Below, piece by piece: positions 1 through 61,230 of a stretch of DNA of 61,230 bases. The DNA comes from a virus: the IMG/VR virus record IMGVR_UViG_3300007734_000738, positions 1 through 61,230 of that record; one strand, given 5' to 3'. The notes beneath the pieces were generated by a model, which was given only the letters and a program-made list of their open reading frames with translations, was not told where the DNA came from and ran no database searches. The translations under genes were made by a program, and so were the position numbers. The first letter of the stretch is position 1. Each line of letters starts with the position of its first letter.

Positions 1-519
1 CTCCGCCGCCTTCACAGCGCGATCCGTCCCGTCTACCCAGCCCTGAGCCCAGCTCAGGAAAGAGGGACTCCAGGAGACCGAGACCGCACAGGCTATCCCG
101 AATCGGATGCGTTGTTCCCGTGTGAGCATCGGGAGGTCCATCGGCTCACATATCCTCATCTCGGTATAGCCCACTTGCAGCCCATGGTCGTCGAGGTGTC
201 GTCCTCGACCTTCTCCTCGATAGAGGACGGGGTTGTGGAGATTCGCATGTATAGGATTGAGCAGCGCCGCGAGGAGGGGGTGCGTATAGCTGTGGAGCCA
301 GCCGGGTCCGCAGAGCCTGCCCTCTCCTGGCGTCTGTTTCCACTTCTTGAGGGTCCACGGGTAGCCTCCGTGAGAGGTGCGGTCAGGGTTGAGGAGTTTA
401 TAGATGACTACCGGATCAGACTGTGTAGTGCATCGGTCGCACAGTGGTTTTCCCGTGTTGGTTCGGCGTCCGTGGCTCACCCGTCGGCATTTTGACTCAC
501 TGCAATAGATGGTACTCAT
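1..519 (-). CDS. 5' part of a phage DUF7666-like protein, cut by the window edge
   Basis: The frame opens at ATG 519 behind an AAAGGGCGAGAACAG leader and stays open to position 1 (173 codons). Near the N-terminus there are cysteines (residues 6-32, ending CDRC), then a region with VIYKLLNP, a GRLCGPGWLHSYTHPLL block and a GTDRAVKAAE end. This pattern resembles a phage protein family I know as DUF7666, whose members end in a long alanine-rich tail. No catalytic role is known to me. The matching tail is at the other end of the window (61115-61230), so this gene spans the contig junction. Confidence 0.75.
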   Translation of the reverse strand, partial: MSTIYCSESKCRRVSHGRRTNTGKPLCDRCTTQSDPVVIYKLLNPDRTSHGGYPWTLKKWKQTPGEGRLCGPGWLHSYTHPLLAALLNPIHANLHNPVLYRGEGRGRHLDDHGLQVGYTEMRICEPMDLPMLTREQRIRFGIACAVSVSWSPSFLSWAQGWVDGTDRAVKAAE

Positions 520-537
520 CTGTTCTCGCCCTTTCGG

Positions 538-565
538 ACTCCCAGAGCCTCACGGCTCCGGGAGT
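538..565 (-). other. Intercistronic hairpin
   Basis: A 12-bp inverted repeat (arms 538-549 and 554-565, one G-U pair on the leftward transcript, 4-base loop) lies between two leftward genes, just upstream of the ribosome binding site of the DUF7666-like gene. There is no T-run, so it is more likely an mRNA stability or processing element than a strong terminator. Confidence 0.5.
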
Positions 566-576
566 CCTCCTGCCGG

Positions 577-753
577 TTATGCGTACTGATTCACGGTTGT
601 CCGTGCGTCCACCTCGTCGAAGCGCGCGGTCAGATCGTCATGAATGAATCGAAGGGTGTCCTTCAACCTCTCGTCACCCTTCCGGGCGGCTTTTTCATAG
701 GCAATTACGATCTCCGTTGCGTTCGCATCGTGGGTCTGGTTATCTCCTCGCAT
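577..753 (-). CDS. Small hypothetical protein (58 aa)
   Basis: The frame starts at ATG 753 behind GAGGGGGTGATGACAC and ends at TAA 577. The product is charged and mostly helical in appearance, with VIAYEKAARKGDERLKDTL in the middle, and has no cysteines or membrane segment. I do not recognise a family. It sits in the leftward small-gene block with normal spacing to both neighbours, and the strong leader favours a real gene. Confidence 0.6.
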   Translation of the reverse strand: MRGDNQTHDANATEIVIAYEKAARKGDERLKDTLRFIHDDLTARFDEVDARTTVNQYA

Positions 754-829
754 GTGTCATCACCCCCTCTCACGTTATAGGATAGCATCGAGTGAGGGCT
801 CCCAGGGGAGCTGAGAGCCCCTCTTGAGG

Positions 830-1120
830 CTATACGAGATAGTTGGTCGCCGCCAGTTCCACGATCAAGACGGACTCCTGACCATTGAGCCCTTTGATAT
901 GGTGGGCGAGTTCGGCGGCCCACGTTCGTGTGTCCAGACATTGTTGTGGGTAGAAGTCCGTCCCGTTCGGGATCACGGCAATCTCTATGATGAGCGCGTG
1001 CTCAGGTTGACCCTTCCAGACGCCTTCCGCCGGGACGAGGGTATATCCCTCGAAGTAGGTGTCGATCAGTGGAATGAGGTCGGCTCGGTTTTTGTCTTCG
1101 GTGTAGAGTCTCAGAATCAT
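830..1120 (-). CDS. Hypothetical protein downstream of the tandem ribozymes (96 aa)
   Basis: ATG 1120 follows the GGAGGGCGAGATC cassette shared with other leftward genes. The product begins MILRLYTEDKNRADLIPLID and has a mixed alpha/beta look. No family is recognised. Its mRNA leader is made by the second hammerhead ribozyme: cleavage after position 1151 would leave a 30-nt 5' leader ahead of this start codon, so its expression may depend on that self-cleavage. Confidence 0.75.
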   Translation of the reverse strand: MILRLYTEDKNRADLIPLIDTYFEGYTLVPAEGVWKGQPEHALIIEIAVIPNGTDFYPQQCLDTRTWAAELAHHIKGLNGQESVLIVELAATNYLV

Positions 1121-1144
1121 GATCTCGCCCTCCTTGTGTGTATG

Positions 1145-1207
1145 AACCCTGACGGGTAGCCAGACGCTCCCCGTTTCGCCGGACTCCCACCGGCTCGTCA
1201 GAGGGTT
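1145..1207 (-). ncRNA. Type I hammerhead ribozyme, copy 2
   Basis: On the leftward transcript all core elements are present in order: stem I 5' strand AACCCU (1207-1202), CUGACGA (1201-1195), stem II GCCGG/CCGGC (1194-1190 with 1182-1178) and a 7-nt loop, GAA (1177-1175), stem III ACGGG/CCCGU (1174-1170 with 1156-1152), cleavage triplet GUC ending at 1151, and stem I 3' strand AGGGUU (1150-1145). Six, five and five base pairs are perfect, and stem III can extend by AGC/GCU. Stem I is open, so this is type I. Predicted cleavage lies between 1151 and 1150. Confidence 0.93.
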
Positions 1208-1238
1208 ACTCTATGGTTTCATCTTCGAGGGCCTCCTC

Positions 1239-1298
1239 ACCCTGACGGGGGAACGGTCTCCCCCGTTTCGCCGGACTCCCACCTGCTCGTCAGAGGGT
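1239..1298 (-). ncRNA. Type I hammerhead ribozyme, copy 1
   Basis: Same core as copy 2, 91 nt upstream on the leftward transcript: stem I 5' ACCCU (1298-1294), CUGACGA (1293-1287), stem II GCAGG/CCGGC with one A-G mismatch (1286-1282 with 1274-1270), GAA (1269-1267), an 8-bp stem III (1266-1259 with 1252-1245), GUC ending at 1244, and stem I 3' AGGGU (1243-1239). Stem III has a different sequence and length from copy 2 but keeps pairing, which supports function. Predicted cleavage lies between 1244 and 1243. Its first base is the first A of the upstream gene's TAA stop. Confidence 0.93.
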
Positions 1299-1462
1299 TA
1301 CGCCTGCCGGGACGTTATCCAGGCGGCTCGGTCTTCGAGATACTGGTCAATCATTCGGCAGAGGCCTTCTTTTGTCTGGCTACACATTGTCACCCCATAG
1401 CGGTCGGCTTCCCACCCCTTGCGCGTCGATTCCCATATTCTGAAACTTCGATAGCTGTTCAT
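1298..1462 (-). CDS. Small hypothetical protein (54 aa)
   Basis: ATG 1462 follows GAAGGAGCACTAAC. The product begins MNSYRSFRIWESTRKGWEAD and continues with a polar helix, and no family is recognised. The TAA stop overlaps the 5' end of hammerhead copy 1, so translation termination and ribozyme folding may interfere with each other. The upstream gene ends 2 bp before this start, an operon-like spacing. Confidence 0.7.
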   Translation of the reverse strand: MNSYRSFRIWESTRKGWEADRYGVTMCSQTKEGLCRMIDQYLEDRAAWITSRQA

Positions 1463-1463
1463 G

Positions 1464-2030
1464 TTAGTGCTCCTTCGGCCATGTCAGTTCGTTCGCCGCG
1501 TACTTGACGCCGCAGGTATATCGCTCTACCCGGCCCTGGAGTGCGCACCAGGCTCGCCGCACTTCTAGCACTTGCACGGCGATCCGGTCAAGCGTCGGGG
1601 AATTTTCATCGAGTAGACCGGCGCGTTCCTTGTTGCGTGACACTGCCGCCTCTCCGTGGCATTGACCCGAGTATTCAAATCCTTCCGCGTGGCTTTCACC
1701 GACCCCGTGCCCTTCATAGTGTTCATTGTTCGGTCGATAGCTGTCATGGTCAATATAAAATATCGCCCGTTCGTTGTAGGGTCTGACGGTGCGATGCCAG
1801 AGATGCAGCTCTCCGGGGTGTTTGTAGAAACAGACTGGCTCAGAGGGGAACAGCTTCGCCCCGTTGATGGCCAGAGTGAGTTTGTCCGTGAAGCGTTTGG
1901 TGAGCTTCTTTCCCTCGAAGGGTTTCAGGGTGTCCGCGATTATCAAGTGGATCTTGTGCATAAGAGCCTCTTCCTCGTGCTCCTTTTGGAGTGTCGTGCG
2001 AAGGCTCTTGAGAATCTGTGCCTTTGTCAT
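1464..2030 (-). CDS. Hypothetical phage protein (188 aa)
   Basis: ATG 2030 overlaps the end of the gene before it by 4 bp. The N-terminal 60 residues are a basic helix (MTKAQILKSLRTTLQKEHEE). The C-terminal half is rich in His, Glu and Tyr and has CxxC-like spacing only by chance (Cys in SGQCHG, RAWCALQ, YTCGVK). I do not recognise the family. It belongs to the early leftward block. Confidence 0.7.
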   Translation of the reverse strand: MTKAQILKSLRTTLQKEHEEEALMHKIHLIIADTLKPFEGKKLTKRFTDKLTLAINGAKLFPSEPVCFYKHPGELHLWHRTVRPYNERAIFYIDHDSYRPNNEHYEGHGVGESHAEGFEYSGQCHGEAAVSRNKERAGLLDENSPTLDRIAVQVLEVRRAWCALQGRVERYTCGVKYAANELTWPKEH

Positions 2031-2263
2031 GATGTTCGTTTTCCTTTCAGTGCTCGCCGCGCGTGGCGTGTGATCTCGTAGACGCTACAGGATGCCAGTG
2101 GGCCACGTACTCCCGCGTTCGCGATCTCGGTTAATGCACCACGGAGACGGTGACGTTCTTCCAGTTTGTCGATCAAGTCGTTGATGAATGAATCGGGTAA
2201 GTTGTCAAACTCTTCATCCGAGATGTTATAGGCGGCTAGCAGTTCTTCATTGGTGATTGCCAT
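2027..2263 (-). CDS. Small acidic hypothetical protein (78 aa)
   Basis: The product begins MAITNEELLAAYNISDEEF, has an acidic helical N-terminal half and a basic C-terminal tail (RHARRALKGKRTS). No family is recognised. The start lies inside the end of the preceding gene (28-bp overlap) and the stop overlaps the next start (ATGA type), so translation is probably coupled. Confidence 0.7.
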   Translation of the reverse strand: MAITNEELLAAYNISDEEFDNLPDSFINDLIDKLEERHRLRGALTEIANAGVRGPLASCSVYEITRHARRALKGKRTS

Positions 2264-2658
2264 GATGGTATGTTCCTCTCTCCCGTCGGTTCAATGCAGA
2301 CTTGTTCGAGCACATGGATCAATTCGACGTGTACATCATCGGAGACTCCGTCGTCGCGAAGTTCCTTGACGTGTTTGTCAAAGTATTCGCGCGCGGCCAC
2401 TAGGGAGTTGAACGCGTCTACGTCCTCCTGGCTGTCCGCTACGGATTCGGTTCGGACTTGAAAGTCTCCCTTCGACGGACAGAGGATTGCTTCGAGCGTC
2501 TTCAGCAAGCCGGTTTGTGTTTTGGACCCCCCTCCGGTCTCTACCTGATCTGCACCTTTAACCTTCTTAAGGTATGGCCAGAGGAAGGTAATGATTCGTA
2601 CTTGTTGCTCCGTGGTGAGTGCCCCCTCATAGGGCGTACAGGTCTTTTTTCTGTTCAT
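2236..2658 (-). CDS. Hypothetical protein (140 aa)
   Basis: I chose ATG 2658 because GAAAGGAACACCATC lies just upstream; longer in-frame starts lack a ribosome binding site. The product (MNRKKTCTPYEGALTTEQQV) has a Gly-rich patch followed by a polar helix. No family is recognised. It overlaps both neighbours slightly. Confidence 0.65.
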   Translation of the reverse strand: MNRKKTCTPYEGALTTEQQVRIITFLWPYLKKVKGADQVETGGGSKTQTGLLKTLEAILCPSKGDFQVRTESVADSQEDVDAFNSLVAAREYFDKHVKELRDDGVSDDVHVELIHVLEQVCIEPTGERNIPSWQSPMKNC

Positions 2659-2915
2659 GATGGTGTTCCTTTCTTGGCTAAGCTGAAGCATACCGCTTCC
2701 GTATTGATCCTTTTCGTGAATTGTTCCGTGGCCGCGTGCTCCTTCGCGATTCGGTCGGCCTTGAAAAAGTCCAGATTCAGGATGAGGCACAGGTGCCGGA
2801 GGTCCGTGAGGCAGTCCACGACATTGTTAAAGTCTGCCCCTCGCCCCTCGTCATACGTCACCTTGAGCACTTTTCGCACGGCGCGTGCGCGTGCTCTTGG
2901 GGTGATGCCGTTCAT
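2655..2915 (-). CDS. Hypothetical protein (86 aa)
   Basis: ATG 2915 follows the conserved GGAGGGCGAGATC cassette. The product begins MNGITPRARARAVRKVLKVT and contains a Leu-rich helix (LTDLRHLCLILNLDFF), with a helical DNA-binding or adaptor look, but no family can be named. Its leader folds into a two-stem structure (2939-2998). Confidence 0.7.
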   Translation of the reverse strand: MNGITPRARARAVRKVLKVTYDEGRGADFNNVVDCLTDLRHLCLILNLDFFKADRIAKEHAATEQFTKRINTEAVCFSLAKKGTPS

Positions 2916-2938
2916 GATCTCGCCCTCCTTTGTTGGTG

Positions 2939-2998
2939 TAACATCCTTCCAGACTCCCGGCCAGGTCTCACGCTCGCCGGGAGGTTGCAGGGATGTTA
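2939..2998 (-). other. Structured mRNA leader with two nested stems
   Basis: On the leftward transcript an outer 8-bp stem (2998-2991 with 2946-2939) encloses an inner 8-bp stem (2983-2976 with 2961-2954). They are separated by a 7/7 internal loop and capped by a 14-nt loop. All 16 pairs are Watson-Crick. It precedes the ribosome binding site of the gene starting at 2915. No known riboswitch or ribozyme core was recognised. Confidence 0.55.
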
Positions 2999-3184
2999 GC
3001 CCACCTTTGGAAACAGTTTCGAGGTCGGTTGTGGTTTCTCGTCTTCCTTATCTGTTCGCGTAAAGGTGTCTGTACTGAAGTCCGCGTGAATGCCCGCAAG
3101 CGCGTTGCAGAGTTTTGTGTAAGCTTCTTTCCCGTTCTTAGCACGAATGCCAATTCTTACGTTTTGGAATTCAAAATATCGCAT
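2996..3184 (-). CDS. Small hypothetical protein (62 aa)
   Basis: The product is MRYFEFQNVRIGIRAKNGKE onward: a short beta-rich start, a helix containing AYTKLCNALAGI, and a polar tail. I do not recognise a family. Its stop codon overlaps the outer stem of the structured leader that follows. Confidence 0.65.
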   Translation of the reverse strand: MRYFEFQNVRIGIRAKNGKEAYTKLCNALAGIHADFSTDTFTRTDKEDEKPQPTSKLFPKVG

Positions 3185-3192
3185 AGATCCCC

Positions 3193-3798
3193 CTAGTTCC
3201 CCGTGAGTTGTAAGACTTCTTGCGCTTGCTGCCGTTGCACCCGTAGCCGTGTCGCTTCAGCCTTGCGTGCGTAGCCAATCGCGGACTTCGCCTCTCCGAT
3301 GCAATAGTCATACTTCCCGTTCTCTTCCGGCCAGAAACCCCAACACGAATCTTCCGAGAGAGGTCCTTCAATCTGGTACCCTACAGCTTCGCCGTTGAGG
3401 TATTGATTGAACACCTCAATCTCACCCGCAAGACAGGCTTTGGTTTGGTCCTGTACCGCTTTCGTACAGAGTTTTTTCCCCCATTCAAAGACCGCCTTTG
3501 CCTTGGTACACCAGATGATCCCGCATTGGCCGCTGTCCCATGGACAGGAAAACGGTCGAGTGGACAAGCTTGTTCCGCTGTGGATGTACGCATAGACCGG
3601 AAGATAGATTACGTCGTTGCGTTCGACGATGGCGTCAATCTCCTCTCGGTCCGCTCGCCGGTCTCCGAGACAGTACCGGCTTGACGTGTAGAGAATCTCC
3701 CCGACGTTATCCCATTCGCGCGGACTCTCCGCGTCCGTGTCTTGCAGCAACCGGATGATATGGCCTTTGTACTTAACAGTCTCGATTGCGTCATTCAT
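3193..3798 (-). CDS. Conserved phage hypothetical protein (201 aa)
   Basis: ATG 3798 is placed by GCGAGATC and a 4-bp ATGA overlap with the upstream gene. The pattern of a GQCGIIWCTKAKAV segment followed about 45 residues later by EVFNQYLNGEAVGYQIEG matches a hypothetical family I have seen in many tailed phages. Its function is not known to me. The C-terminal 40 residues are a basic, glutamine-rich helix. Confidence 0.7.
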   Translation of the reverse strand: MNDAIETVKYKGHIIRLLQDTDAESPREWDNVGEILYTSSRYCLGDRRADREEIDAIVERNDVIYLPVYAYIHSGTSLSTRPFSCPWDSGQCGIIWCTKAKAVFEWGKKLCTKAVQDQTKACLAGEIEVFNQYLNGEAVGYQIEGPLSEDSCWGFWPEENGKYDYCIGEAKSAIGYARKAEATRLRVQRQQAQEVLQLTGN

Positions 3799-3971
3799 GA
3801 TCTCGCCCTTTCTTGCGCGTTCAGCGCGTCTACAATCAGTTGACCCTCTTCCTCACGGTCGCAGCGAGCAATGGGGTCGGCCCCAAAGACTTTGGCCCCT
3901 CTGAATATGAGCCAGTAATTCGGTCCGTTGTTTTGGCACGCTTGAATGAGTTTGTAGCTGTTAGGTTTCAT
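3795..3971 (-). CDS. Small hypothetical protein (58 aa)
   Basis: ATG 3971 lies behind a GGGCGAGACC variant of the leader cassette, and TGA 3795 overlaps the next ATG. The product starts MKPNSYKLIQACQNNGPNYW and ends in a charged helix. No family is recognised. The translational coupling and leader support a real gene. Confidence 0.65.
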   Translation of the reverse strand: MKPNSYKLIQACQNNGPNYWLIFRGAKVFGADPIARCDREEEGQLIVDALNAQERARS

Positions 3972-3989
3972 GGTCTCGCCCTTCCTTTC

Positions 3990-4265
3990 TCAGTCTTTTC
4001 TCGTGTACTCTCGTAATCCTCGTTCTAGCAAACTCTCTCGCCGTGGCGCGACCGTTCCATAGTAGCTCGCATGCGCCTGTTCCTCGTATCCGTCAAACCA
4101 CGGCCCATGCGCGTTCGTGTGGTTTGTCGCGTCTCCACTAGTCGCCGTTCGGCTTGAGCTTTCAGGATCGTTGCAGCGTTCTTCTGCCTCTTCCAACGTG
4201 AGGTTGGCCTCTTGCACTTCTCTCGCTCCGTTAAAGTAAAACCGGACAATTCTATATTTGCTCAT
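3990..4265 (-). CDS. Conserved phage early protein (91 aa)
   Basis: ATG 4265 is preceded by GGAGGGCGAGATC. The motifs LTLEEAEERCNDPESSS and WFDGYEE identify a small family I have often seen near the start of early regions in tailed phages; its function is unknown. This is the first gene of the leftward block, next to the operator array at 4428-4540, so it should be the most promoter-proximal product. Confidence 0.75.
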   Translation of the reverse strand: MSKYRIVRFYFNGAREVQEANLTLEEAEERCNDPESSSRTATSGDATNHTNAHGPWFDGYEEQAHASYYGTVAPRRESLLERGLREYTRKD

Positions 4266-4427
4266 GATCTCGCCCTCCCGTTCGTTGTTTACTGTCTTGA
4301 AAAAGTGTATATGCTGGAATCGTGCCAAAGAAAAAGTTCAATGAAATCACGGGATGTATCCTTTTGTGGTGTGGCACAAATTACACACTTGTGTCCTGAG
4401 TCGTGGTAAAAATGAGACGAATGTGAG

Positions 4428-4540
4428 ATTGTACAAAAATGTACACTCCTAGTCTAAAAGTGTACAAAAATGTACACTCCTACTTAAAACGTGTACAAAA
4501 ATGTACACTCCTAGTTCAAAAGTGTACAAAAATGTACACT
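4428..4540. promoter_or_regulatory. Array of four 20-bp palindromic operators at 31-bp period
   Basis: Copies of AGTGTACAAAAATGTACACT lie at 4428-4447 (one mismatch), 4459-4478 (exact), 4490-4509 (one mismatch) and 4521-4540 (exact). Each is an 8-bp inverted repeat around AAAA. The start-to-start distance is exactly 31 bp each time, close to three helical turns, so bound dimers would sit on one face of the DNA. This is the expected form of a repressor or activator array controlling both divergent units. The partner protein is not identified. Confidence 0.85.
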
Positions 4541-4570
4541 TGCAGCCATTCACATGTCTTTTGCAGGTTG

Positions 4571-4599
4571 TTGCAAGCAATTCACGGGAGTGTGATACA
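4571..4599 (+). promoter_or_regulatory. Candidate rightward promoter
   Basis: TTGCAA at 4571-4576 and GATACA at 4594-4599 are spaced 17 bp, with a TGT just upstream of the -10 box (extended -10). It lies 31 bp after the last operator and 45 bp before the first rightward gene. Confidence 0.5.
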
Positions 4600-4644
4600 C
4601 TCATTTTTAACTTGTGTCAATAATTACAAGGAGAATACGCCGTT

Positions 4645-4965
4645 ATGATGCCAAACATGCCAGAAACCCCGGAAACACCCTCCGAATCTGTAGACACCCC
4701 CAGTCAAGAACTCAGTCGAGAGACGATACCAGACTTTGCACAGGGTTATGCAATCACCATCTGTGTCTATCCCGATGGCTTTGAAGTGGAAGGCCCGAAA
4801 CCCCTTCCCCAAGGGGAAGAATCGGACGAACCCTCCGCCGAACATGACGAAAAACTCCCAGATCTCACGACGGCCCTCAAGCACGTCATTGCGATCCACA
4901 AAGAGCATCCTGTCGATAGCGACCTAGAAGGACATTTTCAAGCAGGACTGGGAGAAGAGGCCTAG
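4645..4965 (+). CDS. Acidic proline-rich hypothetical protein (106 aa)
   Basis: The start follows AAGGAGAATACGCCGTT; ATG 4648 is an alternative. The first 30 residues are Pro, Thr, Ser and Glu rich (MMPNMPETPETPSESVDTPS) and probably disordered, and the rest is acidic. No family is recognised. As first gene of the terminase cluster it could be a DNA-packaging accessory, but that is only inferred from position. Confidence 0.65.
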   Translation: MMPNMPETPETPSESVDTPSQELSRETIPDFAQGYAITICVYPDGFEVEGPKPLPQGEESDEPSAEHDEKLPDLTTALKHVIAIHKEHPVDSDLEGHFQAGLGEEA

Positions 4966-4968
4966 CAC

Positions 4969-5574
4969 ATGCGGCACGATCCCGATATGGTGACATACTT
5001 GACACCCACCGGGGAGCGAAAAGAGCTGATGGTCTATCTGGGCCATCCGTTGACCAAGAAGCGAGAGACGTTCTGTCAACTGGTCGCGTTTGGGGCCACG
5101 GCTGGAGACGCCCTCGTTGAGGCCTACGAGAAACGCGCCGATACCGTCGAGGACCGAAAGCAACGACAACACGAAGGTATGACGTTGTTGCTCGATACCG
5201 ATGTCCGAATCCGCGTGCAAGAGCTGAGACGCCCCATTCAGCGCAAGCTCCTGCGTAAGTGGGAGTATACCCTCGACAAGGCCCTCGAAGACTGTCAAGC
5301 CGCATGGGATGTCGCCTATGCCGATGGCGATAGCAAGGCCATGCAAAGTTGTGTCCGCTTGCGTGCGGAGTTGTGTAAGATGCTGAGTCACGATGTCAAC
5401 GTGACGCATAAGTATGGCGCGCTCGACGCGGAGACGACAGAGGTCTTGGTGGCATTGAAGGACGCGCTCAAGCGTAAGAAAGCCGGGGAGGTACGAATTG
5501 TGGGAGATTCGGTGGACGGGAATCGGGATCGGATCGGCGGACCCCCCAATGGCCCGCTTTCGATCGGGGGGTAG
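4969..5574 (+). CDS. Putative terminase small subunit (201 aa)
   Basis: Position (upstream of the large terminase), size and composition fit a small terminase: an N-terminal region with a helix-turn-helix-like segment (KRETFCQLVAFGATAGDALV), a long charged helix and a disordered Gly/Pro-rich tail. Homology is not certain from reading alone, so this is an inference from context. A terminator and about seven very small genes separate it from the large subunit, which is an unusual distance. Confidence 0.5.
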   Translation: MRHDPDMVTYLTPTGERKELMVYLGHPLTKKRETFCQLVAFGATAGDALVEAYEKRADTVEDRKQRQHEGMTLLLDTDVRIRVQELRRPIQRKLLRKWEYTLDKALEDCQAAWDVAYADGDSKAMQSCVRLRAELCKMLSHDVNVTHKYGALDAETTEVLVALKDALKRKKAGEVRIVGDSVDGNRDRIGGPPNGPLSIGG

Positions 5575-5594
5575 GGTCCCCTTCGACCACAGTA

Positions 5595-5632
5595 GGATTC
5601 ACAGGGAGTCCAAATTTTTATTTTTTTTTTTC
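5595..5632 (+). terminator. Rho-independent terminator
   Basis: A 6-bp hairpin GGATTC/GAGTCC (5595-5600 with 5606-5611, one G-U) is followed by AAATTTTTA and a long T-run. It would end or attenuate transcription after the putative small terminase gene and before the terminase large-subunit group. Confidence 0.65.
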
Positions 5633-5720
5633 TCTAAATAGTACCCCAGCCGCTCGTAAAATTTTTCGTGGGTAATTCTAATGTGTCACCCCTGTTTTCC
5701 GAGCATGTGGGAGTAAGACG

Positions 5721-5807
5721 ATGTTGATGGCCTACTTTCTCCTCGTGATGATCAGCACGCAAGGGTGGCCGGACGTCCTCGGTCCCTACCTCCGAGACGA
5801 ATGGTAG
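5721..5807 (+). CDS. Very small hydrophobic protein (28 aa)
   Basis: ATG 5721 follows GGGAGTAAGACG. The product is MLMAYFLLVMISTQGWPDVL plus eight residues. The N-terminal half is one short hydrophobic segment. No family is recognised. It is tightly linked to the next small frame. Confidence 0.4.
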   Translation: MLMAYFLLVMISTQGWPDVLGPYLRDEW

Positions 5808-5810
5808 GAT

Positions 5811-5915
5811 GTGTTGGAATTCTTGATCGCCCGAGCGTATGAGACCGGCGGCTGCGAACTCCTCCCGCGTCCACAACCGGATGCAGTCTACGCCACCGTC
5901 CCGTTTATGCCATAG
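5811..5915 (+). CDS. Very small hypothetical protein (34 aa)
   Basis: GTG 5811 starts 3 bp after the previous stop, with TGGTAGGAT as a weak binding site. The product is VLEFLIARAYETGGCELLPR plus 14 residues. The stop is followed at once by the AGGAG of the next gene. Real coding is plausible from the tight packing only. Confidence 0.35.
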   Translation: MLEFLIARAYETGGCELLPRPQPDAVYATVPFMP

Positions 5916-5923
5916 GAGATCGC

Positions 5924-6064
5924 ATGAACGTCTATCGCAGTCCCAAACGACGAGCCTGCATCATGTGTAAACCGCACAAACGAGGGTACGAACCTTGTTG
6001 GACGCCACAAGAATTTGCCACCATCAGACGAATGGAACAGGAGGTACGTCATGCCACGGACTAA
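5924..6064 (+). CDS. Small cysteine-containing protein (46 aa)
   Basis: ATG 5924 follows AGGAGATCGC. The basic N-terminus MNVYRSPKRRACIMCKPHKR has a CxxC pair and a further Cys in EPCWTPQEF, so a small metal site is possible. No family is recognised. It overlaps the next start by 14 bp. Confidence 0.5.
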   Translation: MNVYRSPKRRACIMCKPHKRGYEPCWTPQEFATIRRMEQEVRHATD

Positions 6065-6233
6065 TCGCCATCTCCCACAAAGCGCCGCCATCCTCACCAT
6101 CAAATGTGCGGCAGATATGACCCCGCGTGGACGCAAGGCGATCGCCGCCTGGCTCCGGCAACAGGCGGATCATCTCCAGCAGGATGGAGCCGTCTACGGG
6201 CCACGATTCACTGCACGCTATCTCTACACCTAA
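6051..6233 (+). CDS. Small hypothetical protein (60 aa)
   Basis: ATG 6051 has a strong GGAGGTACGTC leader. The product begins MPRTNRHLPQSAAILTIKCA and contains an amphipathic helix (RKAIAAWLRQQADHLQQD), resembling small phage proteins of unknown role near terminase genes. No specific function can be given. Confidence 0.65.
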   Translation: MPRTNRHLPQSAAILTIKCAADMTPRGRKAIAAWLRQQADHLQQDGAVYGPRFTARYLYT

Positions 6234-6242
6234 GGAGACCCT

Positions 6243-6449
6243 ATGAACCAGTCGTGGACCACTTACCGGCGCACGGCCATCGCCAACATGCGCCCCGATA
6301 TTCCGGGGGAAGACCTCTCCGGCGTCTCCGTCAGCAAGGAAGACCACCCGCACACCGGCGGGATGATCGCGCGCAATCCTGATAACCACGACGATCAGTG
6401 GTATGTGAACGGTGAGTACTTCGCCAAAAATTTCGAACCCATCCCCTAA
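6243..6449 (+). CDS. Small hypothetical protein (68 aa)
   Basis: ATG 6243 follows AAGGAGACCCT. The product includes MRPDIPGEDLSGVSVSKED and DDQWYVNGEYFAKNFEP. It looks like a small globular protein. The repeated pattern of AAGGAGACC leaders and 10-20 bp spacers shows a tight rightward operon running into the terminase. Confidence 0.65.
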   Translation: MNQSWTTYRRTAIANMRPDIPGEDLSGVSVSKEDHPHTGGMIARNPDNHDDQWYVNGEYFAKNFEPIP

Positions 6450-6462
6450 AGGAGACCGCCTC

Positions 6463-6633
6463 ATGCATCAATGCTCGATCAATCTTGAAGATACCGACAC
6501 CGGCGAAATTGCCATGCGCGTGGTCCATGCCGACGGATACCAGCCCAATTCGCCCGCGCACAAACTCGCCAATCAAATCATCAAATGGCTCGACGAACAG
6601 GCGGCCTCCAAGAAGGATCTCGCCCATGAATAA
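6463..6633 (+). CDS. Small hypothetical protein (56 aa)
   Basis: ATG 6463 follows AAAGGAGACCGCCTC. The product (MHQCSINLEDTDTGEIAMRV) reads as a beta-rich start followed by a helix (AHKLANQIIKWLDEQAASKK). No family is recognised. It overlaps the next gene by 8 bp. Confidence 0.6.
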   Translation: MHQCSINLEDTDTGEIAMRVVHADGYQPNSPAHKLANQIIKWLDEQAASKKDLAHE

Positions 6634-6868
6634 TCTCACCTTCGTGCCGACCGCTGATCTCCTCGACGCCCTGTTTGGCCGCTATGACAACGCGGTGTTT
6701 CACGGGACTCTAGCACGACCGGTCTCGGCCGACGACAAGAGCAAGCTCTACACCATTCGCACGACCGGCGATCAGTACTACGCCATGGGACTCGCCCAAG
6801 AAATCATCCTCTTCTGTCATGAAGAAACCGCGAAAACCCAATGTGATTTGGATCCCACCGATTTATGA
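6626..6868 (+). CDS. Hypothetical protein immediately before the terminase (80 aa)
   Basis: The start MNNLTFVPTADLLDALFGRY is preceded by GGATCTCGCCC, a weak site, so translation is probably coupled to the gene before it. The stop overlaps the terminase ATG (ATGA). The segment TADLLDALFGRYDNAVF resembles short phage proteins of unknown function. Confidence 0.6.
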   Translation: MNNLTFVPTADLLDALFGRYDNAVFHGTLARPVSADDKSKLYTIRTTGDQYYAMGLAQEIILFCHEETAKTQCDLDPTDL

Positions 6869-9294
6869 GTCTCGTCGCCCCCACCTCAGAGGAAGCCATC
6901 GAACGCGCCCTCGCGCGCCGGCAATTGGAGTTCTACGAACCCTACCCCAAGCAGCGGGAATTTCACCGACTGGGCGGGGTACCGGGCGTCACAGACCGCC
7001 TGCTCATCGCGGCGAATCAATGTTTTCTTCCAAGTACTCCACTGGAAATGGCGGGGAAGACGCGCCTATGCCGAGAAGTGCTCGGCGAGGAAGGCTTTGC
7101 TGTGCGATCGTGGGATGGTGGATCGCGATGTGTCGAACCAGCCTCGCCTGTATTTCTAAAGGGCATTGCGCCAGGGTATCGGCTACAATTCGCCAACGGC
7201 CAGCACTTCGACTGTTCTGCAGCACATCACGTGCTGACCACAGAGGGCTGGATGACGGTATCCCGGCTTGTGCAGTCATCCTCCGGTGTGCTTTGTGCCG
7301 TCGATGGTCGCCAACGGCTTCTCGAAAATGCGTGGCATGATCCGGGTAAAGCACAAGATTATCGGGCCAATTATGCCACCCAATTCCATCGCGGTGATGG
7401 ACCTCTTCCTCTGCAGTTAGGTATCGTCCGAGCACCACGTCCATCACGAGACGATGTTCGGCAACTCGCCCGTTCCCGAGAACGGCACACGGATGCAGCG
7501 GTGCATAGACCATCACATACTCGTCATTCCCAAGCAACCGGCCCCCTTCCCATTCTGGATGACCCGTCCCAGATCGCGGCCCTGTGCGAGCGGTTTGAAG
7601 ACCCCATCCCGCAGCTCGACGTTCAATGGCCGATTTCGACACTCCGAGCATGGTCGCAATATGTGTCTGCGTATGGCCTTCGGCGAGCCGCGTTCGTAAC
7701 CGACCTTCGTCGACTTTCAACTTCCGCTTCTCGCGAGGCAGCCCTGCAATCTTTCGACGCTGCAGAAACGCTTGCACCATACAGCACGACAGACCGATCG
7801 TCTCGGCAATCTGCTTCCTGGTTTTCCCCTGGGCAAGTAAGGCTTGAATCGTTACGAGATGGTCTTCACACGGAGATCGTCGTCCCATATCGGACTCCTC
7901 AGTTAATAGGTGGAGGACGTATTATAGCCGTCATTCCTCTAGGAGTTCAGCCAATACTAGACTTCACGGTCCCCCGTACGCGCTGTTACGAATCTGGCGG
8001 TGTCCTGCATCACAATTCTGGGAAGACGTGGGCCGCCGGTGCCGAAACCGCCATGCACCTCACTGGACGCTATCCTGACTGGTGGGCCGGCCATCGGTTC
8101 CCCTCCGCCGTGGACTTTTGGGTCTCGTGTACCACGAGCCAATCCACTCGTGACGCCCCGCAACGGGTCCTCCTCGGAAAAGCTGACGACTGGGGTACCG
8201 GCGCGATCCCAGGGCGCTTCATCAAAGACATCAAGAAGGCCGTCCATGGGGTCTCCGACTCCGTCGAGACCGTGCTCGTGGAACACGCGAGCGGGAAGAC
8301 CTCACGTCTGGTCTTCAAGACGTACGATCAAGGGCGCCTCCGGTGGCAAGGAGAAACGCTCGACGGCATCTGGTTCGACGAAGAACCCCCGGCCGATATC
8401 TTCTCGGAAGGGAAGACCCGGCTGCAGGTCCGGCAAGGGATTCTCTATATCACCTTCACCCCGCTGTTGGGGATGACGGAGGTCGTGACACGCTTTTTGA
8501 AAGAAAAGCCCGCCGGTAGTGTCGTCGTTACCATGACGATTCACGACGCCCTCCACTACACGCCGGACCAACGACGACTGATTATTGCCGGGTATCCGGA
8601 GCATGAACGCAAAGCTCGATCAGAAGGCATCCCGATCATGGGATCGGGCCGGGTCTTCCCCATCGACGAAGAACATCTGAAAGAAGTGCCCATTCAAATC
8701 CCCGAGCACTGGCCACGTATCTGCGGCATGGACATCGGGTGGGATCACCCCACCGCCGCGGTCTGGCTCGCCTGGGACCGGGATACCGATACGGTGCATG
8801 TCTACGACGCCTATCGTGTCCGGGAACAAACGCCGATCGTGCATGGGGCCGCCATCAAAGCCCGCGGACCGTGGATCCCTGTGGCCTGGCCCCATGACGG
8901 CTTACAACATGACGCCGGCAGCGGGGCCGTCATCGCCAAACAATATCGCGAACAAGGCGTCAATATGCTGCGACTCAAGTCTACGCACCCCCCAGATAAG
9001 GGGAAGAAGGAAGGCACCGGCGGCTATGGCGTTGAAGCGGGCGTGATGGACATGCTCACCCGGATGCAGACGGGACGTTTTAGAGTCGCCAATCATCTCA
9101 ATGACTGGTTCGAAGAATTTCGCATGTACTATCGCCAAGATGGGTTGATTGCCAAGAAAGATGACGACCTCATGTCCGCCACCCGCATGGCCTGCATGAT
9201 GCTGCGACACGCGACCACGAAACGCGTCATCGCCGACGCGCCAGTCCTCAGCCGATGGGAACCGTCAGATCCCTCCATGGGGGCGTTGGGATAA
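6865..9294 (+). CDS. Terminase large subunit (packaging ATPase/nuclease) interrupted by an intein
   Basis: The mature protein would be 477 residues after removal of a 332-residue intein. Walker A is LLIAANQ/SGKTW, split exactly between Q52 and S385; Walker B is IWFDEE; the C-terminal RNase H-like nuclease begins CGMDIGWDHPTAAVWLAWD and includes a late acidic DDDLMSATR segment. Its role is ATP-driven DNA packaging and headful or site-specific cutting at the portal. With the intein unspliced the ATPase loop is broken, so packaging depends on splicing. The ATG overlaps the upstream stop. Confidence 0.95.
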   Translation: MSLVAPTSEEAIERALARRQLEFYEPYPKQREFHRLGGVPGVTDRLLIAANQCFLPSTPLEMAGKTRLCREVLGEEGFAVRSWDGGSRCVEPASPVFLKGIAPGYRLQFANGQHFDCSAAHHVLTTEGWMTVSRLVQSSSGVLCAVDGRQRLLENAWHDPGKAQDYRANYATQFHRGDGPLPLQLGIVRAPRPSRDDVRQLARSRERHTDAAVHRPSHTRHSQATGPLPILDDPSQIAALCERFEDPIPQLDVQWPISTLRAWSQYVSAYGLRRAAFVTDLRRLSTSASREAALQSFDAAETLAPYSTTDRSSRQSASWFSPGQVRLESLRDGLHTEIVVPYRTPQLIGGGRIIAVIPLGVQPILDFTVPRTRCYESGGVLHHNSGKTWAAGAETAMHLTGRYPDWWAGHRFPSAVDFWVSCTTSQSTRDAPQRVLLGKADDWGTGAIPGRFIKDIKKAVHGVSDSVETVLVEHASGKTSRLVFKTYDQGRLRWQGETLDGIWFDEEPPADIFSEGKTRLQVRQGILYITFTPLLGMTEVVTRFLKEKPAGSVVVTMTIHDALHYTPDQRRLIIAGYPEHERKARSEGIPIMGSGRVFPIDEEHLKEVPIQIPEHWPRICGMDIGWDHPTAAVWLAWDRDTDTVHVYDAYRVREQTPIVHGAAIKARGPWIPVAWPHDGLQHDAGSGAVIAKQYREQGVNMLRLKSTHPPDKGKKEGTGGYGVEAGVMDMLTRMQTGRFRVANHLNDWFEEFRMYYRQDGLIAKKDDDLMSATRMACMMLRHATTKRVIADAPVLSRWEPSDPSMGALG
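7004..7888 (-). CDS. HNH homing endonuclease encoded antisense inside the terminase intein
   Basis: A 294-residue frame runs opposite to the terminase. Two helix-turn-helix-like segments (residues about 11-45, with KTRKQIAETIGLS, and 65-92, with HTQTHIATMLGVSKSAIERR) precede an HNH core (145-190: EHRLVMD, VHHRDG at 163-168, NWPDNLVLYP, then HATHFRE). Conserved residues are H164/H165, N177 and H184/H187. The start has GAGGAG 7 bp upstream and a perfect TATAAT further up. It lies within the intein except for 17 bp at its 3' end, which crosses into the N-extein. It presumably cuts intein-less terminase genes to drive homing. Confidence 0.9.
   Translation of the reverse strand: MGRRSPCEDHLVTIQALLAQGKTRKQIAETIGLSCCMVQAFLQRRKIAGLPREKRKLKVDEGRLRTRLAEGHTQTHIATMLGVSKSAIERRAAGWGLQTARTGPRSGTGHPEWEGGRLLGNDEYVMVYAPLHPCAVLGNGRVAEHRLVMDVVLGRYLTAEEEVHHRDGIGWHNWPDNLVLYPDHATHFREAVGDHRRHKAHRRMTAQAGIPSSSPLWSARDVLQNSRSAGRWRIVADTLAQCPLEIQARLVRHIAIHHPTIAQQSLPRRALLGIGASSPPFPVEYLEENIDSPR
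7021..8016 (+). mobile_element. Intein in the terminase Walker A loop
   Basis: The element starts at Cys53 (CFLPSTPLEM, block A). It has a block B-like FDCSAAHHVLTTEGW with the expected His and ends with ILDFTVPRTRCYESGGVLHHN-type blocks F and G (His-Asn), followed by Ser as +1 nucleophile. Length is 332 codons. The central 190 codons of the sense frame show no LAGLIDADG or HNH motif. That segment is instead the reverse complement of an HNH endonuclease gene. The P-loop is a known intein hot spot in phage terminases. Confidence 0.93.
7895..7949 (-). promoter_or_regulatory. Antisense promoter and ribosome binding site for the nested HNH gene
   Basis: Reading leftward: TGAACT at 7949-7944 (3 of 6 to the -35 consensus), 17-bp spacer, TATAAT at 7926-7921 (perfect -10), then GAGGAG at 7900-7895, 6 bp before ATG 7888. 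All of this lies inside the sense coding sequence for the C-terminal part of the intein. Confidence 0.65.
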
Positions 9295-9332
9295 CCGACG
9301 AGTGTGCTAGGATAATCAGAGTGGAGGGATGG

Positions 9333-9551
9333 ATGGGCTTGATCAACGAGATGCACCGCAAGCAGTTACCCGAATCGTCCTTTGGACTGCCGGGAGCGCG
9401 CAAGTACCCCATGCCAGACAAAACTCACGCCGCGAACGCGAAGGCGCGTGCAACGCAGATGGTCCACGCCGGGAAGTTGTCGCCGTCCGGTGCGGCAAAA
9501 ATCAACGCCAAAGCCAATAAAATTCTCGGTAAATCCCCCAACAAGAAATAA
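9333..9551 (+). CDS. Conserved small phage protein after the terminase (72 aa)
   Basis: ATG 9333 follows GTGGAGGGATGG. The order LPESSFGLPGARKYPMPDK, HAANAKARATQM and SPSGAAKINAKANKILGK is the familiar layout of a small basic protein encoded near structural genes in many tailed phages, whose function is unknown to me. Upstream in-frame starts exist but overlap the terminase end. Confidence 0.7.
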   Translation: MGLINEMHRKQLPESSFGLPGARKYPMPDKTHAANAKARATQMVHAGKLSPSGAAKINAKANKILGKSPNKK

Positions 9552-9553
9552 CC

Positions 9554-9982
9554 ATGAGGTCATCTATGACACGTTTGCTTCGCACCGGTCTCCTGTTGCT
9601 TGTGCTCCTCGGTCTGATCATACCCCCCGTTGTCTCGGCCGACGCCACCGCCATTGTCGGTGGTCCGGTCAGTGTCACGACCGTCACGAGCGGTGTGACC
9701 ACCAACACCACCTCCGCGATCGCCTCGGTCCAAAATGGACGCAAAAGTATCTTCGGCGAAGTGGTCTGTAGCTCCGGCGCCTGTGTGCAAACGCAAGCCG
9801 TCTATGGGACGTTCTATCCCACCGCCGTCAACGGCATCCTCCTCTGTACGTTGACGCTTTCCGGCACCACGCGTGCACAAGACGCCTGCCCGGTGGCGAC
9901 ATTCGCCTTCCCCTATGTCTATGTCATCACGACAGCCACAAGTGGCACCGCGGCCACGGGAGCGGTCTATGTGGGCTATTAA
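9554..9982 (+). CDS. Secreted hypothetical protein (142 aa)
   Basis: A typical signal peptide is visible (basic start, then LLRTGLLLLVLLGLIIPPVV, cleavage near VSA-DA). The mature part is Thr, Ser, Val and Ala rich with two Cys pairs (VVCSSGACVQ; LLCTL and DACPV) and should be a beta protein outside the inner membrane. It is the first of three consecutive secreted genes between terminase and lysis genes. Role unknown; modification of the host envelope or superinfection control is conceivable but unproven. Confidence 0.7.
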   Translation: MRSSMTRLLRTGLLLLVLLGLIIPPVVSADATAIVGGPVSVTTVTSGVTTNTTSAIASVQNGRKSIFGEVVCSSGACVQTQAVYGTFYPTAVNGILLCTLTLSGTTRAQDACPVATFAFPYVYVITTATSGTAATGAVYVGY

Positions 9983-10394
9983 ACGCCAACTCCTCCTACT
10001 CAGTCTCAACATCGCACTACTCGTCTCACCCGCCTGGGCTGATGGAACCTTAACGGCAGCCGCCGTGGAAACCATCACACATTCCAGTGCTGAGGTGGAC
10101 ACCTCGTTTAGCTACAACACCCCCACGACCGGAGCAACGATTACCCCGGCTGTGGGTGAACAACGTACCATCATCAACCCCGCAGGCACCATTGCCACCC
10201 TCACAATTAACACCCCTGCAAGCCCTGTCAATGGGCAAATCTGGGGCTATGCCTCCACACAAATTGTGACCGCGCTCACCATCACTGGCACAAGGGGCGC
10301 AACGGTGGTGGCCCCCCTCACCTCATTAGCCGTGGATGGAAATGCGCGTATGATCTATCGCACGACAGGGACATCCTGGTATCCGGCACCATAA
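9969..10394 (+). CDS. Secreted beta-rich hypothetical protein (141 aa)
   Basis: The start at ATG 9969 overlaps the end of the previous gene. A signal peptide (MWAIKRQLLLLSLNIALLVS, cleavage after PAWA) precedes a Thr-rich domain with TPTTGATITPAVGEQRTIIN and NGQIWGYASTQIVTALTI. The second half reads like the beta-stranded repeats of phage fibre or capsid decoration domains, but a secretion signal on a virion protein would be odd. No family is claimed. Confidence 0.65.
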   Translation: MWAIKRQLLLLSLNIALLVSPAWADGTLTAAAVETITHSSAEVDTSFSYNTPTTGATITPAVGEQRTIINPAGTIATLTINTPASPVNGQIWGYASTQIVTALTITGTRGATVVAPLTSLAVDGNARMIYRTTGTSWYPAP

Positions 10395-10419
10395 TTTTTC
10401 ACCCAGTGTGGAGTTGATA

Positions 10420-10692
10420 ATGAAACACGTCATACTGGTCGCCATGCTAATGTTACTCATTGTCTCTCCCGCCTTCGCTGTGGATGTCACGATCACATTG
10501 ACGGCGGGACAAGCCACGAGATTCGCGGCTGTGTGTGGGGTAGCGAAACAGTTGGGTCGTGCCTGTACATTGATCGAATCAAAGGCATTCGTGATTGAGC
10601 GCTTACGACAGGTCGTTATCGATTATGAAGGATCTATGGCCAACAAAGCCGCCACGGATGCCGTCGTCATTCCGGCGTTTGATCCCTCCTAA
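10420..10692 (+). CDS. Secreted small protein (90 aa)
   Basis: ATG 10420 has GGAG 6 bp upstream. A signal peptide (MKHVILVAMLMLLIVSPAFA) is followed by a helical domain with two Cys (AVCGVAKQLGRACTLIE) and LRQVVIDYEGSMANKAATDA. The architecture, a short exported helical protein, is common in phages between terminase and lysis genes. Function unknown. Confidence 0.65.
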   Translation: MKHVILVAMLMLLIVSPAFAVDVTITLTAGQATRFAAVCGVAKQLGRACTLIESKAFVIERLRQVVIDYEGSMANKAATDAVVIPAFDPS

Positions 10693-10698
10693 CGCACT

Positions 10699-11190
10699 AT
10701 GGGACTCACGATCGCACAACTCCATCTTGCCCCCTACGCCCGCATGGGCGCTGAATGGGCACTCGCACGCCACCCAGGCCTTGTGTTTACCTCGGGACGC
10801 CGTGACGTGCTCGATCAAGCGCGCGTGATGGCCCAGAACGTGGTGCGGCACGGTCGCCAGTGGGTGACACAGACGTATCAGCCCTCCCCGCTCATTACCA
10901 CCTTGCAGGAATGGCTCCATCGGCACGATGACATTCGCGAGACCAAACAAATCGCCGAGGGATTCTACGACTGCCTGCTAGCCTGTCATAGCGGGGAACT
11001 AACCCGGCTTTCACGGCATCTCACGGGAGACGCGTGGGATGCCGCCTGGCCGGGTGACGTGGAGGGTGCCTCGATCGTCGACGACATCGCCATCAATATG
11101 CCAGCGGAATACGGGTTTGACAAAGTTATCGATCGTGAAGGTGGACTCCGTGTGATTCATGTTCAATTTGCGCCAAGTGTGGAGACCTAA
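10699..11190 (+). CDS. Endolysin, M15-type D-Ala-D-Ala carboxypeptidase-like peptidase
   Basis: The motif order fits a phage M15-type zinc peptidase: TSGRRDVLDQARVMAQNVV (substrate loop), SRHLTGDAWD matching SxHxxGxAxD (zinc His and Asp), and EGGLRVIHVQF (catalytic Glu and third zinc His). It would cut peptide crosslinks in host peptidoglycan at lysis. The length (163 aa) suits a single-domain endolysin with no cell-wall-binding domain and no signal peptide, so it needs a holin. The next four genes are membrane or spanin-like. Confidence 0.85.
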   Translation: MGLTIAQLHLAPYARMGAEWALARHPGLVFTSGRRDVLDQARVMAQNVVRHGRQWVTQTYQPSPLITTLQEWLHRHDDIRETKQIAEGFYDCLLACHSGELTRLSRHLTGDAWDAAWPGDVEGASIVDDIAINMPAEYGFDKVIDREGGLRVIHVQFAPSVET

Positions 11191-11454
11191 ATGACCATTC
11201 CAGAATGGGTAGCGATCATCTTTGCCACCGTCGTCTGTGCCGTGATTGGTTGGGGTGTAACACGTCTCGTGAAAGCCATCGACGATGCCATCGCCTCGCT
11301 GAAAGAAATTGACGAACGACTCGACGCCATCTCGATTAGTCACGGGAAGTCCGCGATGTGGATGACCATGCATGAGGATTCCGACAATCGCCGATTCGGC
11401 GAAGTGAAAGAGCGAATTGTTGACTTAGCAGAACGGGTGACGAACCGACACTAA
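11191..11454 (+). CDS. Membrane protein with coiled coil, holin or holin-like (87 aa)
   Basis: One N-terminal membrane segment (WVAIIFATVVCAVIGWGVTR) is followed by a charged coiled-coil tail (LKEIDERLDAISISHGKSAM and onward). It follows the endolysin directly. A holin or a lysis-accessory membrane protein is likely from context, but single-span phage proteins of this form also serve other roles. Confidence 0.55.
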   Translation: MTIPEWVAIIFATVVCAVIGWGVTRLVKAIDDAIASLKEIDERLDAISISHGKSAMWMTMHEDSDNRRFGEVKERIVDLAERVTNRH

Positions 11455-11506
11455 ACGAGCACCTTTCCGAGAATTGCACGAACGCCAAATAACCAAGGAG
11501 ACTACG

Positions 11507-11782
11507 ATGCAGAATATCTTAGGGGCCTCATGGAAAACGACCGTCATCGGATTCATCGGTGCGGTACTGAATTACTTTGTCACTCTCGGGCCGAACTTGC
11601 CCGTCACGAGCGCGGACTGGGGGCATGCCGCCGTGTCAGCGATGATCTTTGCCTTTGGTACGATGACCAAAGACGCGAACGTCACAAATTCTCAGCATCC
11701 GGCAGAAGCCACCGCGGTCAGTCAAATTGCCGCTGTGACCCCGAACCCGGCCGCGATCACGCCGACGCCAGCCGAGAAGTAA
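11507..11782 (+). CDS. Putative holin-like membrane protein (91 aa)
   Basis: ATG 11507 follows AAGGAGACTACG. Two hydrophobic helices are visible (WKTTVIGFIGAVLNYFVTLG and HAAVSAMIFAFGTMTKD) with a Pro/Thr/Ala-rich tail. The pattern SWKTT(V/I)xGFxGAxxNY with a later KDxNVTN matches small two-helix phage proteins often placed beside endolysins. I call it holin-like by context. Confidence 0.5.
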   Translation: MQNILGASWKTTVIGFIGAVLNYFVTLGPNLPVTSADWGHAAVSAMIFAFGTMTKDANVTNSQHPAEATAVSQIAAVTPNPAAITPTPAEK

Positions 11783-11785
11783 TTC

Positions 11786-11968
11786 ATGTTCACGGCACTC
11801 TTCGCCTTTCTCACAGCGTTGCTGGCGGGATTGCCGCAATTACTCATGATGATCGAAGCGAGAACCGCCAAGAGGAATAATGAGACGCACGCACTCGCCC
11901 AGGTGGAAGTCAATGAGTTGGATGCTGCTATGCAGCGTGTGGATGATGAGCTGCGCCCACACCCCTGA
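11786..11968 (+). CDS. Putative inner-membrane spanin (Rz-like, 60 aa)
   Basis: An N-terminal membrane segment (FTALFAFLTALLAGLPQLLM) is followed by a coiled-coil region (RNNETHALAQVEVNELDAAM). A lipoprotein-like frame starts inside it in another frame, the classic embedded i-spanin/o-spanin layout. It is short for an i-spanin, so this is a context call. The spanin pair would fuse inner and outer membranes, implying a Gram-negative host. Confidence 0.5.
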   Translation: MFTALFAFLTALLAGLPQLLMMIEARTAKRNNETHALAQVEVNELDAAMQRVDDELRPHP

Positions 11969-12104
11969 GCCGTTCTTCTGTTCCGTATCGATCGCCTACG
12001 ACGCGCAGGGGCAGGTGGATCCCACGATGTATCGTGTCGCACGCGGCTGTCTCAAGGGTTTGAGCGCGCGCGTGCGTGCGTGTTATAAGGACACCCCCCA
12101 ATGA
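11913..12104 (+). CDS. Putative outer-membrane spanin lipoprotein (Rz1-like, 63 aa)
   Basis: The frame overlaps the i-spanin candidate and starts MSWMLLCSVWMMSCAHTPEP, a short lipoprotein signal with MMSC as lipobox-like sequence. The mature peptide contains two more Cys pairs (FFCSV; RGCLKGLSARVRACY). Its stop overlaps the portal start. Start choice is uncertain (11880 is possible). Confidence 0.5.
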   Translation: MSWMLLCSVWMMSCAHTPEPFFCSVSIAYDAQGQVDPTMYRVARGCLKGLSARVRACYKDTPQ

Positions 12105-14566
12105 GTCGAGACATTTCGTCCGTACAATTACCCGATGAGATTCAGGCGCTACTGTCTTCGGATGCCCATCCAGACGACGAACTCTTGCAGAACATTGGTA
12201 TAGCCCTCGCCGCAAAACGAACCGATGCGATTGCCTTCCGCAAATCGAGTGGCATCGAAGAGACCTGGACGATGTGCGAGGAAGCCTACATCGGGATCGA
12301 TGACATGAACCGGAGTGAATACAACGCCGGGAAGTGGGTCAAGTCCCCGACGTTGAATGGGCCGATCACCGCGCCGAACGGCGTCGTACGATCCTCAAAT
12401 GACGATCCACGCTCGACCGCCTTTGTCCGGTTGACGGGTCGGTATGTCGACGCCGGTGCGGCCAAGATCGGCGAGATCCTCCTGCAGATTGACGATAAAC
12501 CATTCAGCTTTTCCCCCGATCCCGTGCAGGATCTTCGTGACGGATTGAAAGATCACACGCCGGTCCATCATGAGGGCGTGCCACTGCAACGTACCCTCTC
12601 TCCGCAGGACCCCATGGGCACGCAGGGCGCCACAAATCCCGCATCCCTCCCCCTGACCACGAAAGACCTCGCACAAGAAGCCATCGACAAACTCAAAGAT
12701 TCCGCCGATCTCGCCGAGAAGCGGGTCTATGGATGGATGCTCAACGGACAGCACCATCGGGAGATGCGCAAAGTCATCTTTGACGCGGCACGTATCGGTG
12801 TCGGCGTATTGAAAGGTCCGTATCCGGATTTACGACGTCGTGTGCGCATCGAGACCGACGCCAAGGGCGCACGAAATGTCACGACCGACTACCAGTTGGT
12901 CCCGACTGATTGTTGGGTCGATCCCTGGAATGTCTATCCCGATCCGGGGTGTGGAGAAAACATTCGCGACGGCTCCTATTTGTTCGAACGCGTGCGGGTA
13001 TCGGACAAACAAATTCGCGATCTCAAGGATCTTCCAGGCTATCTGAACGAGCAAATTAAGAAAGTGTTGGCGCACCGACCCTCGACCGCGAAAGCGGATG
13101 GGCAAAATCCCAACGAACACGACACGCGCGAACAATACGAGATGTGGCACTTTCACGGCACCCTTAAACGCAGTGAGTTTGCCTGCATCAATCAGCAAGC
13201 CTGCGAGGACGTCCCGGCCTCGAACGACCTCGTCTATGCGGTCGTCACGATGGTCGATGATATCGTCATTCGCGGCACCATCAACCCCTTAAACTCCGGG
13301 GAAATTCCTTACCATTCCGTCCCCTGGCAGCGCCGCACCGGGTATTGGGCTGGTATCGGCGTGGCGGAACAAATCTTTGTGCCCCAACGCATCACGAATG
13401 CGGCCACCCGCGCGCTTCTCAATAACGGTGGTCTCTCGGCCGGACCACAGATTGTGGTGACGCGCAGCGCCGTCACCCCGGCGAATGGGGACTGGCGTCT
13501 CACCCCCAATAAGATTTGGTACGCCGCGAACGATGGCGTGATTGATGATGTGCGAAAAGCGTTTCTCTCCTTCGACATTGGCAATGTCGGAGATGAGATG
13601 ATGCAGATCGTGAACTACGGGATGAAACTCGCCGAGGAATCCACGAGCATTCCCTTGATCACGCAGGGGCAATCGGGCAACAGTCAGCCCGAGACCTACG
13701 GGGCTACGCAACTCCAAAACAATAACGCCAATCAATTGCTGCGGAGTATCGGGTACGCCTTTGACTATTACATAACCGAGCCCCTGGTCCGGATGTATTA
13801 TGAGTATCTCCTCCTCGACCCGAACGTCCCGGAGAACGAGAAGGGTAATTTTGCGATCGACGCGCACGGATCCATTGCGATGATCGAACGATCCATCCAA
13901 GATCAGACCATCGCTCAGATGACGCCATTGGCGCAAAACCCCATGTTCGGCGTGGATCCGAAGAAGTGGTTCGCCGTCTTGGCCAAGAGTAAACGCCTCG
14001 ATCCGCGCATGTTTCAGTACACGAAAGAAGAACAAGAGAAATTGGATCAACAGCCCAAACCCGAAGCCCCGGTCGTGGCAGTGGCCAAGATCAAAGCCCA
14101 GACCGCGCAGATGCAAATGCAGTTGGATGCGAAACTCGCGCAGGAAGAAAATACGCTCAATTTGGAAATCGAACGGTTAAATATCCAGGCCGCGAAGGAA
14201 ACCGAACAGTTACGGAATACCACCGCCCAACTGCGCGTCAAGATGGACACCGATCGCGATACCGTCTACGTCGAGAGTGAGATGAAGAAGGCGCAAGCCA
14301 ACTTCCAATCGGAAATGGAAACGCTGCGTCTCAAGAAAGAGTTGGCGATGATTGATTTCTCGGCCAAACATAATTTGAATATCGAAAATGTCAAAGCGAA
14401 ACTCGCCGACACCACGATGCGATTGCAGGCACAGAAAGAGTTGGCGGCGATGGACAAGCATGTACGTTTGACAGAACACACCACGCCATCCGCATCAGAT
14501 ATTTTGAAACCTCCAGCACAGGCCCCCGGTAAAGCCCAGGCGGGTCGGGAATTCTCACAATTGTGA
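12101..14566 (+). CDS. Portal protein (821 aa, P22-like podovirus type)
   Basis: The size, position after the lysis genes and the segment EESTSIPLITQGQSGN, QPETYGATQLQNNNANQLLR, LVRMYYEYLLLDPNV fit the large portal proteins of podoviruses. The C-terminal 170 residues (from about 640) form a long Gln/Glu/Lys coiled coil, as in P22-type portal barrels that project into the head. It forms the dodecameric DNA gate bound by the terminase and later by the adaptor. Confidence 0.88.
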   Translation: MSRDISSVQLPDEIQALLSSDAHPDDELLQNIGIALAAKRTDAIAFRKSSGIEETWTMCEEAYIGIDDMNRSEYNAGKWVKSPTLNGPITAPNGVVRSSNDDPRSTAFVRLTGRYVDAGAAKIGEILLQIDDKPFSFSPDPVQDLRDGLKDHTPVHHEGVPLQRTLSPQDPMGTQGATNPASLPLTTKDLAQEAIDKLKDSADLAEKRVYGWMLNGQHHREMRKVIFDAARIGVGVLKGPYPDLRRRVRIETDAKGARNVTTDYQLVPTDCWVDPWNVYPDPGCGENIRDGSYLFERVRVSDKQIRDLKDLPGYLNEQIKKVLAHRPSTAKADGQNPNEHDTREQYEMWHFHGTLKRSEFACINQQACEDVPASNDLVYAVVTMVDDIVIRGTINPLNSGEIPYHSVPWQRRTGYWAGIGVAEQIFVPQRITNAATRALLNNGGLSAGPQIVVTRSAVTPANGDWRLTPNKIWYAANDGVIDDVRKAFLSFDIGNVGDEMMQIVNYGMKLAEESTSIPLITQGQSGNSQPETYGATQLQNNNANQLLRSIGYAFDYYITEPLVRMYYEYLLLDPNVPENEKGNFAIDAHGSIAMIERSIQDQTIAQMTPLAQNPMFGVDPKKWFAVLAKSKRLDPRMFQYTKEEQEKLDQQPKPEAPVVAVAKIKAQTAQMQMQLDAKLAQEENTLNLEIERLNIQAAKETEQLRNTTAQLRVKMDTDRDTVYVESEMKKAQANFQSEMETLRLKKELAMIDFSAKHNLNIENVKAKLADTTMRLQAQKELAAMDKHVRLTEHTTPSASDILKPPAQAPGKAQAGREFSQL

Positions 14567-14577
14567 TAGGATAATTC

Positions 14578-14775
14578 ATGGATGTGATTACCAATAGCGA
14601 TCGCACCAGCCCCACCTGGGGGAAGATTCAACGGCTCTGTCAGACGCGCATTCTCGAAGCCCAACAGCAACTGGAATCCGCATTGCCGATCGAGTCGACC
14701 AACATTGTACGCGGACGGATCATTGCCTGGAGAGAACTCGAACGACTCGATCGTGACGAACCGATTGTGCCCTAA
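14578..14775 (+). CDS. Small hypothetical protein between portal and scaffold (65 aa)
   Basis: MDVITNSDRTSPTWGKIQRL and an all-helical continuation (RILEAQQQLESALPIESTNI, then WRELERLDR). It resembles small helical phage proteins that follow portal genes. No function is established. Confidence 0.65.
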   Translation: MDVITNSDRTSPTWGKIQRLCQTRILEAQQQLESALPIESTNIVRGRIIAWRELERLDRDEPIVP

Positions 14776-14854
14776 CCCGTCGCCTGGGATCGTCCCACAC
14801 GACATTCTTGGAGGCTCATCTACGCCCCGGCGCCGATGAGGAAGGTGAGAGCGG

Positions 14855-15748
14855 ATGGAGATCACAGACCTGAAGGTGGAGACGAAGGAGCCAAGCGCCG
14901 AAGACGAAGCCGCGGCCTTTGCGTCGGGGTATGGAGAGACGATCGAAGAACCTACGGTGACGGCCTCGCCGGTTATCGAGACCGTCACCCAGACACCGGT
15001 CGTGCAGGAGACCGTGATTCCCGTTGACGCCCCGGCCACGATCTCAGACGCGCAGTTCAAAGAGTTACTCGCCAAGGTTGGATCGATTGATGAGATTCGA
15101 TCGGCTGTCGAGAAACTCCGCGGCGACGCATTTGGGAAAGTAGGTGGACTCGAACGGACCCTCAAATCCCTTCAGGACTCGACCCCGATTGGTCAACCGA
15201 TCGAGGTGTCCGCATCAGATCTCGCAGAGTTGGAAGCCGAATTTCCTGGGTTGAATCTCGGTCCCAGTTTAGCCAAAGGACTCACACGAGTCTTGAGCAA
15301 GATGAAAGGCGCCGGTGCCCCAAGTCTGACGCGCGACGAGATGGCGGCAGAACTGGATGCGCGGGCGCAACGCGATGACATCGCACGCCAAGAGGAACAC
15401 AAACAGATCGCGTTCGAACGACTGACCGATCTCCATGAAGATTGGCAAGAAGTGGTCGGTCCTGCCAACAGCACGACCGAGTTCCGCACCTGGCTCAAGA
15501 AGGAAGGTGCGGAGAAAGAAGCGGCGTTCTTGAATTCATGGGATCCTCGGCATATTGCGAAAGTGGTCACGAGTTTCAAGGAGCGTACACGCACACCGGC
15601 AGGAGGGAAGCCCCCCGTAGTAGCGGTGAATACCAGAAGTCAACGATTGGCGGAAGCCGTCCCGGCTAAAGGCGGGGGCATGGCTCCAGCCAAATCTAAA
15701 CAAAGCGAAGATGAAGCCGCCTTTGAAGCCGGCTTTGCCACACGATAA
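14855..15748 (+). CDS. Putative capsid scaffolding protein (297 aa)
   Basis: Acidic disordered N-terminus (MEITDLKVETKEPSAEDEAA), central helices with LLAKVGSIDEIRSAVEKLR and a charged coiled coil, and a basic C-terminal tail ending KQSEDEAAFEAGFATR. Composition and location directly before the major capsid gene are those of an internal scaffolding protein that guides procapsid assembly and leaves before packaging. No protease motif is visible. Confidence 0.75.
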   Translation: MEITDLKVETKEPSAEDEAAAFASGYGETIEEPTVTASPVIETVTQTPVVQETVIPVDAPATISDAQFKELLAKVGSIDEIRSAVEKLRGDAFGKVGGLERTLKSLQDSTPIGQPIEVSASDLAELEAEFPGLNLGPSLAKGLTRVLSKMKGAGAPSLTRDEMAAELDARAQRDDIARQEEHKQIAFERLTDLHEDWQEVVGPANSTTEFRTWLKKEGAEKEAAFLNSWDPRHIAKVVTSFKERTRTPAGGKPPVVAVNTRSQRLAEAVPAKGGGMAPAKSKQSEDEAAFEAGFATR

Positions 15749-15765
15749 ACAAGGAGTCGTCTATC

Positions 15766-16824
15766 ATGCAGACTTTTTCACTCAGTACCGCCCGTATCGC
15801 CAAGTATAAAGGCGAGATTCTGGCTCATGCTGTCCCGATGGAAGTGCTTGGTCGCCAGGGCCGGCAGGTGCGTCGGATGCCCAAGAACGCCAGTGACACG
15901 TATGTGGCCCGTCGGTTTCTCCCCTACGGGGCGACCGCGGCGTCCCCGAACACCTTCTACGCGAACGGCACCGGCGATCGAGGGAACGTGATCGTGCAGG
16001 CCCATCAGACGCAGGACGGCGTCACGCCGAATCCGGATACGATCACCCCGCAGGATAGTCAGGTGGTCATTCAGCAGTATTCCTGCTTGTATGGTTTTAC
16101 CGATAAAACCTACAATCTCTACGAGGATGACATCCCCGAGGAGATGATCAAGCAGGTCGGCGAACGCGTCACGTTGGTCAACGAGTTGATCAACTGGGGT
16201 GTCTTGCGCAGTTGCACCAATCAGTATTACGGCGGCACGGGCACTACGTTGGCCACGGTCAACGGCGGGATTACGCTGGGATTCTTGCGGAAGATCGCGA
16301 AGAGTCTCCAGGCCAATCACGCGAAGCCGGTGAATTCTGTGTTGAAAGCGAGCGGCTCCTACGGGACGTCCCCGGTGCCGGCTGGCTTCACGATGTTCAT
16401 TCATACGGATGCGGAACCGGATGTGCGTGACGTGCCCGGCTTCATCCCCGCCGAGAAGTATGCCAGCGGCACGCCGATGGAACACGAGATCGGCATGATC
16501 GAACGCACGCGTATCATCACCTCCCCGGATCTGCCGTCCTTCCAGGATGGCGGCGCCGCGATCGGTGCCACGGGGTTGTACAGCACGACCGGCACGTCGA
16601 TCGACGTCTATCCGTTTGTGGTCATCGCGCAGGATGCCTGGAGTCAGATTGCCGTGCGCGGGATGGAATCCTTGGCCCCGACCTACTTGCCTCCGGGTCT
16701 GCCCAGCAAGTCGGATCCGTTCGGTCAGAGAGGGTACGCCGGCACCATTTGGTGGAAGGCGGCCATGGTTGAAAACAACGGTTGGATGGCAGTCGGCAAC
16801 GTCGGCCTGAAGACCCTGGCCTAA
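15766..16824 (+). CDS. Major capsid protein, N4-gp56 family
   Basis: ATG 15766 follows AAGGAGTCGTCTATC. The 352-residue product has the N4-gp56 family pattern: SDTYVARRFLPYG, PDTITPQDSQVVIQQYSCLY, TDKTYNLYEDDIPEEM, then TMFIHTDAEPDVRDVPGFIP and WWKAAMVENNGWMAVGNVGL. It has the HK97-like fold in this family and forms the icosahedral shell. Confidence 0.92.
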   Translation: MQTFSLSTARIAKYKGEILAHAVPMEVLGRQGRQVRRMPKNASDTYVARRFLPYGATAASPNTFYANGTGDRGNVIVQAHQTQDGVTPNPDTITPQDSQVVIQQYSCLYGFTDKTYNLYEDDIPEEMIKQVGERVTLVNELINWGVLRSCTNQYYGGTGTTLATVNGGITLGFLRKIAKSLQANHAKPVNSVLKASGSYGTSPVPAGFTMFIHTDAEPDVRDVPGFIPAEKYASGTPMEHEIGMIERTRIITSPDLPSFQDGGAAIGATGLYSTTGTSIDVYPFVVIAQDAWSQIAVRGMESLAPTYLPPGLPSKSDPFGQRGYAGTIWWKAAMVENNGWMAVGNVGLKTLA

Positions 16825-16858
16825 ACCCGACACGGATCGCCTGAAAGGAACGGTTTCC

Positions 16859-17359
16859 ATGATTGATACCATCACACGGTTTGTGCAAGCTCTCCCGGAC
16901 ATGCCGGGTAAGATGCACCTCATTACGCTGTTCAAAGCGTTGGGAGATCGTCTCTCTAGCCAGCCCCTCGCCACGGCGGGGCTGGTGATCAAGGCAGGTG
17001 GCGGGGTACTAACCAAGATTGGCGCCACCCCCTACTATGGCGTCGCCAATGGGAAGTTGGTCACCATCGCCGCCGCGACGGATATGCCGGCCCTGACGGG
17101 TCTAGTCATTACCGCCGCGTCGTTTAACGTCGCCTGTTTCTTTGTCGACTCGGCGTCGGTTGTGACCGTCGCGTTCGGCACGGAAGGCACGACACTCGGC
17201 AAGGTCGTGTTCCCGACATTCCCTGAAAACAAAGCGTTGGTGGGATTGCTCATCATCACGCACAGTTCCACATTCACGGGCGGAACGACCGCCTTGGATA
17301 CGGCGACCACCGTCTATGTTAGCCCGGTGGGGCCGTGTGATCCGACCGTGTTGATTTAA
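16859..17359 (+). CDS. Putative head decoration/structural protein, paralog A (166 aa)
   Basis: After a helical start (MIDTITRFVQALPDMPGKMH) the protein becomes beta-rich with TPYYGVANGKLVTIAAATDM and a conserved-looking FPTFPENKALVGLLIITHSS. The next gene shows a similar plan, so the two look like tandem duplicates. Location after the capsid gene suggests a decoration or cement role. Confidence 0.6.
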   Translation: MIDTITRFVQALPDMPGKMHLITLFKALGDRLSSQPLATAGLVIKAGGGVLTKIGATPYYGVANGKLVTIAAATDMPALTGLVITAASFNVACFFVDSASVVTVAFGTEGTTLGKVVFPTFPENKALVGLLIITHSSTFTGGTTALDTATTVYVSPVGPCDPTVLI

Positions 17360-17387
17360 CACATTCGCATACGAAGGAGATCGAGAT

Positions 17388-17894
17388 ATGGATAATCTGA
17401 TGTTACGAGGGGCCGCCTTTACCACCACGAGTGGATTGCTGACGGCGACCGGTGCGGTCACGACCTATGACACGACCGCGACGATCAACTACGTCATCGA
17501 TGGCGTGATCTTGCAGAAGACCGCCATCACGACGGGTGCTACGGTGACGCTCGACTACATCACGGGGGTCGCATTCCCGGCCTTGGTCGGTGGCGCCAGC
17601 GTCGCCAACACACCGGGACACGGTTGCGTCGTGGTCTGGGGTCTCATCGGCGGGACCGTGAAGTGTATGATGGGTCCGCACGAGAGTTTGGATATGCAGG
17701 GCAACTTCGTGCGTGCTCCGCAGTTCCCGGCCGTTCCGGAAAACGTGGCCGTTTTCGCCTATCAGGTCCTCAAGGCCGGAGCCACCGCTTCCGCGACCGC
17801 GATCGTGTTCGGCACCGCGAACTGGAACGCCACGGGCTTTACGAACGCGATCAAGAATTGCGCGTATCTGCCGGCGCGTCCGCAGGTCGCCTAA
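17388..17894 (+). CDS. Putative head decoration/structural protein, paralog B (168 aa)
   Basis: AAGGAGATCGAGAT precedes ATG 17388. The order of blocks matches paralog A: TTATGAVTTYDTTATINYVI and then FPAVPENVAVFAYQVLKAGA, followed by an Asn-rich turn. High Ala, Thr and Val content and absence of charged helices point to a virion surface protein. A strong hairpin follows the stop. Confidence 0.6.
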   Translation: MDNLMLRGAAFTTTSGLLTATGAVTTYDTTATINYVIDGVILQKTAITTGATVTLDYITGVAFPALVGGASVANTPGHGCVVVWGLIGGTVKCMMGPHESLDMQGNFVRAPQFPAVPENVAVFAYQVLKAGATASATAIVFGTANWNATGFTNAIKNCAYLPARPQVA

Positions 17895-17908
17895 CATCCC
17901 GTCTCACT

Positions 17909-17934
17909 GAGAGGGGCTCTTCGGAGCCCCTCTC
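17909..17934 (+). terminator. Hairpin after the capsid-decoration genes
   Basis: A perfect 11-bp stem GAGAGGGGCTC/GAGCCCCTCTC with a UUCG tetraloop, 12 bp after the paralog B stop. There is no T-run, so it may act as an mRNA 3'-end stabiliser or partial terminator that boosts capsid mRNA relative to downstream tail mRNA. Confidence 0.6.
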
Positions 17935-17956
17935 CTCATCCCCTACGGAGGTTTCT

Positions 17957-18532
17957 ATGTCCGAGACTGAAACGGTACCTGTCAGTGAACCCATCGTGCG
18001 TCGAGGTCGCCCCGCCGGGAAACTGAAACGCTTGTCCGAACTCGATAGTCGCAGCGTCGAGATTCCGAAGAAAGAAACCCTCGTCATGCCCCCGATTGAC
18101 GAAGCGGTGGAACGCGAGTCCCTTATCGTCACCTCGGAAACGCCCCTCCTCAACGATGAGTTGGAGAAGTTGGCGTTCGCCGAAGAGCCGGTCACCATCC
18201 TCATTCATCGTTCCGGGGAAAAGTTTGCCCCACGGTCGACCGACTATATCGCGGTCAACGGAAAGGGCGCCGAAATGCTTTTCAAGAACGGCTGGATCTC
18301 GATCGGGTATCTCCCGCGTGGACAGTCGTTGATCACGAAACGGAAATATGTGGAAGTCTTGGCGCGATCCAAAATGGATCATATCACGACTACCGTGATC
18401 GAACGGGACAACGAAGATCCCCAGAATCTGGTGGAATTTTCCACCGTCTCGACCGCGGCGTTCAGTATCATTCATGACGCGAATCCTCGTGGGGCGGAAT
18501 GGCTCGGGCAATTGCTCAGGCAGCAAGGCTAA
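17957..18532 (+). CDS. Hypothetical virion-region protein (191 aa)
   Basis: I chose ATG 17957 for its ACGGAGGTTTCT leader; the upstream in-frame extension overlaps paralog B. The first 70 residues are charged and likely disordered (VRRGRPAGKLKRLSELDSRS). A compact C-terminal part follows (VTILIHRSGEKFAPRSTDYI and onward). Not recognised; likely a minor head or connector protein by location. Confidence 0.6.
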   Translation: MSETETVPVSEPIVRRGRPAGKLKRLSELDSRSVEIPKKETLVMPPIDEAVERESLIVTSETPLLNDELEKLAFAEEPVTILIHRSGEKFAPRSTDYIAVNGKGAEMLFKNGWISIGYLPRGQSLITKRKYVEVLARSKMDHITTTVIERDNEDPQNLVEFSTVSTAAFSIIHDANPRGAEWLGQLLRQQG

Positions 18533-18535
18533 GGC

Positions 18536-19240
18536 GTGTCCATTCTCAACCCGTCCACGTTTCTGGAACTGACCCAGCGACTTTCGCAGGAATGCCAGAT
18601 CGCCGGGTCAGGTCCCACAACGGTCGTCAACGCCTCGGGTCAGGCGTTCGATCTGTTCGCGTGGATCAGTCAAGCATCGAAAGAAATCGACGAACTACAT
18701 GAAGACTGGGGGTATCTCCTCGTCCACCCCGGTGTCGCCTTTGCCACGATTGCGGGCCAACAACTCTATACCCCCGCCCAATGCGGGGTGACAGCCGGTG
18801 AGGTCGGACTCTGGAAACGGGATACCTTTCGCAATTATCTCTCGACGACCGGGTATGCGTCCGAAATCGAGATGGCCTATCACGATTACGATACCTGGCT
18901 GAGGACGGAGAAAATCGGCGTCCTTCGGACGACCCAAGTGCGTCCGATGGTCTTCACGATCGCGCCTGATAAATCGATCGGCCTTCAATGCCCACTCGCA
19001 GGTTACACGATTATCGGCGATTATTATCGTATTCCATTCGTGCTCGAACTCGACGCGGATGTCCCCCTGATTCCGCAACGCTACCGGATGGCCATCGTCT
19101 ATCGCGCGATGATGGCGTATGCCACGGAAGAAAACGCTCCGGAGATTTACAATGAAGGGGAACGGAACTACCAGAAGATCCTCGCGAATATGTTCCGGAC
19201 CCAACTGACACAAATTAGTAGCGGGGGAGCACTCGCCTAA
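18536..19240 (+). CDS. Putative head-tail adaptor (234 aa)
   Basis: The GTG start (reads MSILNPSTFLELTQRLSQEC) overlaps the upstream end closely. The N-terminal block followed by ASGQAFDLFAWISQASKEID and ELHEDWGYLL resembles adaptor proteins of SU10-like and related podoviruses, which dock under the portal. The C-terminal helix (RYRMAIVYRAMMAYATEENA) is typical of such connectors. The stop overlaps the next ATG. Confidence 0.65.
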   Translation: MSILNPSTFLELTQRLSQECQIAGSGPTTVVNASGQAFDLFAWISQASKEIDELHEDWGYLLVHPGVAFATIAGQQLYTPAQCGVTAGEVGLWKRDTFRNYLSTTGYASEIEMAYHDYDTWLRTEKIGVLRTTQVRPMVFTIAPDKSIGLQCPLAGYTIIGDYYRIPFVLELDADVPLIPQRYRMAIVYRAMMAYATEENAPEIYNEGERNYQKILANMFRTQLTQISSGGALA

Positions 19241-21318
19241 TGCCTGTCCCTGTCGGTCGTCATGTACGTCAGCCGGTTCACTACGACGTCGTGAAGATGC
19301 TCGGCGGATGGGATCAACTGACTCCGACCCTCTCACTTGGTCCTGGCGCGCTTCGTGACGTCACGAATTTTGAACTTTCCGCGCTCCCTGGAGGTGGTTA
19401 TAGCCGCATCGCCGGGTATGAGCGCGTTGACGGACGCCCTCGTCCGACCGATGCGTCGTACGGTGTCGTACAACTCGTCGCGTTTATCAACGTACCCACC
19501 ATCGGACAAACACTCACTGGATTTACCTCCGCCGCGACGGGCGTCATTATCGCACTCGGAGGTAACTATCTCGTGTTGTCGAAAGTCACGGGGACGTTTA
19601 CGTCAACCGAGGTCGTCAAAGTCGGCGCCACCACGATCGGAACCGCAACGCCGACTACTTCTATCTTTACACCAATTCAAGACGCGCAATATACTCAGGC
19701 TGCAGCCGATCTCTATCGAGCCGACATTGGCATCGTCCCCGGATCCGGCCCCGTACGAGGCGTGGTCGGACTCACCGTCTCGGGCGTTGAGAAGGTCTTT
19801 GCCTTTCGCAACAATGCGGGTGGGACCGCCGTCGATATCTACCAGGCCTCAACCGGTGGGTGGACGCTCGTCCCTCTGTTCTACGAAATTACTTTCACGG
19901 CGGGTGCTGCCGCGGTTCCTGCCGATGGCGCCACGCTGACACAAGGGGGTGTCACCGCAACGGTCAAACGCGTCTGTCTACAAGTCGGCGCTTGGACCGG
20001 TGCAGGCACGGGACGACTCGTGATCACCGCACCGAGCGGGGGAAATTTTGCTGCGGGAGCGGCGACCTTGACGGGTGGCGCGACCTGCACGCTCAGTGGG
20101 ATTCAAACCGCCATCACGATCGCCCCCGGAGGCACCTATGAGTTTGCCACCGGAAATCTTGTGGGGCAGGCAGAGACCGTCCGTATTTATGGATGCGACG
20201 GCATCAATCGGGGTTTCGAATTTGACGGTGTCACCTACGCGCCAATCACGACGGGCACCTCGACGGATGTGCCGTCTCATGTGGCCGTCCATCAAAAGCA
20301 AATCTTTTTCGCGTTTCGGAGTTCGGTGATTCATTGCGGCCCCGGTACGCCGTTCATCTGGACAGCCGGTGGTGGAGCCAGTGAAATCGCGGTTGGCAAT
20401 ACGATCACCAACTTCTTGACTCAACCTGGTTCGACCACCTCGGCTGCGCTTGGGATTACCACGCTCGACAATTATCATACGCTCTACGGAACAGGGGTCG
20501 CAAATTGGACGCTGGTGGGCCTGAACGCAGGCACCGGTGGCATTGCGCGTACGGCGCAATTGCTCAATCAAGGTTATTGGCTCGACGATCCTGGCGTGAT
20601 CAATCTGAGGACTACCCAGAATTTTGGTAACTTTACTACGTCGTCGATTACCCAACATTTGAATACGTTCGTCACGAGTCAACGATCACTGGTAAATAGT
20701 TCCACGGTGCATCATGGAAAAAGTCAATATCGTCTGTACTTCTCAGATGGGCAAGGACTCTACCTCACCGTCGCGAACGGTAAGTTCCTCGGGGCAACGA
20801 AAGTCGCCTTCCCTGACGCGCTCTATTGTACGCGATCGGTCGAACGATCGGACTTCTCCGAACGGATCTATGCAGGAGCCAATAGTTCAGGATACGTCTA
20901 TGAACTCGATCGAGGCTCCTCATTCGACGGCGCGGCGATTGAGGCGTCACTAGTATTCAATTGGAACGCGTCCCGTTCCCCTCGCATGGTGAAGCGGTAT
21001 CGAAAGTTGAGTCTCGAACTGCAAGGAAATTTTTACGCGTCGATCAGTGTCGGGTACAGTTTAGGATATACTACACCTGAGCGATTACAAGCCTCGCCGG
21101 CTGCCTACGATTCGGGATTCTCAGGTGTGCCGCGTTGGGATAGTTTTGTGTGGGATGCCTTTACGTGGGACGGGACGACCTTGTCACCAACCGAAATTGA
21201 ACTCCGTGGCAGCGCGGAAAACATTCAGCTCACCCTCTCCTGTGGCACGAATTATATTCAACCCTTTACTGTGAATTCGGCGATCTACAATCTCAGCGGT
21301 CGACGAGGAGTGCGTTAA
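19240..21318 (+). CDS. Putative tail nozzle/stabilization protein (692 aa)
   Basis: The order portal, capsid, adaptor, then a long beta-rich protein with repeated short strands fits the nozzle (P22 gp10-like) position. Recognisable blocks are GALRDVTNFELSALPGGGYS near the N-terminus, a central Thr/Gly-rich insertion (about residues 85-290), HQKQIFFAFRSSVIHCGPGT, and a C-terminal SPTEIELRGSAENIQLTLSC. It would form the lower tail ring. Family assignment is by context. Confidence 0.65.
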   Translation: MPVPVGRHVRQPVHYDVVKMLGGWDQLTPTLSLGPGALRDVTNFELSALPGGGYSRIAGYERVDGRPRPTDASYGVVQLVAFINVPTIGQTLTGFTSAATGVIIALGGNYLVLSKVTGTFTSTEVVKVGATTIGTATPTTSIFTPIQDAQYTQAAADLYRADIGIVPGSGPVRGVVGLTVSGVEKVFAFRNNAGGTAVDIYQASTGGWTLVPLFYEITFTAGAAAVPADGATLTQGGVTATVKRVCLQVGAWTGAGTGRLVITAPSGGNFAAGAATLTGGATCTLSGIQTAITIAPGGTYEFATGNLVGQAETVRIYGCDGINRGFEFDGVTYAPITTGTSTDVPSHVAVHQKQIFFAFRSSVIHCGPGTPFIWTAGGGASEIAVGNTITNFLTQPGSTTSAALGITTLDNYHTLYGTGVANWTLVGLNAGTGGIARTAQLLNQGYWLDDPGVINLRTTQNFGNFTTSSITQHLNTFVTSQRSLVNSSTVHHGKSQYRLYFSDGQGLYLTVANGKFLGATKVAFPDALYCTRSVERSDFSERIYAGANSSGYVYELDRGSSFDGAAIEASLVFNWNASRSPRMVKRYRKLSLELQGNFYASISVGYSLGYTTPERLQASPAAYDSGFSGVPRWDSFVWDAFTWDGTTLSPTEIELRGSAENIQLTLSCGTNYIQPFTVNSAIYNLSGRRGVR

Positions 21319-22770
21319 ATGAATAGTTATTACAATCACGGAGGGGTACCGGCCACGGGTGCAGCCGGGGCGTCTGCCACCATGCGCGCCGAATTTGACG
21401 CCATCGCGTCCGGATTTGCCTTACTCCCGACCTTGTCCGGATTCGGCAACAAAGCCGTCGTCGTGAACGCAGGAGGCACGGCCCTGACGGCCACGTTAGG
21501 CTCGTTGGCGTTGGGGGGAGATCTCACGGTCTCTGGTGCGTCTGCCCTCACCTTCACGACGACGGGTGTCACCAACGTCACATTCCCTACTACGGGGCTG
21601 CTCGCCACCACCTCGAATCATCTCGGCGCGTTCGCGGTCACGACGTCCTCCCAACTCGCGGGTGTGATCTCCGATGAAACGGGAAGCGGGGCACTCGTCT
21701 TTGCGACGAGCCCAACACTCGTCACGCCCATTCTTGGCACACCAACATCGGGCACGCTTACCAATTGCACCGGCCTTCCTGTGGCCGGAGTGATTGGAGC
21801 CGTTCCAAGCGCAGGCGGCAATCTCACGGGCGGACTCAACGAGGCGAAAACCACGGTGGCCTCGGCGACCACGCCGGACATTTTTGCGCTGACGGTTGGC
21901 AATTACGTGGACTACACCGGCACCGTGAGCTGCACGGGATTCGCAGCGGCACCGGCGGCTGGTGCAATGAGAGAGTTGCGGTGCGCGGGTGCGGCTCCGT
22001 TTGTCGCGGGCGCGAACATGCTGATTGACGGCTACGCCAGTGGGGAGACCTTCACGGCGACCGCTGATGATCGAGTAATCGTGCGGGCCGAAACCACGAC
22101 GCAGTTTCGATTGACGATCCGCAAGCGCAATGCGAAATCCATCAACGCCAGCTTGCCATTTGTGGTGGCAGGCGGGACGGCTGACGCGATCACGGCCAAT
22201 TTCACGCCAGACTTGGTTTTGGCAGACCAGCCGATCTTTGCCCTCGTCATGGGGGCGGCCAATGCCACGACCACACCGACCCTCGCCGTAGATGGTGGCA
22301 CGGCAAGAACCATTGTCAAAAAAGGTGGTTCTGCGCTGCTAGCAGGGGATATTCCTGGTGCATTGGCTGTGTGTATTTTTAAGTACAACCTCGCCAATAC
22401 ACGGTTTGAACTACTCAATCCAGCCGCAACCGTAAGCGGCACCCTCACGGCAGGCACGACGAATACGAAAAACCCCGTGGTGTTCAGCACTCAAACTACA
22501 GCGGCTCACGGTCTAGGTGCTACGCCGACCCATTACAATAAATACCTAGAATGTATTACGACAGAACATGGGTATGCTGTCGGGGATCGTATCGATATGC
22601 CAGGGCAAGATGCAAACGGCACCTATGGGATTAGCGTCAGCGCGAATGCGACGAACACCTACATCTCTATCGCGGGGGGGATTGTAGTTGTCCCTCTCGC
22701 AGGTGGCAGCCCCCAGGCGATTACCGCAGCAAATTGGAAGGCAGTTGTCGTGCCGTACAAGATTGCATAA
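21319..22770 (+). CDS. Tail fibre/spike-type protein (483 aa)
   Basis: The start abuts the nozzle stop. A short helical N-terminus (MNSYYNHGGVPATGAAGASA, ATMRAEFDAIASGFALLPTL) is typical of phage fibre attachment regions. It is followed by low-complexity Thr/Ala/Gly beta repeats (LVTPILGTPTSGTLTNCTGL is a common fibre repeat). It probably carries or is the host receptor-binding appendage. Confidence 0.75.
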   Translation: MNSYYNHGGVPATGAAGASATMRAEFDAIASGFALLPTLSGFGNKAVVVNAGGTALTATLGSLALGGDLTVSGASALTFTTTGVTNVTFPTTGLLATTSNHLGAFAVTTSSQLAGVISDETGSGALVFATSPTLVTPILGTPTSGTLTNCTGLPVAGVIGAVPSAGGNLTGGLNEAKTTVASATTPDIFALTVGNYVDYTGTVSCTGFAAAPAAGAMRELRCAGAAPFVAGANMLIDGYASGETFTATADDRVIVRAETTTQFRLTIRKRNAKSINASLPFVVAGGTADAITANFTPDLVLADQPIFALVMGAANATTTPTLAVDGGTARTIVKKGGSALLAGDIPGALAVCIFKYNLANTRFELLNPAATVSGTLTAGTTNTKNPVVFSTQTTAAHGLGATPTHYNKYLECITTEHGYAVGDRIDMPGQDANGTYGISVSANATNTYISIAGGIVVVPLAGGSPQAITAANWKAVVVPYKIA

Positions 22771-22778
22771 GGAGAATG

Positions 22779-23240
22779 ATGTATCGCACATATTTTGATG
22801 CCGTCACTGGCCAGTATCTCGGTAGTTGGAATTGGCCCGCAACTGATGAACAAACTAGCCATCCATCACTAGCAGGGCATCCGTGGCAAGACGGGCAGGT
22901 GGGCGGATCGGGGTATCGGCTCGATCTCTCGACGGGCAGCCTTGAACTAATTCCCGTCGTGCCCGCGCCGAACTGGGACCAATTCCTCACGGATGCCTAT
23001 ACCGGCTGCCTCGCGGTGGCCACAGGTACGCCGGAGGCACGGTTGATCGAGGTCTCTCGGCGCATGGATCAATACCCCTCATTCGTCACGGCGGCACAGC
23101 GCGAAAATTTGCCCCTGCTCCAGGTGGTGATTGGGCGGGCGCATGCGGACTACCTCGTTGATGCCTCGACCGGGATCTCGCCTGAGATGGAATCGGCCAT
23201 CCAGGCCGCGCTGGTGGCGAATCATCTGGTGCTGTCATAG
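22779..23240 (+). CDS. Fibre-associated hypothetical protein (153 aa)
   Basis: GGAG lies 4 bp before ATG 22779. The N-terminus (MYRTYFDAVTGQYLGSWNWP) with GQVGGSGYRLDLSTGSLELI resembles short proteins downstream of fibre genes that act as fibre assembly or tip partners. The C-terminal half is helical. Function not established. Confidence 0.6.
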   Translation: MYRTYFDAVTGQYLGSWNWPATDEQTSHPSLAGHPWQDGQVGGSGYRLDLSTGSLELIPVVPAPNWDQFLTDAYTGCLAVATGTPEARLIEVSRRMDQYPSFVTAAQRENLPLLQVVIGRAHADYLVDASTGISPEMESAIQAALVANHLVLS

Positions 23241-23249
23241 GAGCATCCC

Positions 23250-23423
23250 ATGGCCCAATGTAACGATTGTAAATTCTGGAAAGAACAGAGCGAACGTACC
23301 CTCCCCCATAGCGGCATCTGCCGACGGAATATCCCTACGGTGGTCCCGAACGAATCGGCACCGGGGCGCTATCCGGTCTGCCTTGAAGACTGGTGGTGCG
23401 GGGAATATCAAGTCTCCGTCTAG
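23250..23423 (+). CDS. Small zinc-finger-like protein (57 aa)
   Basis: ATG 23250 follows ATAGGAGCATCCC. Four or more cysteines are spaced as CNDCKFW, GICRR, YPVCLED and WWCGEYQ, which suggests a small metal-binding knuckle. Similar tiny proteins occur in phage tail regions; no function is known to me. Confidence 0.6.
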   Translation: MAQCNDCKFWKEQSERTLPHSGICRRNIPTVVPNESAPGRYPVCLEDWWCGEYQVSV

Positions 23424-23466
23424 GTACGACACTATGCTACACTGAAACGACGGAGAGAACACGACG

Positions 23467-24414
23467 ATGCCGACCGATCCATTCACTGATCCCACGACGA
23501 CCACCAACCCGCCAGGTATTAGCGGCGGACTGGTCAATAACCCGCCGGTGGCCACACTTCAGCCGGCTCCGACTGCGCCGTCCTATAGCACCACACCGGC
23601 TGTGGCGACGGGCTATGCACCCACACCGTACGTCGTGCCGGATAACGGGACGGTGCAGGAACGTGTGAAGAACATCGTCGGAGAAGACTCCGCGCTCATG
23701 CAGCAGGCCAAGCAACGGTCGACGCAAGAGATGCAGCAACGCGGTCTGGTGAATTCGAGTCTCGCCGTCGGCGCTGGGGAGCAAGCGGTCATCGCACAGG
23801 CGCTGCCTATGGCCCAGCAAGACGCGCAGACCTACGCCAATGCGGCGACGAACACGGCGAACCAGCAAAACGCTGCATCACAGTTTACGGCCGGTGCACA
23901 GAACACCGTCGCTCTTACCAACGCGCAGCAGGCAAATGCCGCCAGTGCCAATAACCAGCAGGCTGCCGTCCAATTGACGAATACCCAGATGCAGCGTGAG
24001 GCTCAAGTGGCCCTCGCCAATCTTGATACACAGACCCGTTTGGCGCTCAGTACGATGGACACCCAAACGCGCCAACTGTTGCAAACGAATCAGGGTGCAT
24101 CCAATGCGTATGTACAGGCCGTCACCAATATCTCGAACATCACGACGAGTAACACGATGAGCCAGGAGGCGAAAGATCGTGCCGTCGCCAGTCAGGTCAA
24201 TCTTCTCCGCGAACAACTTCGAACATTGAGCGGAATTGCCACCACCTCACCGCCTGAGATCGCGGGATTGAATCTTGGCAGTTATTTTGATCAAGAAGTT
24301 CTCGCCCCGGTTGTGAATACCGTTGTAGGACCCTCCGGCACGATCACGTACACCGGCGCGGGCGGGGTTCAATATGCGACGCAGGAAGATGCCAATCGTT
24401 CGTTGGGTCAGTAA
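23467..24414 (+). CDS. Putative internal (ejection) protein, Ala/Gln/Asn-rich (315 aa)
   Basis: A Pro/Thr-rich disordered start is followed by a long helical section very rich in Ala, Gln, Asn and Thr (NAANQQ/TQMQREAQVALANLDT type) with hardly any Cys or Trp. Such low-complexity helical proteins encoded between fibre genes and the giant virion protein are typical of ejection proteins stored in the capsid of podoviruses. Confidence 0.6.
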   Translation: MPTDPFTDPTTTTNPPGISGGLVNNPPVATLQPAPTAPSYSTTPAVATGYAPTPYVVPDNGTVQERVKNIVGEDSALMQQAKQRSTQEMQQRGLVNSSLAVGAGEQAVIAQALPMAQQDAQTYANAATNTANQQNAASQFTAGAQNTVALTNAQQANAASANNQQAAVQLTNTQMQREAQVALANLDTQTRLALSTMDTQTRQLLQTNQGASNAYVQAVTNISNITTSNTMSQEAKDRAVASQVNLLREQLRTLSGIATTSPPEIAGLNLGSYFDQEVLAPVVNTVVGPSGTITYTGAGGVQYATQEDANRSLGQ

Positions 24415-24875
24415 TGACGACGATTCGCCCACTCAAACCGCATGAGATTCATTTGTGCGTCCCGTTTGGTGAACAGTTTCATCAGGAGTTGCAACTCGCG
24501 GGGCAGTTTCTCCCGCAGTGTTTTGTGGACAATTGGTTGCTCTTTCTCGCGAGTTATCCGTCCACGATCCTGGGCCTCTGGCAGGACGAGGTCTTGATTG
24601 GGGGATTGGGCGGGATGATTGCCCCGGATTTGTATGACGGCCGGCTCTACGCCCAGGAGTTTTTCTGGTTCATCGGGAAAGCGCATCGGCGAGGCACCGG
24701 GGCGTTACGACTTCTTCGCGCATTCGAGCAATGGGCCATCGACCGCCAGGCGACAGAACTCCGGATGGTGCATTTGGTCGGCGCGCAAGAGACCGCACTC
24801 GAAACGCTCTATGAGAAACTCGGCTATGTTAAAGTAGAAGTGTGCTACCGTAAACCGCTTGTGATGAAGGACTAA
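24414..24875 (+). CDS. GNAT-family N-acetyltransferase (153 aa)
   Basis: Classic order: MTTIRPLKPHEIHLCVPFGE (beta1-alpha1), LIGGLGGMIAPD (beta2-3), then FWFIGKAHRRGTGALRLLRA, the acetyl-CoA pyrophosphate loop (RRGTGA in place of Q/RxxGxG/A), and an ETALETLYEKLGYVKVE C-terminal block. It transfers an acetyl group from acetyl-CoA to an unknown amine. GNAT genes beside internal virion protein genes recur in podoviruses; the substrate may be a virion or host protein. Confidence 0.85.
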   Translation: MTTIRPLKPHEIHLCVPFGEQFHQELQLAGQFLPQCFVDNWLLFLASYPSTILGLWQDEVLIGGLGGMIAPDLYDGRLYAQEFFWFIGKAHRRGTGALRLLRAFEQWAIDRQATELRMVHLVGAQETALETLYEKLGYVKVEVCYRKPLVMKD

Positions 24876-24879
24876 TTCT

Positions 24880-25797
24880 ATGGCCGTCTTTACTGCTGCT
24901 GCCTTAGCCATTGGCGCCGCGATTGCTACTACGACTGCCGCAACCGTCGCCGCCGCCGTGGTGACGACGTCGATCGCGATCGGTGTCGCAGGACTCGCGG
25001 TCACCGCGGTCGGGCTAGTGACGAAAAATCAAGATCTGCTCAAAGCGGGTAAGATCATGGGCTATGTAGGTCTCGCGGGCGGTCTCGCCGGCGGGGCGAT
25101 TGGTGGATTTGGGGCGCTCGCATCCGGGACTGAAGGTGGATTTGCGGCTGGAGCCGGCGATGCGTTTGCGGGAGCGAGCCAATTTCTCAAAGAAGGATGG
25201 GACACAGGGGTCGGCAGTCTCTTCTCGGGCGGCGAACAGGTGGCCGGAGCGGTACCTGGTGCGGCATCGGGCCAACAGCCCTTTGTTCCGAGTGAGGCCA
25301 ATCCGGGCATTAACGCTGCGGCTCCGAGCACGAGCATTGACCCGGCTGCGTCGTTACCTGGCCCTACAGCGACTAATGGAGTCAATCCGGCAAGCACCGC
25401 TCCGCAGACGGTGGCGGCCCATTCCCCCTCCATCCCAGTGCCCGCGTCGCCGCAGGATCCTCTCGATCCGTTCGCGCAACAGGTGAACGCGAACCTTAGT
25501 CAGGTTGGCCAAACCGGTCAGGGTAGTGTGTTGGCGCCGAGTGTGGTGATCCCCCCATCTGCTCCGGCCCCAACCGGCCTTGCTGCGATGCCCGAGTGGG
25601 CGAAGTACGCGGGGGTGACGACGGCGGGGCAAGGGGTATCCGGTCTCGCCTCGGGATATTTTACAGGACAGAGCGCCGAGGAAAATCTTCGACAGCAACA
25701 ACTCGTGAATCAACAGCAACAGACTCAACTCCAGTTGTTGAACAAACAAGGCAGTTACGCGCCCTTAATCCGATTCAACAAACCGGCGGGCGCCTAA
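24880..25797 (+). CDS. Putative internal/ejection protein with membrane-like N-terminus (305 aa)
   Basis: The first 110 residues are Ala, Gly, Thr and Val rich with several near-transmembrane stretches (AAALAIGAAIATTTAATVAA, then MGYVGLAGGLAGGAIGGFGA). A Pro/Ser/Ala linker and a Gln-rich C-terminal helix (NLRQQQLVNQQQQTQLQLLN) follow. This is the expected form of an ejection protein that inserts in the host membrane. Confidence 0.6.
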   Translation: MAVFTAAALAIGAAIATTTAATVAAAVVTTSIAIGVAGLAVTAVGLVTKNQDLLKAGKIMGYVGLAGGLAGGAIGGFGALASGTEGGFAAGAGDAFAGASQFLKEGWDTGVGSLFSGGEQVAGAVPGAASGQQPFVPSEANPGINAAAPSTSIDPAASLPGPTATNGVNPASTAPQTVAAHSPSIPVPASPQDPLDPFAQQVNANLSQVGQTGQGSVLAPSVVIPPSAPAPTGLAAMPEWAKYAGVTTAGQGVSGLASGYFTGQSAEENLRQQQLVNQQQQTQLQLLNKQGSYAPLIRFNKPAGA

Positions 25798-25813
25798 GTA
25801 GAGGGGATGTCGT

Positions 25814-26401
25814 ATGGCAGGGTTAGTCAATCAAGTCGATAATCGTCTCTTGACGCAGGCACAACAGAAGGCGGAAGCCTCGGTGCCAGCGCAATATCGT
25901 CGTGGCTATACTGCCATTGTGGCTGCCGGATTAAAGGCGATGTTCTCCGACAACACGTTCCCGCTCATGAAACAATATCTCGCGTCGATTAAAAGCCCAC
26001 AGGATATTCCGCACGTGGTCGCGCACGGGATTATGAAACTCCTCTCGATTCTCTACAATGAGAGTCGAGGGAAGTTGCAACTGGAAGCCTCAGGACCCGC
26101 ATCGATCGTCCTCATGACGCACGCACTCGATTATGTCGAAGACGTCATGAAGATCCCGATCACTCCGGAGATCTTGGCGCAGACCGCCCAATTGGTCAAC
26201 AAAGGTGTGATGAACTTTTTGAAGCAAGCCTCGCAACTGAGCGATGCTGATTTTGAACAGATCCTACAGGGGAAGGGGAAAGAACTGGCCGCCTCGAAGC
26301 AGGCGCAACAGGCCCCTCCCACCCAACCCGGCATACCCGCCGCGCAACCCGGTGTGCCTGCAGGCCAACCAATGGCCCCTCCGGCACAAGGAGCCGTCTA
26401 A
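25814..26401 (+). CDS. Virion-associated hypothetical protein (195 aa)
   Basis: A mainly helical domain (LLTQAQQKAEASVPAQYRRG, SNDTFPLMKQYL-like region) ends in a Pro/Gln/Ala-rich tail. It sits between two ejection-like genes with AATG-type packing to the next. No family is recognised; a structural or ejection accessory role is inferred. Confidence 0.6.
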   Translation: MAGLVNQVDNRLLTQAQQKAEASVPAQYRRGYTAIVAAGLKAMFSDNTFPLMKQYLASIKSPQDIPHVVAHGIMKLLSILYNESRGKLQLEASGPASIVLMTHALDYVEDVMKIPITPEILAQTAQLVNKGVMNFLKQASQLSDADFEQILQGKGKELAASKQAQQAPPTQPGIPAAQPGVPAGQPMAPPAQGAV

Positions 26402-27283
26402 ATGGGTAAACTCGCACTCGCCGGTGCTGTGAGCGGCATGGGGCAAGGATTGGAACGCGGTCTGCAACAGGTGCAGGGCGGACTGATTCAATACGGCCTG
26501 CAGGATGCCGATCGCCAATTCCAATCAGAGAAATTGAAACTTCAGATGGAGCATGCCGAACGACTCCAGCAGAGTTCGATTCAAGCCGCGGCCGGTGAAG
26601 CGCAGAAGGGTCGCGAATTGCAGACGACCTTGCATGGACAGGCCGAAGTGGGTGCGACCGAACGTCAAGCACAGCAGATTGAGGGGACGCTCAAGGCTGC
26701 AAATATCGGTGCCGAAGGGGCAAAAGAGGCGGCAAAGGCACACGCTGGTTCGGCGGAGAAGATTGCGGAGATGGCCAACAAGACCCATGAGAAGATGAAT
26801 CTCGCCACCGTGAATGCGTCGAAATACGCAGCGGACGAACACCTCACGGCCGCCTTGTTAGCGTCCTATTCGGAATCCCAGAAGGCGCTCGCCACCGACA
26901 TCAATCGGTTGGAGATCATCGCCACGGATTACAAACAGGACCCAAACAATCCCGCCTACAAAGCGGCACTTAAGGATCTCCAAACCCAACGGCAACGATC
27001 GGCGGATCTCTCCGCGGCGCGTGATATCATGCAACAGTCGATTGAGAAAGCGAAGGGGATTGAACGGCCCGCACCTCCGGCGCCGAAGAAGTTTGTGATC
27101 CCAGACAGGGGAGGCACAACCGGGGCGAGTGGAACGACCGCACCGGTTCCGGGTCCGCAGAGTGCTGTGACGCCTCCCGCAGTTGATCCCTATGCTGCGG
27201 TGCGACCGACTCCTGAACCCGAATCGCCCATGCAAGGGCTCGTGAATACCCTCGTGCCGAAAGGGAGTTTCCTTCGACCGTAG
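26402..27283 (+). CDS. Coiled-coil virion-associated protein (293 aa)
   Basis: The protein starts MGKLALAGAVSGMGQGLERG and continues as a nearly continuous amphipathic helix to about residue 215, then a Pro/Thr-rich tail. High Gln, Ala, Glu and Lys and no Cys suit a long internal fibre or ejection component. It precedes the giant virion gene by 27 bp. Confidence 0.6.
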   Translation: MGKLALAGAVSGMGQGLERGLQQVQGGLIQYGLQDADRQFQSEKLKLQMEHAERLQQSSIQAAAGEAQKGRELQTTLHGQAEVGATERQAQQIEGTLKAANIGAEGAKEAAKAHAGSAEKIAEMANKTHEKMNLATVNASKYAADEHLTAALLASYSESQKALATDINRLEIIATDYKQDPNNPAYKAALKDLQTQRQRSADLSAARDIMQQSIEKAKGIERPAPPAPKKFVIPDRGGTTGASGTTAPVPGPQSAVTPPAVDPYAAVRPTPEPESPMQGLVNTLVPKGSFLRP

Positions 27284-27310
27284 TACATTTCCGACCGTGT
27301 AAGGAGTGAC

Positions 27311-30300
27311 ATGGCTGATGCACCTCGGTTCTCTGTCTCAGGGGACCAGATCGTTGACACCTCGACGGGCAAACCCGTTTCTCCAGATCTCTTCAATCGC
27401 ACGTCGACCCCGCAAGAGAAAGCGCAAATCGGTCGTGATCTCGCGTCCCGCTCCTTGATGACGAATCAGGAGGGGGAAGGTGGATCGGCGACAGTTGATG
27501 AGGACCTCGCATCATCCTCCACAGAGGTCCCAGTAGAGGCTCCAGCGGGCGCGACTGCCCCAACACCGACCGTGACCCCCGAACCCGTTCCCGTGGCTCC
27601 CGAACGCGCGGGCGAATCCGTGCGCCCTGCCGGTGCGCCACCGTCCCTCAACGAGTTTCTCGCAGCCGCACGTCCGGAGAATCCTCAGTTCGACGACCGG
27701 GAGATTGCGATCGAATACCGACGCGTGTACCCCGAGGCGTCAAAGTTCTACCCGGCACCTGCCATGGAACCATGGATCGCCAAGGCGAAAGAGGCGAATC
27801 CGCAGTTTGACGAGGCGGAACTCAAGAGTTATTACACGGACATCTACGGGGAGCAGGAACCCAAAGTTGAACACGGCGATGTGGTACGAGGGTTCATCGA
27901 ATCGGTCAAGCAAGTTCCGCAATTGGCTTATGGATTGACGGCCGGGGCAGGAGCGGTCGGAGAAAAACTGTTCGGCGAAGGGGGCGGTGCAACGGCACTC
28001 AAACAGTTCGGCGTCGAGAACTATCAACGTATCGCGGCGGATCTCGCGAAGGATACGAAACTCACTGATTCGTTCAACCATTCCTATGAACAGGCGAAAC
28101 AGGGGGACTACGGCGCGCTGGTCGATTGGCTCCAACATGGGTTCGGGTATGTTGGCGGGCAAGCGATCCAACTCTTAGCGACGGGTGCCGTCGGGGGGAT
28201 AGCCGGCAAGGCGATGCTCCAATCCACGGCCGAGACCGTCGCAAAGAATATGATCGCGAAAGAAACGGCCGCACTGGCCGCACAGTCGGCGGGGCGACTC
28301 AGTGCCGAGGAACTGACCAAATTCGCCGTGACGAACGTCGCGAAAAACATGGGGCAGACGCTGGCTGTCGGGGCGACGGCATTGGGCATGGAAGGTGGCG
28401 AGATCTTTGGTGATCTCACCTCAGATGCCGCCCGACAGGGACGCCAACTGAGCGGGGCCGAACTCGCGAAAGCCGGCGTGATGACCGCCTTTGCGGGCGC
28501 GTTAGAATTCGCCGGCGATAAAATCGGACTCGATCTCATTCTCGGAAAATCTCCCATTACGAAGATGCTCGGCACGGCCACAGGCGTGGGCGGCCGATTG
28601 GTACGAGGGACCGAAGCCGCTGCCATTGCCGCGGCGCCGGAAGCTGCAACTGAATTTGGGCAGACGATCGCCGAAGAGTGGGGCAAAGGGCATGACGTCG
28701 TCGGGACCGTCAGCCCCGAGACGTTACGTCAAGCGCAAGATGCCGCGGCCATTGGTGCATTAGGCGGCGCCCTCGTGGGAGGGACGGCTGGCGCGTTACA
28801 GCCGGGTGCCGGAAAAGAACCGCCTCCTGCTGAGACTCCGCCTGTCGGAACGGTGCCGCCTTCTCCGATGGAGCGTGTTGCCCCGGTGTTGAAGGCGACC
28901 TCCGTCGATGAGGCGATCTCGACGGCAGCCAAGCTCGTCGAAACGGCACCCATTACGAGCGCACAACTGGATCAAGCGATCGGCGTACCACAGGCGGCCG
29001 CGCCGGCTCCCTATACGGAATCCCATCTGGCGGCCGATCAAGTCGCGTTCACGCGCATGCTCTCGGAAGGTGGCGTCGGGACTGTTACAACAGATGCCGC
29101 CACGGGGCAGGCGACCTATGACGGCTCACCCATTCGCGTGGTTGACCCCCGTACGCTGCCCGCGACGACTCCTCCCGAGGCGGGGTTGAGCCAAGAAAAA
29201 CTCGATGCGTTGAGTGTCATGGCCCAAGCCTTTGGCAAACGTATTGTCGTGTTTCAGACCGGCGAGAAACTTCCGAACGGTGTCTTCTGGCAATCTGGCG
29301 ATCCGTCGCGAATCTATTTGGCACAAGATACGACGCATGAAGATGCGTTTACGGTCTTCGCGCATGAAGCCATGCACACGATGCAGGGGACGCCCTTCTA
29401 TGAAGCGTACAAACGCACCATTTATGAATCCCGCACGCCAGAAGCCAAGGCGCTCCTGAAAGTTCGACATGGGGAACACCTCTCTGATGCCCAACTCCTC
29501 GAAGAGGCCGCGGCCGATATCGGCTCCACGGAACTCCAGAAGCCCGAAATGTGGGAAAAAGTGTTTGCGAATCTTCGCACGCAGGTTGGCGAGCAACAGG
29601 CGAAGGTTGAAGTCGTGTCCTTCATCGATTCGTTGAAGCAGATCATTCAACGCATCAAAGGGCTGATCAGCACCCGGTCACTCACGGTCAATCAAAAGAC
29701 GCTGACGGAACTCTACGTCAAGGATCTGGAGAAAGTCCAGGACGCACTGGCCGAAGCGGTCGGCAAGACACTCTACGATAAACGGTTCGCGACGCCTGAA
29801 CAAGCCAAAGCGGTCGGAAAGTTGACCCTCGCGAAACGTCCCACGCTTGATCGGACACTGCTCCCTAAGGATGTCGTGGAGACGTTCTCTTCGGTCGCAC
29901 AGGCCCAGCGAGGGGCTCCGGAAGCGGCCATGCGGGCCGTCCAGAAGACGACTGGTGGCGGGCTGCTGTCCTCGGCCGTGGAACGCACCGGCGATCTCCT
30001 GCATCGTATGGTAGAAGGGGCACGTACGGGCACCTCCGGTCGCATGGCTGTGAAAGAGAAAGTCGATGCGCTCCTGACGTCCCTGACGCATGCGTACGGG
30101 TTTGAGAAGGAACACGGAGAAAATCTCGTCGCAAATAAGGCCGATCAACAGGCGGTCGTCGAGGCGTTGAAAACCTACACCCAGACGCATCGCGCGCTTC
30201 CCGTCTACAATCGGGCGCAATGGCTCGCTCGCGCGGCGGCCGTAGCCGTTGGTGAGATGCGCATCAAGGACGCCGTCGCCCATCTCAGGGCATTGAAGAA

Positions 30301-33300
30301 CATGGTGGACTCGGCCGACTTCAGCAAAGAGGCCTTCGCCCATACGCGTCGCGCCGATCGGACGCTGCAACCGTATTTGCAACCCATCCCTGGCAAATTG
30401 ATTGGCATTCAGAAAACCGGTTCGGTGAAGATTCCTGACTTTGAGTTATACAATATCGAGGTCGACATCCCCGGGCACCCGAAAGACTCCACGGTCACCT
30501 CGCAAACGATGGCCGAAGAAGGGTACCGGATTGTCCCGAGTGATTTGGTCAGCGCGAAAGAACTGAAGGAAGAGAAACGGGCGACTGCGCAGAAGACGCT
30601 CGAAGCTGCGAAGAAGGATGAGAAGACCGAACCCGCGAAGGCGGGCGCCGTCCTCAACATCGGACTCAACGTCAACGACGGGTCGACGATCTCGGCGCAA
30701 ACCGCGCTCTCTGCGTTGAAGCTCGCGGGGGCAAAGGTACTCTCGCATACCGTTCGTACCAGTAACACGGAGCCGACCTTGATCGCAGAGATTGCAACCC
30801 CGCTCTCGCCTGAAAAGGCGACGGCGCTGAGTCGTACGTTGAAGCAAGATGCCATCGCGCAACGGTTAGCGGATGGTACCGGTGCGCTCTACGGTCCACA
30901 GGCCGAGAAGTGGGGTCCATTCAACCCTGAGTACTTCCTGGGTCCCGAGGCAAAGCCAACACTCAGCCCGAAACCCACCTCCGGCGATGCGCTCACACGG
31001 TTGGCGCAGGCGCTTCCGACCACGACGTCGCGGCAAGGGACCAAGTTTTTGTTGCCGGATGGTACACGATTGACGTGGAACCCGAAAGGGGGACCACGGG
31101 CGCATTTTTCCTTAGCAGAATCCGCCGGGGTCTGGCTCGATGAAGCGATTCGCGATGGGGCCATCCGCTATGTCTGGCCCGACGGCGTTGAACTGGGACG
31201 CCCCCTGACCACGAAACAGGCCGAAGCGATCGTCGACGATTGGGCCACCGCTGAGCGTGCACTCACCGTCGACATTCGAGACAATCTTGGATCGGTCGTC
31301 GTGTCCCATGACTTTGATGTGCTCGGGCAAGACGTGACACCCTCATTCTTACAAGACTGGGTGAACTTCAATCTGGAGAAAGGCGAAACGCCGCGATTCA
31401 GCCCGAAGTCCACCGCCAAACTTACACACTATAGCGCACAGAAAAACCTGACCGAGATCAGTCCGAAGTTCCACGGCACCGGGCAGATCGGCGCGGAAGC
31501 ACGACGGCAGATGAACGAGGGGAAGGCCTACATCCCGCGGTCCTTCTTCTATCGTGCGGGCACGAAGATCGAACCACGCTTCAAGGGGATGAGCAAGTAC
31601 ACGGTCGAGGTGCCTGAGTCGTCACTGGTCGATCTGTCCACCCTCACGGGTACGCCGACTGAGCGGGAACAGGCCGCGAAGAAGCAAGGCTACAAGGGGT
31701 TCTACAATTCTGAATCCTCGATGCCAAACGTCGTCGCGATGTTTGAACCGGTGAGTGTTTCCAAGCCAACCGGAACTATTACTCACGCATTCATGTTGAC
31801 TGGGGAGGGCCTTCCTTCTGTGACATTTGTCGCCGTGGAAGGACAACAGAATTGGCACAAAGAAGTCATTCCCCATTTGGAACGCATTGTTAAAAACCTT
31901 AGCAGAGAGGTTGCGCGATTCGCAGGATATCAATCGAACGGTCGGATGCAGGATCCGAAACATTTCATTCATGGCACCAACGGCGAACCTGTATCTGAGT
32001 TCACAGACGTTCATGCGAGAGGGAAATTTAATCGCATTATTCTTCACGATGCCCGCACCGAAACTATGTTCAAACCTGGCGAGATAGGAATCGTCGGAGA
32101 AGGGATGGGTCCTCGCTTCTCGCCGAAGGTCTGGTTTTCCGGATTGGGTAATATGCTGTCCGAGAAGATGCCCGCGAAGGCGAGCGTCGAACAGGTCCGC
32201 AATCTCCTGAAGTCACCGGGGGTGAAGCAGGATGAAGTGAAGTGGACGGGCATTCAGGATTATCTCGATAAGCAGACGGGACCGGTCGACAAGCACAACC
32301 TCCTTGCCTGGCTCGCGGCGCATAACGTCGAGATCGAGGAAGTGACAAAGCGAGAGTACACCGGCGAGAAGACGCGTTCGCAACTCCCCGACATGAGTAT
32401 CCAGGAATTTAGCGACGCCTGGAACGCGGACGGTACACATTCAGAATTCCCCGGCGTGCGTATCGTGTCGGTAGACGACGGGGACAACTATGAAGTGCGG
32501 GTTGGCGACCAATGGTTGGCCGGCGATCACGTCTCGCTTGATCAAGAAGCCTCTTCGACGAACGCATTCAATTCGTTCAACCACGCCTCTGAAGCGGCCT
32601 ATGAGTATCTGGTGGCCGAACCCATTCGTCGTGAAGCCGAACAGTACGCAGAGGAAGGCCCACAGACCCGATACGAAGGGTACAAAGAACCAGGCGGAAC
32701 GGACTATACCGAACTGTTGCTGACGTGGAAGAATCCTGCAAGTGGTCCGCGACCCAATGACAAGTTTGAACAGGCCGCTCAAGCACGATATAAGAAATCC
32801 TTCGATGCCCTGAACGAAGCCCAACAACTCGATATTGAAGGTGACTTGGGAGTCGAATCATTTAGCGGAGTGCGTCAAGACATTTTCAAGTCGCAGCACT
32901 TCGACGAACCCGATATCCTCGCCCATGTCCGATTCGATATGCGGACGGATGCGGAGGGAAAGAACGTCCTGTTCCTCGAAGAGGTCCAGAGCGATTGGCA
33001 TGAACAAGGGCGTGAGAAGGGGTACAAACTCTCCGAGAAAGAATCTGAAAGAATTGTCAAAGAAATCGCAGAACTTTCTGTGAAAATAAAATCGACCAAC
33101 TACCGCGACGAAGAAGCGAGCAATGAGGCCAGTCAGCTCATGGACCGTCGTTTGGACTTACAGCAAAAACTATATTCTGGAATTCCAGACGCCCCCTTCT
33201 CCAAGACCTGGCCGGAACTCGTGATGAAACGCATGCTTCGCTACGCGGCCGAGCACAACGTCGACCGGTTGGCCTGGACCACGGGGACGATGCAGAATGC

Positions 33301-36300
33301 GCGGTACTGGTTGTCGAAGCATATCGATCGGTTGATTGTGATGGAACAAGACCCCGGTCGCTACCTTGTGACTGCATTCAGAAATGGCAATTATTTGAAA
33401 CGAGTCGGCCGACAGTCAGTTTCCGACATGGAAGGTTTGATTGGGAAAGAACTGACACAAAAGGTATTGAACAAATTTACCACTAAAGATTTTTATGACG
33501 GTTTAGACAATGATCTTGGTCCGCAAGTTGAGCTTTCAGGTCTCGACCTCGAAATGGGCGGATCCGGCATGAAGTATTTCTACGACCAGATGCTGCCGAA
33601 GTTTCTAGAGAAGTACCTGAAACGATTCGGGACGAAGGTGGGGACGACGCAGATCGACGTGGGCGAATATATTAACTACGCCTACACAGGCCCTCACTAC
33701 AGCATTGAAGAACTCGTCGCAGGTCGGACGGCCATGCAGTCTGCGCGAGGCGATCTCTATCAGAGCCCTTTTACGCACAGGAGAATGAGTCATCCCATCA
33801 ATACCGTCACGGACGAAAGTACGTTGAAGAATGTCATCGTGGCCATGCGCGAAGGGATGTCATTTGAAGAGGCCTTTCGGCATCACGGTTCAATCGCGCT
33901 CGCAAAGATATTTGGCGGAGAACAAACTCGTATTGTAGAACGAGACCTTACGTCCGTGCATGCGATCGACATCACCGCGCCGATGAAAGACTCGGTGCTG
34001 CAGGGGCAACCGCTGTTCGCGCCGAAGCCGAAACCCGCACCGACCTTCACAGTCGACCAACCCGGCACGCTCGATCGCGTCATCCGCATCCTGCAGGATA
34101 AGGCGATCGACATCAAACGGGTCGTGGAATCGGTGCAGGCGGCCGGGCTCGCGCTACCGGACGAATTGAATCCGGTGCTCAAAGAAGAGATGTACATGAA
34201 GCGGTCGGAGCAACGCGCATCCGACTTCACGAACGACGAGCTACGTCCGCTGGTCAAACAGATGCAATTGTCGAAGATGACGCTCGAACGAGTGGATCAG
34301 TATGCGCTTGCGCGCCACATCATCACCGACAAAGTCAACGCCCATCTCCAGTCGATTAACCCCGATCTCGCAGGGGCGCCAGCCTACGATCGTCTCGCCG
34401 GGATGACCGATCAAGAGGCCCAGGCGATTCTCTCAGGCCCCGACGCGAAGGTGCTGGAGAGTCTGGCCAAGCGGATCGATGCCATGGTTGAGAAGACACG
34501 CGACCTCATGGTGGACTATGGGCTGGAGAAGCAGTCCACGATCGATGCGTGGCGGAAAACCTATCAGCATTACGTCCCCCTCCATCGCGAAGGCTTCGAG
34601 GAGGAAGGTCATCCAACCGGTACCGGTCGTTCGGTGCGCGGGTCGACCGTCAAAGGACGCACCGGGTCCGGGCTCGGGGTGACGAACGTCCTCGCCAACG
34701 TGGCACAAGCCCGTGATCAGATCATCACGCGTGGAGAAAAACAGCGCCCCGTCATCGCGATGGCCGGTCTGTTGATGCTCCATCCGAACCCGGAGATTGC
34801 CACACTCGATAAGCCGGCGCAGATTCAGATGACGGATCCCCAGACCGGTCTGATCACGACGGTCCCTGGCAACCTGACGAACTACACCGTCCCGACCGTG
34901 CGACGGTATGACCCGGTCGATCGGGTCGTCAAGACCTACCCGGACCCCATGTACAAAGGGCGCGACAATGTCGTGAACTTCCGCGTAGACGGGGTCGACT
35001 ACGCCATCGTCTTCAATGAACGGAATGAACGGGCGATGGAAGCCGCCAAAGCCTTTAAGGAATTAGAGACGCCGAAACTCAACGGGATCATGGCGGCCGT
35101 GGCCCCCTATACGCGCTACCTCGCCTCGATCAACACCCAGTACAATCCAGTGTTCGGTATCGTGAACTTCGTCCGCGATGCGCAGTTCGCGATGATTGCG
35201 TTGGACTCTACGCCACTTGCCGGGATGAAGGCGGAGGTGTTGAATACCGCCCGCAAATCCTTGGCGGGTATCTATCAAGACGCGCGCGCCGTGCGATTGG
35301 GACGGCACCCGAACTCGCAGACTGCACAGATGTGGGAGCGGTTTCAACACGTCGGTGGGCCAACCGGCTATCGGGATCTGTTCTTTTCCAGCACCGACCG
35401 CGGCGCGGAGATTGAACGCATGCTCAAGCCTAATGATCTCGGACTGATCACTGGCCCCCAAGCGTTGGGGAAACGGCTCGAAGAGACCTGGCTCCTCCAG
35501 ACCTTGTCGGATTACAACACGACGATGGAAAATTCCATTCGACTTGGGGTGTTCACGACGGCTGTGCAGCACGGGATGAGCGATATTCAAGCGGCGTCCT
35601 ATGCGAAAAATATCACCGTGAACTTTAACAAGAAAGGGCAGATCGGCGCCCAGATGGGTAGTCTGTTTGCCTTCTTCAACGCGAACGTCCAGGGGACGGC
35701 GCGCATTGCTGAGACGGTTTTTGAACGAACGCCAACCGGGGTGCAACTCAGCGCCATCGGGAAAAAGATTGTCGTGGGTGGCATGCTCGCGGGGATCCTT
35801 CAGACCTTTGTACTCGCGATCTCCGGATTCGGCGATGAGGAACCGCCAGAATACATCAAAGTGAGGAACCTCGTGATCCCGGTGCCAGGGACGAAGGCAG
35901 GGTATCTCCTCCTGCCGATGCCGCTTGGGTTCAATCTCCTGCCGAATATTGGTCGAGCTGCAGCTGAAGCCGTGCGCGCCGGTGTGGAGGGGAAGGATAT
36001 CAATCCGCTCAAACGCGGGACCAATCTGATCGGCGCGATCTATGGCACCTTCTCGCCCTTGGGCGGTACTGGCGGACCGATTCAGGAACTGCTCCCCACG
36101 GTGGCCGATCCGATTGCCGCGGTGGTGTCGAACAAAGATTGGACCGGGAAGTCGATCTCGAAAGAAGATGTCTCAACGCTGGATCCCACGCCCGGTCATA
36201 CCCGGACGCGCGATACGGCTAGTTTTTGGGCGACGTTCTTGTCGAAGGGGATCAACTGGGCGACGGGAGGGACGAAGTATACTCCCGGTGTGCTCAGTCC

Positions 36301-36769
36301 TAGCCCGGACGCGATTGACTATTTGATCGAACAGGTGACGGGAGGGATAGGACGCGAACTCTCGAAGGGGTCCCAAGTCTTGCAGGCGGCCATCACAGGA
36401 GAGGAAGTGCCCTTTCACAAGGTGCCACTCCTCGGTCGCTTCGCCGGTAGTGCGTCTGGGAGTACCGCCACACGGTCGACGTTCTATGACAACGTGAAGG
36501 CGGTCAATCTCGCCTACCGCGAGTTCGAAGGACGCGCGAAAGATCGGACGGGCGATGCCCACGAGTTCCTCCGTACGCATCCGGAGGGGCGCCTCCGTGA
36601 GGCCGCGATCAGCATTGAACGGACGATTGGGCAGTTGAACAAGGTCAAGAAGGATCTCGTCGAGAAGGGGGCGCCTCGCGCTGAGATTCGTCTGCGCGAG
36701 GCCCAAATCACGGGTCTAATGAATCGCTTTAATCAGACGGTGGAGATGCAACGGAAGGGGATGCCGTAG
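27311..36769 (+). CDS. Giant polyvalent virion protein (3152 aa) with HExxH and PLxRFG motifs
   Basis: One frame of 9.5 kb fills a sixth of the genome. Visible parts: a linker-rich N-terminus; Ala-rich helices near 280-510; a zinc-peptidase-like HEAMH at about 685-689; domains of the large-polyvalent-protein type (for example EEVQSDWHEQGREKGY) in the middle; a metagenome-familiar C-terminal region with PVFGIVNFVRDAQFAMI and a hydrophobic stretch near 2825-2850; and PLLGRFAG at about 3038, the PLxRFG signature. Such proteins are thought to be ejected with the DNA and carry several anti-host activities. Confidence 0.85.
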   Translation: MADAPRFSVSGDQIVDTSTGKPVSPDLFNRTSTPQEKAQIGRDLASRSLMTNQEGEGGSATVDEDLASSSTEVPVEAPAGATAPTPTVTPEPVPVAPERAGESVRPAGAPPSLNEFLAAARPENPQFDDREIAIEYRRVYPEASKFYPAPAMEPWIAKAKEANPQFDEAELKSYYTDIYGEQEPKVEHGDVVRGFIESVKQVPQLAYGLTAGAGAVGEKLFGEGGGATALKQFGVENYQRIAADLAKDTKLTDSFNHSYEQAKQGDYGALVDWLQHGFGYVGGQAIQLLATGAVGGIAGKAMLQSTAETVAKNMIAKETAALAAQSAGRLSAEELTKFAVTNVAKNMGQTLAVGATALGMEGGEIFGDLTSDAARQGRQLSGAELAKAGVMTAFAGALEFAGDKIGLDLILGKSPITKMLGTATGVGGRLVRGTEAAAIAAAPEAATEFGQTIAEEWGKGHDVVGTVSPETLRQAQDAAAIGALGGALVGGTAGALQPGAGKEPPPAETPPVGTVPPSPMERVAPVLKATSVDEAISTAAKLVETAPITSAQLDQAIGVPQAAAPAPYTESHLAADQVAFTRMLSEGGVGTVTTDAATGQATYDGSPIRVVDPRTLPATTPPEAGLSQEKLDALSVMAQAFGKRIVVFQTGEKLPNGVFWQSGDPSRIYLAQDTTHEDAFTVFAHEAMHTMQGTPFYEAYKRTIYESRTPEAKALLKVRHGEHLSDAQLLEEAAADIGSTELQKPEMWEKVFANLRTQVGEQQAKVEVVSFIDSLKQIIQRIKGLISTRSLTVNQKTLTELYVKDLEKVQDALAEAVGKTLYDKRFATPEQAKAVGKLTLAKRPTLDRTLLPKDVVETFSSVAQAQRGAPEAAMRAVQKTTGGGLLSSAVERTGDLLHRMVEGARTGTSGRMAVKEKVDALLTSLTHAYGFEKEHGENLVANKADQQAVVEALKTYTQTHRALPVYNRAQWLARAAAVAVGEMRIKDAVAHLRALKNMVDSADFSKEAFAHTRRADRTLQPYLQPIPGKLIGIQKTGSVKIPDFELYNIEVDIPGHPKDSTVTSQTMAEEGYRIVPSDLVSAKELKEEKRATAQKTLEAAKKDEKTEPAKAGAVLNIGLNVNDGSTISAQTALSALKLAGAKVLSHTVRTSNTEPTLIAEIATPLSPEKATALSRTLKQDAIAQRLADGTGALYGPQAEKWGPFNPEYFLGPEAKPTLSPKPTSGDALTRLAQALPTTTSRQGTKFLLPDGTRLTWNPKGGPRAHFSLAESAGVWLDEAIRDGAIRYVWPDGVELGRPLTTKQAEAIVDDWATAERALTVDIRDNLGSVVVSHDFDVLGQDVTPSFLQDWVNFNLEKGETPRFSPKSTAKLTHYSAQKNLTEISPKFHGTGQIGAEARRQMNEGKAYIPRSFFYRAGTKIEPRFKGMSKYTVEVPESSLVDLSTLTGTPTEREQAAKKQGYKGFYNSESSMPNVVAMFEPVSVSKPTGTITHAFMLTGEGLPSVTFVAVEGQQNWHKEVIPHLERIVKNLSREVARFAGYQSNGRMQDPKHFIHGTNGEPVSEFTDVHARGKFNRIILHDARTETMFKPGEIGIVGEGMGPRFSPKVWFSGLGNMLSEKMPAKASVEQVRNLLKSPGVKQDEVKWTGIQDYLDKQTGPVDKHNLLAWLAAHNVEIEEVTKREYTGEKTRSQLPDMSIQEFSDAWNADGTHSEFPGVRIVSVDDGDNYEVRVGDQWLAGDHVSLDQEASSTNAFNSFNHASEAAYEYLVAEPIRREAEQYAEEGPQTRYEGYKEPGGTDYTELLLTWKNPASGPRPNDKFEQAAQARYKKSFDALNEAQQLDIEGDLGVESFSGVRQDIFKSQHFDEPDILAHVRFDMRTDAEGKNVLFLEEVQSDWHEQGREKGYKLSEKESERIVKEIAELSVKIKSTNYRDEEASNEASQLMDRRLDLQQKLYSGIPDAPFSKTWPELVMKRMLRYAAEHNVDRLAWTTGTMQNARYWLSKHIDRLIVMEQDPGRYLVTAFRNGNYLKRVGRQSVSDMEGLIGKELTQKVLNKFTTKDFYDGLDNDLGPQVELSGLDLEMGGSGMKYFYDQMLPKFLEKYLKRFGTKVGTTQIDVGEYINYAYTGPHYSIEELVAGRTAMQSARGDLYQSPFTHRRMSHPINTVTDESTLKNVIVAMREGMSFEEAFRHHGSIALAKIFGGEQTRIVERDLTSVHAIDITAPMKDSVLQGQPLFAPKPKPAPTFTVDQPGTLDRVIRILQDKAIDIKRVVESVQAAGLALPDELNPVLKEEMYMKRSEQRASDFTNDELRPLVKQMQLSKMTLERVDQYALARHIITDKVNAHLQSINPDLAGAPAYDRLAGMTDQEAQAILSGPDAKVLESLAKRIDAMVEKTRDLMVDYGLEKQSTIDAWRKTYQHYVPLHREGFEEEGHPTGTGRSVRGSTVKGRTGSGLGVTNVLANVAQARDQIITRGEKQRPVIAMAGLLMLHPNPEIATLDKPAQIQMTDPQTGLITTVPGNLTNYTVPTVRRYDPVDRVVKTYPDPMYKGRDNVVNFRVDGVDYAIVFNERNERAMEAAKAFKELETPKLNGIMAAVAPYTRYLASINTQYNPVFGIVNFVRDAQFAMIALDSTPLAGMKAEVLNTARKSLAGIYQDARAVRLGRHPNSQTAQMWERFQHVGGPTGYRDLFFSSTDRGAEIERMLKPNDLGLITGPQALGKRLEETWLLQTLSDYNTTMENSIRLGVFTTAVQHGMSDIQAASYAKNITVNFNKKGQIGAQMGSLFAFFNANVQGTARIAETVFERTPTGVQLSAIGKKIVVGGMLAGILQTFVLAISGFGDEEPPEYIKVRNLVIPVPGTKAGYLLLPMPLGFNLLPNIGRAAAEAVRAGVEGKDINPLKRGTNLIGAIYGTFSPLGGTGGPIQELLPTVADPIAAVVSNKDWTGKSISKEDVSTLDPTPGHTRTRDTASFWATFLSKGINWATGGTKYTPGVLSPSPDAIDYLIEQVTGGIGRELSKGSQVLQAAITGEEVPFHKVPLLGRFAGSASGSTATRSTFYDNVKAVNLAYREFEGRAKDRTGDAHEFLRTHPEGRLREAAISIERTIGQLNKVKKDLVEKGAPRAEIRLREAQITGLMNRFNQTVEMQRKGMP

Positions 36770-36773
36770 TCCT

Positions 36774-39131
36774 CTAAAATTTCGTTCCTGGTTTTTCTAA
36801 TATAATTGGCCATCTTGCGGTGATCCCCCATTCAGGATGGAGGATGTACATCCACTGCTGTGGCAATTCGTAATCGAAGTTCTGCTGAAACGCCCATTCG
36901 TCCATTCCCTTCACACTGTTGGCCACCCCAACCCCGTTCGCGATATAACTATGGTCTTCGTCAACCGTGATGTTATACACCGGGGCTGCGTGAGGTTCGA
37001 TCCAGGCGTCAGTCACTTTTGCAAATACACTCCCGCCATGAACGAGCGATTTCCATTCGCCCCCTCGGCCTTTGCCTTTCATCCCCATTTCCATTCGTAC
37101 AGGATCATGAATGCTCGGCTGATATTCCTCAAGAATTTTTGCCAACCGTCGGGCCGTATCTCCTGAAAATATCAAAGAATAGGCGTCCGACATACGTCGT
37201 CTCGTAGGGCTGGCTCCGGCCAAAATGCGGTTCACCGAGCTGAAAAATCCACATCGGAGCGCAAGCACTCTCATCTGTTCGATCAGCGAACGAGAGATTG
37301 ATGTCCTGGACACGATGATCGATCGCTTGGCGTCAATCTCCCTTCCGAATTGTGTCGTATGTCCATCCCCGAGTAACCATCCTATGAGAATCTCTTGCTG
37401 GTATTTGGGGTCGAGGGTCATGAGATCTGGACGCAATCGTTTCTCACGAGCCCCTTTCCCGCATAACGCGACCATTCTGTCACACGCCTCTGAGGAATGT
37501 ACGACAACCGATCGGCTCGTCAGTCGTTTGGTCGAAAGAAAATGTTTTGCTTTTCCGAACGCCTTCACGCACTCTTGTGCGATGAAATTGGCGTGGGCCT
37601 CCTCATTACGATGTAATGAGAAGTTCATATGGTGCAGTTTTCCATTGGCTCCCGAAATACTGCCTTCTGCAAGATACCACCCCATCAACCGACAAAAACC
37701 CATAGAAAAAGCGTGATGCTCCACGATCGTCCGATCGCACGGCACTTCAATATAATCAGACGGGGACAGATCTTCCGCCGCAATCCATCGTGCGACGGGA
37801 GCATGCAGAGCTTGAATATGTTTACCACCGATGCTCACCAGGTGCCCCACACTCGAACCTTTAATTGCCCACACCCGGTGATTCGGCGTCAACCGCAACT
37901 CTGAGGCTTTGCTCCCGCACCGCAAGACCACGAGTTGATCCGCTCCATCCCGTGTCATGACGTCAGTCACCTGGCGCACACGTCCTTGCCGACTCACGAC
38001 GCGATCGTGAATCTCAACAGTCTCGATGGGTTTTGTCGTACCGTCCTCCATCGTCACTGGTGTCCCCGATGGGAAACACCCGTTCACGATAATACCCTTC
38101 GCCATCCACAACTGGTGCCAATGACCCATTTTGAGAAAGGTGAATGGCTGGTCGATCGCCATGGCTCGTTTTCGTTTGCGATGGTCCATGATCATCAGCG
38201 GAGACAACGCGCCGGCGATTCCGCTACCGCCTTTGGCCTGGTCCCCGTGTGTCAAACAGGTGATGGTGTCATACACTTTATAGAGCAGATCCGCGCCGTC
38301 CGCGATGTTGAAGTGCACGTCGCGGTTGCCTGCATAATACTTCGCAAGGAATTGGTACAAAATCCATTCGAAATTTTCATACACCCGGTCTTTCGCCACA
38401 GGTTTTTTGTCCCAACGGCCATGATTCCCTACCACGCAGTTCACGTTGATACGAGGAAAATGTTGAAGCAGCAAATCAATGCCGGCGACCAATTGATCCA
38501 TCAAGGCGAGAATGGACTGCGAGATTGGGCATTCGTTGGTCCGGCGCAGTTCTTCATGGATCAGTCCTGAAAAGTTATCTCCTCCGAAATCGAGTACAAA
38601 ATACTCATACTTCGGGTGGGCCATGTGATGAATCAATAGTTCAACGGTCTTTGCGAAGAGCGTCTGTAACCGAGTGTTGGCGATTTTGCGATTGTACGCG
38701 TTCACGCCGTTGATCTGATTAGCTTTGACGATCTCGTCGTAATGGACATCGCTCACGAATAGGCACGGCACACCAGTCGTTGAACCTTTGGTCCGTTTCG
38801 ACAACCATGTAGGGGGTATCACCGGTTTGTCACAGTCGTGAATTAAATTCTTGATCACATGCAGACTGTCGTCGTGCGCGTCGACTCGTTTCATCGCCGA
38901 TTTGAGGTCTCCCTCAAGCCGCGTAATCTGCCGGCGTAACAGATCGGGATTATGCACATCCTCGATCCCCTTCCCAGGCGTGTACCCTTGACGTTTCGCT
39001 TCGCGAATGCGGGCGTCCATCGTATTGCGTGGGACGTTCGCGGACAAGGCGGCCCCGGTGACGGATCCAATTGAGGCCTGGAGATTCACGGCTTCTTGCA
39101 ATAAGGCCGGTGCCGTCGGTTTGGCCGCCAT
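36774..39131 (-). CDS. Metallophosphoesterase-like protein interrupted by an intein
   Basis: The exteins make a 398-residue protein. After an N-terminal helical region with ANVPRNTMDARIREAKRQG (helix-turn-helix-like) and a coiled coil come the calcineurin-like motifs VSDVHYDE, LDFGGDNFSG, NCVVGNHGRWDKK, CLTHGD and the final GHWHQL. The intein sits between Gly351 and Ser739 just after that motif. The protein may act as a phage phosphatase or nuclease in DNA metabolism. It is convergent with the giant virion gene, 4 bp away. Confidence 0.85.
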   Translation of the reverse strand: MAAKPTAPALLQEAVNLQASIGSVTGAALSANVPRNTMDARIREAKRQGYTPGKGIEDVHNPDLLRRQITRLEGDLKSAMKRVDAHDDSLHVIKNLIHDCDKPVIPPTWLSKRTKGSTTGVPCLFVSDVHYDEIVKANQINGVNAYNRKIANTRLQTLFAKTVELLIHHMAHPKYEYFVLDFGGDNFSGLIHEELRRTNECPISQSILALMDQLVAGIDLLLQHFPRINVNCVVGNHGRWDKKPVAKDRVYENFEWILYQFLAKYYAGNRDVHFNIADGADLLYKVYDTITCLTHGDQAKGGSGIAGALSPLMIMDHRKRKRAMAIDQPFTFLKMGHWHQLWMAKGIIVNGCFPSGTPVTMEDGTTKPIETVEIHDRVVSRQGRVRQVTDVMTRDGADQLVVLRCGSKASELRLTPNHRVWAIKGSSVGHLVSIGGKHIQALHAPVARWIAAEDLSPSDYIEVPCDRTIVEHHAFSMGFCRLMGWYLAEGSISGANGKLHHMNFSLHRNEEAHANFIAQECVKAFGKAKHFLSTKRLTSRSVVVHSSEACDRMVALCGKGAREKRLRPDLMTLDPKYQQEILIGWLLGDGHTTQFGREIDAKRSIIVSRTSISRSLIEQMRVLALRCGFFSSVNRILAGASPTRRRMSDAYSLIFSGDTARRLAKILEEYQPSIHDPVRMEMGMKGKGRGGEWKSLVHGGSVFAKVTDAWIEPHAAPVYNITVDEDHSYIANGVGVANSVKGMDEWAFQQNFDYELPQQWMYILHPEWGITARWPIILEKPGTKF
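36918..38078 (-). mobile_element. Intein with LAGLIDADG endonuclease in the phosphoesterase gene
   Basis: The 387-residue element begins CFPSGTPVTMEDGTTKPIET, has block B LRLTPNHRVW, two DOD motifs (LMGWYLAEGS at intein residues 131-140 and LIGWLLGDGH at 231-240) and ends SYIANGVGVAN before Ser. All splice-site residues (Cys1, His in block B, terminal Asn, +1 Ser) are present. The penultimate residue is Ala rather than His, a known natural variation. The acidic residues of both DOD motifs are intact, so the endonuclease may be active. Confidence 0.93.
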
Positions 39132-40099
39132 CAGCGGGCCTTCTTTCGTGCGAGACGATTCGAGGTGGCACGCGCGAGCATCGTACGTACGCGGCGAGTG
39201 AACCCTACCTCGGTGTCGGCGACCGGTGCCATGTCTGGCTTGCGATAAATCGGCCGATCGTCATTATGTCTATTTGCCAAGTCAAACTGCATCATCGCCA
39301 ACGCGTGAAACACTACGGCTGCGAGATGATGCCCTCCGTCAGCGTCCCAATTTTCACCGGTCCAAAACAATTCAGCATGACGTCGAAGGGCGGCATAACT
39401 GAGCGACCACTTATATCCTTTTTCCCAATTCCTTTCAGCGTACAGTCGCGCGCCGAGGCCATAGAGGAGCGCGACTTCCGCCATCGCTTCGACCGGGATG
39501 AGATCGTACCTCAAGGGCTTTTGTCTCTTTTGCGCTCCGGTGTTCGGATCGACGCAAGTAGTCTGAGGCAGCGCGCAAGGTGCAGGACGATTCGGAGAAC
39601 CAGGTGAGTCCGAAATTACATCTAAAACAGAGGAGGCCTCGAACAGTGCCGACGCAGTGGGAGTGGTCAACATGGAGCGCAACTCGGCCGGGAAGTTTTT
39701 TGCAAATAGCACATCGCCCACTCTGCGAGTGGAGAATAACTCGGTATTCGGCGAGCGTGATCCCGAACCGTCGCTTGAGCGCGTCATTTCTTCTTCGGTC
39801 TTTGCATCCATAGCTTTCTCCTCGTTGTAGTAAGGGGCGTGCATGCAGTATTCTTGCCCGCCAGCACAGCATCCATCGCACCCATGCGTGCGATCCGTCG
39901 TCCGATCGTCCGGGTCAGGATGCCCTATTCCGTGCGGACAGATCCGCTCCATGATGCGACGGTCGGTTCGCCAATGGGTCGGGAACTCTCGCATCGTATG
40001 GTCGGACGGATTGTGGATCGGGCATGGTCCGGCGGTACATTGGCCGCGCTCATGCACGTAAATCTGTTGCCCGGTGCCGGTGTGATAGAGGTCGCTCAT
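39131..40099 (-). CDS. DUF5664 (dATP/dGTP diphosphohydrolase-like) protein with a Cys/His-rich N-terminal domain
   Basis: ATG 40099 is chosen over the upstream in-frame start because it overlaps the TSCPD gene end. Residues 1-85 are Cys/His-rich (YVHERGQCTAGPCPIHNPSD, CPHGIGHPDPDD, HGCDGCC). The C-terminal 120 residues carry KPLRYDLIPVEAMAEVALLY, RNWEKGYKWSLSYAALRRHA and WDADGGHHLAAVVFHALAMM, the DUF5664 pattern. Between them lies a linker of about 90 residues with no recognisable fold, whose DNA encodes an endonuclease VII-like domain in another frame. Confidence 0.75.
   Translation of the reverse strand: MSDLYHTGTGQQIYVHERGQCTAGPCPIHNPSDHTMREFPTHWRTDRRIMERICPHGIGHPDPDDRTTDRTHGCDGCCAGGQEYCMHAPYYNEEKAMDAKTEEEMTRSSDGSGSRSPNTELFSTRRVGDVLFAKNFPAELRSMLTTPTASALFEASSVLDVISDSPGSPNRPAPCALPQTTCVDPNTGAQKRQKPLRYDLIPVEAMAEVALLYGLGARLYAERNWEKGYKWSLSYAALRRHAELFWTGENWDADGGHHLAAVVFHALAMMQFDLANRHNDDRPIYRKPDMAPVADTEVGFTRRVRTMLARATSNRLARKKAR
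39435..39811 (-). CDS. Endonuclease VII-like HNH domain in a frame overlapping the DUF5664 gene
   Basis: In the -1 frame relative to the DUF5664 gene (same strand) the bases near 39780-39545 encode LKRRFGITLAEYRVILHSQS, GRCAICKKLPG, LHVDHSHCVGTVRGLLCFRC, N, then FSESSCTLRAASDYLRRSEH. This is the recombination endonuclease VII/HNH pattern with four zinc Cys and the HxD. The only good start (ATG 39811 behind GAGGAGAAAGCT) is in the host frame, so expression needs a -1 shift near ATGACGCGC, or the sequence lacks one base there. Reading beyond 39545 overlaps DUF5664 coding. Confidence 0.7.
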
Positions 40100-40485
40100 A
40101 CGGCCGCCTTCTTTACATGCGCAAGTTCTTCTCGCCCGCAATAGTTGACGAGCAGATGACGCGCCACATAGTCGAGCAAACTACTGCAGTTCTTAATTCG
40201 ATCATCCCCCTGCACCGGTCCGCCGAGTTCGGCCTTGGTCCCGAGCCACATCTCCCCGATCTCCTCCAGTGGCGCCCCGCCTTGTAACAACTTCGACGCA
40301 AGACGGGCGATCTCGTCCATCATCCAGCGTCGTTCGGCCCCGGTCTTCGCCAACGCGATGAAGATTTCCCCCACGCGCGTCTTCTCGGCATCGTAGAAGC
40401 CGACTGTCAGATAGATCTTACAGGCCCCAATCTTGACGCGGTGCGTGACACTCTCGCGGCGATCCGGCAGTGGGGTTTCGCTCAT
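40096..40485 (-). CDS. TSCPD domain protein (129 aa)
   Basis: The pattern VTHRVKIGACKIYLTVGFYD, RWMMDEIARLASKLLQGGAP, LEEIGEMWLGTKAELGGPV and IKNCSSLLDYVARHLL is the TSCPD domain seen as a separate protein next to, or fused to, class II ribonucleotide reductases. No reductase is visible in this window, so its partner may be the host enzyme. Start and stop overlap the neighbours by 4 bp (ATGA). Confidence 0.8.
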   Translation of the reverse strand: MSETPLPDRRESVTHRVKIGACKIYLTVGFYDAEKTRVGEIFIALAKTGAERRWMMDEIARLASKLLQGGAPLEEIGEMWLGTKAELGGPVQGDDRIKNCSSLLDYVARHLLVNYCGREELAHVKKAAV

Positions 40486-40556
40486 CGCACAATCATCCGG
40501 ATGGCGTAGCCCACGAACACCAACGTTGCAACGGTTAAGATGACCTGCTCACTCAT
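40482..40556 (-). CDS. Tiny membrane protein (24 aa)
   Basis: ATG 40556 and TGA 40482 each overlap a neighbour by 4 bp. The product is MSEQVILTVATLVFVGYAIR plus four residues, a single short hydrophobic helix. The double ATGA overlap favours real translation by coupling. Confidence 0.5.
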   Translation of the reverse strand: MSEQVILTVATLVFVGYAIRMIVR

Positions 40557-40780
40557 GGATTCACCCCCGGATACACGAACGTCGGCATCGCTCCGGGGGT
40601 GATCACCGTCGCGGGCGCATAGGTGGATGGCGCCGGATGCACATAGATCGGCGCCGGCTGTCGTGATGCCACCATCGGGTCAGCCGGCCGTGGCTCCGCA
40701 TGCCCTGTCCCGCACGGCAGGAGTCCGAGCGCCAGTCCGATGAACCATCCGATTAACAAACCCCAATTGTCACGTTGCAT
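40553..40780 (-). CDS. Small exported or membrane-anchored protein (75 aa)
   Basis: ATG 40780 follows the GGAGGGCGAGATC cassette. WGLLIGWFIGLALGLLPCGT is a membrane segment or signal sequence (a Cys near its end could be a lipid site). The rest is Pro, Ala, Thr and Tyr rich (APIYVHPAPSTYAPATVITP), as in envelope-tethered linkers. Function unknown. Confidence 0.6.
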   Translation of the reverse strand: MQRDNWGLLIGWFIGLALGLLPCGTGHAEPRPADPMVASRQPAPIYVHPAPSTYAPATVITPGAMPTFVYPGVNP

Positions 40781-40793
40781 GATCTCGCCCTCC

Positions 40794-40871
40794 TTAGTTG
40801 ATATGGCCGGTGCCGCAGAGGAGCACGCCGAGTGCGATGCCTGCCAGAAATGCGATGAGTGCGTGCGTCAT
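40794..40871 (-). CDS. Tiny membrane peptide paralogous to its neighbour's N-terminus (25 aa)
   Basis: ATG 40871 has GGAGGGCGAGAC immediately upstream. The product MTHALIAFLAGIALGVLLCG TGHIN ends in GIALGVLLCGTGH, very close to GLALGLLPCGTGH of the following gene (40553-40780). The two look like a partial duplication. A single membrane helix with a Cys near its end. Confidence 0.55.
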   Translation of the reverse strand: MTHALIAFLAGIALGVLLCGTGHIN

Positions 40872-40911
40872 GTCTCGCCCTCCATCGTGAGGGATGTATG
40901 ATAACAAACCG

Positions 40912-42351
40912 CTATGAAGATGTCAAGCGTCTTCGTAATCCGTCCATCAGACAATCCTGAACGGAACGTTTGCTTTCGTGACTCTCGTAGACGTCTTCGT
41001 CAATCGTCCCTCTAGCCACGATTCGATATTCAAAGACGTTTCGATTATAACCGGACTGGGCTTGGCGAACAGAACCGATTCTTTCGAGCATTTGATCAAA
41101 CTGTTCGCCGTTCCAGTCGCTTGAAAATCGAACCAGAATGTTCCCGCCATGCTGAAGCGATAACCCGTGACCGACACTCGCAGGATGGGCCACAAGCATG
41201 GGTATTTTTCCAACGTTCCATCGTTCAAGAATGCCACGTTCCTGGCTAAAATGGACCGCCTTGGGGAATCGTTTTAGAATTCGCGCGAGATCAGATTTGA
41301 ACGTATAGCCGACCAACAGAGGTGCACCACTTGACTCTTCTTGAATTTCCTGTAGCGCATCAAGTTTTTCCACATGCACGTCTGCCCATTTCCGAATACC
41401 AGGATCGTCAGGTCTACCGAGATACGCCGCCCCTGACGCCATCTGTAATAATTTTTGAGTTTTTGCCCCAGCGCTAAACACTTCAATCGGCGACGCCTGG
41501 ATCTCCGTATATAAATTCTTCTCTAATTCTCGGTATTGACGTCGTGCGTCAGGTGGAAGATCTACGTAGATCGTTCGTGTAATGGGCTTCTTCAGATCAA
41601 ACCAATCTTCCGACTTCAACGCCAAGCAGAGATCCTTCACCTGATTCTCAATGTCCTTCTGTGCGGTGTCGAGCGGTTCGCACCCGTACCCGTCGAGCGA
41701 CGGACGGAACCACCGGTTCTTGAACGCCTCAAAGACGCGGCCCAGTCGTGTGCCGAAATCAAGGTAAAAAATCTGACCCCACAAATCGATCAATCCGTTC
41801 GGCGCCGGGGTGCCGGTGAGTTCCACGAAGCGCTCGATCTTGTGTTCGAACATCGCTTTCAAGAGGGCTTTGGGACGGACGCCTCCTTGGCCCTGCACCC
41901 AACTCGTGCCGGTGTTGTTCGTGCGAATGCTTGCACGCAGGCTTTTGAGTTTCGTGGACTCGTCAATCACGACCATCCTGTAGGGCCAATACTCACCCCA
42001 GGTGTTGATCAACCAAATCAGGTTTTCGAAATTGATGGAGTAGATATCGGCCGGCAGACGCAAGGCCTCACGGCGTTGTGTCTCCGTCCCGACGATCGGG
42101 ACGACCGTCAGATCCGATAGATGCGACCACTCCTTCACTTCCGTCGGCCAGACATCTCTCGCGACTCGCAACGGCGCCACCACGAGCACCGGTTTGTCGA
42201 TGAGTCCGGCGAGCTTCATGCGATCGATCGCGGTGAGGGTGGCAACCGTCTTCCCTAATCCCATCCCGGCCCACAGGGCGCACTTCGGATGTGCGATAAT
42301 ATGATCGATCATGAGATGTTGGTACGGTCGCAAGTTTGATTCGTGCAGCAT
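40912..42351 (-). CDS. SNF2-type DNA helicase/translocase (479 aa)
   Basis: N-terminal LRPYQHLMIDHIIAHPKCAL (Q-like motif), Walker A GMGLGKT at 29-35, DEST at 131-134 in place of DEAH, ELTGTPAPNGLIDLWGQIFY (motif III) and a C-terminal helicase half ending QMLERIGSVRQAQSGYNRNV, a motif VI variant. The length matches phage SNF2 helicases. It likely works in recombination-dependent or late replication. The gene ends close to a group of tiny membrane genes. Confidence 0.9.
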   Translation of the reverse strand: MLHESNLRPYQHLMIDHIIAHPKCALWAGMGLGKTVATLTAIDRMKLAGLIDKPVLVVAPLRVARDVWPTEVKEWSHLSDLTVVPIVGTETQRREALRLPADIYSINFENLIWLINTWGEYWPYRMVVIDESTKLKSLRASIRTNNTGTSWVQGQGGVRPKALLKAMFEHKIERFVELTGTPAPNGLIDLWGQIFYLDFGTRLGRVFEAFKNRWFRPSLDGYGCEPLDTAQKDIENQVKDLCLALKSEDWFDLKKPITRTIYVDLPPDARRQYRELEKNLYTEIQASPIEVFSAGAKTQKLLQMASGAAYLGRPDDPGIRKWADVHVEKLDALQEIQEESSGAPLLVGYTFKSDLARILKRFPKAVHFSQERGILERWNVGKIPMLVAHPASVGHGLSLQHGGNILVRFSSDWNGEQFDQMLERIGSVRQAQSGYNRNVFEYRIVARGTIDEDVYESHESKRSVQDCLMDGLRRRLTSS

Positions 42352-42354
42352 GCG

Positions 42355-43011
42355 CTACCGCATCTTCTTCATGTTGTCAGACTGTTTCGCCTCCGGTTCG
42401 ATATCCTCGTAGAGCACCGGGATCTTCTCCTGAAATTCCTTCAACAAGGGGATCGTCACCTCACGCATCTGAGGATGGGCTTCCCGCGTCGTCCGCATGA
42501 GAAAGAAATGCCGCCAGTTCCGCAAATTGTAGGTGGTCACCAAGCGTGACGCGAGCGCATTCGGAAACACCGAACGCGCAATCTGCGGGGTGCATCCTCG
42601 CGCGATCATGCCTCGGTATCCGATCTCGGCTTCTTCAATCCCGATTCGCCATGGCTGGATTTGATCACTCGTCAATCCCGCGGGAAGAATGAACGAGGGC
42701 GGCATCTTTTTCTCATAGTTCACGAACCGCGTCGATTCTTGGGTATACGCCCCGATTCGGTGGCGCACCCATTCATGGGTGATACCCCGATCCACGACGG
42801 CATCGACCGTCACGCTCGCGTGTTCGGTGATCGACCAGTCACCGTGCCCGAGGACGACGGCCCGGAGAAACTTCTCCCAACTGTCCCCCGTCTGGGCGTC
42901 TTCCGATCGATGAGAGATGCGCCCCGCCCATTCAATCTTCTGCAACAAGGCAATGCCAGCGAACACCGAGTTGACGTCGAGCATCTTTGCGTATGGGTTT
43001 ACAAGTAGCAT
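42355..43011 (-). CDS. thyX: Flavin-dependent thymidylate synthase ThyX
   Basis: RHRIGAYTQES at residues 83-93 is the ThyX signature RHRX7S, followed by TRFVNY. The N-terminal SVFAGIALLQKIEWAGRISH and the central SWEKFLRAVVLGHGDWSITEHA are also family features. It makes dTMP from dUMP using methylene-THF, NADPH and FAD. The start overlaps the GGAGGGCGAG cassette (ATG directly follows). The stop lies 4 bp before the helicase start. Confidence 0.95.
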   Translation of the reverse strand: MLLVNPYAKMLDVNSVFAGIALLQKIEWAGRISHRSEDAQTGDSWEKFLRAVVLGHGDWSITEHASVTVDAVVDRGITHEWVRHRIGAYTQESTRFVNYEKKMPPSFILPAGLTSDQIQPWRIGIEEAEIGYRGMIARGCTPQIARSVFPNALASRLVTTYNLRNWRHFFLMRTTREAHPQMREVTIPLLKEFQEKIPVLYEDIEPEAKQSDNMKKMR

Positions 43012-43020
43012 CTCGCCCTC

Positions 43021-43293
43021 CTAGACAACCGTAAAGTGTTCATCGATCAATTCGATCGAATTCAGTACCAACACGGTTTGTTGCATCTCCTGCAACTCCT
43101 GGTGTCGTCTGCGCTGCGCCGGCGAGACTTTCCCGTACCGGGCTTTCAGTTCGACCCAAATCACCCATCCCCTAGGGAGGAGCACGAGACGATCGGGCAT
43201 CCCAATCAGACCTGGCGAGGTGATCTTGATGCACAAACCCCCGAGCGTACGCACGCGTTGCACGAGGTAGCGTTCGATCGCGGACTCTCTCAT
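43021..43293 (-). CDS. VRR-NUC domain nuclease (90 aa)
   Basis: Order of motifs: ESAIERYLVQRVRTLGGLCI, GMPDRLVLLPRGWVIWVELK with the PD and ExK active-site elements (D34; E48, K50), then QRRRHQELQ. This is the minimal phage VRR-NUC nuclease that acts on branched DNA. It overlaps the gene before it by 4 bp and sits between replication genes. Confidence 0.9.
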   Translation of the reverse strand: MRESAIERYLVQRVRTLGGLCIKITSPGLIGMPDRLVLLPRGWVIWVELKARYGKVSPAQRRRHQELQEMQQTVLVLNSIELIDEHFTVV

Positions 43294-43487
43294 GGTAATC
43301 CCACCATCGGCGCCACAACAGGAATCAACCGTGTGGCGCCCGTCTCTTGATCAAACTGCAGGGTATAGGCCCGCCCCTTCTCAATGCGAGGATGCGGTGT
43401 TTTGAAAGTAAGTTTGAATCCCCCCTTCGTGGTCAACGTGCTGAGTGACCCGGTGAAGTGCCCGACGAACAGTTCCCTCGTGATCAT
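43290..43487 (-). CDS. Small beta-rich hypothetical protein (65 aa)
   Basis: ATG 43487 has AAGGAGTGTACGT upstream. The product MITRELFVGHFTGSLSTLTT, GGFKLTFKTPHPRIEKGRAY continues with short strands. No family is recognised. It overlaps the VRR-NUC start by 4 bp. Confidence 0.65.
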   Translation of the reverse strand: MITRELFVGHFTGSLSTLTTKGGFKLTFKTPHPRIEKGRAYTLQFDQETGATRLIPVVAPMVGLP

Positions 43488-43585
43488 ACGTACACTCCTT
43501 GGTTGTTCGATAAACGCATATTGCACCACGACGCCGAATGCCGCGAGTTCCGATCGATGGTCAACTGGATCGAATCAACGATATC

Positions 43586-43966
43586 TCATAGCCCGGCGGC
43601 TTTCAAACAGAATCGTTGCCACCAGTTCTTCGGTACGAGATGTCGAAGCGTACACTCGCTCACCATCATAATGCGTGGAGATATCTGAGACGAATGCAAC
43701 GCAAGTAAATGTTTCGTCTGCGCCTCGTGCGCACGAAGCAATTCAAGCGCCATGATGGCGTACAAATTGCCATCCCCTATGGGAACTTTCTCGTAGCGTT
43801 CGGCGTACCGCACCGACGTCCACACCGCACTCACGATCGGGCTGTGTAGTCGTGCGGCATGCAATCTCCCTTTGGCATCTTCGCCCAGGTCGAACATGTT
43901 GTTGAACGGCGCGGGACTTCGCTCTAAAATGCGTTTCAGTTCACCCTCACTATTCGGCCAACTCAT
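43586..43966 (-). CDS. Hypothetical protein (126 aa)
   Basis: ATG 43966 overlaps the DNA polymerase stop by 4 bp and has GGGGGTGAC upstream. The helical product includes MSWPNSEGELKRILERSPAP and EKVPIGDGNLYAIMALELLR. No family is recognised. It is encoded with the polymerase and may be a replication accessory, from location only. Confidence 0.6.
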   Translation of the reverse strand: MSWPNSEGELKRILERSPAPFNNMFDLGEDAKGRLHAARLHSPIVSAVWTSVRYAERYEKVPIGDGNLYAIMALELLRAHEAQTKHLLALHSSQISPRIMMVSECTLRHLVPKNWWQRFCLKAAGL

Positions 43967-44767
43967 AGTGTCACCCCCAAATCGTGTAACATTGATTCGG
44001 CCTCCTTGATGTACCATTCACGATTCAGATCGTCTGGAATCAACAACGGAAGCGTCATCAGTGGTTTGGCTCCCTCACTTTTGGGTACCGTATACCCATT
44101 GTTCTTCACGGTGAAGATCTCGGTCGAATCGGTGTAGTACCATCGAATCACTTTGCCGATCGGTTCGTCTCGATAGAGTGCCCCGCCCGTGATGCTGCGA
44201 ATACAGACGAACTCCCGTATGTCCTCGCAACACGCAATCGTGCCGCGGATCGAGGCCCCGAGTGTCAGATAATCGATGACCGCCCGCGAACAGATCGTCG
44301 CCACCGGATTCTTCTGCAAGGGTAACCCCTTCCCATAGACACCCTTCGTTTTCACATCCCCGTTCGTCAAGATTGCCACATAATTATTGACATCACGCGA
44401 GTAGAGTCCCTGGTAGTCCGTGCGTTCGGTCTCGAACCCGGTGGTGGTCTCCCATTCCTTCACCACGGCGAGCGCGTCGTCAACGGAACTCTGGTGGCAG
44501 CGGACGGTCACCCCATCGGTATTGGCCGAGACGACGGTGCAGTCAAGCACCTCCGAGAGCGACTCGATCAGCATGAGGAGTGCGAGTTGTCCCGTGAGGG
44601 TGACTTGCACCATCAACCCCGGCGCGTAGAGGACCGAGAACCGCGACCCGAGTTTACCGAAAGGAACCGTTAATCTGGATCTTACAACCCTCGTTAACCA
44701 CACTGACCCTTATCAGTTCGGACTCCAATTTAGCGAGTGTGCGCTTTAATGAATCGAGATCGGGCAT
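43963..44767 (-). CDS. Family B DNA polymerase, C-terminal piece with a frame break
   Basis: ATG 44767 has GAGGAGGGAGTCC upstream. Residues 1-35 (MPDLDSLKRTLAKLESELIR, then KIQINGSF) stop at TAA 44654, but FGKLGSRFSVLYAPGL continues in the +1 frame to 43963. Joined, they give motif B (KIQINGSFGKLGSRFS) and motif C (SANTDGVTV). The break is at TCC TTT C (44665-44659): one extra T, or a +1 slip of the Phe tRNA from UUU to UUC. This fragment holds the finger, palm half and thumb. Confidence 0.85.
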
Positions 44768-45425
44768 GGACTCCCTCCTCTATGGTTTTGAAATAACCGA
44801 CATAATGTCGTATTCCTCTAATTGTGCAACGAACGATATAACCGCGCCCATCAGCATGCGGGCACACCCCGCGTTGTTTTGTCTTCGCGTTGTTCCAGAC
44901 CACTTGGTCTTTGGGTACCAATAATGAAACGGCATGCTTCCGATTGTGGGCGAATAGCGTGGCAAATTGAGTGCGAGCAGTGATCGCTTCATCTTTCGTC
45001 AGATAACGGCCAAGACGGTACCGAATGCCGAGATAACAGAAACGAGCCTCCCATTGCGCAGTGGCGATTTTCACTACCCCTACATTTCCAGACGTGTTGG
45101 TCTTTAACAATCTGCGGTTTACGCACTGGTCGCTTCTTGTCGCCCACACACAATTGGATTTGCAGTATCCGGCGTTATTGTTTTTTCGTTCAATGGTCCA
45201 GTCAGACCCAGGTCGAATGCCCATATCTTTGGCAAAATGCCGGAAGTGATGCCATACCGGATCCACTTTGATTCCTCGTCCTCCATAATTTTTATAGACA
45301 GGCGTGAGTGGGTTGTAGCACCGAGCCATCATAGACGCCCACACCGAATAGATCGGATGGGCGCGGCATCGATAGCCGTCAACGAGTTGTCTACGCGGGT
45401 GATAGGTGCGATTGTGTTTTCTCAT
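44730..45425 (-). CDS. HNH/AP2-type homing endonuclease splitting the polymerase gene (231 aa)
   Basis: An HNH-type domain (SVWASMMARCYNPLTPVYKN, YGGRGIKVDP, RPGSDWTIERKNNNAGYCKS, NCVWATRSDQCVNRR) is followed by two AP2-like DNA-binding segments (GVVKIATAQWEARFCYLGIR and GVCPHADGRGYIVRCTIRGI). The start is uncertain; MRKHNRTYHP at 45425 is preferred. Both ends overlap polymerase coding in other frames (45391-45425 and 44730-44767), leaving no room for a group I intron. It is therefore an endonuclease gene inserted directly between polymerase halves. Confidence 0.88.
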   Translation of the reverse strand: MRKHNRTYHPRRQLVDGYRCRAHPIYSVWASMMARCYNPLTPVYKNYGGRGIKVDPVWHHFRHFAKDMGIRPGSDWTIERKNNNAGYCKSNCVWATRSDQCVNRRLLKTNTSGNVGVVKIATAQWEARFCYLGIRYRLGRYLTKDEAITARTQFATLFAHNRKHAVSLLVPKDQVVWNNAKTKQRGVCPHADGRGYIVRCTIRGIRHYVGYFKTIEEGVHARSRFIKAHTR

Positions 45426-46506
45426 TTTCCAAATTATATATTTCTTTTTTGATATTTGCAATCTCTTTTTTGAGTTCACTTGCCCGTCGTTTTGCCTTGA
45501 CTCGCTGGTTGAATAAATCCCGGTATACCTGCAAAAATGATGGACCAATGTGAGGAGGGCGCAATTCTTGGTTGAGAATAATCATTGGATAGTACGACGT
45601 CACGTCGAAATCCATCAACACATAGTCGTCGGTCGCCTCGACCACCTGGCATTCTTCTGTCGAATGCAATCCCCCAATGCCCATTTTGAACGTGGCGGTC
45701 CCTGTCGTGAGTGTTTTATTCGCGAGCGCTTTCGGCATAAGGACTGATCCTTTGTCGTTCACGACGAACTCGGACTGCCGAACCGCATCGAGGACATCGA
45801 ATCGGCGAAACGTCATCCAGTCTGGGATCGTATACTGGTATTTATTACCCGCAAGATCACCAGGTTTGAACACCCGTTCGCCCACAATCTTTTCACACTC
45901 GCTGCGAATCACAGCCTCGGCCACCTGGGCATCGGACTTGCTCCGGAGATCGATGCCGTAGGTCGCCGACATCTGTTCACGCAATTCGAGTTGTACCTTC
46001 AACGAGCGATAGAGATCGGTCGTCGTCTCTAAGTCGTTCGAACAATACTCCGTAAGAATCGCGATCTGCTCCGGCGTGACGTGGGTGTCGTGCTGAATGG
46101 GCAATTCCTGAATGAACCGCGAGTGCATCCTGCCGCCATAGAGTTTCAGACTGCCCGCCATCGGCGCCACGTCCATCAGGTCGACGTGATCGAGCCCCGT
46201 CGGGTTCAACTTCACGTTGAATTCTTTCTCGAAGTGCCACGGTTTCAGATGATGCACAATGATCCGGTTGCTGGCCTTCTTGATCTCCTCCGCCGTGGCG
46301 CCCTTCAATGCGAGCATCAGGATAGGGATGTCATACCCCTGGCCGTTAAACGTGATCAACCGATGTTCTCGGATGACCTTCCGAAGCGCCGGTAGATCCA
46401 TCGGATGTTCGAACTTGAATTCTTCGCGCGTCTCAACATTCCGGAAATAAAACAGGGTCCAATTCCAGAAGACTTCACTGTCAAAGACGAGGACCGGTCG
46501 AGTCAT
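45391..46506 (-). CDS. Family B DNA polymerase, N-terminal piece (371 aa)
   Basis: ATG 46506 overlaps the upstream stop (ATGA). It contains the 3'-5' exonuclease motifs FDSEV (D9, E11), ITFNGQGYD (N54, D59) and YCSND (Y154, D158), and polymerase motif A DFDVTSYYP (299-307). It ends after a Lys/Glu coiled coil (RVKAKRRASELKKEIANIKK) at the junction with the endonuclease gene. The missing palm motifs are on the downstream piece. Both pieces have their own start signals, so an active two-chain polymerase is possible. Confidence 0.9.
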   Translation of the reverse strand: MTRPVLVFDSEVFWNWTLFYFRNVETREEFKFEHPMDLPALRKVIREHRLITFNGQGYDIPILMLALKGATAEEIKKASNRIIVHHLKPWHFEKEFNVKLNPTGLDHVDLMDVAPMAGSLKLYGGRMHSRFIQELPIQHDTHVTPEQIAILTEYCSNDLETTTDLYRSLKVQLELREQMSATYGIDLRSKSDAQVAEAVIRSECEKIVGERVFKPGDLAGNKYQYTIPDWMTFRRFDVLDAVRQSEFVVNDKGSVLMPKALANKTLTTGTATFKMGIGGLHSTEECQVVEATDDYVLMDFDVTSYYPMIILNQELRPPHIGPSFLQVYRDLFNQRVKAKRRASELKKEIANIKKEIYNLENEKTQSHLSPA

Positions 46507-46895
46507 CGGAATCGCGCCCATTGGCTGAGTAACCATGGCGACATACGTTCGGTCAGGTGATGATCTGCGAGATACACCGTATCCTTACTAGCTCCTCGTA
46601 CACCCGGGTCATGGTGCAGATTCCCTCGTTCGGTTGCGACGGATGCGGCATACACGAGAATCGAACCGTTCTCTTCTTTGCCAACATAGACCTGTTGACC
46701 CCATGAAACTGTGCGCACACGCAGTTTCATTCCCTCAACGACTGAGGTGAAAATTGTTCGGACAATCTGATCAACGTTACGTCGTGTGTCGCACCAGATC
46801 ACTACCGTGGCGTGTTCCTTCGTGACGACACGCAAGGCTTCCTGTACCATGCGTGTCGTGCGGCCGGTGCCTCGGAGATGTTTGAACGGATCCAC
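46503..46895 (-). CDS. P-loop ATPase-like protein (130 aa)
   Basis: GTG 46895 with GGAGCACTGAG upstream is the likely start. HLRGTGRTTRMVQEALR is a Walker A-like loop (GTGRTT), and VVIWCDTRRNVDQIVRTIF looks like the following strand. This small NTPase-like form (no clear Walker B) is seen in phage replication modules. Function is unassigned. Confidence 0.6.
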   Translation of the reverse strand: MDPFKHLRGTGRTTRMVQEALRVVTKEHATVVIWCDTRRNVDQIVRTIFTSVVEGMKLRVRTVSWGQQVYVGKEENGSILVYAASVATERGNLHHDPGVRGASKDTVYLADHHLTERMSPWLLSQWARFR

Positions 46896-46896
46896 C

Positions 46897-47532
46897 TCAG
46901 TGCTCCTGCCCGTTCTTACTGATCTCGACATCCTCCGACACGAGTTCAACCTTCGGCCACGCCGGCTGCGGCGCGTACGGCATTTTCCGCACGAGCACCG
47001 AGATCGTCTCATGTGCCTGCGCATTGTACTGTTGCTGCTGGAACAGTGCCTGCTCCAGCATTTGTACTTCGAGACGTTTCTCCTGGAGGGTCTTCGCCAG
47101 ATGGCGATTCTCGCTGGTGAGCGAGATCATCGCCGCGGTCTGATTGCTGAGTCCCTCACGGAGATCGTAAATCTCTCGTTCCGAATCCGCGATCGTGACC
47201 GCGTGCTTCTTCATGGGATGTCCTTCCTCCTGACTCCGGTCGTGTTCGGCCGGTTGGTCCGGATTCTTCGGAATGATAAATGTGCGCGACTGGTTCTTCT
47301 TGAGTTTCGCCATGAGCATCTTCACGATGTCGGCGGCATTATAGCCGGCTCGCCACGCGCCGTCAAGTGCTAAAATGATGACGTCGATCCATTCTTCGAG
47401 ATCGGTCGGCTTGGCGAAGAGTTCGTCCAGTTCTTTCCGAATGTGATTGACCGGCCGCGTGGAGAAGGCTCCCTCACCGAACGTCTTTTGGCTCCATCGA
47501 ATGTGCTCTCGGATGTAGGTACGTAAATTCAT
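46897..47532 (-). CDS. MazZ/DUF550-like dNTP pyrophosphohydrolase with a C-terminal coiled coil (211 aa)
   Basis: The N-terminal 95 residues match the DUF550 pattern (VNHIRKELDELFAKPTDLEE, EWIDVIILALDGAWRAGYNA, then ADIVKMLMAKLKKNQSR). This family includes dATP/dGTP diphosphohydrolases of the MazG superfamily. It is followed by an unrelated 90-residue coiled coil (ENRHLAKTLQEKRLEVQMLE and onward), so the protein may be a two-part fusion. It may balance or clean the nucleotide pool during replication. Confidence 0.8.
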   Translation of the reverse strand: MNLRTYIREHIRWSQKTFGEGAFSTRPVNHIRKELDELFAKPTDLEEWIDVIILALDGAWRAGYNAADIVKMLMAKLKKNQSRTFIIPKNPDQPAEHDRSQEEGHPMKKHAVTIADSEREIYDLREGLSNQTAAMISLTSENRHLAKTLQEKRLEVQMLEQALFQQQQYNAQAHETISVLVRKMPYAPQPAWPKVELVSEDVEISKNGQEH

Positions 47533-47726
47533 AGCGCCTCAAATCCTTCTGTGTCAGGTTTACAAACATGACGCGCACGTTCTTCAGTGTAGAGACAACT
47601 GGTCCCATCGTTGAACGCCTCCCAATGCAGATCGTCTTCTCCGCACCGATTGCAGGTGATCAGTTTCGCGGTGGGACATTCCCATTCCGCATCATCATGA
47701 AATAACGCGTCAGCCATCTCACCCAT
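47529..47726 (-). CDS. Small zinc-binding phage protein (65 aa)
   Basis: ATG 47726 has GGAGAGGTGTT upstream. CNRCGEDDLHWEAFNDGT and a later HVCKPDT fit a CxxC...H.C metal-binding knuckle that I have seen in many small phage proteins. Start at 47717 is an alternative. Function unknown. It overlaps the DUF550 gene by 4 bp. Confidence 0.7.
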   Translation of the reverse strand: MGEMADALFHDDAEWECPTAKLITCNRCGEDDLHWEAFNDGTSCLYTEERARHVCKPDTEGFEAL

Positions 47727-47763
47727 ACAACACCTCTCCTTATTGGCTCGGGTGCGGTCTTGC

Positions 47764-47871
47764 TCACGCTGTAGTTAGCTCGTACGGTTCGCGAAACCCC
47801 CGGCTTGTAGGGGTCACTTCATGCGTCCGACCTTGTTGCGCTTTTTCCCGACCGCCCCGTGCTCTCGGCAT
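47764..47871 (-). CDS. Very small basic protein (35 aa)
   Basis: ATG 47871 follows TTGGGGGACT. The product is MPRARGGREKAQQGRTHEVT plus 15 residues ending FREPYELTTA. The basic, Gly/Arg-rich start and the even codon use suggest a genuine small gene, but without a recognised family. Confidence 0.45.
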   Translation of the reverse strand: MPRARGGREKAQQGRTHEVTPTSRGFREPYELTTA

Positions 47872-48016
47872 AGTCCCCCAATTGCTGACGGGTTTGAACC
47901 GCCACCGAAAGTTACCGCGCTGGGTTTGACCCGAGCCTCTAGAGGGTTACGGAGGACGCATCTGCAGGTGTGGGGCTCTTAACCTTACCTCCGGGGGATG
48001 CGTCCTCCGAGGTCGC
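47872..48016 (-). other. Structured non-coding stretch upstream of a small gene
   Basis: On the leftward transcript a perfect 12-bp stem (48008-47997 with 47962-47951) encloses a 34-nt loop with an inner AGGT/ACCT pairing. It is followed by a 7-bp hairpin around GGGTCAAACCC and a GGCGGTTCAAACCCGTC arm. No long frame is present. It does not match a ribozyme class or a complete tRNA that I can recognise, but the stem density is far above background. Confidence 0.5.
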
Positions 48017-48412
48017 CTATTCGACGACCAGCGGTCCGAGGAGTTTGAACTCCAATGCTTCGAGTCCCTTTTCACCATCCCCAAACGAGGTCAACGTGAT
48101 CGGTGCCACGTTGACCTCCTGGGTCTGTTCACAGTAGGCTTCCCATTCCTTCGCAAACTCCTTGTAGGCCGGCGTGTTCTCCCCGAGTTGCCATCCTACC
48201 GAAATCGTATTTGCTTCGTCGGTGAACTGCTCGCTGCCATACTTTTGCACCAATTCAATTCGATGTTCTTCGATCGGCGTAAACGCCTTTTCCAAGGCGT
48301 CGTGGAGACGTGCAATCTTGAACTTCGCCGTCATCGGGATCTCTCGCTTGCCACCCATCAGCATGTTGGCGCCACGATAGCCGCAATGAATTTGTCCGTA
48401 GGTGAGGATCAT
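48017..48412 (-). CDS. Hypothetical protein (131 aa)
   Basis: ATG 48412 overlaps the preceding stop by 4 bp. The product is acidic and mixed alpha/beta with KIARLHDALEKAFTPIEEHR, EFAKEWEAYCEQTQEVNVAP and a GLEALEFKLLGPLVVE end. No family is recognised. Other starts (48361, 48334) are possible but lack better signals. Confidence 0.65.
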   Translation of the reverse strand: MILTYGQIHCGYRGANMLMGGKREIPMTAKFKIARLHDALEKAFTPIEEHRIELVQKYGSEQFTDEANTISVGWQLGENTPAYKEFAKEWEAYCEQTQEVNVAPITLTSFGDGEKGLEALEFKLLGPLVVE

Positions 48413-48591
48413 ATTAAGTCGTCTCCTTCTTTCGTGTAGTGAGATTTAGGTGCCACATAGACCGCCGATCCCATGGTGCCGTCTGCGTACCGAAGAATAC
48501 AGAGAAAATGTTCCTCCAATTCCTCAATCGCGATCGGCCATCGGTGTGTCTCTCGCAGTGCCGGATCGACGGCTATGAGTTTGATCTGCAT
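48409..48591 (-). CDS. Small hypothetical protein (60 aa)
   Basis: I chose ATG 48591, 4 bp after the TAA that ends the read-through tail of the RyR gene. The product (MQIKLIAVDPALRETHRWPI, HFLCILRYADGTMGSAVYVA) is beta-rich. No family is recognised. The lack of a good binding site suggests coupling to upstream translation. Confidence 0.6.
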   Translation of the reverse strand: MQIKLIAVDPALRETHRWPIAIEELEEHFLCILRYADGTMGSAVYVAPKSHYTKEGDDLI

Positions 48592-48595
48592 GGTC

Positions 48596-48685
48596 TTACT
48601 CTGCGGTTGCCAGATCCGTGGTCGGCGCTTCGACGACGGGCGCTTCGACGACGGGCGCTTCGACGACGGGCGCTTCGACGGCATC
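48596..48685 (-). other. In-frame VEAP-repeat extension beyond the UAG of the RyR gene
   Basis: After the UAG the frame reads DAVEAPVVEAPVVEAPVVEA and then PTTDLATAE, ending TAA 48596, 4 bp before the next ATG. The tight packing to the next gene suggests this was the original C-terminus. The repeats arise from four near copies of GTCGTCGAAGCGCCC. The UAG may be a recent nonsense change or a read-through site. Confidence 0.6.
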
Positions 48686-48750
48686 CTACTCGACGGCCGG
48701 GGGCTCAACCTCCTGTGCCGGCACACCGGCGTCGAGTAGGATGCCGTCGA
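48675..48750. repeat. 21-bp perfect inverted repeat containing the UAG
   Basis: TCGACGGCATCCTACTCGACG (shown as 48675-48695; 21 bases) pairs exactly with 48730-48750, with a 34-base loop. The left arm on the + strand carries the stop codon as its complement, and the right arm encodes DGILLDA in the same protein frame. A hairpin of this length in mRNA is strong. Confidence 0.85.
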
Positions 48751-49192
48751 TTGGGGCCTCGATCGGCGTCGCCGAAATCTCCGGTGCGGTCTCAACGACC
48801 GAGGGGAGGCCCAGCGCACAGGGACCAGCACACAGGTCGTAGCGGTCTTGAATCGCCACCAATCCGCGCACGATCCCGATCGAGATCGCGTAGGCGTCTT
48901 GCTGTGACGCGGTCAGATCTTCAAAGGGCGCGAGATTGGGATGGCGTTTCCCGACGACATCCAACTCTCCGTACTGCCACCCTTCCAGGTGGATCATCTC
49001 GCTCATCCAGGCGTTGTGGAGCGACTTGGGCGTCGACGCCGGTTCGGCGAGCAGGACGTTGACCAGAAACACCGACAACTTTCGTTGCCGATCTGTCAGG
49101 TCGTCCCAGTGCACACCCGGATTGCCGATTTGTTCCGCGTGTGCGGCCATTGCTTCTCTGCAGACCTGTGCCATATGTCGTACCTTAATCAT
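48686..49192 (-). CDS. RyR-domain protein (168 aa) with an in-frame UAG before a repeat tail
   Basis: ATG 49192 has AAGGAGATGCACAC. The RyR-type pattern is IHLEGWQYGELDVVGKRHPN followed by LAPFEDLTASQQDAYAISI. The C-terminal region is a Pro/Glu/Val-rich tail (PIDGILLDAGVPAQEVEPPA) that ends in UAG at 48688-48686. The same frame then stays open for 29 more codons of VEAP repeats (see 48596-48685). The RyR fold here is known in phages but its role is not. Confidence 0.75.
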   Translation of the reverse strand: MIKVRHMAQVCREAMAAHAEQIGNPGVHWDDLTDRQRKLSVFLVNVLLAEPASTPKSLHNAWMSEMIHLEGWQYGELDVVGKRHPNLAPFEDLTASQQDAYAISIGIVRGLVAIQDRYDLCAGPCALGLPSVVETAPEISATPIEAPIDGILLDAGVPAQEVEPPAVE

Positions 49193-49269
49193 GTGTGCAT
49201 CTCCTTGTTGGTTGGTGGAGCCGGCGGAGTCCAACCGCTCTTCTCCGTCCTGTCACGGGGATCGCCCAT
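49189..49269 (-). CDS. Possible tiny protein (26 aa)
   Basis: ATG 49269 gives MGDPRDRTEKSGWTPPAPPT plus six residues, overlapping the RyR start by 4 bp. There is no clear binding site. It is listed because of the ATGA overlap and because it fills the gap after the Acb2-like gene; it could be a chance frame. Confidence 0.3.
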   Translation of the reverse strand: MGDPRDRTEKSGWTPPAPPTNKEMHT

Positions 49270-49316
49270 GATCCAGTTGACGGAGCGTGCTCGCGTTACA
49301 CGAATGGCCCCGTGAA

Positions 49317-49540
49317 TTAAAAGGACTCGGGCTTCGCGATGCTGCGCGTCAACCCCATGAATCCCGTCTGCAAATTCGTCGCGCCGAGTGAGACCCAACG
49401 CTTGTCGGTGTCTGGTAACAGCTTCAACTCCCCACCAAGCTTCCCACTTCAGCGCCGAGCATCTTGATCGTGTTCATGATCGCGATTTCATGCTCGGTGA
49501 GTTCGCGATAACCCTTGATCTTCCGATGCTGGTTGTCCAC
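49317..49540 (-). pseudogene. Acb2/Tad1-like anti-CBASS or anti-Thoeris protein with a single-base frame break
   Basis: GTG 49540 (GGAGGACGTT upstream) reads VDNQHRKIKGYRELTEHEIA, IMNTIKMLGAEVGSLVGS and stops at TGA 49424. The -1 frame continues with ELKLLPDTDKRWVSLGATNL, QTGFMGLTRSIAKPESF to TAA 49317. The joined protein has the family pattern QHRxIxGYRxLTxxEI...WxxxGxTxLQxGFMxLxRxIAxPxxF. Acb2 proteins sponge cyclic nucleotides to block CBASS signalling. The break is in a GGGG run (GTG GGG AGT TGA); one missing G restores the frame. Confidence 0.75.
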
Positions 49541-49559
49541 AACGTCCTCCTTGAATAGT

Positions 49560-49645
49560 GGGATGCGCGAGCCCCTTGATGACGTGACCACCTCGGTGTA
49601 TGCCGAGGATCACGGCGGAGTCGCCGCCACCACTCCACGCATCCC
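49560..49645 (-). other. Structured intergenic RNA upstream of the Acb2-like gene
   Basis: On the leftward transcript an 8-bp outer stem (49645-49638 with 49567-49560) closes a multi-branch. This holds GGCGG/CCGCC (or GGAGT/ACTCC as an alternative) and a long hairpin GTGA..CCTCGG/CCGAGG..TCAC (49613-49584). The 86-nt element fills the gap between the ssDNA-binding gene and the Acb2-like gene. No known class was recognised. Confidence 0.6.
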
Positions 49646-49652
49646 GGTTTCT

Positions 49653-50234
49653 TTACACCAAATCGTCGGCTTCTGATTCGAGCGCTTCCATCCCCTCTGC
49701 GTTGGCCGGTCCGCTTCCGCTGAAGCTGTCCCCGTCCTTCACGAACTGCACGGTGACCAAGGTAGCGCGAATGGCCTTGCCAAACTGGTTGTCCTGCGCC
49801 CACAGTTGCACCTTCGCGTTCACGAAGCAACCTCCGTACGGCTTCCCGGAATCGGAGGCCAGTTCGCTGAGATCGCGGTCGAGAAGTTTCGGCGCCCCGT
49901 CATCTTTACCACGACCGGCGGACAGCGCCATGTTGCCGGCGAAGCCGTCATAGGCCTTCGTGTTGCCGTCGACGTAGCAGAACTTCCCGCTGCCCGAGGC
50001 CTTGGCCTGCGCCACGATCGGGGCGGCCTTCTCGCCCCACTTGTTCTTGCCGGCCTTCTCGATGGCCGTCAGAATGGCCTTGTCGGCCTCACTCCCTGGC
50101 GTGACCAAGAACACCGCCTTGTAGTTGAACGGTCCCTTCCCGTCGAACTGCACCGCTTCGCGCAGATCGGGGAACGCCAACCGGACGTTTTTGATAATGA
50201 TCGTGGTATCGGAACCTTTGACAGCCTCTGACAT
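49653..50234 (-). CDS. ssDNA-binding protein-like, DUF2815 (193 aa)
   Basis: ATG 50234 (AAGGAGGATTGTATT) gives MSEAVKGSDTTIIIKNVRLA. It continues with FPDLREAVQFDGKGPFNYKA, VFLVTPGSEADKAILTAIEK, GKFCYVDGNTKAYDGFAGNM and an acidic C-terminus ending LESEADDLV. This is the DUF2815 pattern, an OB-fold ssDNA-binding family of phages with the acidic tail typical of SSBs. It should coat ssDNA at the fork and contact replication proteins. Confidence 0.85.
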   Translation of the reverse strand: MSEAVKGSDTTIIIKNVRLAFPDLREAVQFDGKGPFNYKAVFLVTPGSEADKAILTAIEKAGKNKWGEKAAPIVAQAKASGSGKFCYVDGNTKAYDGFAGNMALSAGRGKDDGAPKLLDRDLSELASDSGKPYGGCFVNAKVQLWAQDNQFGKAIRATLVTVQFVKDGDSFSGSGPANAEGMEALESEADDLV

Positions 50235-50262
50235 AATACAATCCTCCTTGGTGATGAATGAA

Positions 50263-50523
50263 TTAAAACGTCTTGGACTCGAACTTCTTGATGGCCGCGA
50301 GCGCGACGTCGTAATCGCCTTGAAACAGCACGTCCGTGACGTCGACAGACACGCGCTTTCGCCGATCCTCTCGGGCACACTGCAGGCGATACGCGCGGAG
50401 GTCATACGCCTTCAGCTTCTTCCGCAACGCCCGAATTGCTTGTGGATCTTTCGGAGTTGGGATTTCCCGGAATCGCACGGCACGTATTCGCTCTTGCAGA
50501 TACTTGAATGCTTGCGGTGTCAT
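50263..50523 (-). CDS. Basic hypothetical protein in the recombination module (86 aa)
   Basis: The product MTPQAFKYLQERIRAVRFRE, LRKKLKAYDLRAYRLQCARE is strongly basic and helical. It lies between the DUF2815 and DUF2800 genes and overlaps the latter by 4 bp, so a DNA-binding helper role is plausible. No family is recognised. Confidence 0.6.
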   Translation of the reverse strand: MTPQAFKYLQERIRAVRFREIPTPKDPQAIRALRKKLKAYDLRAYRLQCAREDRRKRVSVDVTDVLFQGDYDVALAAIKKFESKTF

Positions 50524-51884
50524 ATGAGATCCTCCCCCGTGTCGACGACCTCGCGTGTGACACTCGACACGTTGGCGACAGTCCCAATCGCTGCGAGATC
50601 TGCCACGGCCTCTGCGAAGGCCGTGTCATGCGCATCAATCACGGCCTCAAATCCCTCTTCCGCCTTCTCTAGCATGTATTCCGCGCGCTTGTCGCTAACC
50701 GGTGCGACGTGAATCGATCCCTCCGCCTGTGCGTAGAGTGCCTTCAACGTCTCCCACCGACCGGGGCTCTTCTTCGCTAGGAGTTTCTCGGCATCCGTCG
50801 GGCTGATGATCGCATAGTTGTACATCTCGTCTTTCTTAAGACGAAAGACTTTCATCTGCGCTTCCACCGCCGTCTTGTCCGTCCACTGCCGGTTGCCCTT
50901 CTTGCCCTGCACCAACTTGAACCCGGTGACGGGGCGACCGGCGAGGAGTTCCACTTCGGTGGCACCGCGGACCCCTTTGATCCACAGTTCGGCGAGATCT
51001 GCGATCTCCATGAACCGCCCCAAACGATCGGGCGTGGGGAGTTCCGATACCCCATCAACCTTGGTGATAAATCCGGTCGCGGTGAACGGCGCCGGATCGA
51101 GCATGCCGAACCCTGACGTCATATAGTTCACCACCAGATCCGTCAAGGCCGGACACGTCGACTTGGCTTTACAGAACCGACAGGCCTTCTCACTGGGCGT
51201 ACGTGGAAGCCCTTTCGTGAGCGTCCAGACCCCGGTGGTGGGATCAATATAGGACACCCGTTTCGCCGTGGTCTTGACGACCTCCCCAAACGCGAGCAGC
51301 TCCACCATCGGCACCACCCAGTCGGAGTTACCGCCGTTGCGCGGTTGCGAGATCGCAATGCGCACCGTGTCGTAGTCGTCCTGCACTTGATGCTTCTCGA
51401 TGACACCCAAGGCGTACATCATGGCCTGCCGGTTCTGCTCCGGCGAGACGACGACCCCGCGCCCGAACTTCAGATCCCCCACAAACAGTTCCCGATCGGT
51501 GCGCAGCACCACCGCGTCGCTGGTCCCGATCGCATCCGGTTCGCCGGTGAGATGGGTGAGCGGCACCTCTTCTTCTGCGAGTAGAATCCCATCTTCGTCC
51601 CGATGGGACCGGACAAAGTCCACATAATTCTGGACGAAGGCGGCGTTCTCCTCCGTCAGAATCGCCCCGCTCAACATGGGGCGCCCCACGAGGTCCTCGG
51701 CGTGGAGGTTTTCCTCCAGGCATACCGCCGCGACTTCGTGATGGTCCGTGCCCTCCTCCGCATACGCCGACGTGACGTTCGGGAGGCCGGCTTGGGCCTC
51801 GGTCGATCCGAGACAGGTCATCCAGGTATCGGCCTTGGAGGGGCCGAGTACTGCGTGCTTGCTTTTTTCTGGTACGTCGAGCAT
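50520..51884 (-). CDS. DUF2800/Cas4-like PD-(D/E)XK nuclease (454 aa)
   Basis: ATG 51884 has AAGGAGGCGTG. Motifs: CLGSTEAQAGLPNVTSAYAE with a helix-capping Cys, GEPDAIGTSDAVVLR, LFVGDLKFGRGVVVSPEQNR (PD-(D/E)XK-type D and DxK), and CRFCKAKSTCP, whose Cys pattern fits a 4Fe-4S cluster of the Cas4/AddB type. It likely resects DNA ends next to the ssDNA-binding protein. Confidence 0.88.
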   Translation of the reverse strand: MLDVPEKSKHAVLGPSKADTWMTCLGSTEAQAGLPNVTSAYAEEGTDHHEVAAVCLEENLHAEDLVGRPMLSGAILTEENAAFVQNYVDFVRSHRDEDGILLAEEEVPLTHLTGEPDAIGTSDAVVLRTDRELFVGDLKFGRGVVVSPEQNRQAMMYALGVIEKHQVQDDYDTVRIAISQPRNGGNSDWVVPMVELLAFGEVVKTTAKRVSYIDPTTGVWTLTKGLPRTPSEKACRFCKAKSTCPALTDLVVNYMTSGFGMLDPAPFTATGFITKVDGVSELPTPDRLGRFMEIADLAELWIKGVRGATEVELLAGRPVTGFKLVQGKKGNRQWTDKTAVEAQMKVFRLKKDEMYNYAIISPTDAEKLLAKKSPGRWETLKALYAQAEGSIHVAPVSDKRAEYMLEKAEEGFEAVIDAHDTAFAEAVADLAAIGTVANVSSVTREVVDTGEDLI

Positions 51885-51893
51885 CACGCCTCC

Positions 51894-52259
51894 TTATACG
51901 AGCGGCAATTCCGCGTTGGCTTTGGTCACGAACTCACCATACTGTGCCGCCTGCAGTTCTTTGCCGTTCTTGACGCCGAACGTCCCGAGCAGCGCCACGA
52001 CTTTCGGCTTGCCGTGCTTGCTCACTAATTTCGGAATGAGATCGGCGATCGTGGCGTAGGGGATCACACCCTCGACGGGCTTCTCGGCGGCTGCCGATGC
52101 CGCAGGGGTGGTGACTGTTGTCGGTTCGGTGGGTGCCGTCTTCTTCGACGCCTTCGGTTCGACGGCCGCTTCACTCGGGCTCGTCTTCCCACCAAGAAAC
52201 TCACGCATGGTCGCGTGAATATCACTCACCGTTGCCGCACTAAATGAGACTTCAATCAT
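51894..52259 (-). CDS. Recombination-module accessory protein (121 aa)
   Basis: ATG 52259 follows GAGGAGGATTCC. The N-terminal part (MIEVSFSAATVSDIHATMRE) and the C-terminal domain (TIADLIPKLVSKHGKPKVVA, LLGTFGVKNGKELQAAQYGE) are joined by a Pro/Thr/Ala linker. The C-terminal part resembles small rRNA/DNA-binding-like helical domains seen in phage operons next to DUF2800 and DUF2815. This is the first gene of the leftward replication unit. Confidence 0.65.
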   Translation of the reverse strand: MIEVSFSAATVSDIHATMREFLGGKTSPSEAAVEPKASKKTAPTEPTTVTTPAASAAAEKPVEGVIPYATIADLIPKLVSKHGKPKVVALLGTFGVKNGKELQAAQYGEFVTKANAELPLV

Positions 52260-52314
52260 GGAATCCTCCTCGGGTGATGTAATTAAGAGATCGCTCGCCA
52301 CGTCAACGGGGCGA

Positions 52315-52344
52315 AGTTTACAGGATGTGAATATCGGTTGTCAA
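52315..52344 (-). promoter_or_regulatory. Leftward promoter of the replication arm
   Basis: TTGACA at 52344-52339 (perfect -35), 18-bp spacer, TAAACT at 52320-52315. It lies about 55 bp before the first leftward gene (52259) and is back to back with a rightward promoter. Confidence 0.8.
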
Positions 52345-52358
52345 GCGTTATTTTCTCC

Positions 52359-52388
52359 TTGACACGGATGTGATCGTCTTGTTATGCT
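52359..52388 (+). promoter_or_regulatory. Rightward promoter of the small-gene arm
   Basis: TTGACA at 52359-52364 (perfect -35) and TATGCT at 52383-52388 (18-bp spacer) or TTATGC at 52382 (17 bp). The -35 boxes of the divergent pair are 14 bp apart, so one bound protein could affect both directions. Confidence 0.8.
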
Positions 52389-52417
52389 ATGCGCCTTACA
52401 ATATGGAGGGCGAGATC

Positions 52418-52669
52418 ATGACGTACTTATTGTGGATCTATCTACTCGGGGTCGTCCCGTCCGGTGTGCTGGTAGCGGGATGGCTGGTCGCCTATACGCA
52501 AGGTGTGTTTCCATCCCTCGCACAGAAGGCGTATACCTCAGATATGGCCCACGCGATTCTCATAGGGGTCGCCGGGGGATTCCTCTGGCCGATCCTCCTT
52601 CCGGTCGTGTATAGTCTGACCGAGCGCGCGCAATGTGGATGGTCGCTTCAGAGAGGGGGCGCCCGATGA
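52418..52669 (+). CDS. Small membrane protein (83 aa)
   Basis: ATG 52418 has the GGAGGGCGAGATC cassette. Two hydrophobic segments (YLLWIYLLGVVPSGVLVAGW and AHAILIGVAGGFLWPILLPV) span the membrane, with a short basic C-terminus. First gene of the rightward small-gene arm; function unknown. Confidence 0.65.
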   Translation: MTYLLWIYLLGVVPSGVLVAGWLVAYTQGVFPSLAQKAYTSDMAHAILIGVAGGFLWPILLPVVYSLTERAQCGWSLQRGGAR

Positions 52670-52866
52670 GTATGACGGTGCGACATCGCTACTGCATCCA
52701 CGACAGTTCGCCTGCGGGCTTGCTTCGATTCGCGCGACGGGCTGCGGATCGGGCCGTGGAATGTCTTGGCAATTTTGAGTTCGGTCAGGCGCGTCGCCAT
52801 TTGGCGAGCATCATCGAACTGCTGGCCGCGCTTGCAGAGGAACTGGAGCCACCCCATGTCTCCTAA
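52666..52866 (+). CDS. Small hypothetical protein (66 aa)
   Basis: ATG 52666 overlaps the upstream TGA by 4 bp. MSMTVRHRYCIHDSSPAGLL is followed by an amphipathic helical domain (RRAADRAVECLGNFEFGQAR). No family is recognised. Confidence 0.6.
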   Translation: MSMTVRHRYCIHDSSPAGLLRFARRAADRAVECLGNFEFGQARRHLASIIELLAALAEELEPPHVS

Positions 52867-53029
52867 GAAATCTTTTGTCCTGTTTCCTCGTACCACGCCC
52901 CGTCGCACCAAGGCGGGCGTCGCGATGAAAGTCGCACGATTGGTGACACACAGTGCGCACTTGTTCCCTGGCGTGCCGGCGCCGGTGGTAGTACCGAAAC
53001 GGGCGTATCGTCGAAAGGACAAGTCGTGA
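52856..53029 (+). CDS. Small very basic protein (57 aa)
   Basis: MSPKKSFVLFPRTTPRRTKA and PKRAYRRKDKS give a highly basic protein that could bind nucleic acid. It overlaps the previous frame by 11 bp and the next start by 4 bp. Function unknown. Confidence 0.5.
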   Translation: MSPKKSFVLFPRTTPRRTKAGVAMKVARLVTHSAHLFPGVPAPVVVPKRAYRRKDKS

Positions 53030-53250
53030 CACTGATACTCGCGTGGATTCCGGTGGTGGTAGTATTGGGTACGCTGGTGTGGGGGCTCAGTTGGTTGCTG
53101 TATGACGCCGTGATGCGGGATGTACGGGCAAACGGCTGTCGTCGAGTAGGACAAGATTGGTTTTACGGTGTGCTCGCTATGCTGGTTTTGGGATATATCG
53201 TTTGGGGATTCGGTGTGGTCCTTGAATGGCTGGTACAGGTGACACGATGA
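53026..53250 (+). CDS. Two-span membrane protein (74 aa)
   Basis: GTG 53026 (GTGA overlap). Segments LILAWIPVVVVLGTLVWGLS and GVLAMLVLGYIVWGFGVVLE are membrane helices with a basic loop. The stop overlaps the next ATG. Confidence 0.6.
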   Translation: MTLILAWIPVVVVLGTLVWGLSWLLYDAVMRDVRANGCRRVGQDWFYGVLAMLVLGYIVWGFGVVLEWLVQVTR

Positions 53251-53570
53251 CCAACACGCAACTGAATCAGCGCGTGGCAGTGTTGCTGGGGTGGAAGGTG
53301 GAATACCCATCGGCAGTTGGCTATAAGGAAGTTACGATGTTATGGATGCCAGATGGTCGTCAGTGGTCCCCCTCCACCAACCTCGCCCAGGCGATGGAGT
53401 TGTGGGCGGAGCATCGTCCAGCCAATAAACCATTTGAAATGCAACTTGGCAGTAGTGGCAAATGGGCCGTATGGGGCTCAGATGAGGTAGGCCAAGTTGT
53501 CTCATACACTGACCTTCCCCGCGCCATTACTGAGGCGTGGTGTGAGGCGAAGGAACAGGAGGGGAAGTAA
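53247..53570 (+). CDS. Phage ABA-sandwich-like protein (107 aa)
   Basis: ATG 53247 overlaps the upstream TGA. MTNTQLNQRVAVLLGWKVEY, DGRQWSPSTNLAQAMELWAE and WCEAKEQEGK match a DUF2591/phage ABA-sandwich-type small protein often found in such rightward modules. The enzymatic role is unknown. Confidence 0.65.
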   Translation: MTNTQLNQRVAVLLGWKVEYPSAVGYKEVTMLWMPDGRQWSPSTNLAQAMELWAEHRPANKPFEMQLGSSGKWAVWGSDEVGQVVSYTDLPRAITEAWCEAKEQEGK

Positions 53571-53851
53571 TGAACTATCGCAAGAAGCCAGTAGTGATTG
53601 AGGCTATACAGTTGCAGCGTGGCAACCTAAAAGATGTTGAGACCTTTTTATTCGGCAGGGTGATGCCTGAATCGTATCTTCCTTCTGAACAGTTCTCGAT
53701 CAATTGGGGGAATAGCGAAGTACATATCTACACGCTTGAAGGAACGATGCGGGCGACTCCTGGTGATTGGATCATCCGAGGCGTAAAGGGAGAGCTTTAT
53801 CCTTGTAAGCCTGACATTTTCACGGTGACTTACGAGCAGGTGAACCCATGA
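53570..53851 (+). CDS. Conserved phage protein with PGDWIIRGVKGE motif (93 aa)
   Basis: MNYRKKPVVIEAIQLQRGNL and TPGDWIIRGVKGELYPCKPD, IFTVTY form a widely conserved small phage family of unknown function. The start overlaps the upstream stop. Confidence 0.75.
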   Translation: MNYRKKPVVIEAIQLQRGNLKDVETFLFGRVMPESYLPSEQFSINWGNSEVHIYTLEGTMRATPGDWIIRGVKGELYPCKPDIFTVTYEQVNP

Positions 53852-54192
53852 CCCCCACTGAGGCACAGGAGATGAAACTACAGACGGCGAAACTATGGGA
53901 GCATCTCATTACGTATACGCCAGAGCATCCGATCCTCACAGATGCGGAATCTAAGGCCGCGATCCTGGCTGCCCTCACCGAGGCTTACGAACGAGGGAGG
54001 CGGGATCAGATGGACGTGGATATGCGCACGGTGCAATCTCTCTGCAATGAGGAATGCAAAGCGTACAAGCAGGATAAATCAGGATGCAATCATCCTGATG
54101 GTGAGTCTGTGCATAACGGCAATGTGGTACGAGTGGCTGACAATTTTCGCATCTGGTACATCAGCGAAGTGGCCACCAAGGAGGGAAAGTGA
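53848..54192 (+). CDS. Hypothetical protein (114 aa)
   Basis: MTPTEAQEMKLQTAKLWEHL is followed by a helical N-terminal half. A Cys-containing stretch (LCNEECKAYKQDKSGCNHPD) suggests a small metal site. It overlaps neighbours by 4 bp on both sides. Confidence 0.6.
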   Translation: MTPTEAQEMKLQTAKLWEHLITYTPEHPILTDAESKAAILAALTEAYERGRRDQMDVDMRTVQSLCNEECKAYKQDKSGCNHPDGESVHNGNVVRVADNFRIWYISEVATKEGK

Positions 54193-54437
54193 AGAAGCCT
54201 ATCAAGGTGTTCTATAGCGAACTCTCAGGCCGTTTCTACGCGAGCCAACGGTACAAGGTGTGGCCGAGTGGTCTTGTGGAAATTACAGGTGAGAAGTTCG
54301 ACGTGACCAACGACATTGGCGTGGTCATTGAGAAGTATGCCCTTGAATTTACCGTGAGGAAGAAGTGGGGCAGCCAAAGGTTGGAGATTGGGTGCTGTAC
54401 AAGCACGAATCGGGGCAAGAGATTATGGGTATTGTGA
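54189..54437 (+). CDS. Hypothetical protein (82 aa)
   Basis: The GTG 54189 start is coupled to the previous gene. MKKPIKVFYSELSGRFYASQ and GLVEITGEKFDVTNDIGVVI are beta-rich. The C-terminal 25 codons overlap a following gene in another frame (from 54365), so the true end of this protein may lie earlier. Confidence 0.5.
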   Translation: MKKPIKVFYSELSGRFYASQRYKVWPSGLVEITGEKFDVTNDIGVVIEKYALEFTVRKKWGSQRLEIGCCTSTNRGKRLWVL

Positions 54438-54544
54438 GGCAGAAGAAGGGGACGGTGTACACGATCAAAGATTGGCTCACAGACGAGGTAGTGGAGCAAC
54501 GGCAGGTCCTCGAAGTCCGGCCACCCACCAAGGAGGGCGCGTGA
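54365..54544 (+). CDS. Small SH3-like hypothetical protein (59 aa)
   Basis: GTG 54365 behind GAGGAAGAA. The product VGQPKVGDWVLYKHESGQEI, MGIVRQKKGTVYTIKDWLTD reads like a small beta-barrel (VGDWVLY is common in such domains). It overlaps the preceding gene by 73 bp, and its stop overlaps the next GTG. Confidence 0.55.
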   Translation: MGQPKVGDWVLYKHESGQEIMGIVRQKKGTVYTIKDWLTDEVVEQRQVLEVRPPTKEGA

Positions 54545-54813
54545 TCTTCAGATGGTATCACCGAACTTGGCCGACGTGCTGGTGGCACGCGCTCTGGCCG
54601 TGGCGAGAGATAATCGCCTTACAGATGAAGTTGCATACGATTAGGGATATAGATTTACCGCAAGAGCGGCGAGTCATGAGCATGATATTCCAAGTCGAGT
54701 TGGTGAAGTTGCAGCGTGAATTGTCGAATTGTCATGCCGCGTTGAGGCGCAAGGGGAAGGCCCTCAAGCAGTTACATAAGCGGGTGCAGTACCACAAGGA
54801 GAAGCGACCATGA
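54541..54813 (+). CDS. Hypothetical helical protein (90 aa)
   Basis: GTG 54541 overlaps the upstream stop (GTGA). An aromatic N-terminus (IFRWYHRTWPTCWWHALWPW) is followed by a basic coiled coil (LQRELSNCHAALRRKGKALK). No family is recognised. Confidence 0.5.
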   Translation: MIFRWYHRTWPTCWWHALWPWREIIALQMKLHTIRDIDLPQERRVMSMIFQVELVKLQRELSNCHAALRRKGKALKQLHKRVQYHKEKRP

Positions 54814-54947
54814 CGCGCAACAAGGGCTGGTATCGGTTTAGGTTGCCTGCGTTTCGGTACCGACCCACAAAGCGATGGACACAGGCTGAGATTGACTACT
54901 GCGAGCGGAAAGCGATGTGGATCATGAGAACCTGGGCGAACGACTAA
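54810..54947 (+). CDS. Small basic protein (45 aa)
   Basis: ATG 54810 overlaps the upstream stop by 4 bp and has AAGGAGAAGCGACC. MTRNKGWYRFRLPAFRYRPT, KRWTQAEIDYCERKAMW is basic and aromatic. Function unknown. Confidence 0.55.
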   Translation: MTRNKGWYRFRLPAFRYRPTKRWTQAEIDYCERKAMWIMRTWAND

Positions 54948-55131
54948 CGAGACAGGGGCAGGCGGCGGGGATGAACCCGACCGTGTAGCAAGAGACGCAA
55001 GTAGGGTGAGTGGCGAAGCGCGACGAACTACCAGCCCTTCCTCGATATACTGAGGCGTCAGTCAGTACACGGCTCATACGTAGGAGGTGCCGGTATCCAG
55101 TCCGGCCCTGCCCCACAAACGGAGGAATGAG
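54948..55131 (+). other. Intergenic stretch with a leader hairpin
   Basis: No convincing frame is visible. A 5-bp hairpin GCCGG/CCGGC (55089-55106) lies 25 bp before the next gene, and the first 80 bases are GA-rich with many short repeats of GAC and AGTAG. This could be a structured leader. Confidence 0.45.
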
Positions 55132-55842
55132 ATGGAACTAACGAGAGAACAGGTGGAGACAATGTTTGGCGTGAGTGGAGGGAGAGAGCTTTCCGGCTTT
55201 CCGTATGAGCTGCAACCTAGTACCGTTAACATGTTGCTGGCCCACGACGCCGCGCTACGGCTGCGCTGTGAGGAGGCGGAGCGGATGCAAGCGCGGTGGA
55301 AGGTGCTGGCTTCGATGACGAAAGAATGTGCCTGTGTGTGGGGGATCAATGAGACGCCAGACGATCAATACTGTGGCGGGGAACATAACGATACGATTGA
55401 ACAGCTTTGTCTGGCACATCAGAAAATGTTTGATAAGCAACTGGCCGACCTGACCGAGAAGTTAGCGGAGATGACGGAGGAGCTGGAGAACTACCGATCC
55501 ATTGCCGAACGCGAAGGGGCAACGATTGCGGTGAGTGAGTTGGTGGTACTAAAAACCCAACTCCAGGCGATGACGAAGGAGCGGGACGAATACGAGGCCT
55601 ACAGTCACCTTGCCAATAGGACATTGGATGATGTGACCGCCCCCCTCAAACAGCAACTCGCCACAGCCCAGGCTGAGAATGTGCGGTTGCGGAAGGCGCT
55701 AGGACACTTTAATCGTACAGCCTTTGAGAAGGCACCTTGTTATATCTGTGGATATAACGGGATAGAGTATTATCAACCCTCTACCCATCCGTGCGCGAAA
55801 CTGTTTCACGAGCAAGCCCTCAACACACAGGAGCCCACATGA
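55132..55842 (+). CDS. Coiled-coil protein with a C-terminal Cys/His knuckle (236 aa)
   Basis: ATG 55132 has GGAGGAATGAG. After MELTREQVETMFGVSGGREL a long coiled coil (LADLTEKLAEMTEELENYRS) leads to CYICGYNGIEYYQPSTHPCA, a CxxC...H.C site that may bind metal. Its role is unknown. The stop overlaps the next ATG. Confidence 0.6.
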   Translation: MELTREQVETMFGVSGGRELSGFPYELQPSTVNMLLAHDAALRLRCEEAERMQARWKVLASMTKECACVWGINETPDDQYCGGEHNDTIEQLCLAHQKMFDKQLADLTEKLAEMTEELENYRSIAEREGATIAVSELVVLKTQLQAMTKERDEYEAYSHLANRTLDDVTAPLKQQLATAQAENVRLRKALGHFNRTAFEKAPCYICGYNGIEYYQPSTHPCAKLFHEQALNTQEPT

Positions 55843-56003
55843 GCCAGGAGACGGTGCAGGCCATCTTCCAGCGTGAGATGATGCCGATTCTAGAGGCGCG
55901 TAATCAGTGCTTTGCGGACAGGAACCTCAAGAATCCTACACGGCCATTTCCAAAAGGGATGCAATGCTGGTGTGGGCACCATAGAATGCAGGAGTCCACG
56001 TGA
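55839..56003 (+). CDS. Small Cys/His protein (54 aa)
   Basis: ATG 55839 overlaps the upstream stop. MSQETVQAIFQREMMPILEA and GMQCWCGHHRMQES form a helix followed by a CxC-HH metal-like end. Function unknown. Confidence 0.55.
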   Translation: MSQETVQAIFQREMMPILEARNQCFADRNLKNPTRPFPKGMQCWCGHHRMQEST

Positions 56004-56059
56004 ATAGACAAACACTCCACTCACATAATCGAGTCGACTCTTACGCCAGAGGAGTACCT

Positions 56060-56299
56060 ATGAGCACACACATCCGTCCCCCGATGACCCTGCGTCTCTA
56101 TCTCCATGCCGAACGCGGGCGTGCCGCGCGGCTGGCCGAGGCCTTGCGCGTCCCAGCGACCTTGATCTCACTCTGGGCACGCGAGTCGCGTCAAGTGCCG
56201 GCTGGGCGGTGTTTGCCGATTGAGTGGTACACGCGTGGCGCCGTGCGCGCGGAAACCTTACGACCGGATCTCTCATTCAAACGTCACCCGAGGAGGTAA
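56060..56299 (+). CDS. YdaS/Cro-like transcription regulator (79 aa)
   Basis: ATG 56060 has GAGGAGTACCT. MTLRLYLHAERGRAARLAEA, LRVPATLISLWARESRQVPA and RCLPIEWYTRGAVRAETLRP match the YdaS/Cro-type helix-turn-helix regulators (alanine-rich HTH followed by VPAxRC-like block). It may control an early/late switch. Whether it binds the 31-bp-period array at 4428-4540 is not known. Confidence 0.8.
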   Translation: MSTHIRPPMTLRLYLHAERGRAARLAEALRVPATLISLWARESRQVPAGRCLPIEWYTRGAVRAETLRPDLSFKRHPRR

Positions 56300-56301
56300 G
56301 T

Positions 56302-56637
56302 ATGTGGATTTGGCACAAGGAAGCGAAGAGTAAGAAATTTGAGGTTGAGGTACCGAGGGTTCCTGAGCGGCATTACTACTCTCGCGATACAATTCGAACA
56401 GCCTATCCCGTGTCGGAATACGAATCGTGTCCTGCGCCTGAGCCGGAGAAGAGGTGGCGAGACATCACCGATCAGGTCGTTGTGAACCACGAGGGGGTGA
56501 TATTGTTGGATAATCACCTGTGTTTTATGGGTCCAGGTTCCTTGTTCCCATCTCCGTCTCGTCGTCTGGTACGATACACCATCGGCACGCAGGGCATTCA
56601 GACCCAACAGGTGCTCCGACTCGAAGAATTCTCTTGA
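56302..56637 (+). CDS. Hypothetical protein (111 aa)
   Basis: ATG 56302 has GAGGAGGTAAGT. The product MWIWHKEAKSKKFEVEVPRV is a Pro/Arg/Tyr-rich polar sequence without a recognised fold. It ends just before a strongly structured intergenic element. Confidence 0.5.
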   Translation: MWIWHKEAKSKKFEVEVPRVPERHYYSRDTIRTAYPVSEYESCPAPEPEKRWRDITDQVVVNHEGVILLDNHLCFMGPGSLFPSPSRRLVRYTIGTQGIQTQQVLRLEEFS

Positions 56638-56684
56638 CGCGCGCGTGAGAATTGTGTACACTTCGGCCGTCTAGTGCTTCCACC

Positions 56685-56785
56685 GACGCCCCCTTCGTGC
56701 AGTCCTCCCGGTCCTCTCTGCTCGCCCGGAGAGCATGTTCCTCTCCCCGAGGATCTGATCGCGAGGGCTGCACGAAGGGGGCGTC
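56685..56785 (+). other. 100-nt highly structured intergenic element
   Basis: A 23-bp stem (56685-56707 with 56763-56785, one G-U) encloses an inner 7-bp stem GGUCCUC/GAGGAUC (56710-56716 with 56750-56756) and a TGCTC/GAGCA hairpin. It lies between the 111-aa gene and the next ATG (56813) on the rightward strand. The stem is perfect over 18 consecutive Watson-Crick pairs, then G-U and four more. It could be a stability element, a processing signal or a regulatory RNA; no class was recognised. Confidence 0.75.
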
Positions 56786-56812
56786 ACTGTTTATCCTTCG
56801 CGAGAGGTGAGT

Positions 56813-57070
56813 ATGACGTCCTGGTTCCCACGAATTTCTACGGATTCGACTGCCCTGCTGAGCCCCGATCCGACTGTCGCAAGATTGGCTGGTAAATTGT
56901 GGGCGTTTCACGTGCGCTGTCTGCTTCCTCGACCCTATCAGCGTCCGGCGTGGCGTCCTCGTCCGTCACGTGCGGTCCCACTCGATCCACAGTGCGCGCT
57001 ATCAGAGGAGGACCGTCTTCAGTATCATGCGGAACAGTTTCTTAAGACGTGGTTGCAACGGTCGCGCTAA
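56813..57070 (+). CDS. Hypothetical protein (85 aa)
   Basis: ATG 56813 has CGCGAGAGGTGAGT, a leader form shared with the next two genes. MTSWFPRISTDSTALLSPDP is followed by a helical part with WAFHVRCLLPRPYQRPAWRP. No family is recognised. Confidence 0.55.
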   Translation: MTSWFPRISTDSTALLSPDPTVARLAGKLWAFHVRCLLPRPYQRPAWRPRPSRAVPLDPQCALSEEDRLQYHAEQFLKTWLQRSR

Positions 57071-57102
57071 GTTTCACTTTTACCTGGCGAGAGGAGTCTG
57101 TG

Positions 57103-57267
57103 ATGAACCCCACACCTATTCGGCGTGTTGGCTTGTCGTTGCGAGAGAATGACCCGCGTGCCCTCACACCCTTGGGGCGCCAGATCAGTGCCTTAGAGAG
57201 TGCCCTCCATCGATTGGAACGACGGCTCAATGTATTGGAACGCGTCGTCGTGCGTAATCCGATTTAA
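57103..57267 (+). CDS. Small helical protein (54 aa)
   Basis: ATG 57103 follows GGCGAGAGGAGTCTGTG. MNPTPIRRVGLSLRENDPRA and SALHRLERRLNVLERVVVRN form a basic amphipathic helix. Function unknown. Confidence 0.55.
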   Translation: MNPTPIRRVGLSLRENDPRALTPLGRQISALESALHRLERRLNVLERVVVRNPI

Positions 57268-57288
57268 CCTGGCGAGAGGATGCTGAGT

Positions 57289-57423
57289 ATGAATTATCTC
57301 GTGTATCTCCCGTATGCTGCGGTGACGGCGTGCGCGTTCGGACTCTGGCAATCGAATGGGGCCGCCGGCGTGTTTGTCTTTTTTCTCCTTCTGACTCTCT
57401 GTGTCATGGTGCATTTTCGATGA
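57289..57423 (+). CDS. Two-span tiny membrane protein (44 aa)
   Basis: ATG 57289 follows GGCGAGAGGATGCTGAGT. YLVYLPYAAVTACAFGLW and AGVFVFFLLLTLCVMVHF are two short membrane helices. The stop overlaps the primase-helicase start (ATGA). Confidence 0.55.
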   Translation: MNYLVYLPYAAVTACAFGLWQSNGAAGVFVFFLLLTLCVMVHFR

Positions 57424-59711
57424 GCGCCGGTGCGACCCCTGATGCGTGGGCGCACTGGGACATGGTCCTTGGGCTCTCTGAGGATCTGCTTCCGGTCGTG
57501 TGTGAGCCGGGGCTCACGATTTCCCCCACCTCCAAACTCGTCTCCTACGGGAAGGTGCCGTCTCGCTTCGATCGACACGGTCATGTGGTCGGCTTCCCAA
57601 AGTGGACCGAACACCGGACGACGGATGCGGAGATCGCGACCTGGTCCTCCAACCCGCGTCTCGGCATCTGTCTCCAGACACGCCGCGTGCGGGCGATCGA
57701 CGTGGATGTGGAGGACGCCGGGTTGGCCGCTCATATCCTCCGCTCCCTCCAACGTGCGGTCCCGCACATTCCGCTTCGACGCCGTGCGAACTCTGCGAAG
57801 TTTCTCGGTCTCATCGAGGTGGCGGGCGACTACCCGAAACAGACCCTTCCCACCACGCATGGAATGATTGAGTTTCTCGGGGACGGGCAACAGTGTCTTG
57901 TGGCGGGGACGCATCCGTCCGGCGTGCCGTATACCTGGGATGGAGGACTGCCCGCTGCAATCCCCGTGGTGACCCCCGAGGCGCTGGCCGACCTCCTCTC
58001 CCATCTCCAACGCGCGTATGCCCTTTCCGGCGCTGACTGGTCGACCCCGCGCGCCACGCGGAAAGCTGCGGCGTCCGACCTCGGGATTCCCCAAGCGGAT
58101 CTCGACGCGTTCGCGGCGGAGTGCCTGGCGAACGACCCGGTGGCGCTGTGGCTCACGCAGTATCAGTGGGTGGTGGCGCACGATCGGGTGAATCTCGCGC
58201 TCCATATTACATGTCCGTGGCGTGAGTCGCATACGTCCGATAACGGTGATCCGACGGCCACGTCCTACTTCCTGGCCGATACTGGGGGATTTGCGAAAGG
58301 GCATTATCGTTGCCTCCATGCCCATTGTACGCAGCGGACGGACGCCGACTTCCTCGACGCGATCGGGTATGCGGACCACCTCTTTCTTGACGGCTTTGCC
58401 CCCTTGGAGGACGATTATGAGACGCTCTTTTATGAAGCTGACGCGCATTCTGTGGCCCGAACCAGCGGGGTCGATTCTCCTCTCGCAGGGCCTGCCTTCA
58501 ACCGTGATATTAGGTCCGGCACTATTAAGCCACTCTTGCAAAACGTCGTCCTGGCCCTTGGCGACCCCGAGTTCTGTGGCCACCGGATCAGCCGGGACGA
58601 GTTTCGGGATGTCCTCCTCCTCGACGACCGACCCTTCAAAGACTCCGACTACACCCAGCTGACCCTGAACCTGGTCAATCGGAAGCAAGGGTTTGGCCCC
58701 ATCTCCTCCGAGATGATGAAGCAGGCGGTCAACTACGTCTCGGAGCAGCATGCGTTTGACTCGGCGATTCAATGGCTCCGGGGGCTCCCGGCGTGGGACG
58801 GCGTCGAGCGGGTGACGACGTTCTGCTCGACGTACCTGGGGGTGACCCCGTCCGCCTACGCGCAGGCGGTCAGTCGCTACTGGTGGACGGCACACGCCGG
58901 GCGCGTCCTGGTCCCCGGTGTGCAGGCCGATATCGCGATCATCCTGATCTCCTCGCAGGGCACCGGCAAGACCTCCTCCATTAAGGCGATGGTGCCGCAT
59001 CCTGACGAGTATGTGGAACTCTCCCTGCTCGACCGGGACGAGGACCTCAGCCGGGCCATGCGGGGGAAGTTGATCGGGGAGATGGCGGAGCTTCGGGGGC
59101 TCAATAGCCGGGACTTGGAGTCCATCAAGGCCTGGATCAGCCGGCAGCGGGAGGAGTGGGTGCCGAAGTACTTGGAGTTCAGCCGGACCTTCCCCCGGCG
59201 CCTCGTCCTCGTGGGGACCTCCAACCAGGAAGAGTTCCTTGCGGACGAGACCGGGAATCGACGCTTCGCCCCCCTGCTCGTTGGCGAGCGACAGGATCGG
59301 GATGGGATTGCCCGCGATCGCGATCAACTCTGGGCAGAGGCGACCGTCTTGTTTGAACAGTCGGGTGTCCTCTGGCAGGATGCCGAGACGCTCGCCAAGG
59401 CGGAGCACAGTCGGTTTGAAATTCATGACGCGTGGTTGGAAACGGTGCGCGAATGGCTGGCGGAGCCTGGCGTGCAGGCCGAGGCGCCTGGCGCATGCGA
59501 TTTTTTACGGATGGATGATGTCTTAAAAGGGGCGTTGCACTTGGATGTAAAATTTTGCAAGCCGTACGAACAGCTTCGACTTGGTAAAATTTTACACCAG
59601 TTAGGGTATCGTCGAGGGACGAAACGGGTGCAAGGTACCCCACGTAAGGTCTGGTACAAAGCTGTTACCCCCTTGTTACCTCGGACGGAGGATGACGGGG
59701 TAACGTTTTGA
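57420..59711 (+). CDS. Primase-polymerase/VapE-like helicase fusion (763 aa)
   Basis: ATG 57420 overlaps the upstream stop. N-terminal Prim-Pol pattern: FDRHGHVVGFPKWTEHRTTD, NPRLGICLQTRRVRAIDVDV, THGMIEFLGDGQQCLVAGTH. A Cys/His patch (GHYRCLHAHCTQRTDADF) separates it from a C-terminal SF3/VapE-type ATPase with RYWWTAHAGRVLVPGVQADI, Walker A SSQGTGKT at about 513, and FVGTSNQEEFLADETGNRRF-like motif C. It would prime and unwind DNA at the origin. The candidate origin follows directly. Confidence 0.85.
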   Translation: MSAGATPDAWAHWDMVLGLSEDLLPVVCEPGLTISPTSKLVSYGKVPSRFDRHGHVVGFPKWTEHRTTDAEIATWSSNPRLGICLQTRRVRAIDVDVEDAGLAAHILRSLQRAVPHIPLRRRANSAKFLGLIEVAGDYPKQTLPTTHGMIEFLGDGQQCLVAGTHPSGVPYTWDGGLPAAIPVVTPEALADLLSHLQRAYALSGADWSTPRATRKAAASDLGIPQADLDAFAAECLANDPVALWLTQYQWVVAHDRVNLALHITCPWRESHTSDNGDPTATSYFLADTGGFAKGHYRCLHAHCTQRTDADFLDAIGYADHLFLDGFAPLEDDYETLFYEADAHSVARTSGVDSPLAGPAFNRDIRSGTIKPLLQNVVLALGDPEFCGHRISRDEFRDVLLLDDRPFKDSDYTQLTLNLVNRKQGFGPISSEMMKQAVNYVSEQHAFDSAIQWLRGLPAWDGVERVTTFCSTYLGVTPSAYAQAVSRYWWTAHAGRVLVPGVQADIAIILISSQGTGKTSSIKAMVPHPDEYVELSLLDRDEDLSRAMRGKLIGEMAELRGLNSRDLESIKAWISRQREEWVPKYLEFSRTFPRRLVLVGTSNQEEFLADETGNRRFAPLLVGERQDRDGIARDRDQLWAEATVLFEQSGVLWQDAETLAKAEHSRFEIHDAWLETVREWLAEPGVQAEAPGACDFLRMDDVLKGALHLDVKFCKPYEQLRLGKILHQLGYRRGTKRVQGTPRKVWYKAVTPLLPRTEDDGVTF

Positions 59712-60006
59712 GCCTAAAAACTTCTATGTTTTCGCGAGGTTAAAAAATGTTACCCCGACCCCGCAGAAAAGAGTGGGCTCGTACTAAAAAAAAAATCCTC
59801 TATATCCCAAAGCAGAACACGAGAAACGGGGTAGGGGGGAGGGGGAGGGAGGGAGCCGAGGTAACGGAGAAACGGGGGGATCAAGCAATTCACCCCTATA
59901 TAAATCAATACGTTAAGTGTAACCCTAGGGTTACATTTCGAGGTAACACGCTCCCGCACCGGGGTTGTCATGTTTTGCATGTAAAATTTTGCAGAAAGGA
60001 GCCGCT
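59712..60006 (+). other. Candidate replication origin region
   Basis: This 295-bp gap after the primase-helicase holds an A-tract (near 59787), a G-rich tract with five runs of G (59828-59853, potential G-quadruplex), an AT-rich CTATATAAAT (59896-59905), an 18-bp perfect palindrome TGTAACCCTAGGGTTACA (59918-59935), and repeats of GTAAC/GTTAC and GTAAAATTTTGCA. The position beside the primase, the AT-rich zone and the motif density suggest an origin, but this is inference. Confidence 0.5.
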
Positions 60007-60318
60007 ATGAAGACTCGCATGAAGACGTGTGAAGAAATGATTGAAGCTACGTATGCGCGGAGGAGACGCACTCAACGTTCGAACAGGATTGTGTCATCGG
60101 GGACACGAGCCGCGCTGTATTTAGGTTCAGGAGGATTGTGTGAATGGTGCGGCACCCGCCTGACGGACGGGTGGCACGTCGATCACCTGGTCGCCGCGAT
60201 ACGAGGAGGTGGAGACGAGATGCACAATCTACGTGCGTCCTGTATGACCTGCACTCGTCAAAAGGGGATGCAATCCCCAGAGGTCTTTGGTATGTTTGTA
60301 TCTCAGGACCTCATTTAA
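60007..60318 (+). CDS. Free-standing HNH endonuclease (103 aa)
   Basis: ATG 60007 follows AAAGGAGCCGCT. GGLCEWCGTRLTDGWHVDHL, VAAIRGGGDEMHNLRASCMT, CTRQKG is a complete HNH/zinc-finger motif. The single gene is not inside another gene. It could be a homing endonuclease, a packaging-associated nicking enzyme or a nuclease acting on host DNA. Confidence 0.88.
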   Translation: MKTRMKTCEEMIEATYARRRRTQRSNRIVSSGTRAALYLGSGGLCEWCGTRLTDGWHVDHLVAAIRGGGDEMHNLRASCMTCTRQKGMQSPEVFGMFVSQDLI

Positions 60319-60345
60319 CCTTTACCCGACTCTGGAGACCACCCG

Positions 60346-60774
60346 ATGTCCTCACAACCCGAACCGTCCGTCCATCGCCGTCCCTATGCCGCTCGCACTG
60401 TCCCGCCCCCGACCGTGCGCCCGCCGGCCCTCCTGTTGACTCCGGGCACGCCCTGCCCCCGGTGTCACGGGCTCGTGGTCGTCCGGGCCGTGGTGACCCC
60501 GGAAGGGGCCTTAACGGAGCATTTTTGTGTGGGGTGTAGTCGCAGCTCGCACGCGACGCCGGAGACGCCTATGGGGGCGCCCCGGCTCCGCCTGACCCCG
60601 TCCTGCGAGGCGGCCCTAGACCGAGCCTGCGCCGAGCGAGGGTGTCGGTCGGCGTCCGAGGGAGTTGACGACACGTCGGGCATCGTTGTGTCTCGTAGTG
60701 TGCTCGACGCCGCAGAGATACGGTCAATGTTTGTGGACGAATGCCTGCCAGACGCGCACAGGCCGCCACGCTAA
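60346..60774 (+). CDS. Zinc-ribbon protein overlapping a convergent gene (142 aa)
   Basis: ATG 60346 has CTGGAGACCACCC. The N-terminal 80 residues end in a zinc ribbon (CPRCHGLVVVRAVVTPEGAL, then HFCVGCSRS). The remaining 60 residues show no fold and overlap a helix-turn-helix gene on the other strand by 206 bp, so the true protein may be only the N-terminal part. Confidence 0.6.
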   Translation: MSSQPEPSVHRRPYAARTVPPPTVRPPALLLTPGTPCPRCHGLVVVRAVVTPEGALTEHFCVGCSRSSHATPETPMGAPRLRLTPSCEAALDRACAERGCRSASEGVDDTSGIVVSRSVLDAAEIRSMFVDECLPDAHRPPR

Positions 60775-60850
60775 GTGGCGGCTCGCTGGTATCGAAGAGC
60801 CGCACGGCAAAGGCCGTGCGGGATTCGATCATGGGGGTCGGTTTCGGCAT
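60569..60850 (-). CDS. Small HTH-like regulator with a zinc-ribbon end (93 aa)
   Basis: ATG 60850 has GGGAGATAACGGT. The pattern PLSVAACARLAGIRPQTLTVSLRR is a helix-turn-helix and is followed by CPTC. It is the last gene of the leftward operon, and the tail beyond the Cys pair overlaps the zinc-ribbon frame on the other strand. Confidence 0.6.
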   Translation of the reverse strand: MPKPTPMIESRTAFAVRLFDTSEPPLSVAACARLAGIRPQTLTVSLRRRAHYETQRCPTCRQLPRTPTDTLARRRLGLGPPRRTGSGGAGAPP

Positions 60851-60854
60851 ACCG

Positions 60855-60974
60855 TTATCTCCCGACCGTCCAGAGGAATCGAGCCACTCCTTCCAGGAGG
60901 ATGAGGAGCAGCATGATCGCCCCCAGCAGGGTCAGCCCCACGAACAGATTATTCTTGCTCTTCAAATGGGACAT
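60855..60974 (-). CDS. Tiny membrane protein (39 aa)
   Basis: ATG 60974 follows GTGAGGACCACT and overlaps the zinc-binding gene. MSHLKSKNNLFVGLTLLGAI, MLLLILLEGVARFLWTVGR is one membrane helix. Confidence 0.55.
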   Translation of the reverse strand: MSHLKSKNNLFVGLTLLGAIMLLLILLEGVARFLWTVGR

Positions 60975-61098
60975 AGTGGTCCTCACATCCTGAGCAGAGC
61001 CCGCTCACGTTGTCGTCGGGGATCTCGTCGTGACATGCTTCGCAGCGGTCTCGCATGGCTGCGCCTCCGCGTGTGTTAAAGAGATTCGTGCGTATCAT
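60949..61098 (-). CDS. Small zinc-binding protein (49 aa)
   Basis: Start 61098 (AAAGGAACGAACATC) or 61056 (GGAGGCGCAGCC). CEACHDEIPDDNVSGLCSGCED is a four-Cys zinc ribbon in a small protein. It belongs to the leftward operon that continues from the contig junction. Confidence 0.65.
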   Translation of the reverse strand: MIRTNLFNTRGGAAMRDRCEACHDEIPDDNVSGLCSGCEDHYVPFEEQE

Positions 61099-61114
61099 GA
61101 TGTTCGTTCCTTTC

Positions 61115-61230
61115 TCAGGTTGGGAGTGTGGTTGACTCCGAGACCGCCCATTCCGCACAGGCGATGAGGTCGAGTGGCACCGCCGCCGCCCGCGCCGCCG
61201 CCCACGCCGCTTCCGCCGCCGCCCGCGCCG
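61115..61230 (-). CDS. 3' end of the DUF7666-like gene (Ala-rich tail)
   Basis: From the window end leftward the frame reads ARAAAEAAWAAARAAAVPLD then LIACAEWAVSESTTLPT and TGA 61115. This alanine-rich tail with a LIACAEWAV finish completes the gene whose 5' part lies at 1-519. The frames differ by one base when the ends are joined: inserting one G (GAG-GCG-GCG) gives a continuous protein. Confidence 0.8.
   Translation of the reverse strand, partial: ARAAAEAAWAAARAAAVPLDLIACAEWAVSESTTLPT

What the first reader, a model, noticed from the sequence alone, without database searches (positions are those of the whole stretch)
1145..1298. Two tandem type I hammerhead ribozymes in an early phage operon
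Both copies contain CUGACGA, GAA, GUC and three stems with the right topology. Stem III changed in sequence and length yet keeps perfect pairing (compensated), which supports functional RNA. They lie 91 nt apart, so double cleavage would release a 93-nt RNA with a 5'-OH and a 2',3'-cyclic phosphate: ends that suit RNA ligases and resemble the processing of tandem hammerhead retrozyme-type RNAs into circles. The second cut lies 30 nt before the start of a downstream gene, so it may set that gene's 5' end.
Basis: partly seen in the sequence, partly recalled or inferred. Interest (0 to 1): 0.92.

Follow-up and report, generated by a model that had tools for sequence, protein, structure and literature searches.

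The report
Paired self-cutting RNAs between phage genes
Two hammerhead self-cleaving RNAs sit unusually close together between two small genes of an uncultured phage and most likely cut the shared messenger RNA into single-gene pieces, a role already proposed for phage hammerheads; nothing found supports the suggested RNA circle.

Summary
On the minus strand there are two complete type I hammerhead (HHR) consensus structures: HHR1 1298-1239 (cut 1244/1243) and HHR2 1207-1145 (cut 1151/1150). A covariance model built only from other viral HHRs finds both (E 1.5e-7, 1.9e-7) and nothing else credible in the window. The copies are 98% identical over 41 nt. Corrections: HHR1's stem II carries an A-G mismatch, and HHR2's stem III is not perfectly paired.

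Best explanation: intercistronic mRNA processing. In 141 similar viral HHRs the upstream gene's stop codon overlaps or adjoins stem I (57% against 3.5% in shifted controls; 77% with the core's own TGA), and an SD plus start lies 15-45 nt after the cut (42% against 6%). Both window copies fit. The 93-nt middle piece has an SD and a four-codon mini-ORF, so it looks like an HHR-gene-HHR unit with almost no gene left.

Circle formation is unsupported: the record has no detectable RtcB or RNA ligase, and Perreault et al. 2011, who described clustered phage HHRs and proposed mRNA processing, found no circles. The 92-nt spacing is exceptional (other pairs at least 247 nt apart; no close pair in targeted scans). 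Activity is untested.

The parts
1239..1298 (-). HHR1, type I hammerhead ribozyme; stem I 1298-1294/1243-1239, core CUGACGA 1293-1287, stem II 1286-1282/1274-1270 with A1284-G1272 mismatch, GAA 1269-1267, stem III 1266-1258/1253-1245 (9 bp)
   Evidence: covariance model R1 29.7 bits, E 1.5e-7
1145..1207 (-). HHR2, type I hammerhead ribozyme; stem I 1207-1202/1150-1145, core 1201-1195, stem II 1194-1190/1182-1178 (5 bp perfect), GAA 1177-1175, stem III 1174-1152 (5 bp + mismatch + 3 bp)
   Evidence: covariance model R1 29.4 bits, E 1.9e-7
1243..1244 (-). predicted cleavage site 1 (C1244^A1243)
   Evidence: GUC of the consensus; inferred, not tested
1150..1151 (-). predicted cleavage site 2 (C1151^A1150)
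   Evidence: GUC of the consensus; inferred, not tested
1151..1243 (-). 93-nt RNA released if both ribozymes cut; holds SD, mini-ORF and all of HHR2 except the 3' strand of its stem I
   Evidence: sequence
1232..1238 (-). Shine-Dalgarno GAGGAGG in the leader after cut 1
   Evidence: duplex with anti-SD -12.2 kcal/mol
1211..1222 (-). mini-ORF AUG AAA CCA UAG (M-K-P-stop), start 21 nt after cut 1, stop just upstream of HHR2
1298..1462 (-). upstream gene, 54 aa, unknown function; its stop codon TAA (1300-1298) runs into the first base of HHR1 stem I
   Evidence: no PHROG or Pfam match
830..1120 (-). downstream gene, 96 aa; weak match to phrog_16022 (unknown function); start codon 30 nt after cut 2
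1129..1135 (-). Shine-Dalgarno AAGGAGG of the downstream gene, part of a ribosome-binding module repeated in front of other genes of the cluster
   Evidence: (family D2)
1261..1301 (-). 41-nt direct repeat, copy in HHR1
   Evidence: family D3, 98% identical
1169..1209 (-). 41-nt direct repeat, copy in HHR2
   Evidence: family D3
1168..1251 (-). alternative chimeric type III hammerhead: site 1 paired with the core of HHR2 (stem III 6 bp, closed stem I 5 bp, stem II 5 bp)
   Evidence: Rfam Hammerhead_3 39.3 bits, E 3.4e-6, below gathering score; pairing and energy checked

Best explanation
Two self-cleaving type I hammerheads act as punctuation in a polycistronic phage transcript read from the minus strand. 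Each would cut just after the stop codon of the reading frame before it. The cut leaves the upstream mRNA with a 3' end made of the ribozyme's stems II and III and a 2',3'-cyclic phosphate, and leaves the downstream gene with a short leader that starts with a 5'-OH and carries its SD. Shown here: the two consensus structures, their position relative to stop and start codons, and the same positional rule across 141 other viral hammerheads. Inferred: that both cut, and that the new ends change mRNA stability or decouple the two genes. The 93-nt middle piece is most likely what remains of a duplicated hammerhead, or of an HHR-gene-HHR unit reduced to a four-codon reading frame, released as a by-product. 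Site 1 has a possible second route: if the stem II mismatch weakens HHR1, the intact core of HHR2 can pair with site 1 in a type III arrangement.
For: Independent covariance model finds both copies, E 1.5e-7 and 1.9e-7. In 141 distinct viral type I hammerheads a stop codon of an upstream ORF of at least 60 codons ends from -12 to 0 of the core C (motif letters excluded) in 57%, against 3.5% at shifted positions (odds ratio 36, P 3e-59); counting the TGA inside the core as well, 77% against 5%. An SD plus start codon lies 15-45 nt after the cut in 42% against 6% (P 1e-27). The window's stops end at -4 (HHR1) and, for the mini-ORF, -9 (HHR2), and its starts lie 21 and 30 nt after the cuts. In all 33 survey loci with several hammerheads every copy is on one strand. 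Tested tandem hammerheads (Clostridium scindens, Azorhizobium, Agrobacterium) do cut in vitro, and the Agrobacterium ones also in E. coli (PMC3088659). The type III chimera is supported by Rfam.
Against: No cleavage data for this phage. In isolation neither copy has the full hammerhead as its predicted minimum: the fold is 2.4 (HHR1) and 0.8 (HHR2) kcal/mol above it, and fold z-scores are unremarkable. HHR1 has a stem II mismatch. Twenty-eight records related by terminase show no credible hammerhead, so conservation at this site could not be shown. Tertiary contacts between loop II and stem I were not identified. Survey positions rest on simple ORF calls, and the survey was chosen by a sequence pattern.
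Confidence: 0.7

Rival explanations
1. A recent local duplication of one working hammerhead; the second copy is redundant, HHR1 is decaying (stem II mismatch), and the close spacing has no function of its own.
For: 98% identity over 41 nt between copies; no other pair as close was found; HHR1 mismatch.
Against: Stem III differs in sequence and length yet pairs in both copies, and both cores are intact, so both seem to have been kept. The leader after cut 1 also has SD and AUG at the usual distance.
Confidence: 0.3
2. The pair exists to release the 93-nt RNA, which is ligated into a small circle (by the hammerhead itself or by a host RtcB-type ligase) and acts as a stable regulatory RNA.
For: Both cuts would give matching 5'-OH and 2',3'-cyclic phosphate ends, and a circle would rebuild a full type I hammerhead. 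Stem I is the same in both copies, which helps religation. The close spacing is exceptional.
Against: No RtcB (PF01139), RNA_ligase (PF09414) or AAA_33 (PF13671) domain found in the record. Circles and spliced products were sought and not found for other phage tandem hammerheads (PMC3088659). The linear 93-nt piece is no more stable than shuffles (z -0.30). No relatives are known that could show the spacer conserved.
Confidence: 0.07
3. Tandem hammerhead splicing: both sites cut, the 93-nt piece leaves, and the upstream 3' end is religated to the downstream 5' end in HHR1, because AGGGU at both sites pairs with the same stem I strand.
For: Stem I is identical over 5 bp in both copies; within-contig stem I identity is high in the survey (0.74 against 0.33 between contigs). 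Hammerheads can ligate in principle (established knowledge).
Against: Shared stem I may simply reflect duplication and the overlapping stop codon. Perreault et al. looked for spliced products of tandem phage hammerheads and found none.
Confidence: 0.05
4. Chance hammerhead-like sequences in a GC-rich phage.
For: Minimal-fold predictions and z-scores are unremarkable.
Against: About 0.005 expected per window; E about 1e-7 each; position relative to stop and start codons fits the class.
Confidence: 0.02

Closest known systems
Clustered type I-III hammerheads of prophages and phages (Perreault et al. 2011, PMC3088659), including the triple arrangement around ardA in Agrobacterium tumefaciens
   Same: Consensus core, multiple copies between phage genes, proposed processing of long transcripts; three such sets shown to cut in vitro, one in E. 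coli
   Different: Those flank genes or gene blocks; here only 31 nt with a four-codon reading frame lie between the two ribozymes. This pair is untested
Type I hammerheads in IMG/VR phage contigs found here (e.g. L090 with nine copies, L036, L032, L062)
   Same: Stop codon at or in stem I or the core, SD and start about 25-30 nt after the cut, all copies on one strand
   Different: Neighbouring copies at least 247 nt apart; mostly shorter stem II; the 5-bp stem II with loop UGGGAGU was not found elsewhere
Retrozymes and other small circular RNAs with hammerheads (PMC4918200, PMC6155905)
   Same: Tandem hammerheads that could release a unit RNA with ligatable ends
   Different: No dispersed copies, 93 nt rather than 600-1000 nt, phage gene cluster as context, no evidence of circles
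Dimeric hammerheads of viroid and newt RNAs (Forster et al. 1988, as cited in PMC6155905)
   Same: Two adjacent copies could cooperate in one fold
   Different: Here each copy has its own sufficient stem III; the cooperative form proposed is a type III chimera in which site 1 uses the core of HHR2

Membership tests
Type I hammerhead ribozyme | Core C3 U4 G5 A6 N7 G8 A9, G12 A13 A14, A15.1-U16.1 and H17 | tested here: met
   Present in both copies
Type I hammerhead ribozyme | Three stems with stem I open | tested here: met
   Stem I 5-6 bp open; stems II and III closed
Type I hammerhead ribozyme | Standard pairs directly next to the core | tested here: met
   Met in both; the A-G mismatch in stem II of HHR1 and the G-A mismatch in stem III of HHR2 lie away from the core
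Type I hammerhead ribozyme | Profile match: Rfam gathering score | tested here: not met
   No match at gathering score. This is a curation threshold, not a defining trait; the phage-derived model R1 scores both at E about 1e-7
Type I hammerhead ribozyme | Loop II to stem I tertiary contact | tested here: inconclusive
   Flanks compared by eye with GC-rich viral hammerheads; no clear receptor found
Type I hammerhead ribozyme | Self-cleavage after H17 | not testable with these tools
   Needs transcription in vitro
Phage intercistronic hammerhead (as in PMC3088659) | Between co-directional genes, same strand | tested here: met
   Lies between ORFs 1462-1298 and 1120-830, both minus strand
Phage intercistronic hammerhead (as in PMC3088659) | Processed mRNA ends at the cut in vivo | not testable with these tools
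   No RNA data
Retrozyme | Hammerheads in terminal repeats around a 600-1000 nt unit, dispersed copies | tested here: not met
   Unit is 93 nt; the record holds only these two adjacent copies
Circular RNA producer | Ligase for 5'-OH and 2',3'-cyclic phosphate ends | tested here: inconclusive
   None detected in the record; a host enzyme or self-ligation cannot be excluded

The most novel reading that the evidence does not exclude
The pair is a selected minimal two-cut device: it frees a 93-nt RNA with SD and a three-residue mini-ORF, as a circle or as a stable linear RNA, with site 1 cut either by HHR1 or by HHR2 in a type III arrangement, so that the order of cutting sets the fate of the middle piece.
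Probability: 0.08. Interest if true: 0.8.

Novelty: new member of a known kind. Interest (0 to 1): 0.42.

Why it matters
What hammerheads do in phages has stayed open since they were found. The survey made while checking this case gives a testable rule: the ribozyme begins where one gene stops, and the next gene starts about 25-30 nt after the cut, which points to mRNA punctuation. The stop-codon overlap is not mentioned in the main text of Perreault et al. 2011 (no occurrence of 'stop codon'), though the wider literature could not be searched fully. The close pair here is a compact construct for asking whether double cutting, splicing or circle formation ever follows.

Tried and rejected
Rfam at gathering score (no hit) and each copy alone (only weak type III matches). 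Relatives of the flanking proteins P0001, P0002 and the 54-aa protein: none found in IMG/VR (P0001, P0002), in phage records or in 24 terminase-related records, so conservation of the site could not be tested. Terminase relatives searched with RF00163 and with R1: no credible hammerhead. Close-tandem patterns in viral contigs and genome contigs: hits checked, no true pair; the one close 'pair', in L241, looks like a tandemly repeated coding sequence. These patterns require CGAAAC in both copies and limited stem II lengths, so other close pairs could exist. Idea that the spacer is a copied tail of the upstream gene: an 8-nt match (CTCGAAGA) only, reached by 119 of 1000 shuffles, dropped. Stem III as compensated covariation between the two copies: too few changes to count; class-level covariation was counted instead, but that alignment was picked by a scanner that requires pairing, so it does not prove structure by itself. 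First version of the stop-codon statistic counted the TGA that is part of the core; recounted without motif letters. The CRISPR-DR57 hit at 234-198 is far below its gathering score and taken as chance.

Full report
What is there. On the minus strand of the window, between a 54-aa ORF (1462-1298) and a 96-aa ORF (1120-830), lie two type I hammerhead consensus structures. HHR1 occupies 1298-1239 and HHR2 1207-1145; the predicted cuts are C1244^A1243 and C1151^A1150, leaving a 93-nt fragment. The two share a 41-nt repeat at 98% identity, 92 nt apart. HHR1 has a 9-bp stem III but an A-G mismatch in the middle of stem II; HHR2 has a perfect 5-bp stem II and a stem III of 5 bp, a mismatch and 3 bp.

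More than chance. A structural scan of 400 simulated windows gave two hits in all. A covariance model, R1, was built from 22 other viral hammerheads, none from this window; run without filters over the whole window it puts the two copies first at E 1.5e-7 and 1.9e-7, and the next hit is at 0.54. Rfam's own models miss the copies at gathering score. Below it, the best hit is a type III arrangement made of the 3' half of HHR1's stem III and the core of HHR2. That is a real alternative pairing: 6-bp stem III, 5-bp closed stem I, 5-bp stem II, so HHR2's core could in principle cut site 1 as well.

What the class does. Thirty-three loci hold several copies, up to nine in L090, and in all 33 every copy is on one strand. 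Among 141 distinct copies with flanks, the stop codon of an upstream ORF of at least 60 codons ends between -12 and 0 of the core C in 57%, against 3.5% of shifted positions. A further 32 of 141 use the TGA inside the CTGANGA core as that stop; as this TGA is fixed by the motif it is weaker evidence (62 of 682 non-hammerhead CTGANGA motifs do the same). An SD and start codon of a long ORF lies 15-45 nt past the cut in 42%, against 6%; typical starts lie 22-30 nt after the cut. The ribozymes thus begin where translation of one gene ends and cut just before the leader of the next.

The window fits that rule. The TAA of the 54-aa ORF runs into the first base of stem I of HHR1. After cut 1 there is GAGGAGG and an AUG at 21 nt, but the frame is only AUG AAA CCA UAG, ending just before HHR2. 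After cut 2 there is AAGGAGG and the AUG of the 96-aa gene at 30 nt. The SD-start stretch of that gene, AAGGAGGGCGAGATCATG, recurs in front of several other genes of the cluster that have no hammerhead. This suggests that a hammerhead module was inserted, or kept, upstream of a standard ribosome-binding module (inference).

How unusual the pair is. In the survey the closest neighbouring copies are 247 nt apart (no closer pair with R1). Three pattern scans of viral contigs and one of genome contigs for pairs about 70-140 nt apart gave hits, but none was a true pair on inspection. The spacing is therefore exceptional in what could be searched, but the patterns do not cover all variants.

Mechanism. 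The best reading is mRNA punctuation. The precedent is direct: Perreault et al. 2011 (PMC3088659) described clustered hammerheads around genes in prophages, proposed processing into shorter mRNAs, showed cleavage in vitro for three sets and in E. coli for one, and reported failing to detect spliced or circular products. Effects of a 5'-OH and of a structured 3' end on mRNA stability are inference here. The circle idea has no positive evidence: the 93-nt piece is not unusually stable and no RtcB, RNA_ligase or AAA_33 domain was found in the record; host enzymes or self-ligation remain possible.

Setting. The record is a tailed phage with terminase, portal or head-tail adaptor, primase-helicase, DNA polymerase, Gp2.5-like ssDNA-binding protein, ThyX and nucleotide pyrophosphohydrolases. 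The minus-strand genes around the hammerheads have no known function, so 'early operon' is unproven. Relatives of the flanking proteins were not found, so conservation of this site could not be tested.

Verdict. The positional rule across viral hammerheads is the more valuable result.

Noticed in passing
L003-L122 (IMG/VR loci): Viral type I hammerheads begin at the upstream gene's stop codon (57% against 3.5% in controls, motif letters excluded) and cut shortly before the next SD and start; all copies of a locus are on one strand.
   Followed up: partly
L090, L036, L032, L009, L062: Single contigs with five to nine type I hammerheads in a row; in the survey stem I is more alike within a contig (74% identity) than between contigs (33%) while stems II and III vary.
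   Followed up: partly
window 2937-2998 (-): Long irregular hairpin between genes with the same layout as the hammerheads: stop codon in the 5' arm, then the repeated SD-start module. No Rfam match; possibly a processing site or an undescribed structured RNA.
   Followed up: partly
window 780-842 and 535-575 (-): Two more intergenic hairpins in the same gene cluster, one with the upstream stop codon in its 5' arm.
   Followed up: no
window 1135-1117, 2930-2912, 3813-3795, 3986-3968, 4280-4262, also near 40790 and 40880 (-): Conserved ribosome-binding module AAGGAGGGCGAGA(T)C-ATG in front of many minus-strand genes.
   Followed up: partly
window 4430-4540: Three tandem 31-nt repeats with the palindrome GTGTACAAAAATGTACAC near a change of gene direction; looks like an operator or iteron array.
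   Followed up: no
window 36774-39131 (-): Exonuclease-like protein that seems to be interrupted by an intein with Hint and LAGLIDADG domains.
   Followed up: no
window 43963-46536 (-): DNA polymerase family match is split over two ORFs (profile 48-404 and 411-653) with about 690 bases between; the ORF there has no Pfam match.
   Followed up: partly
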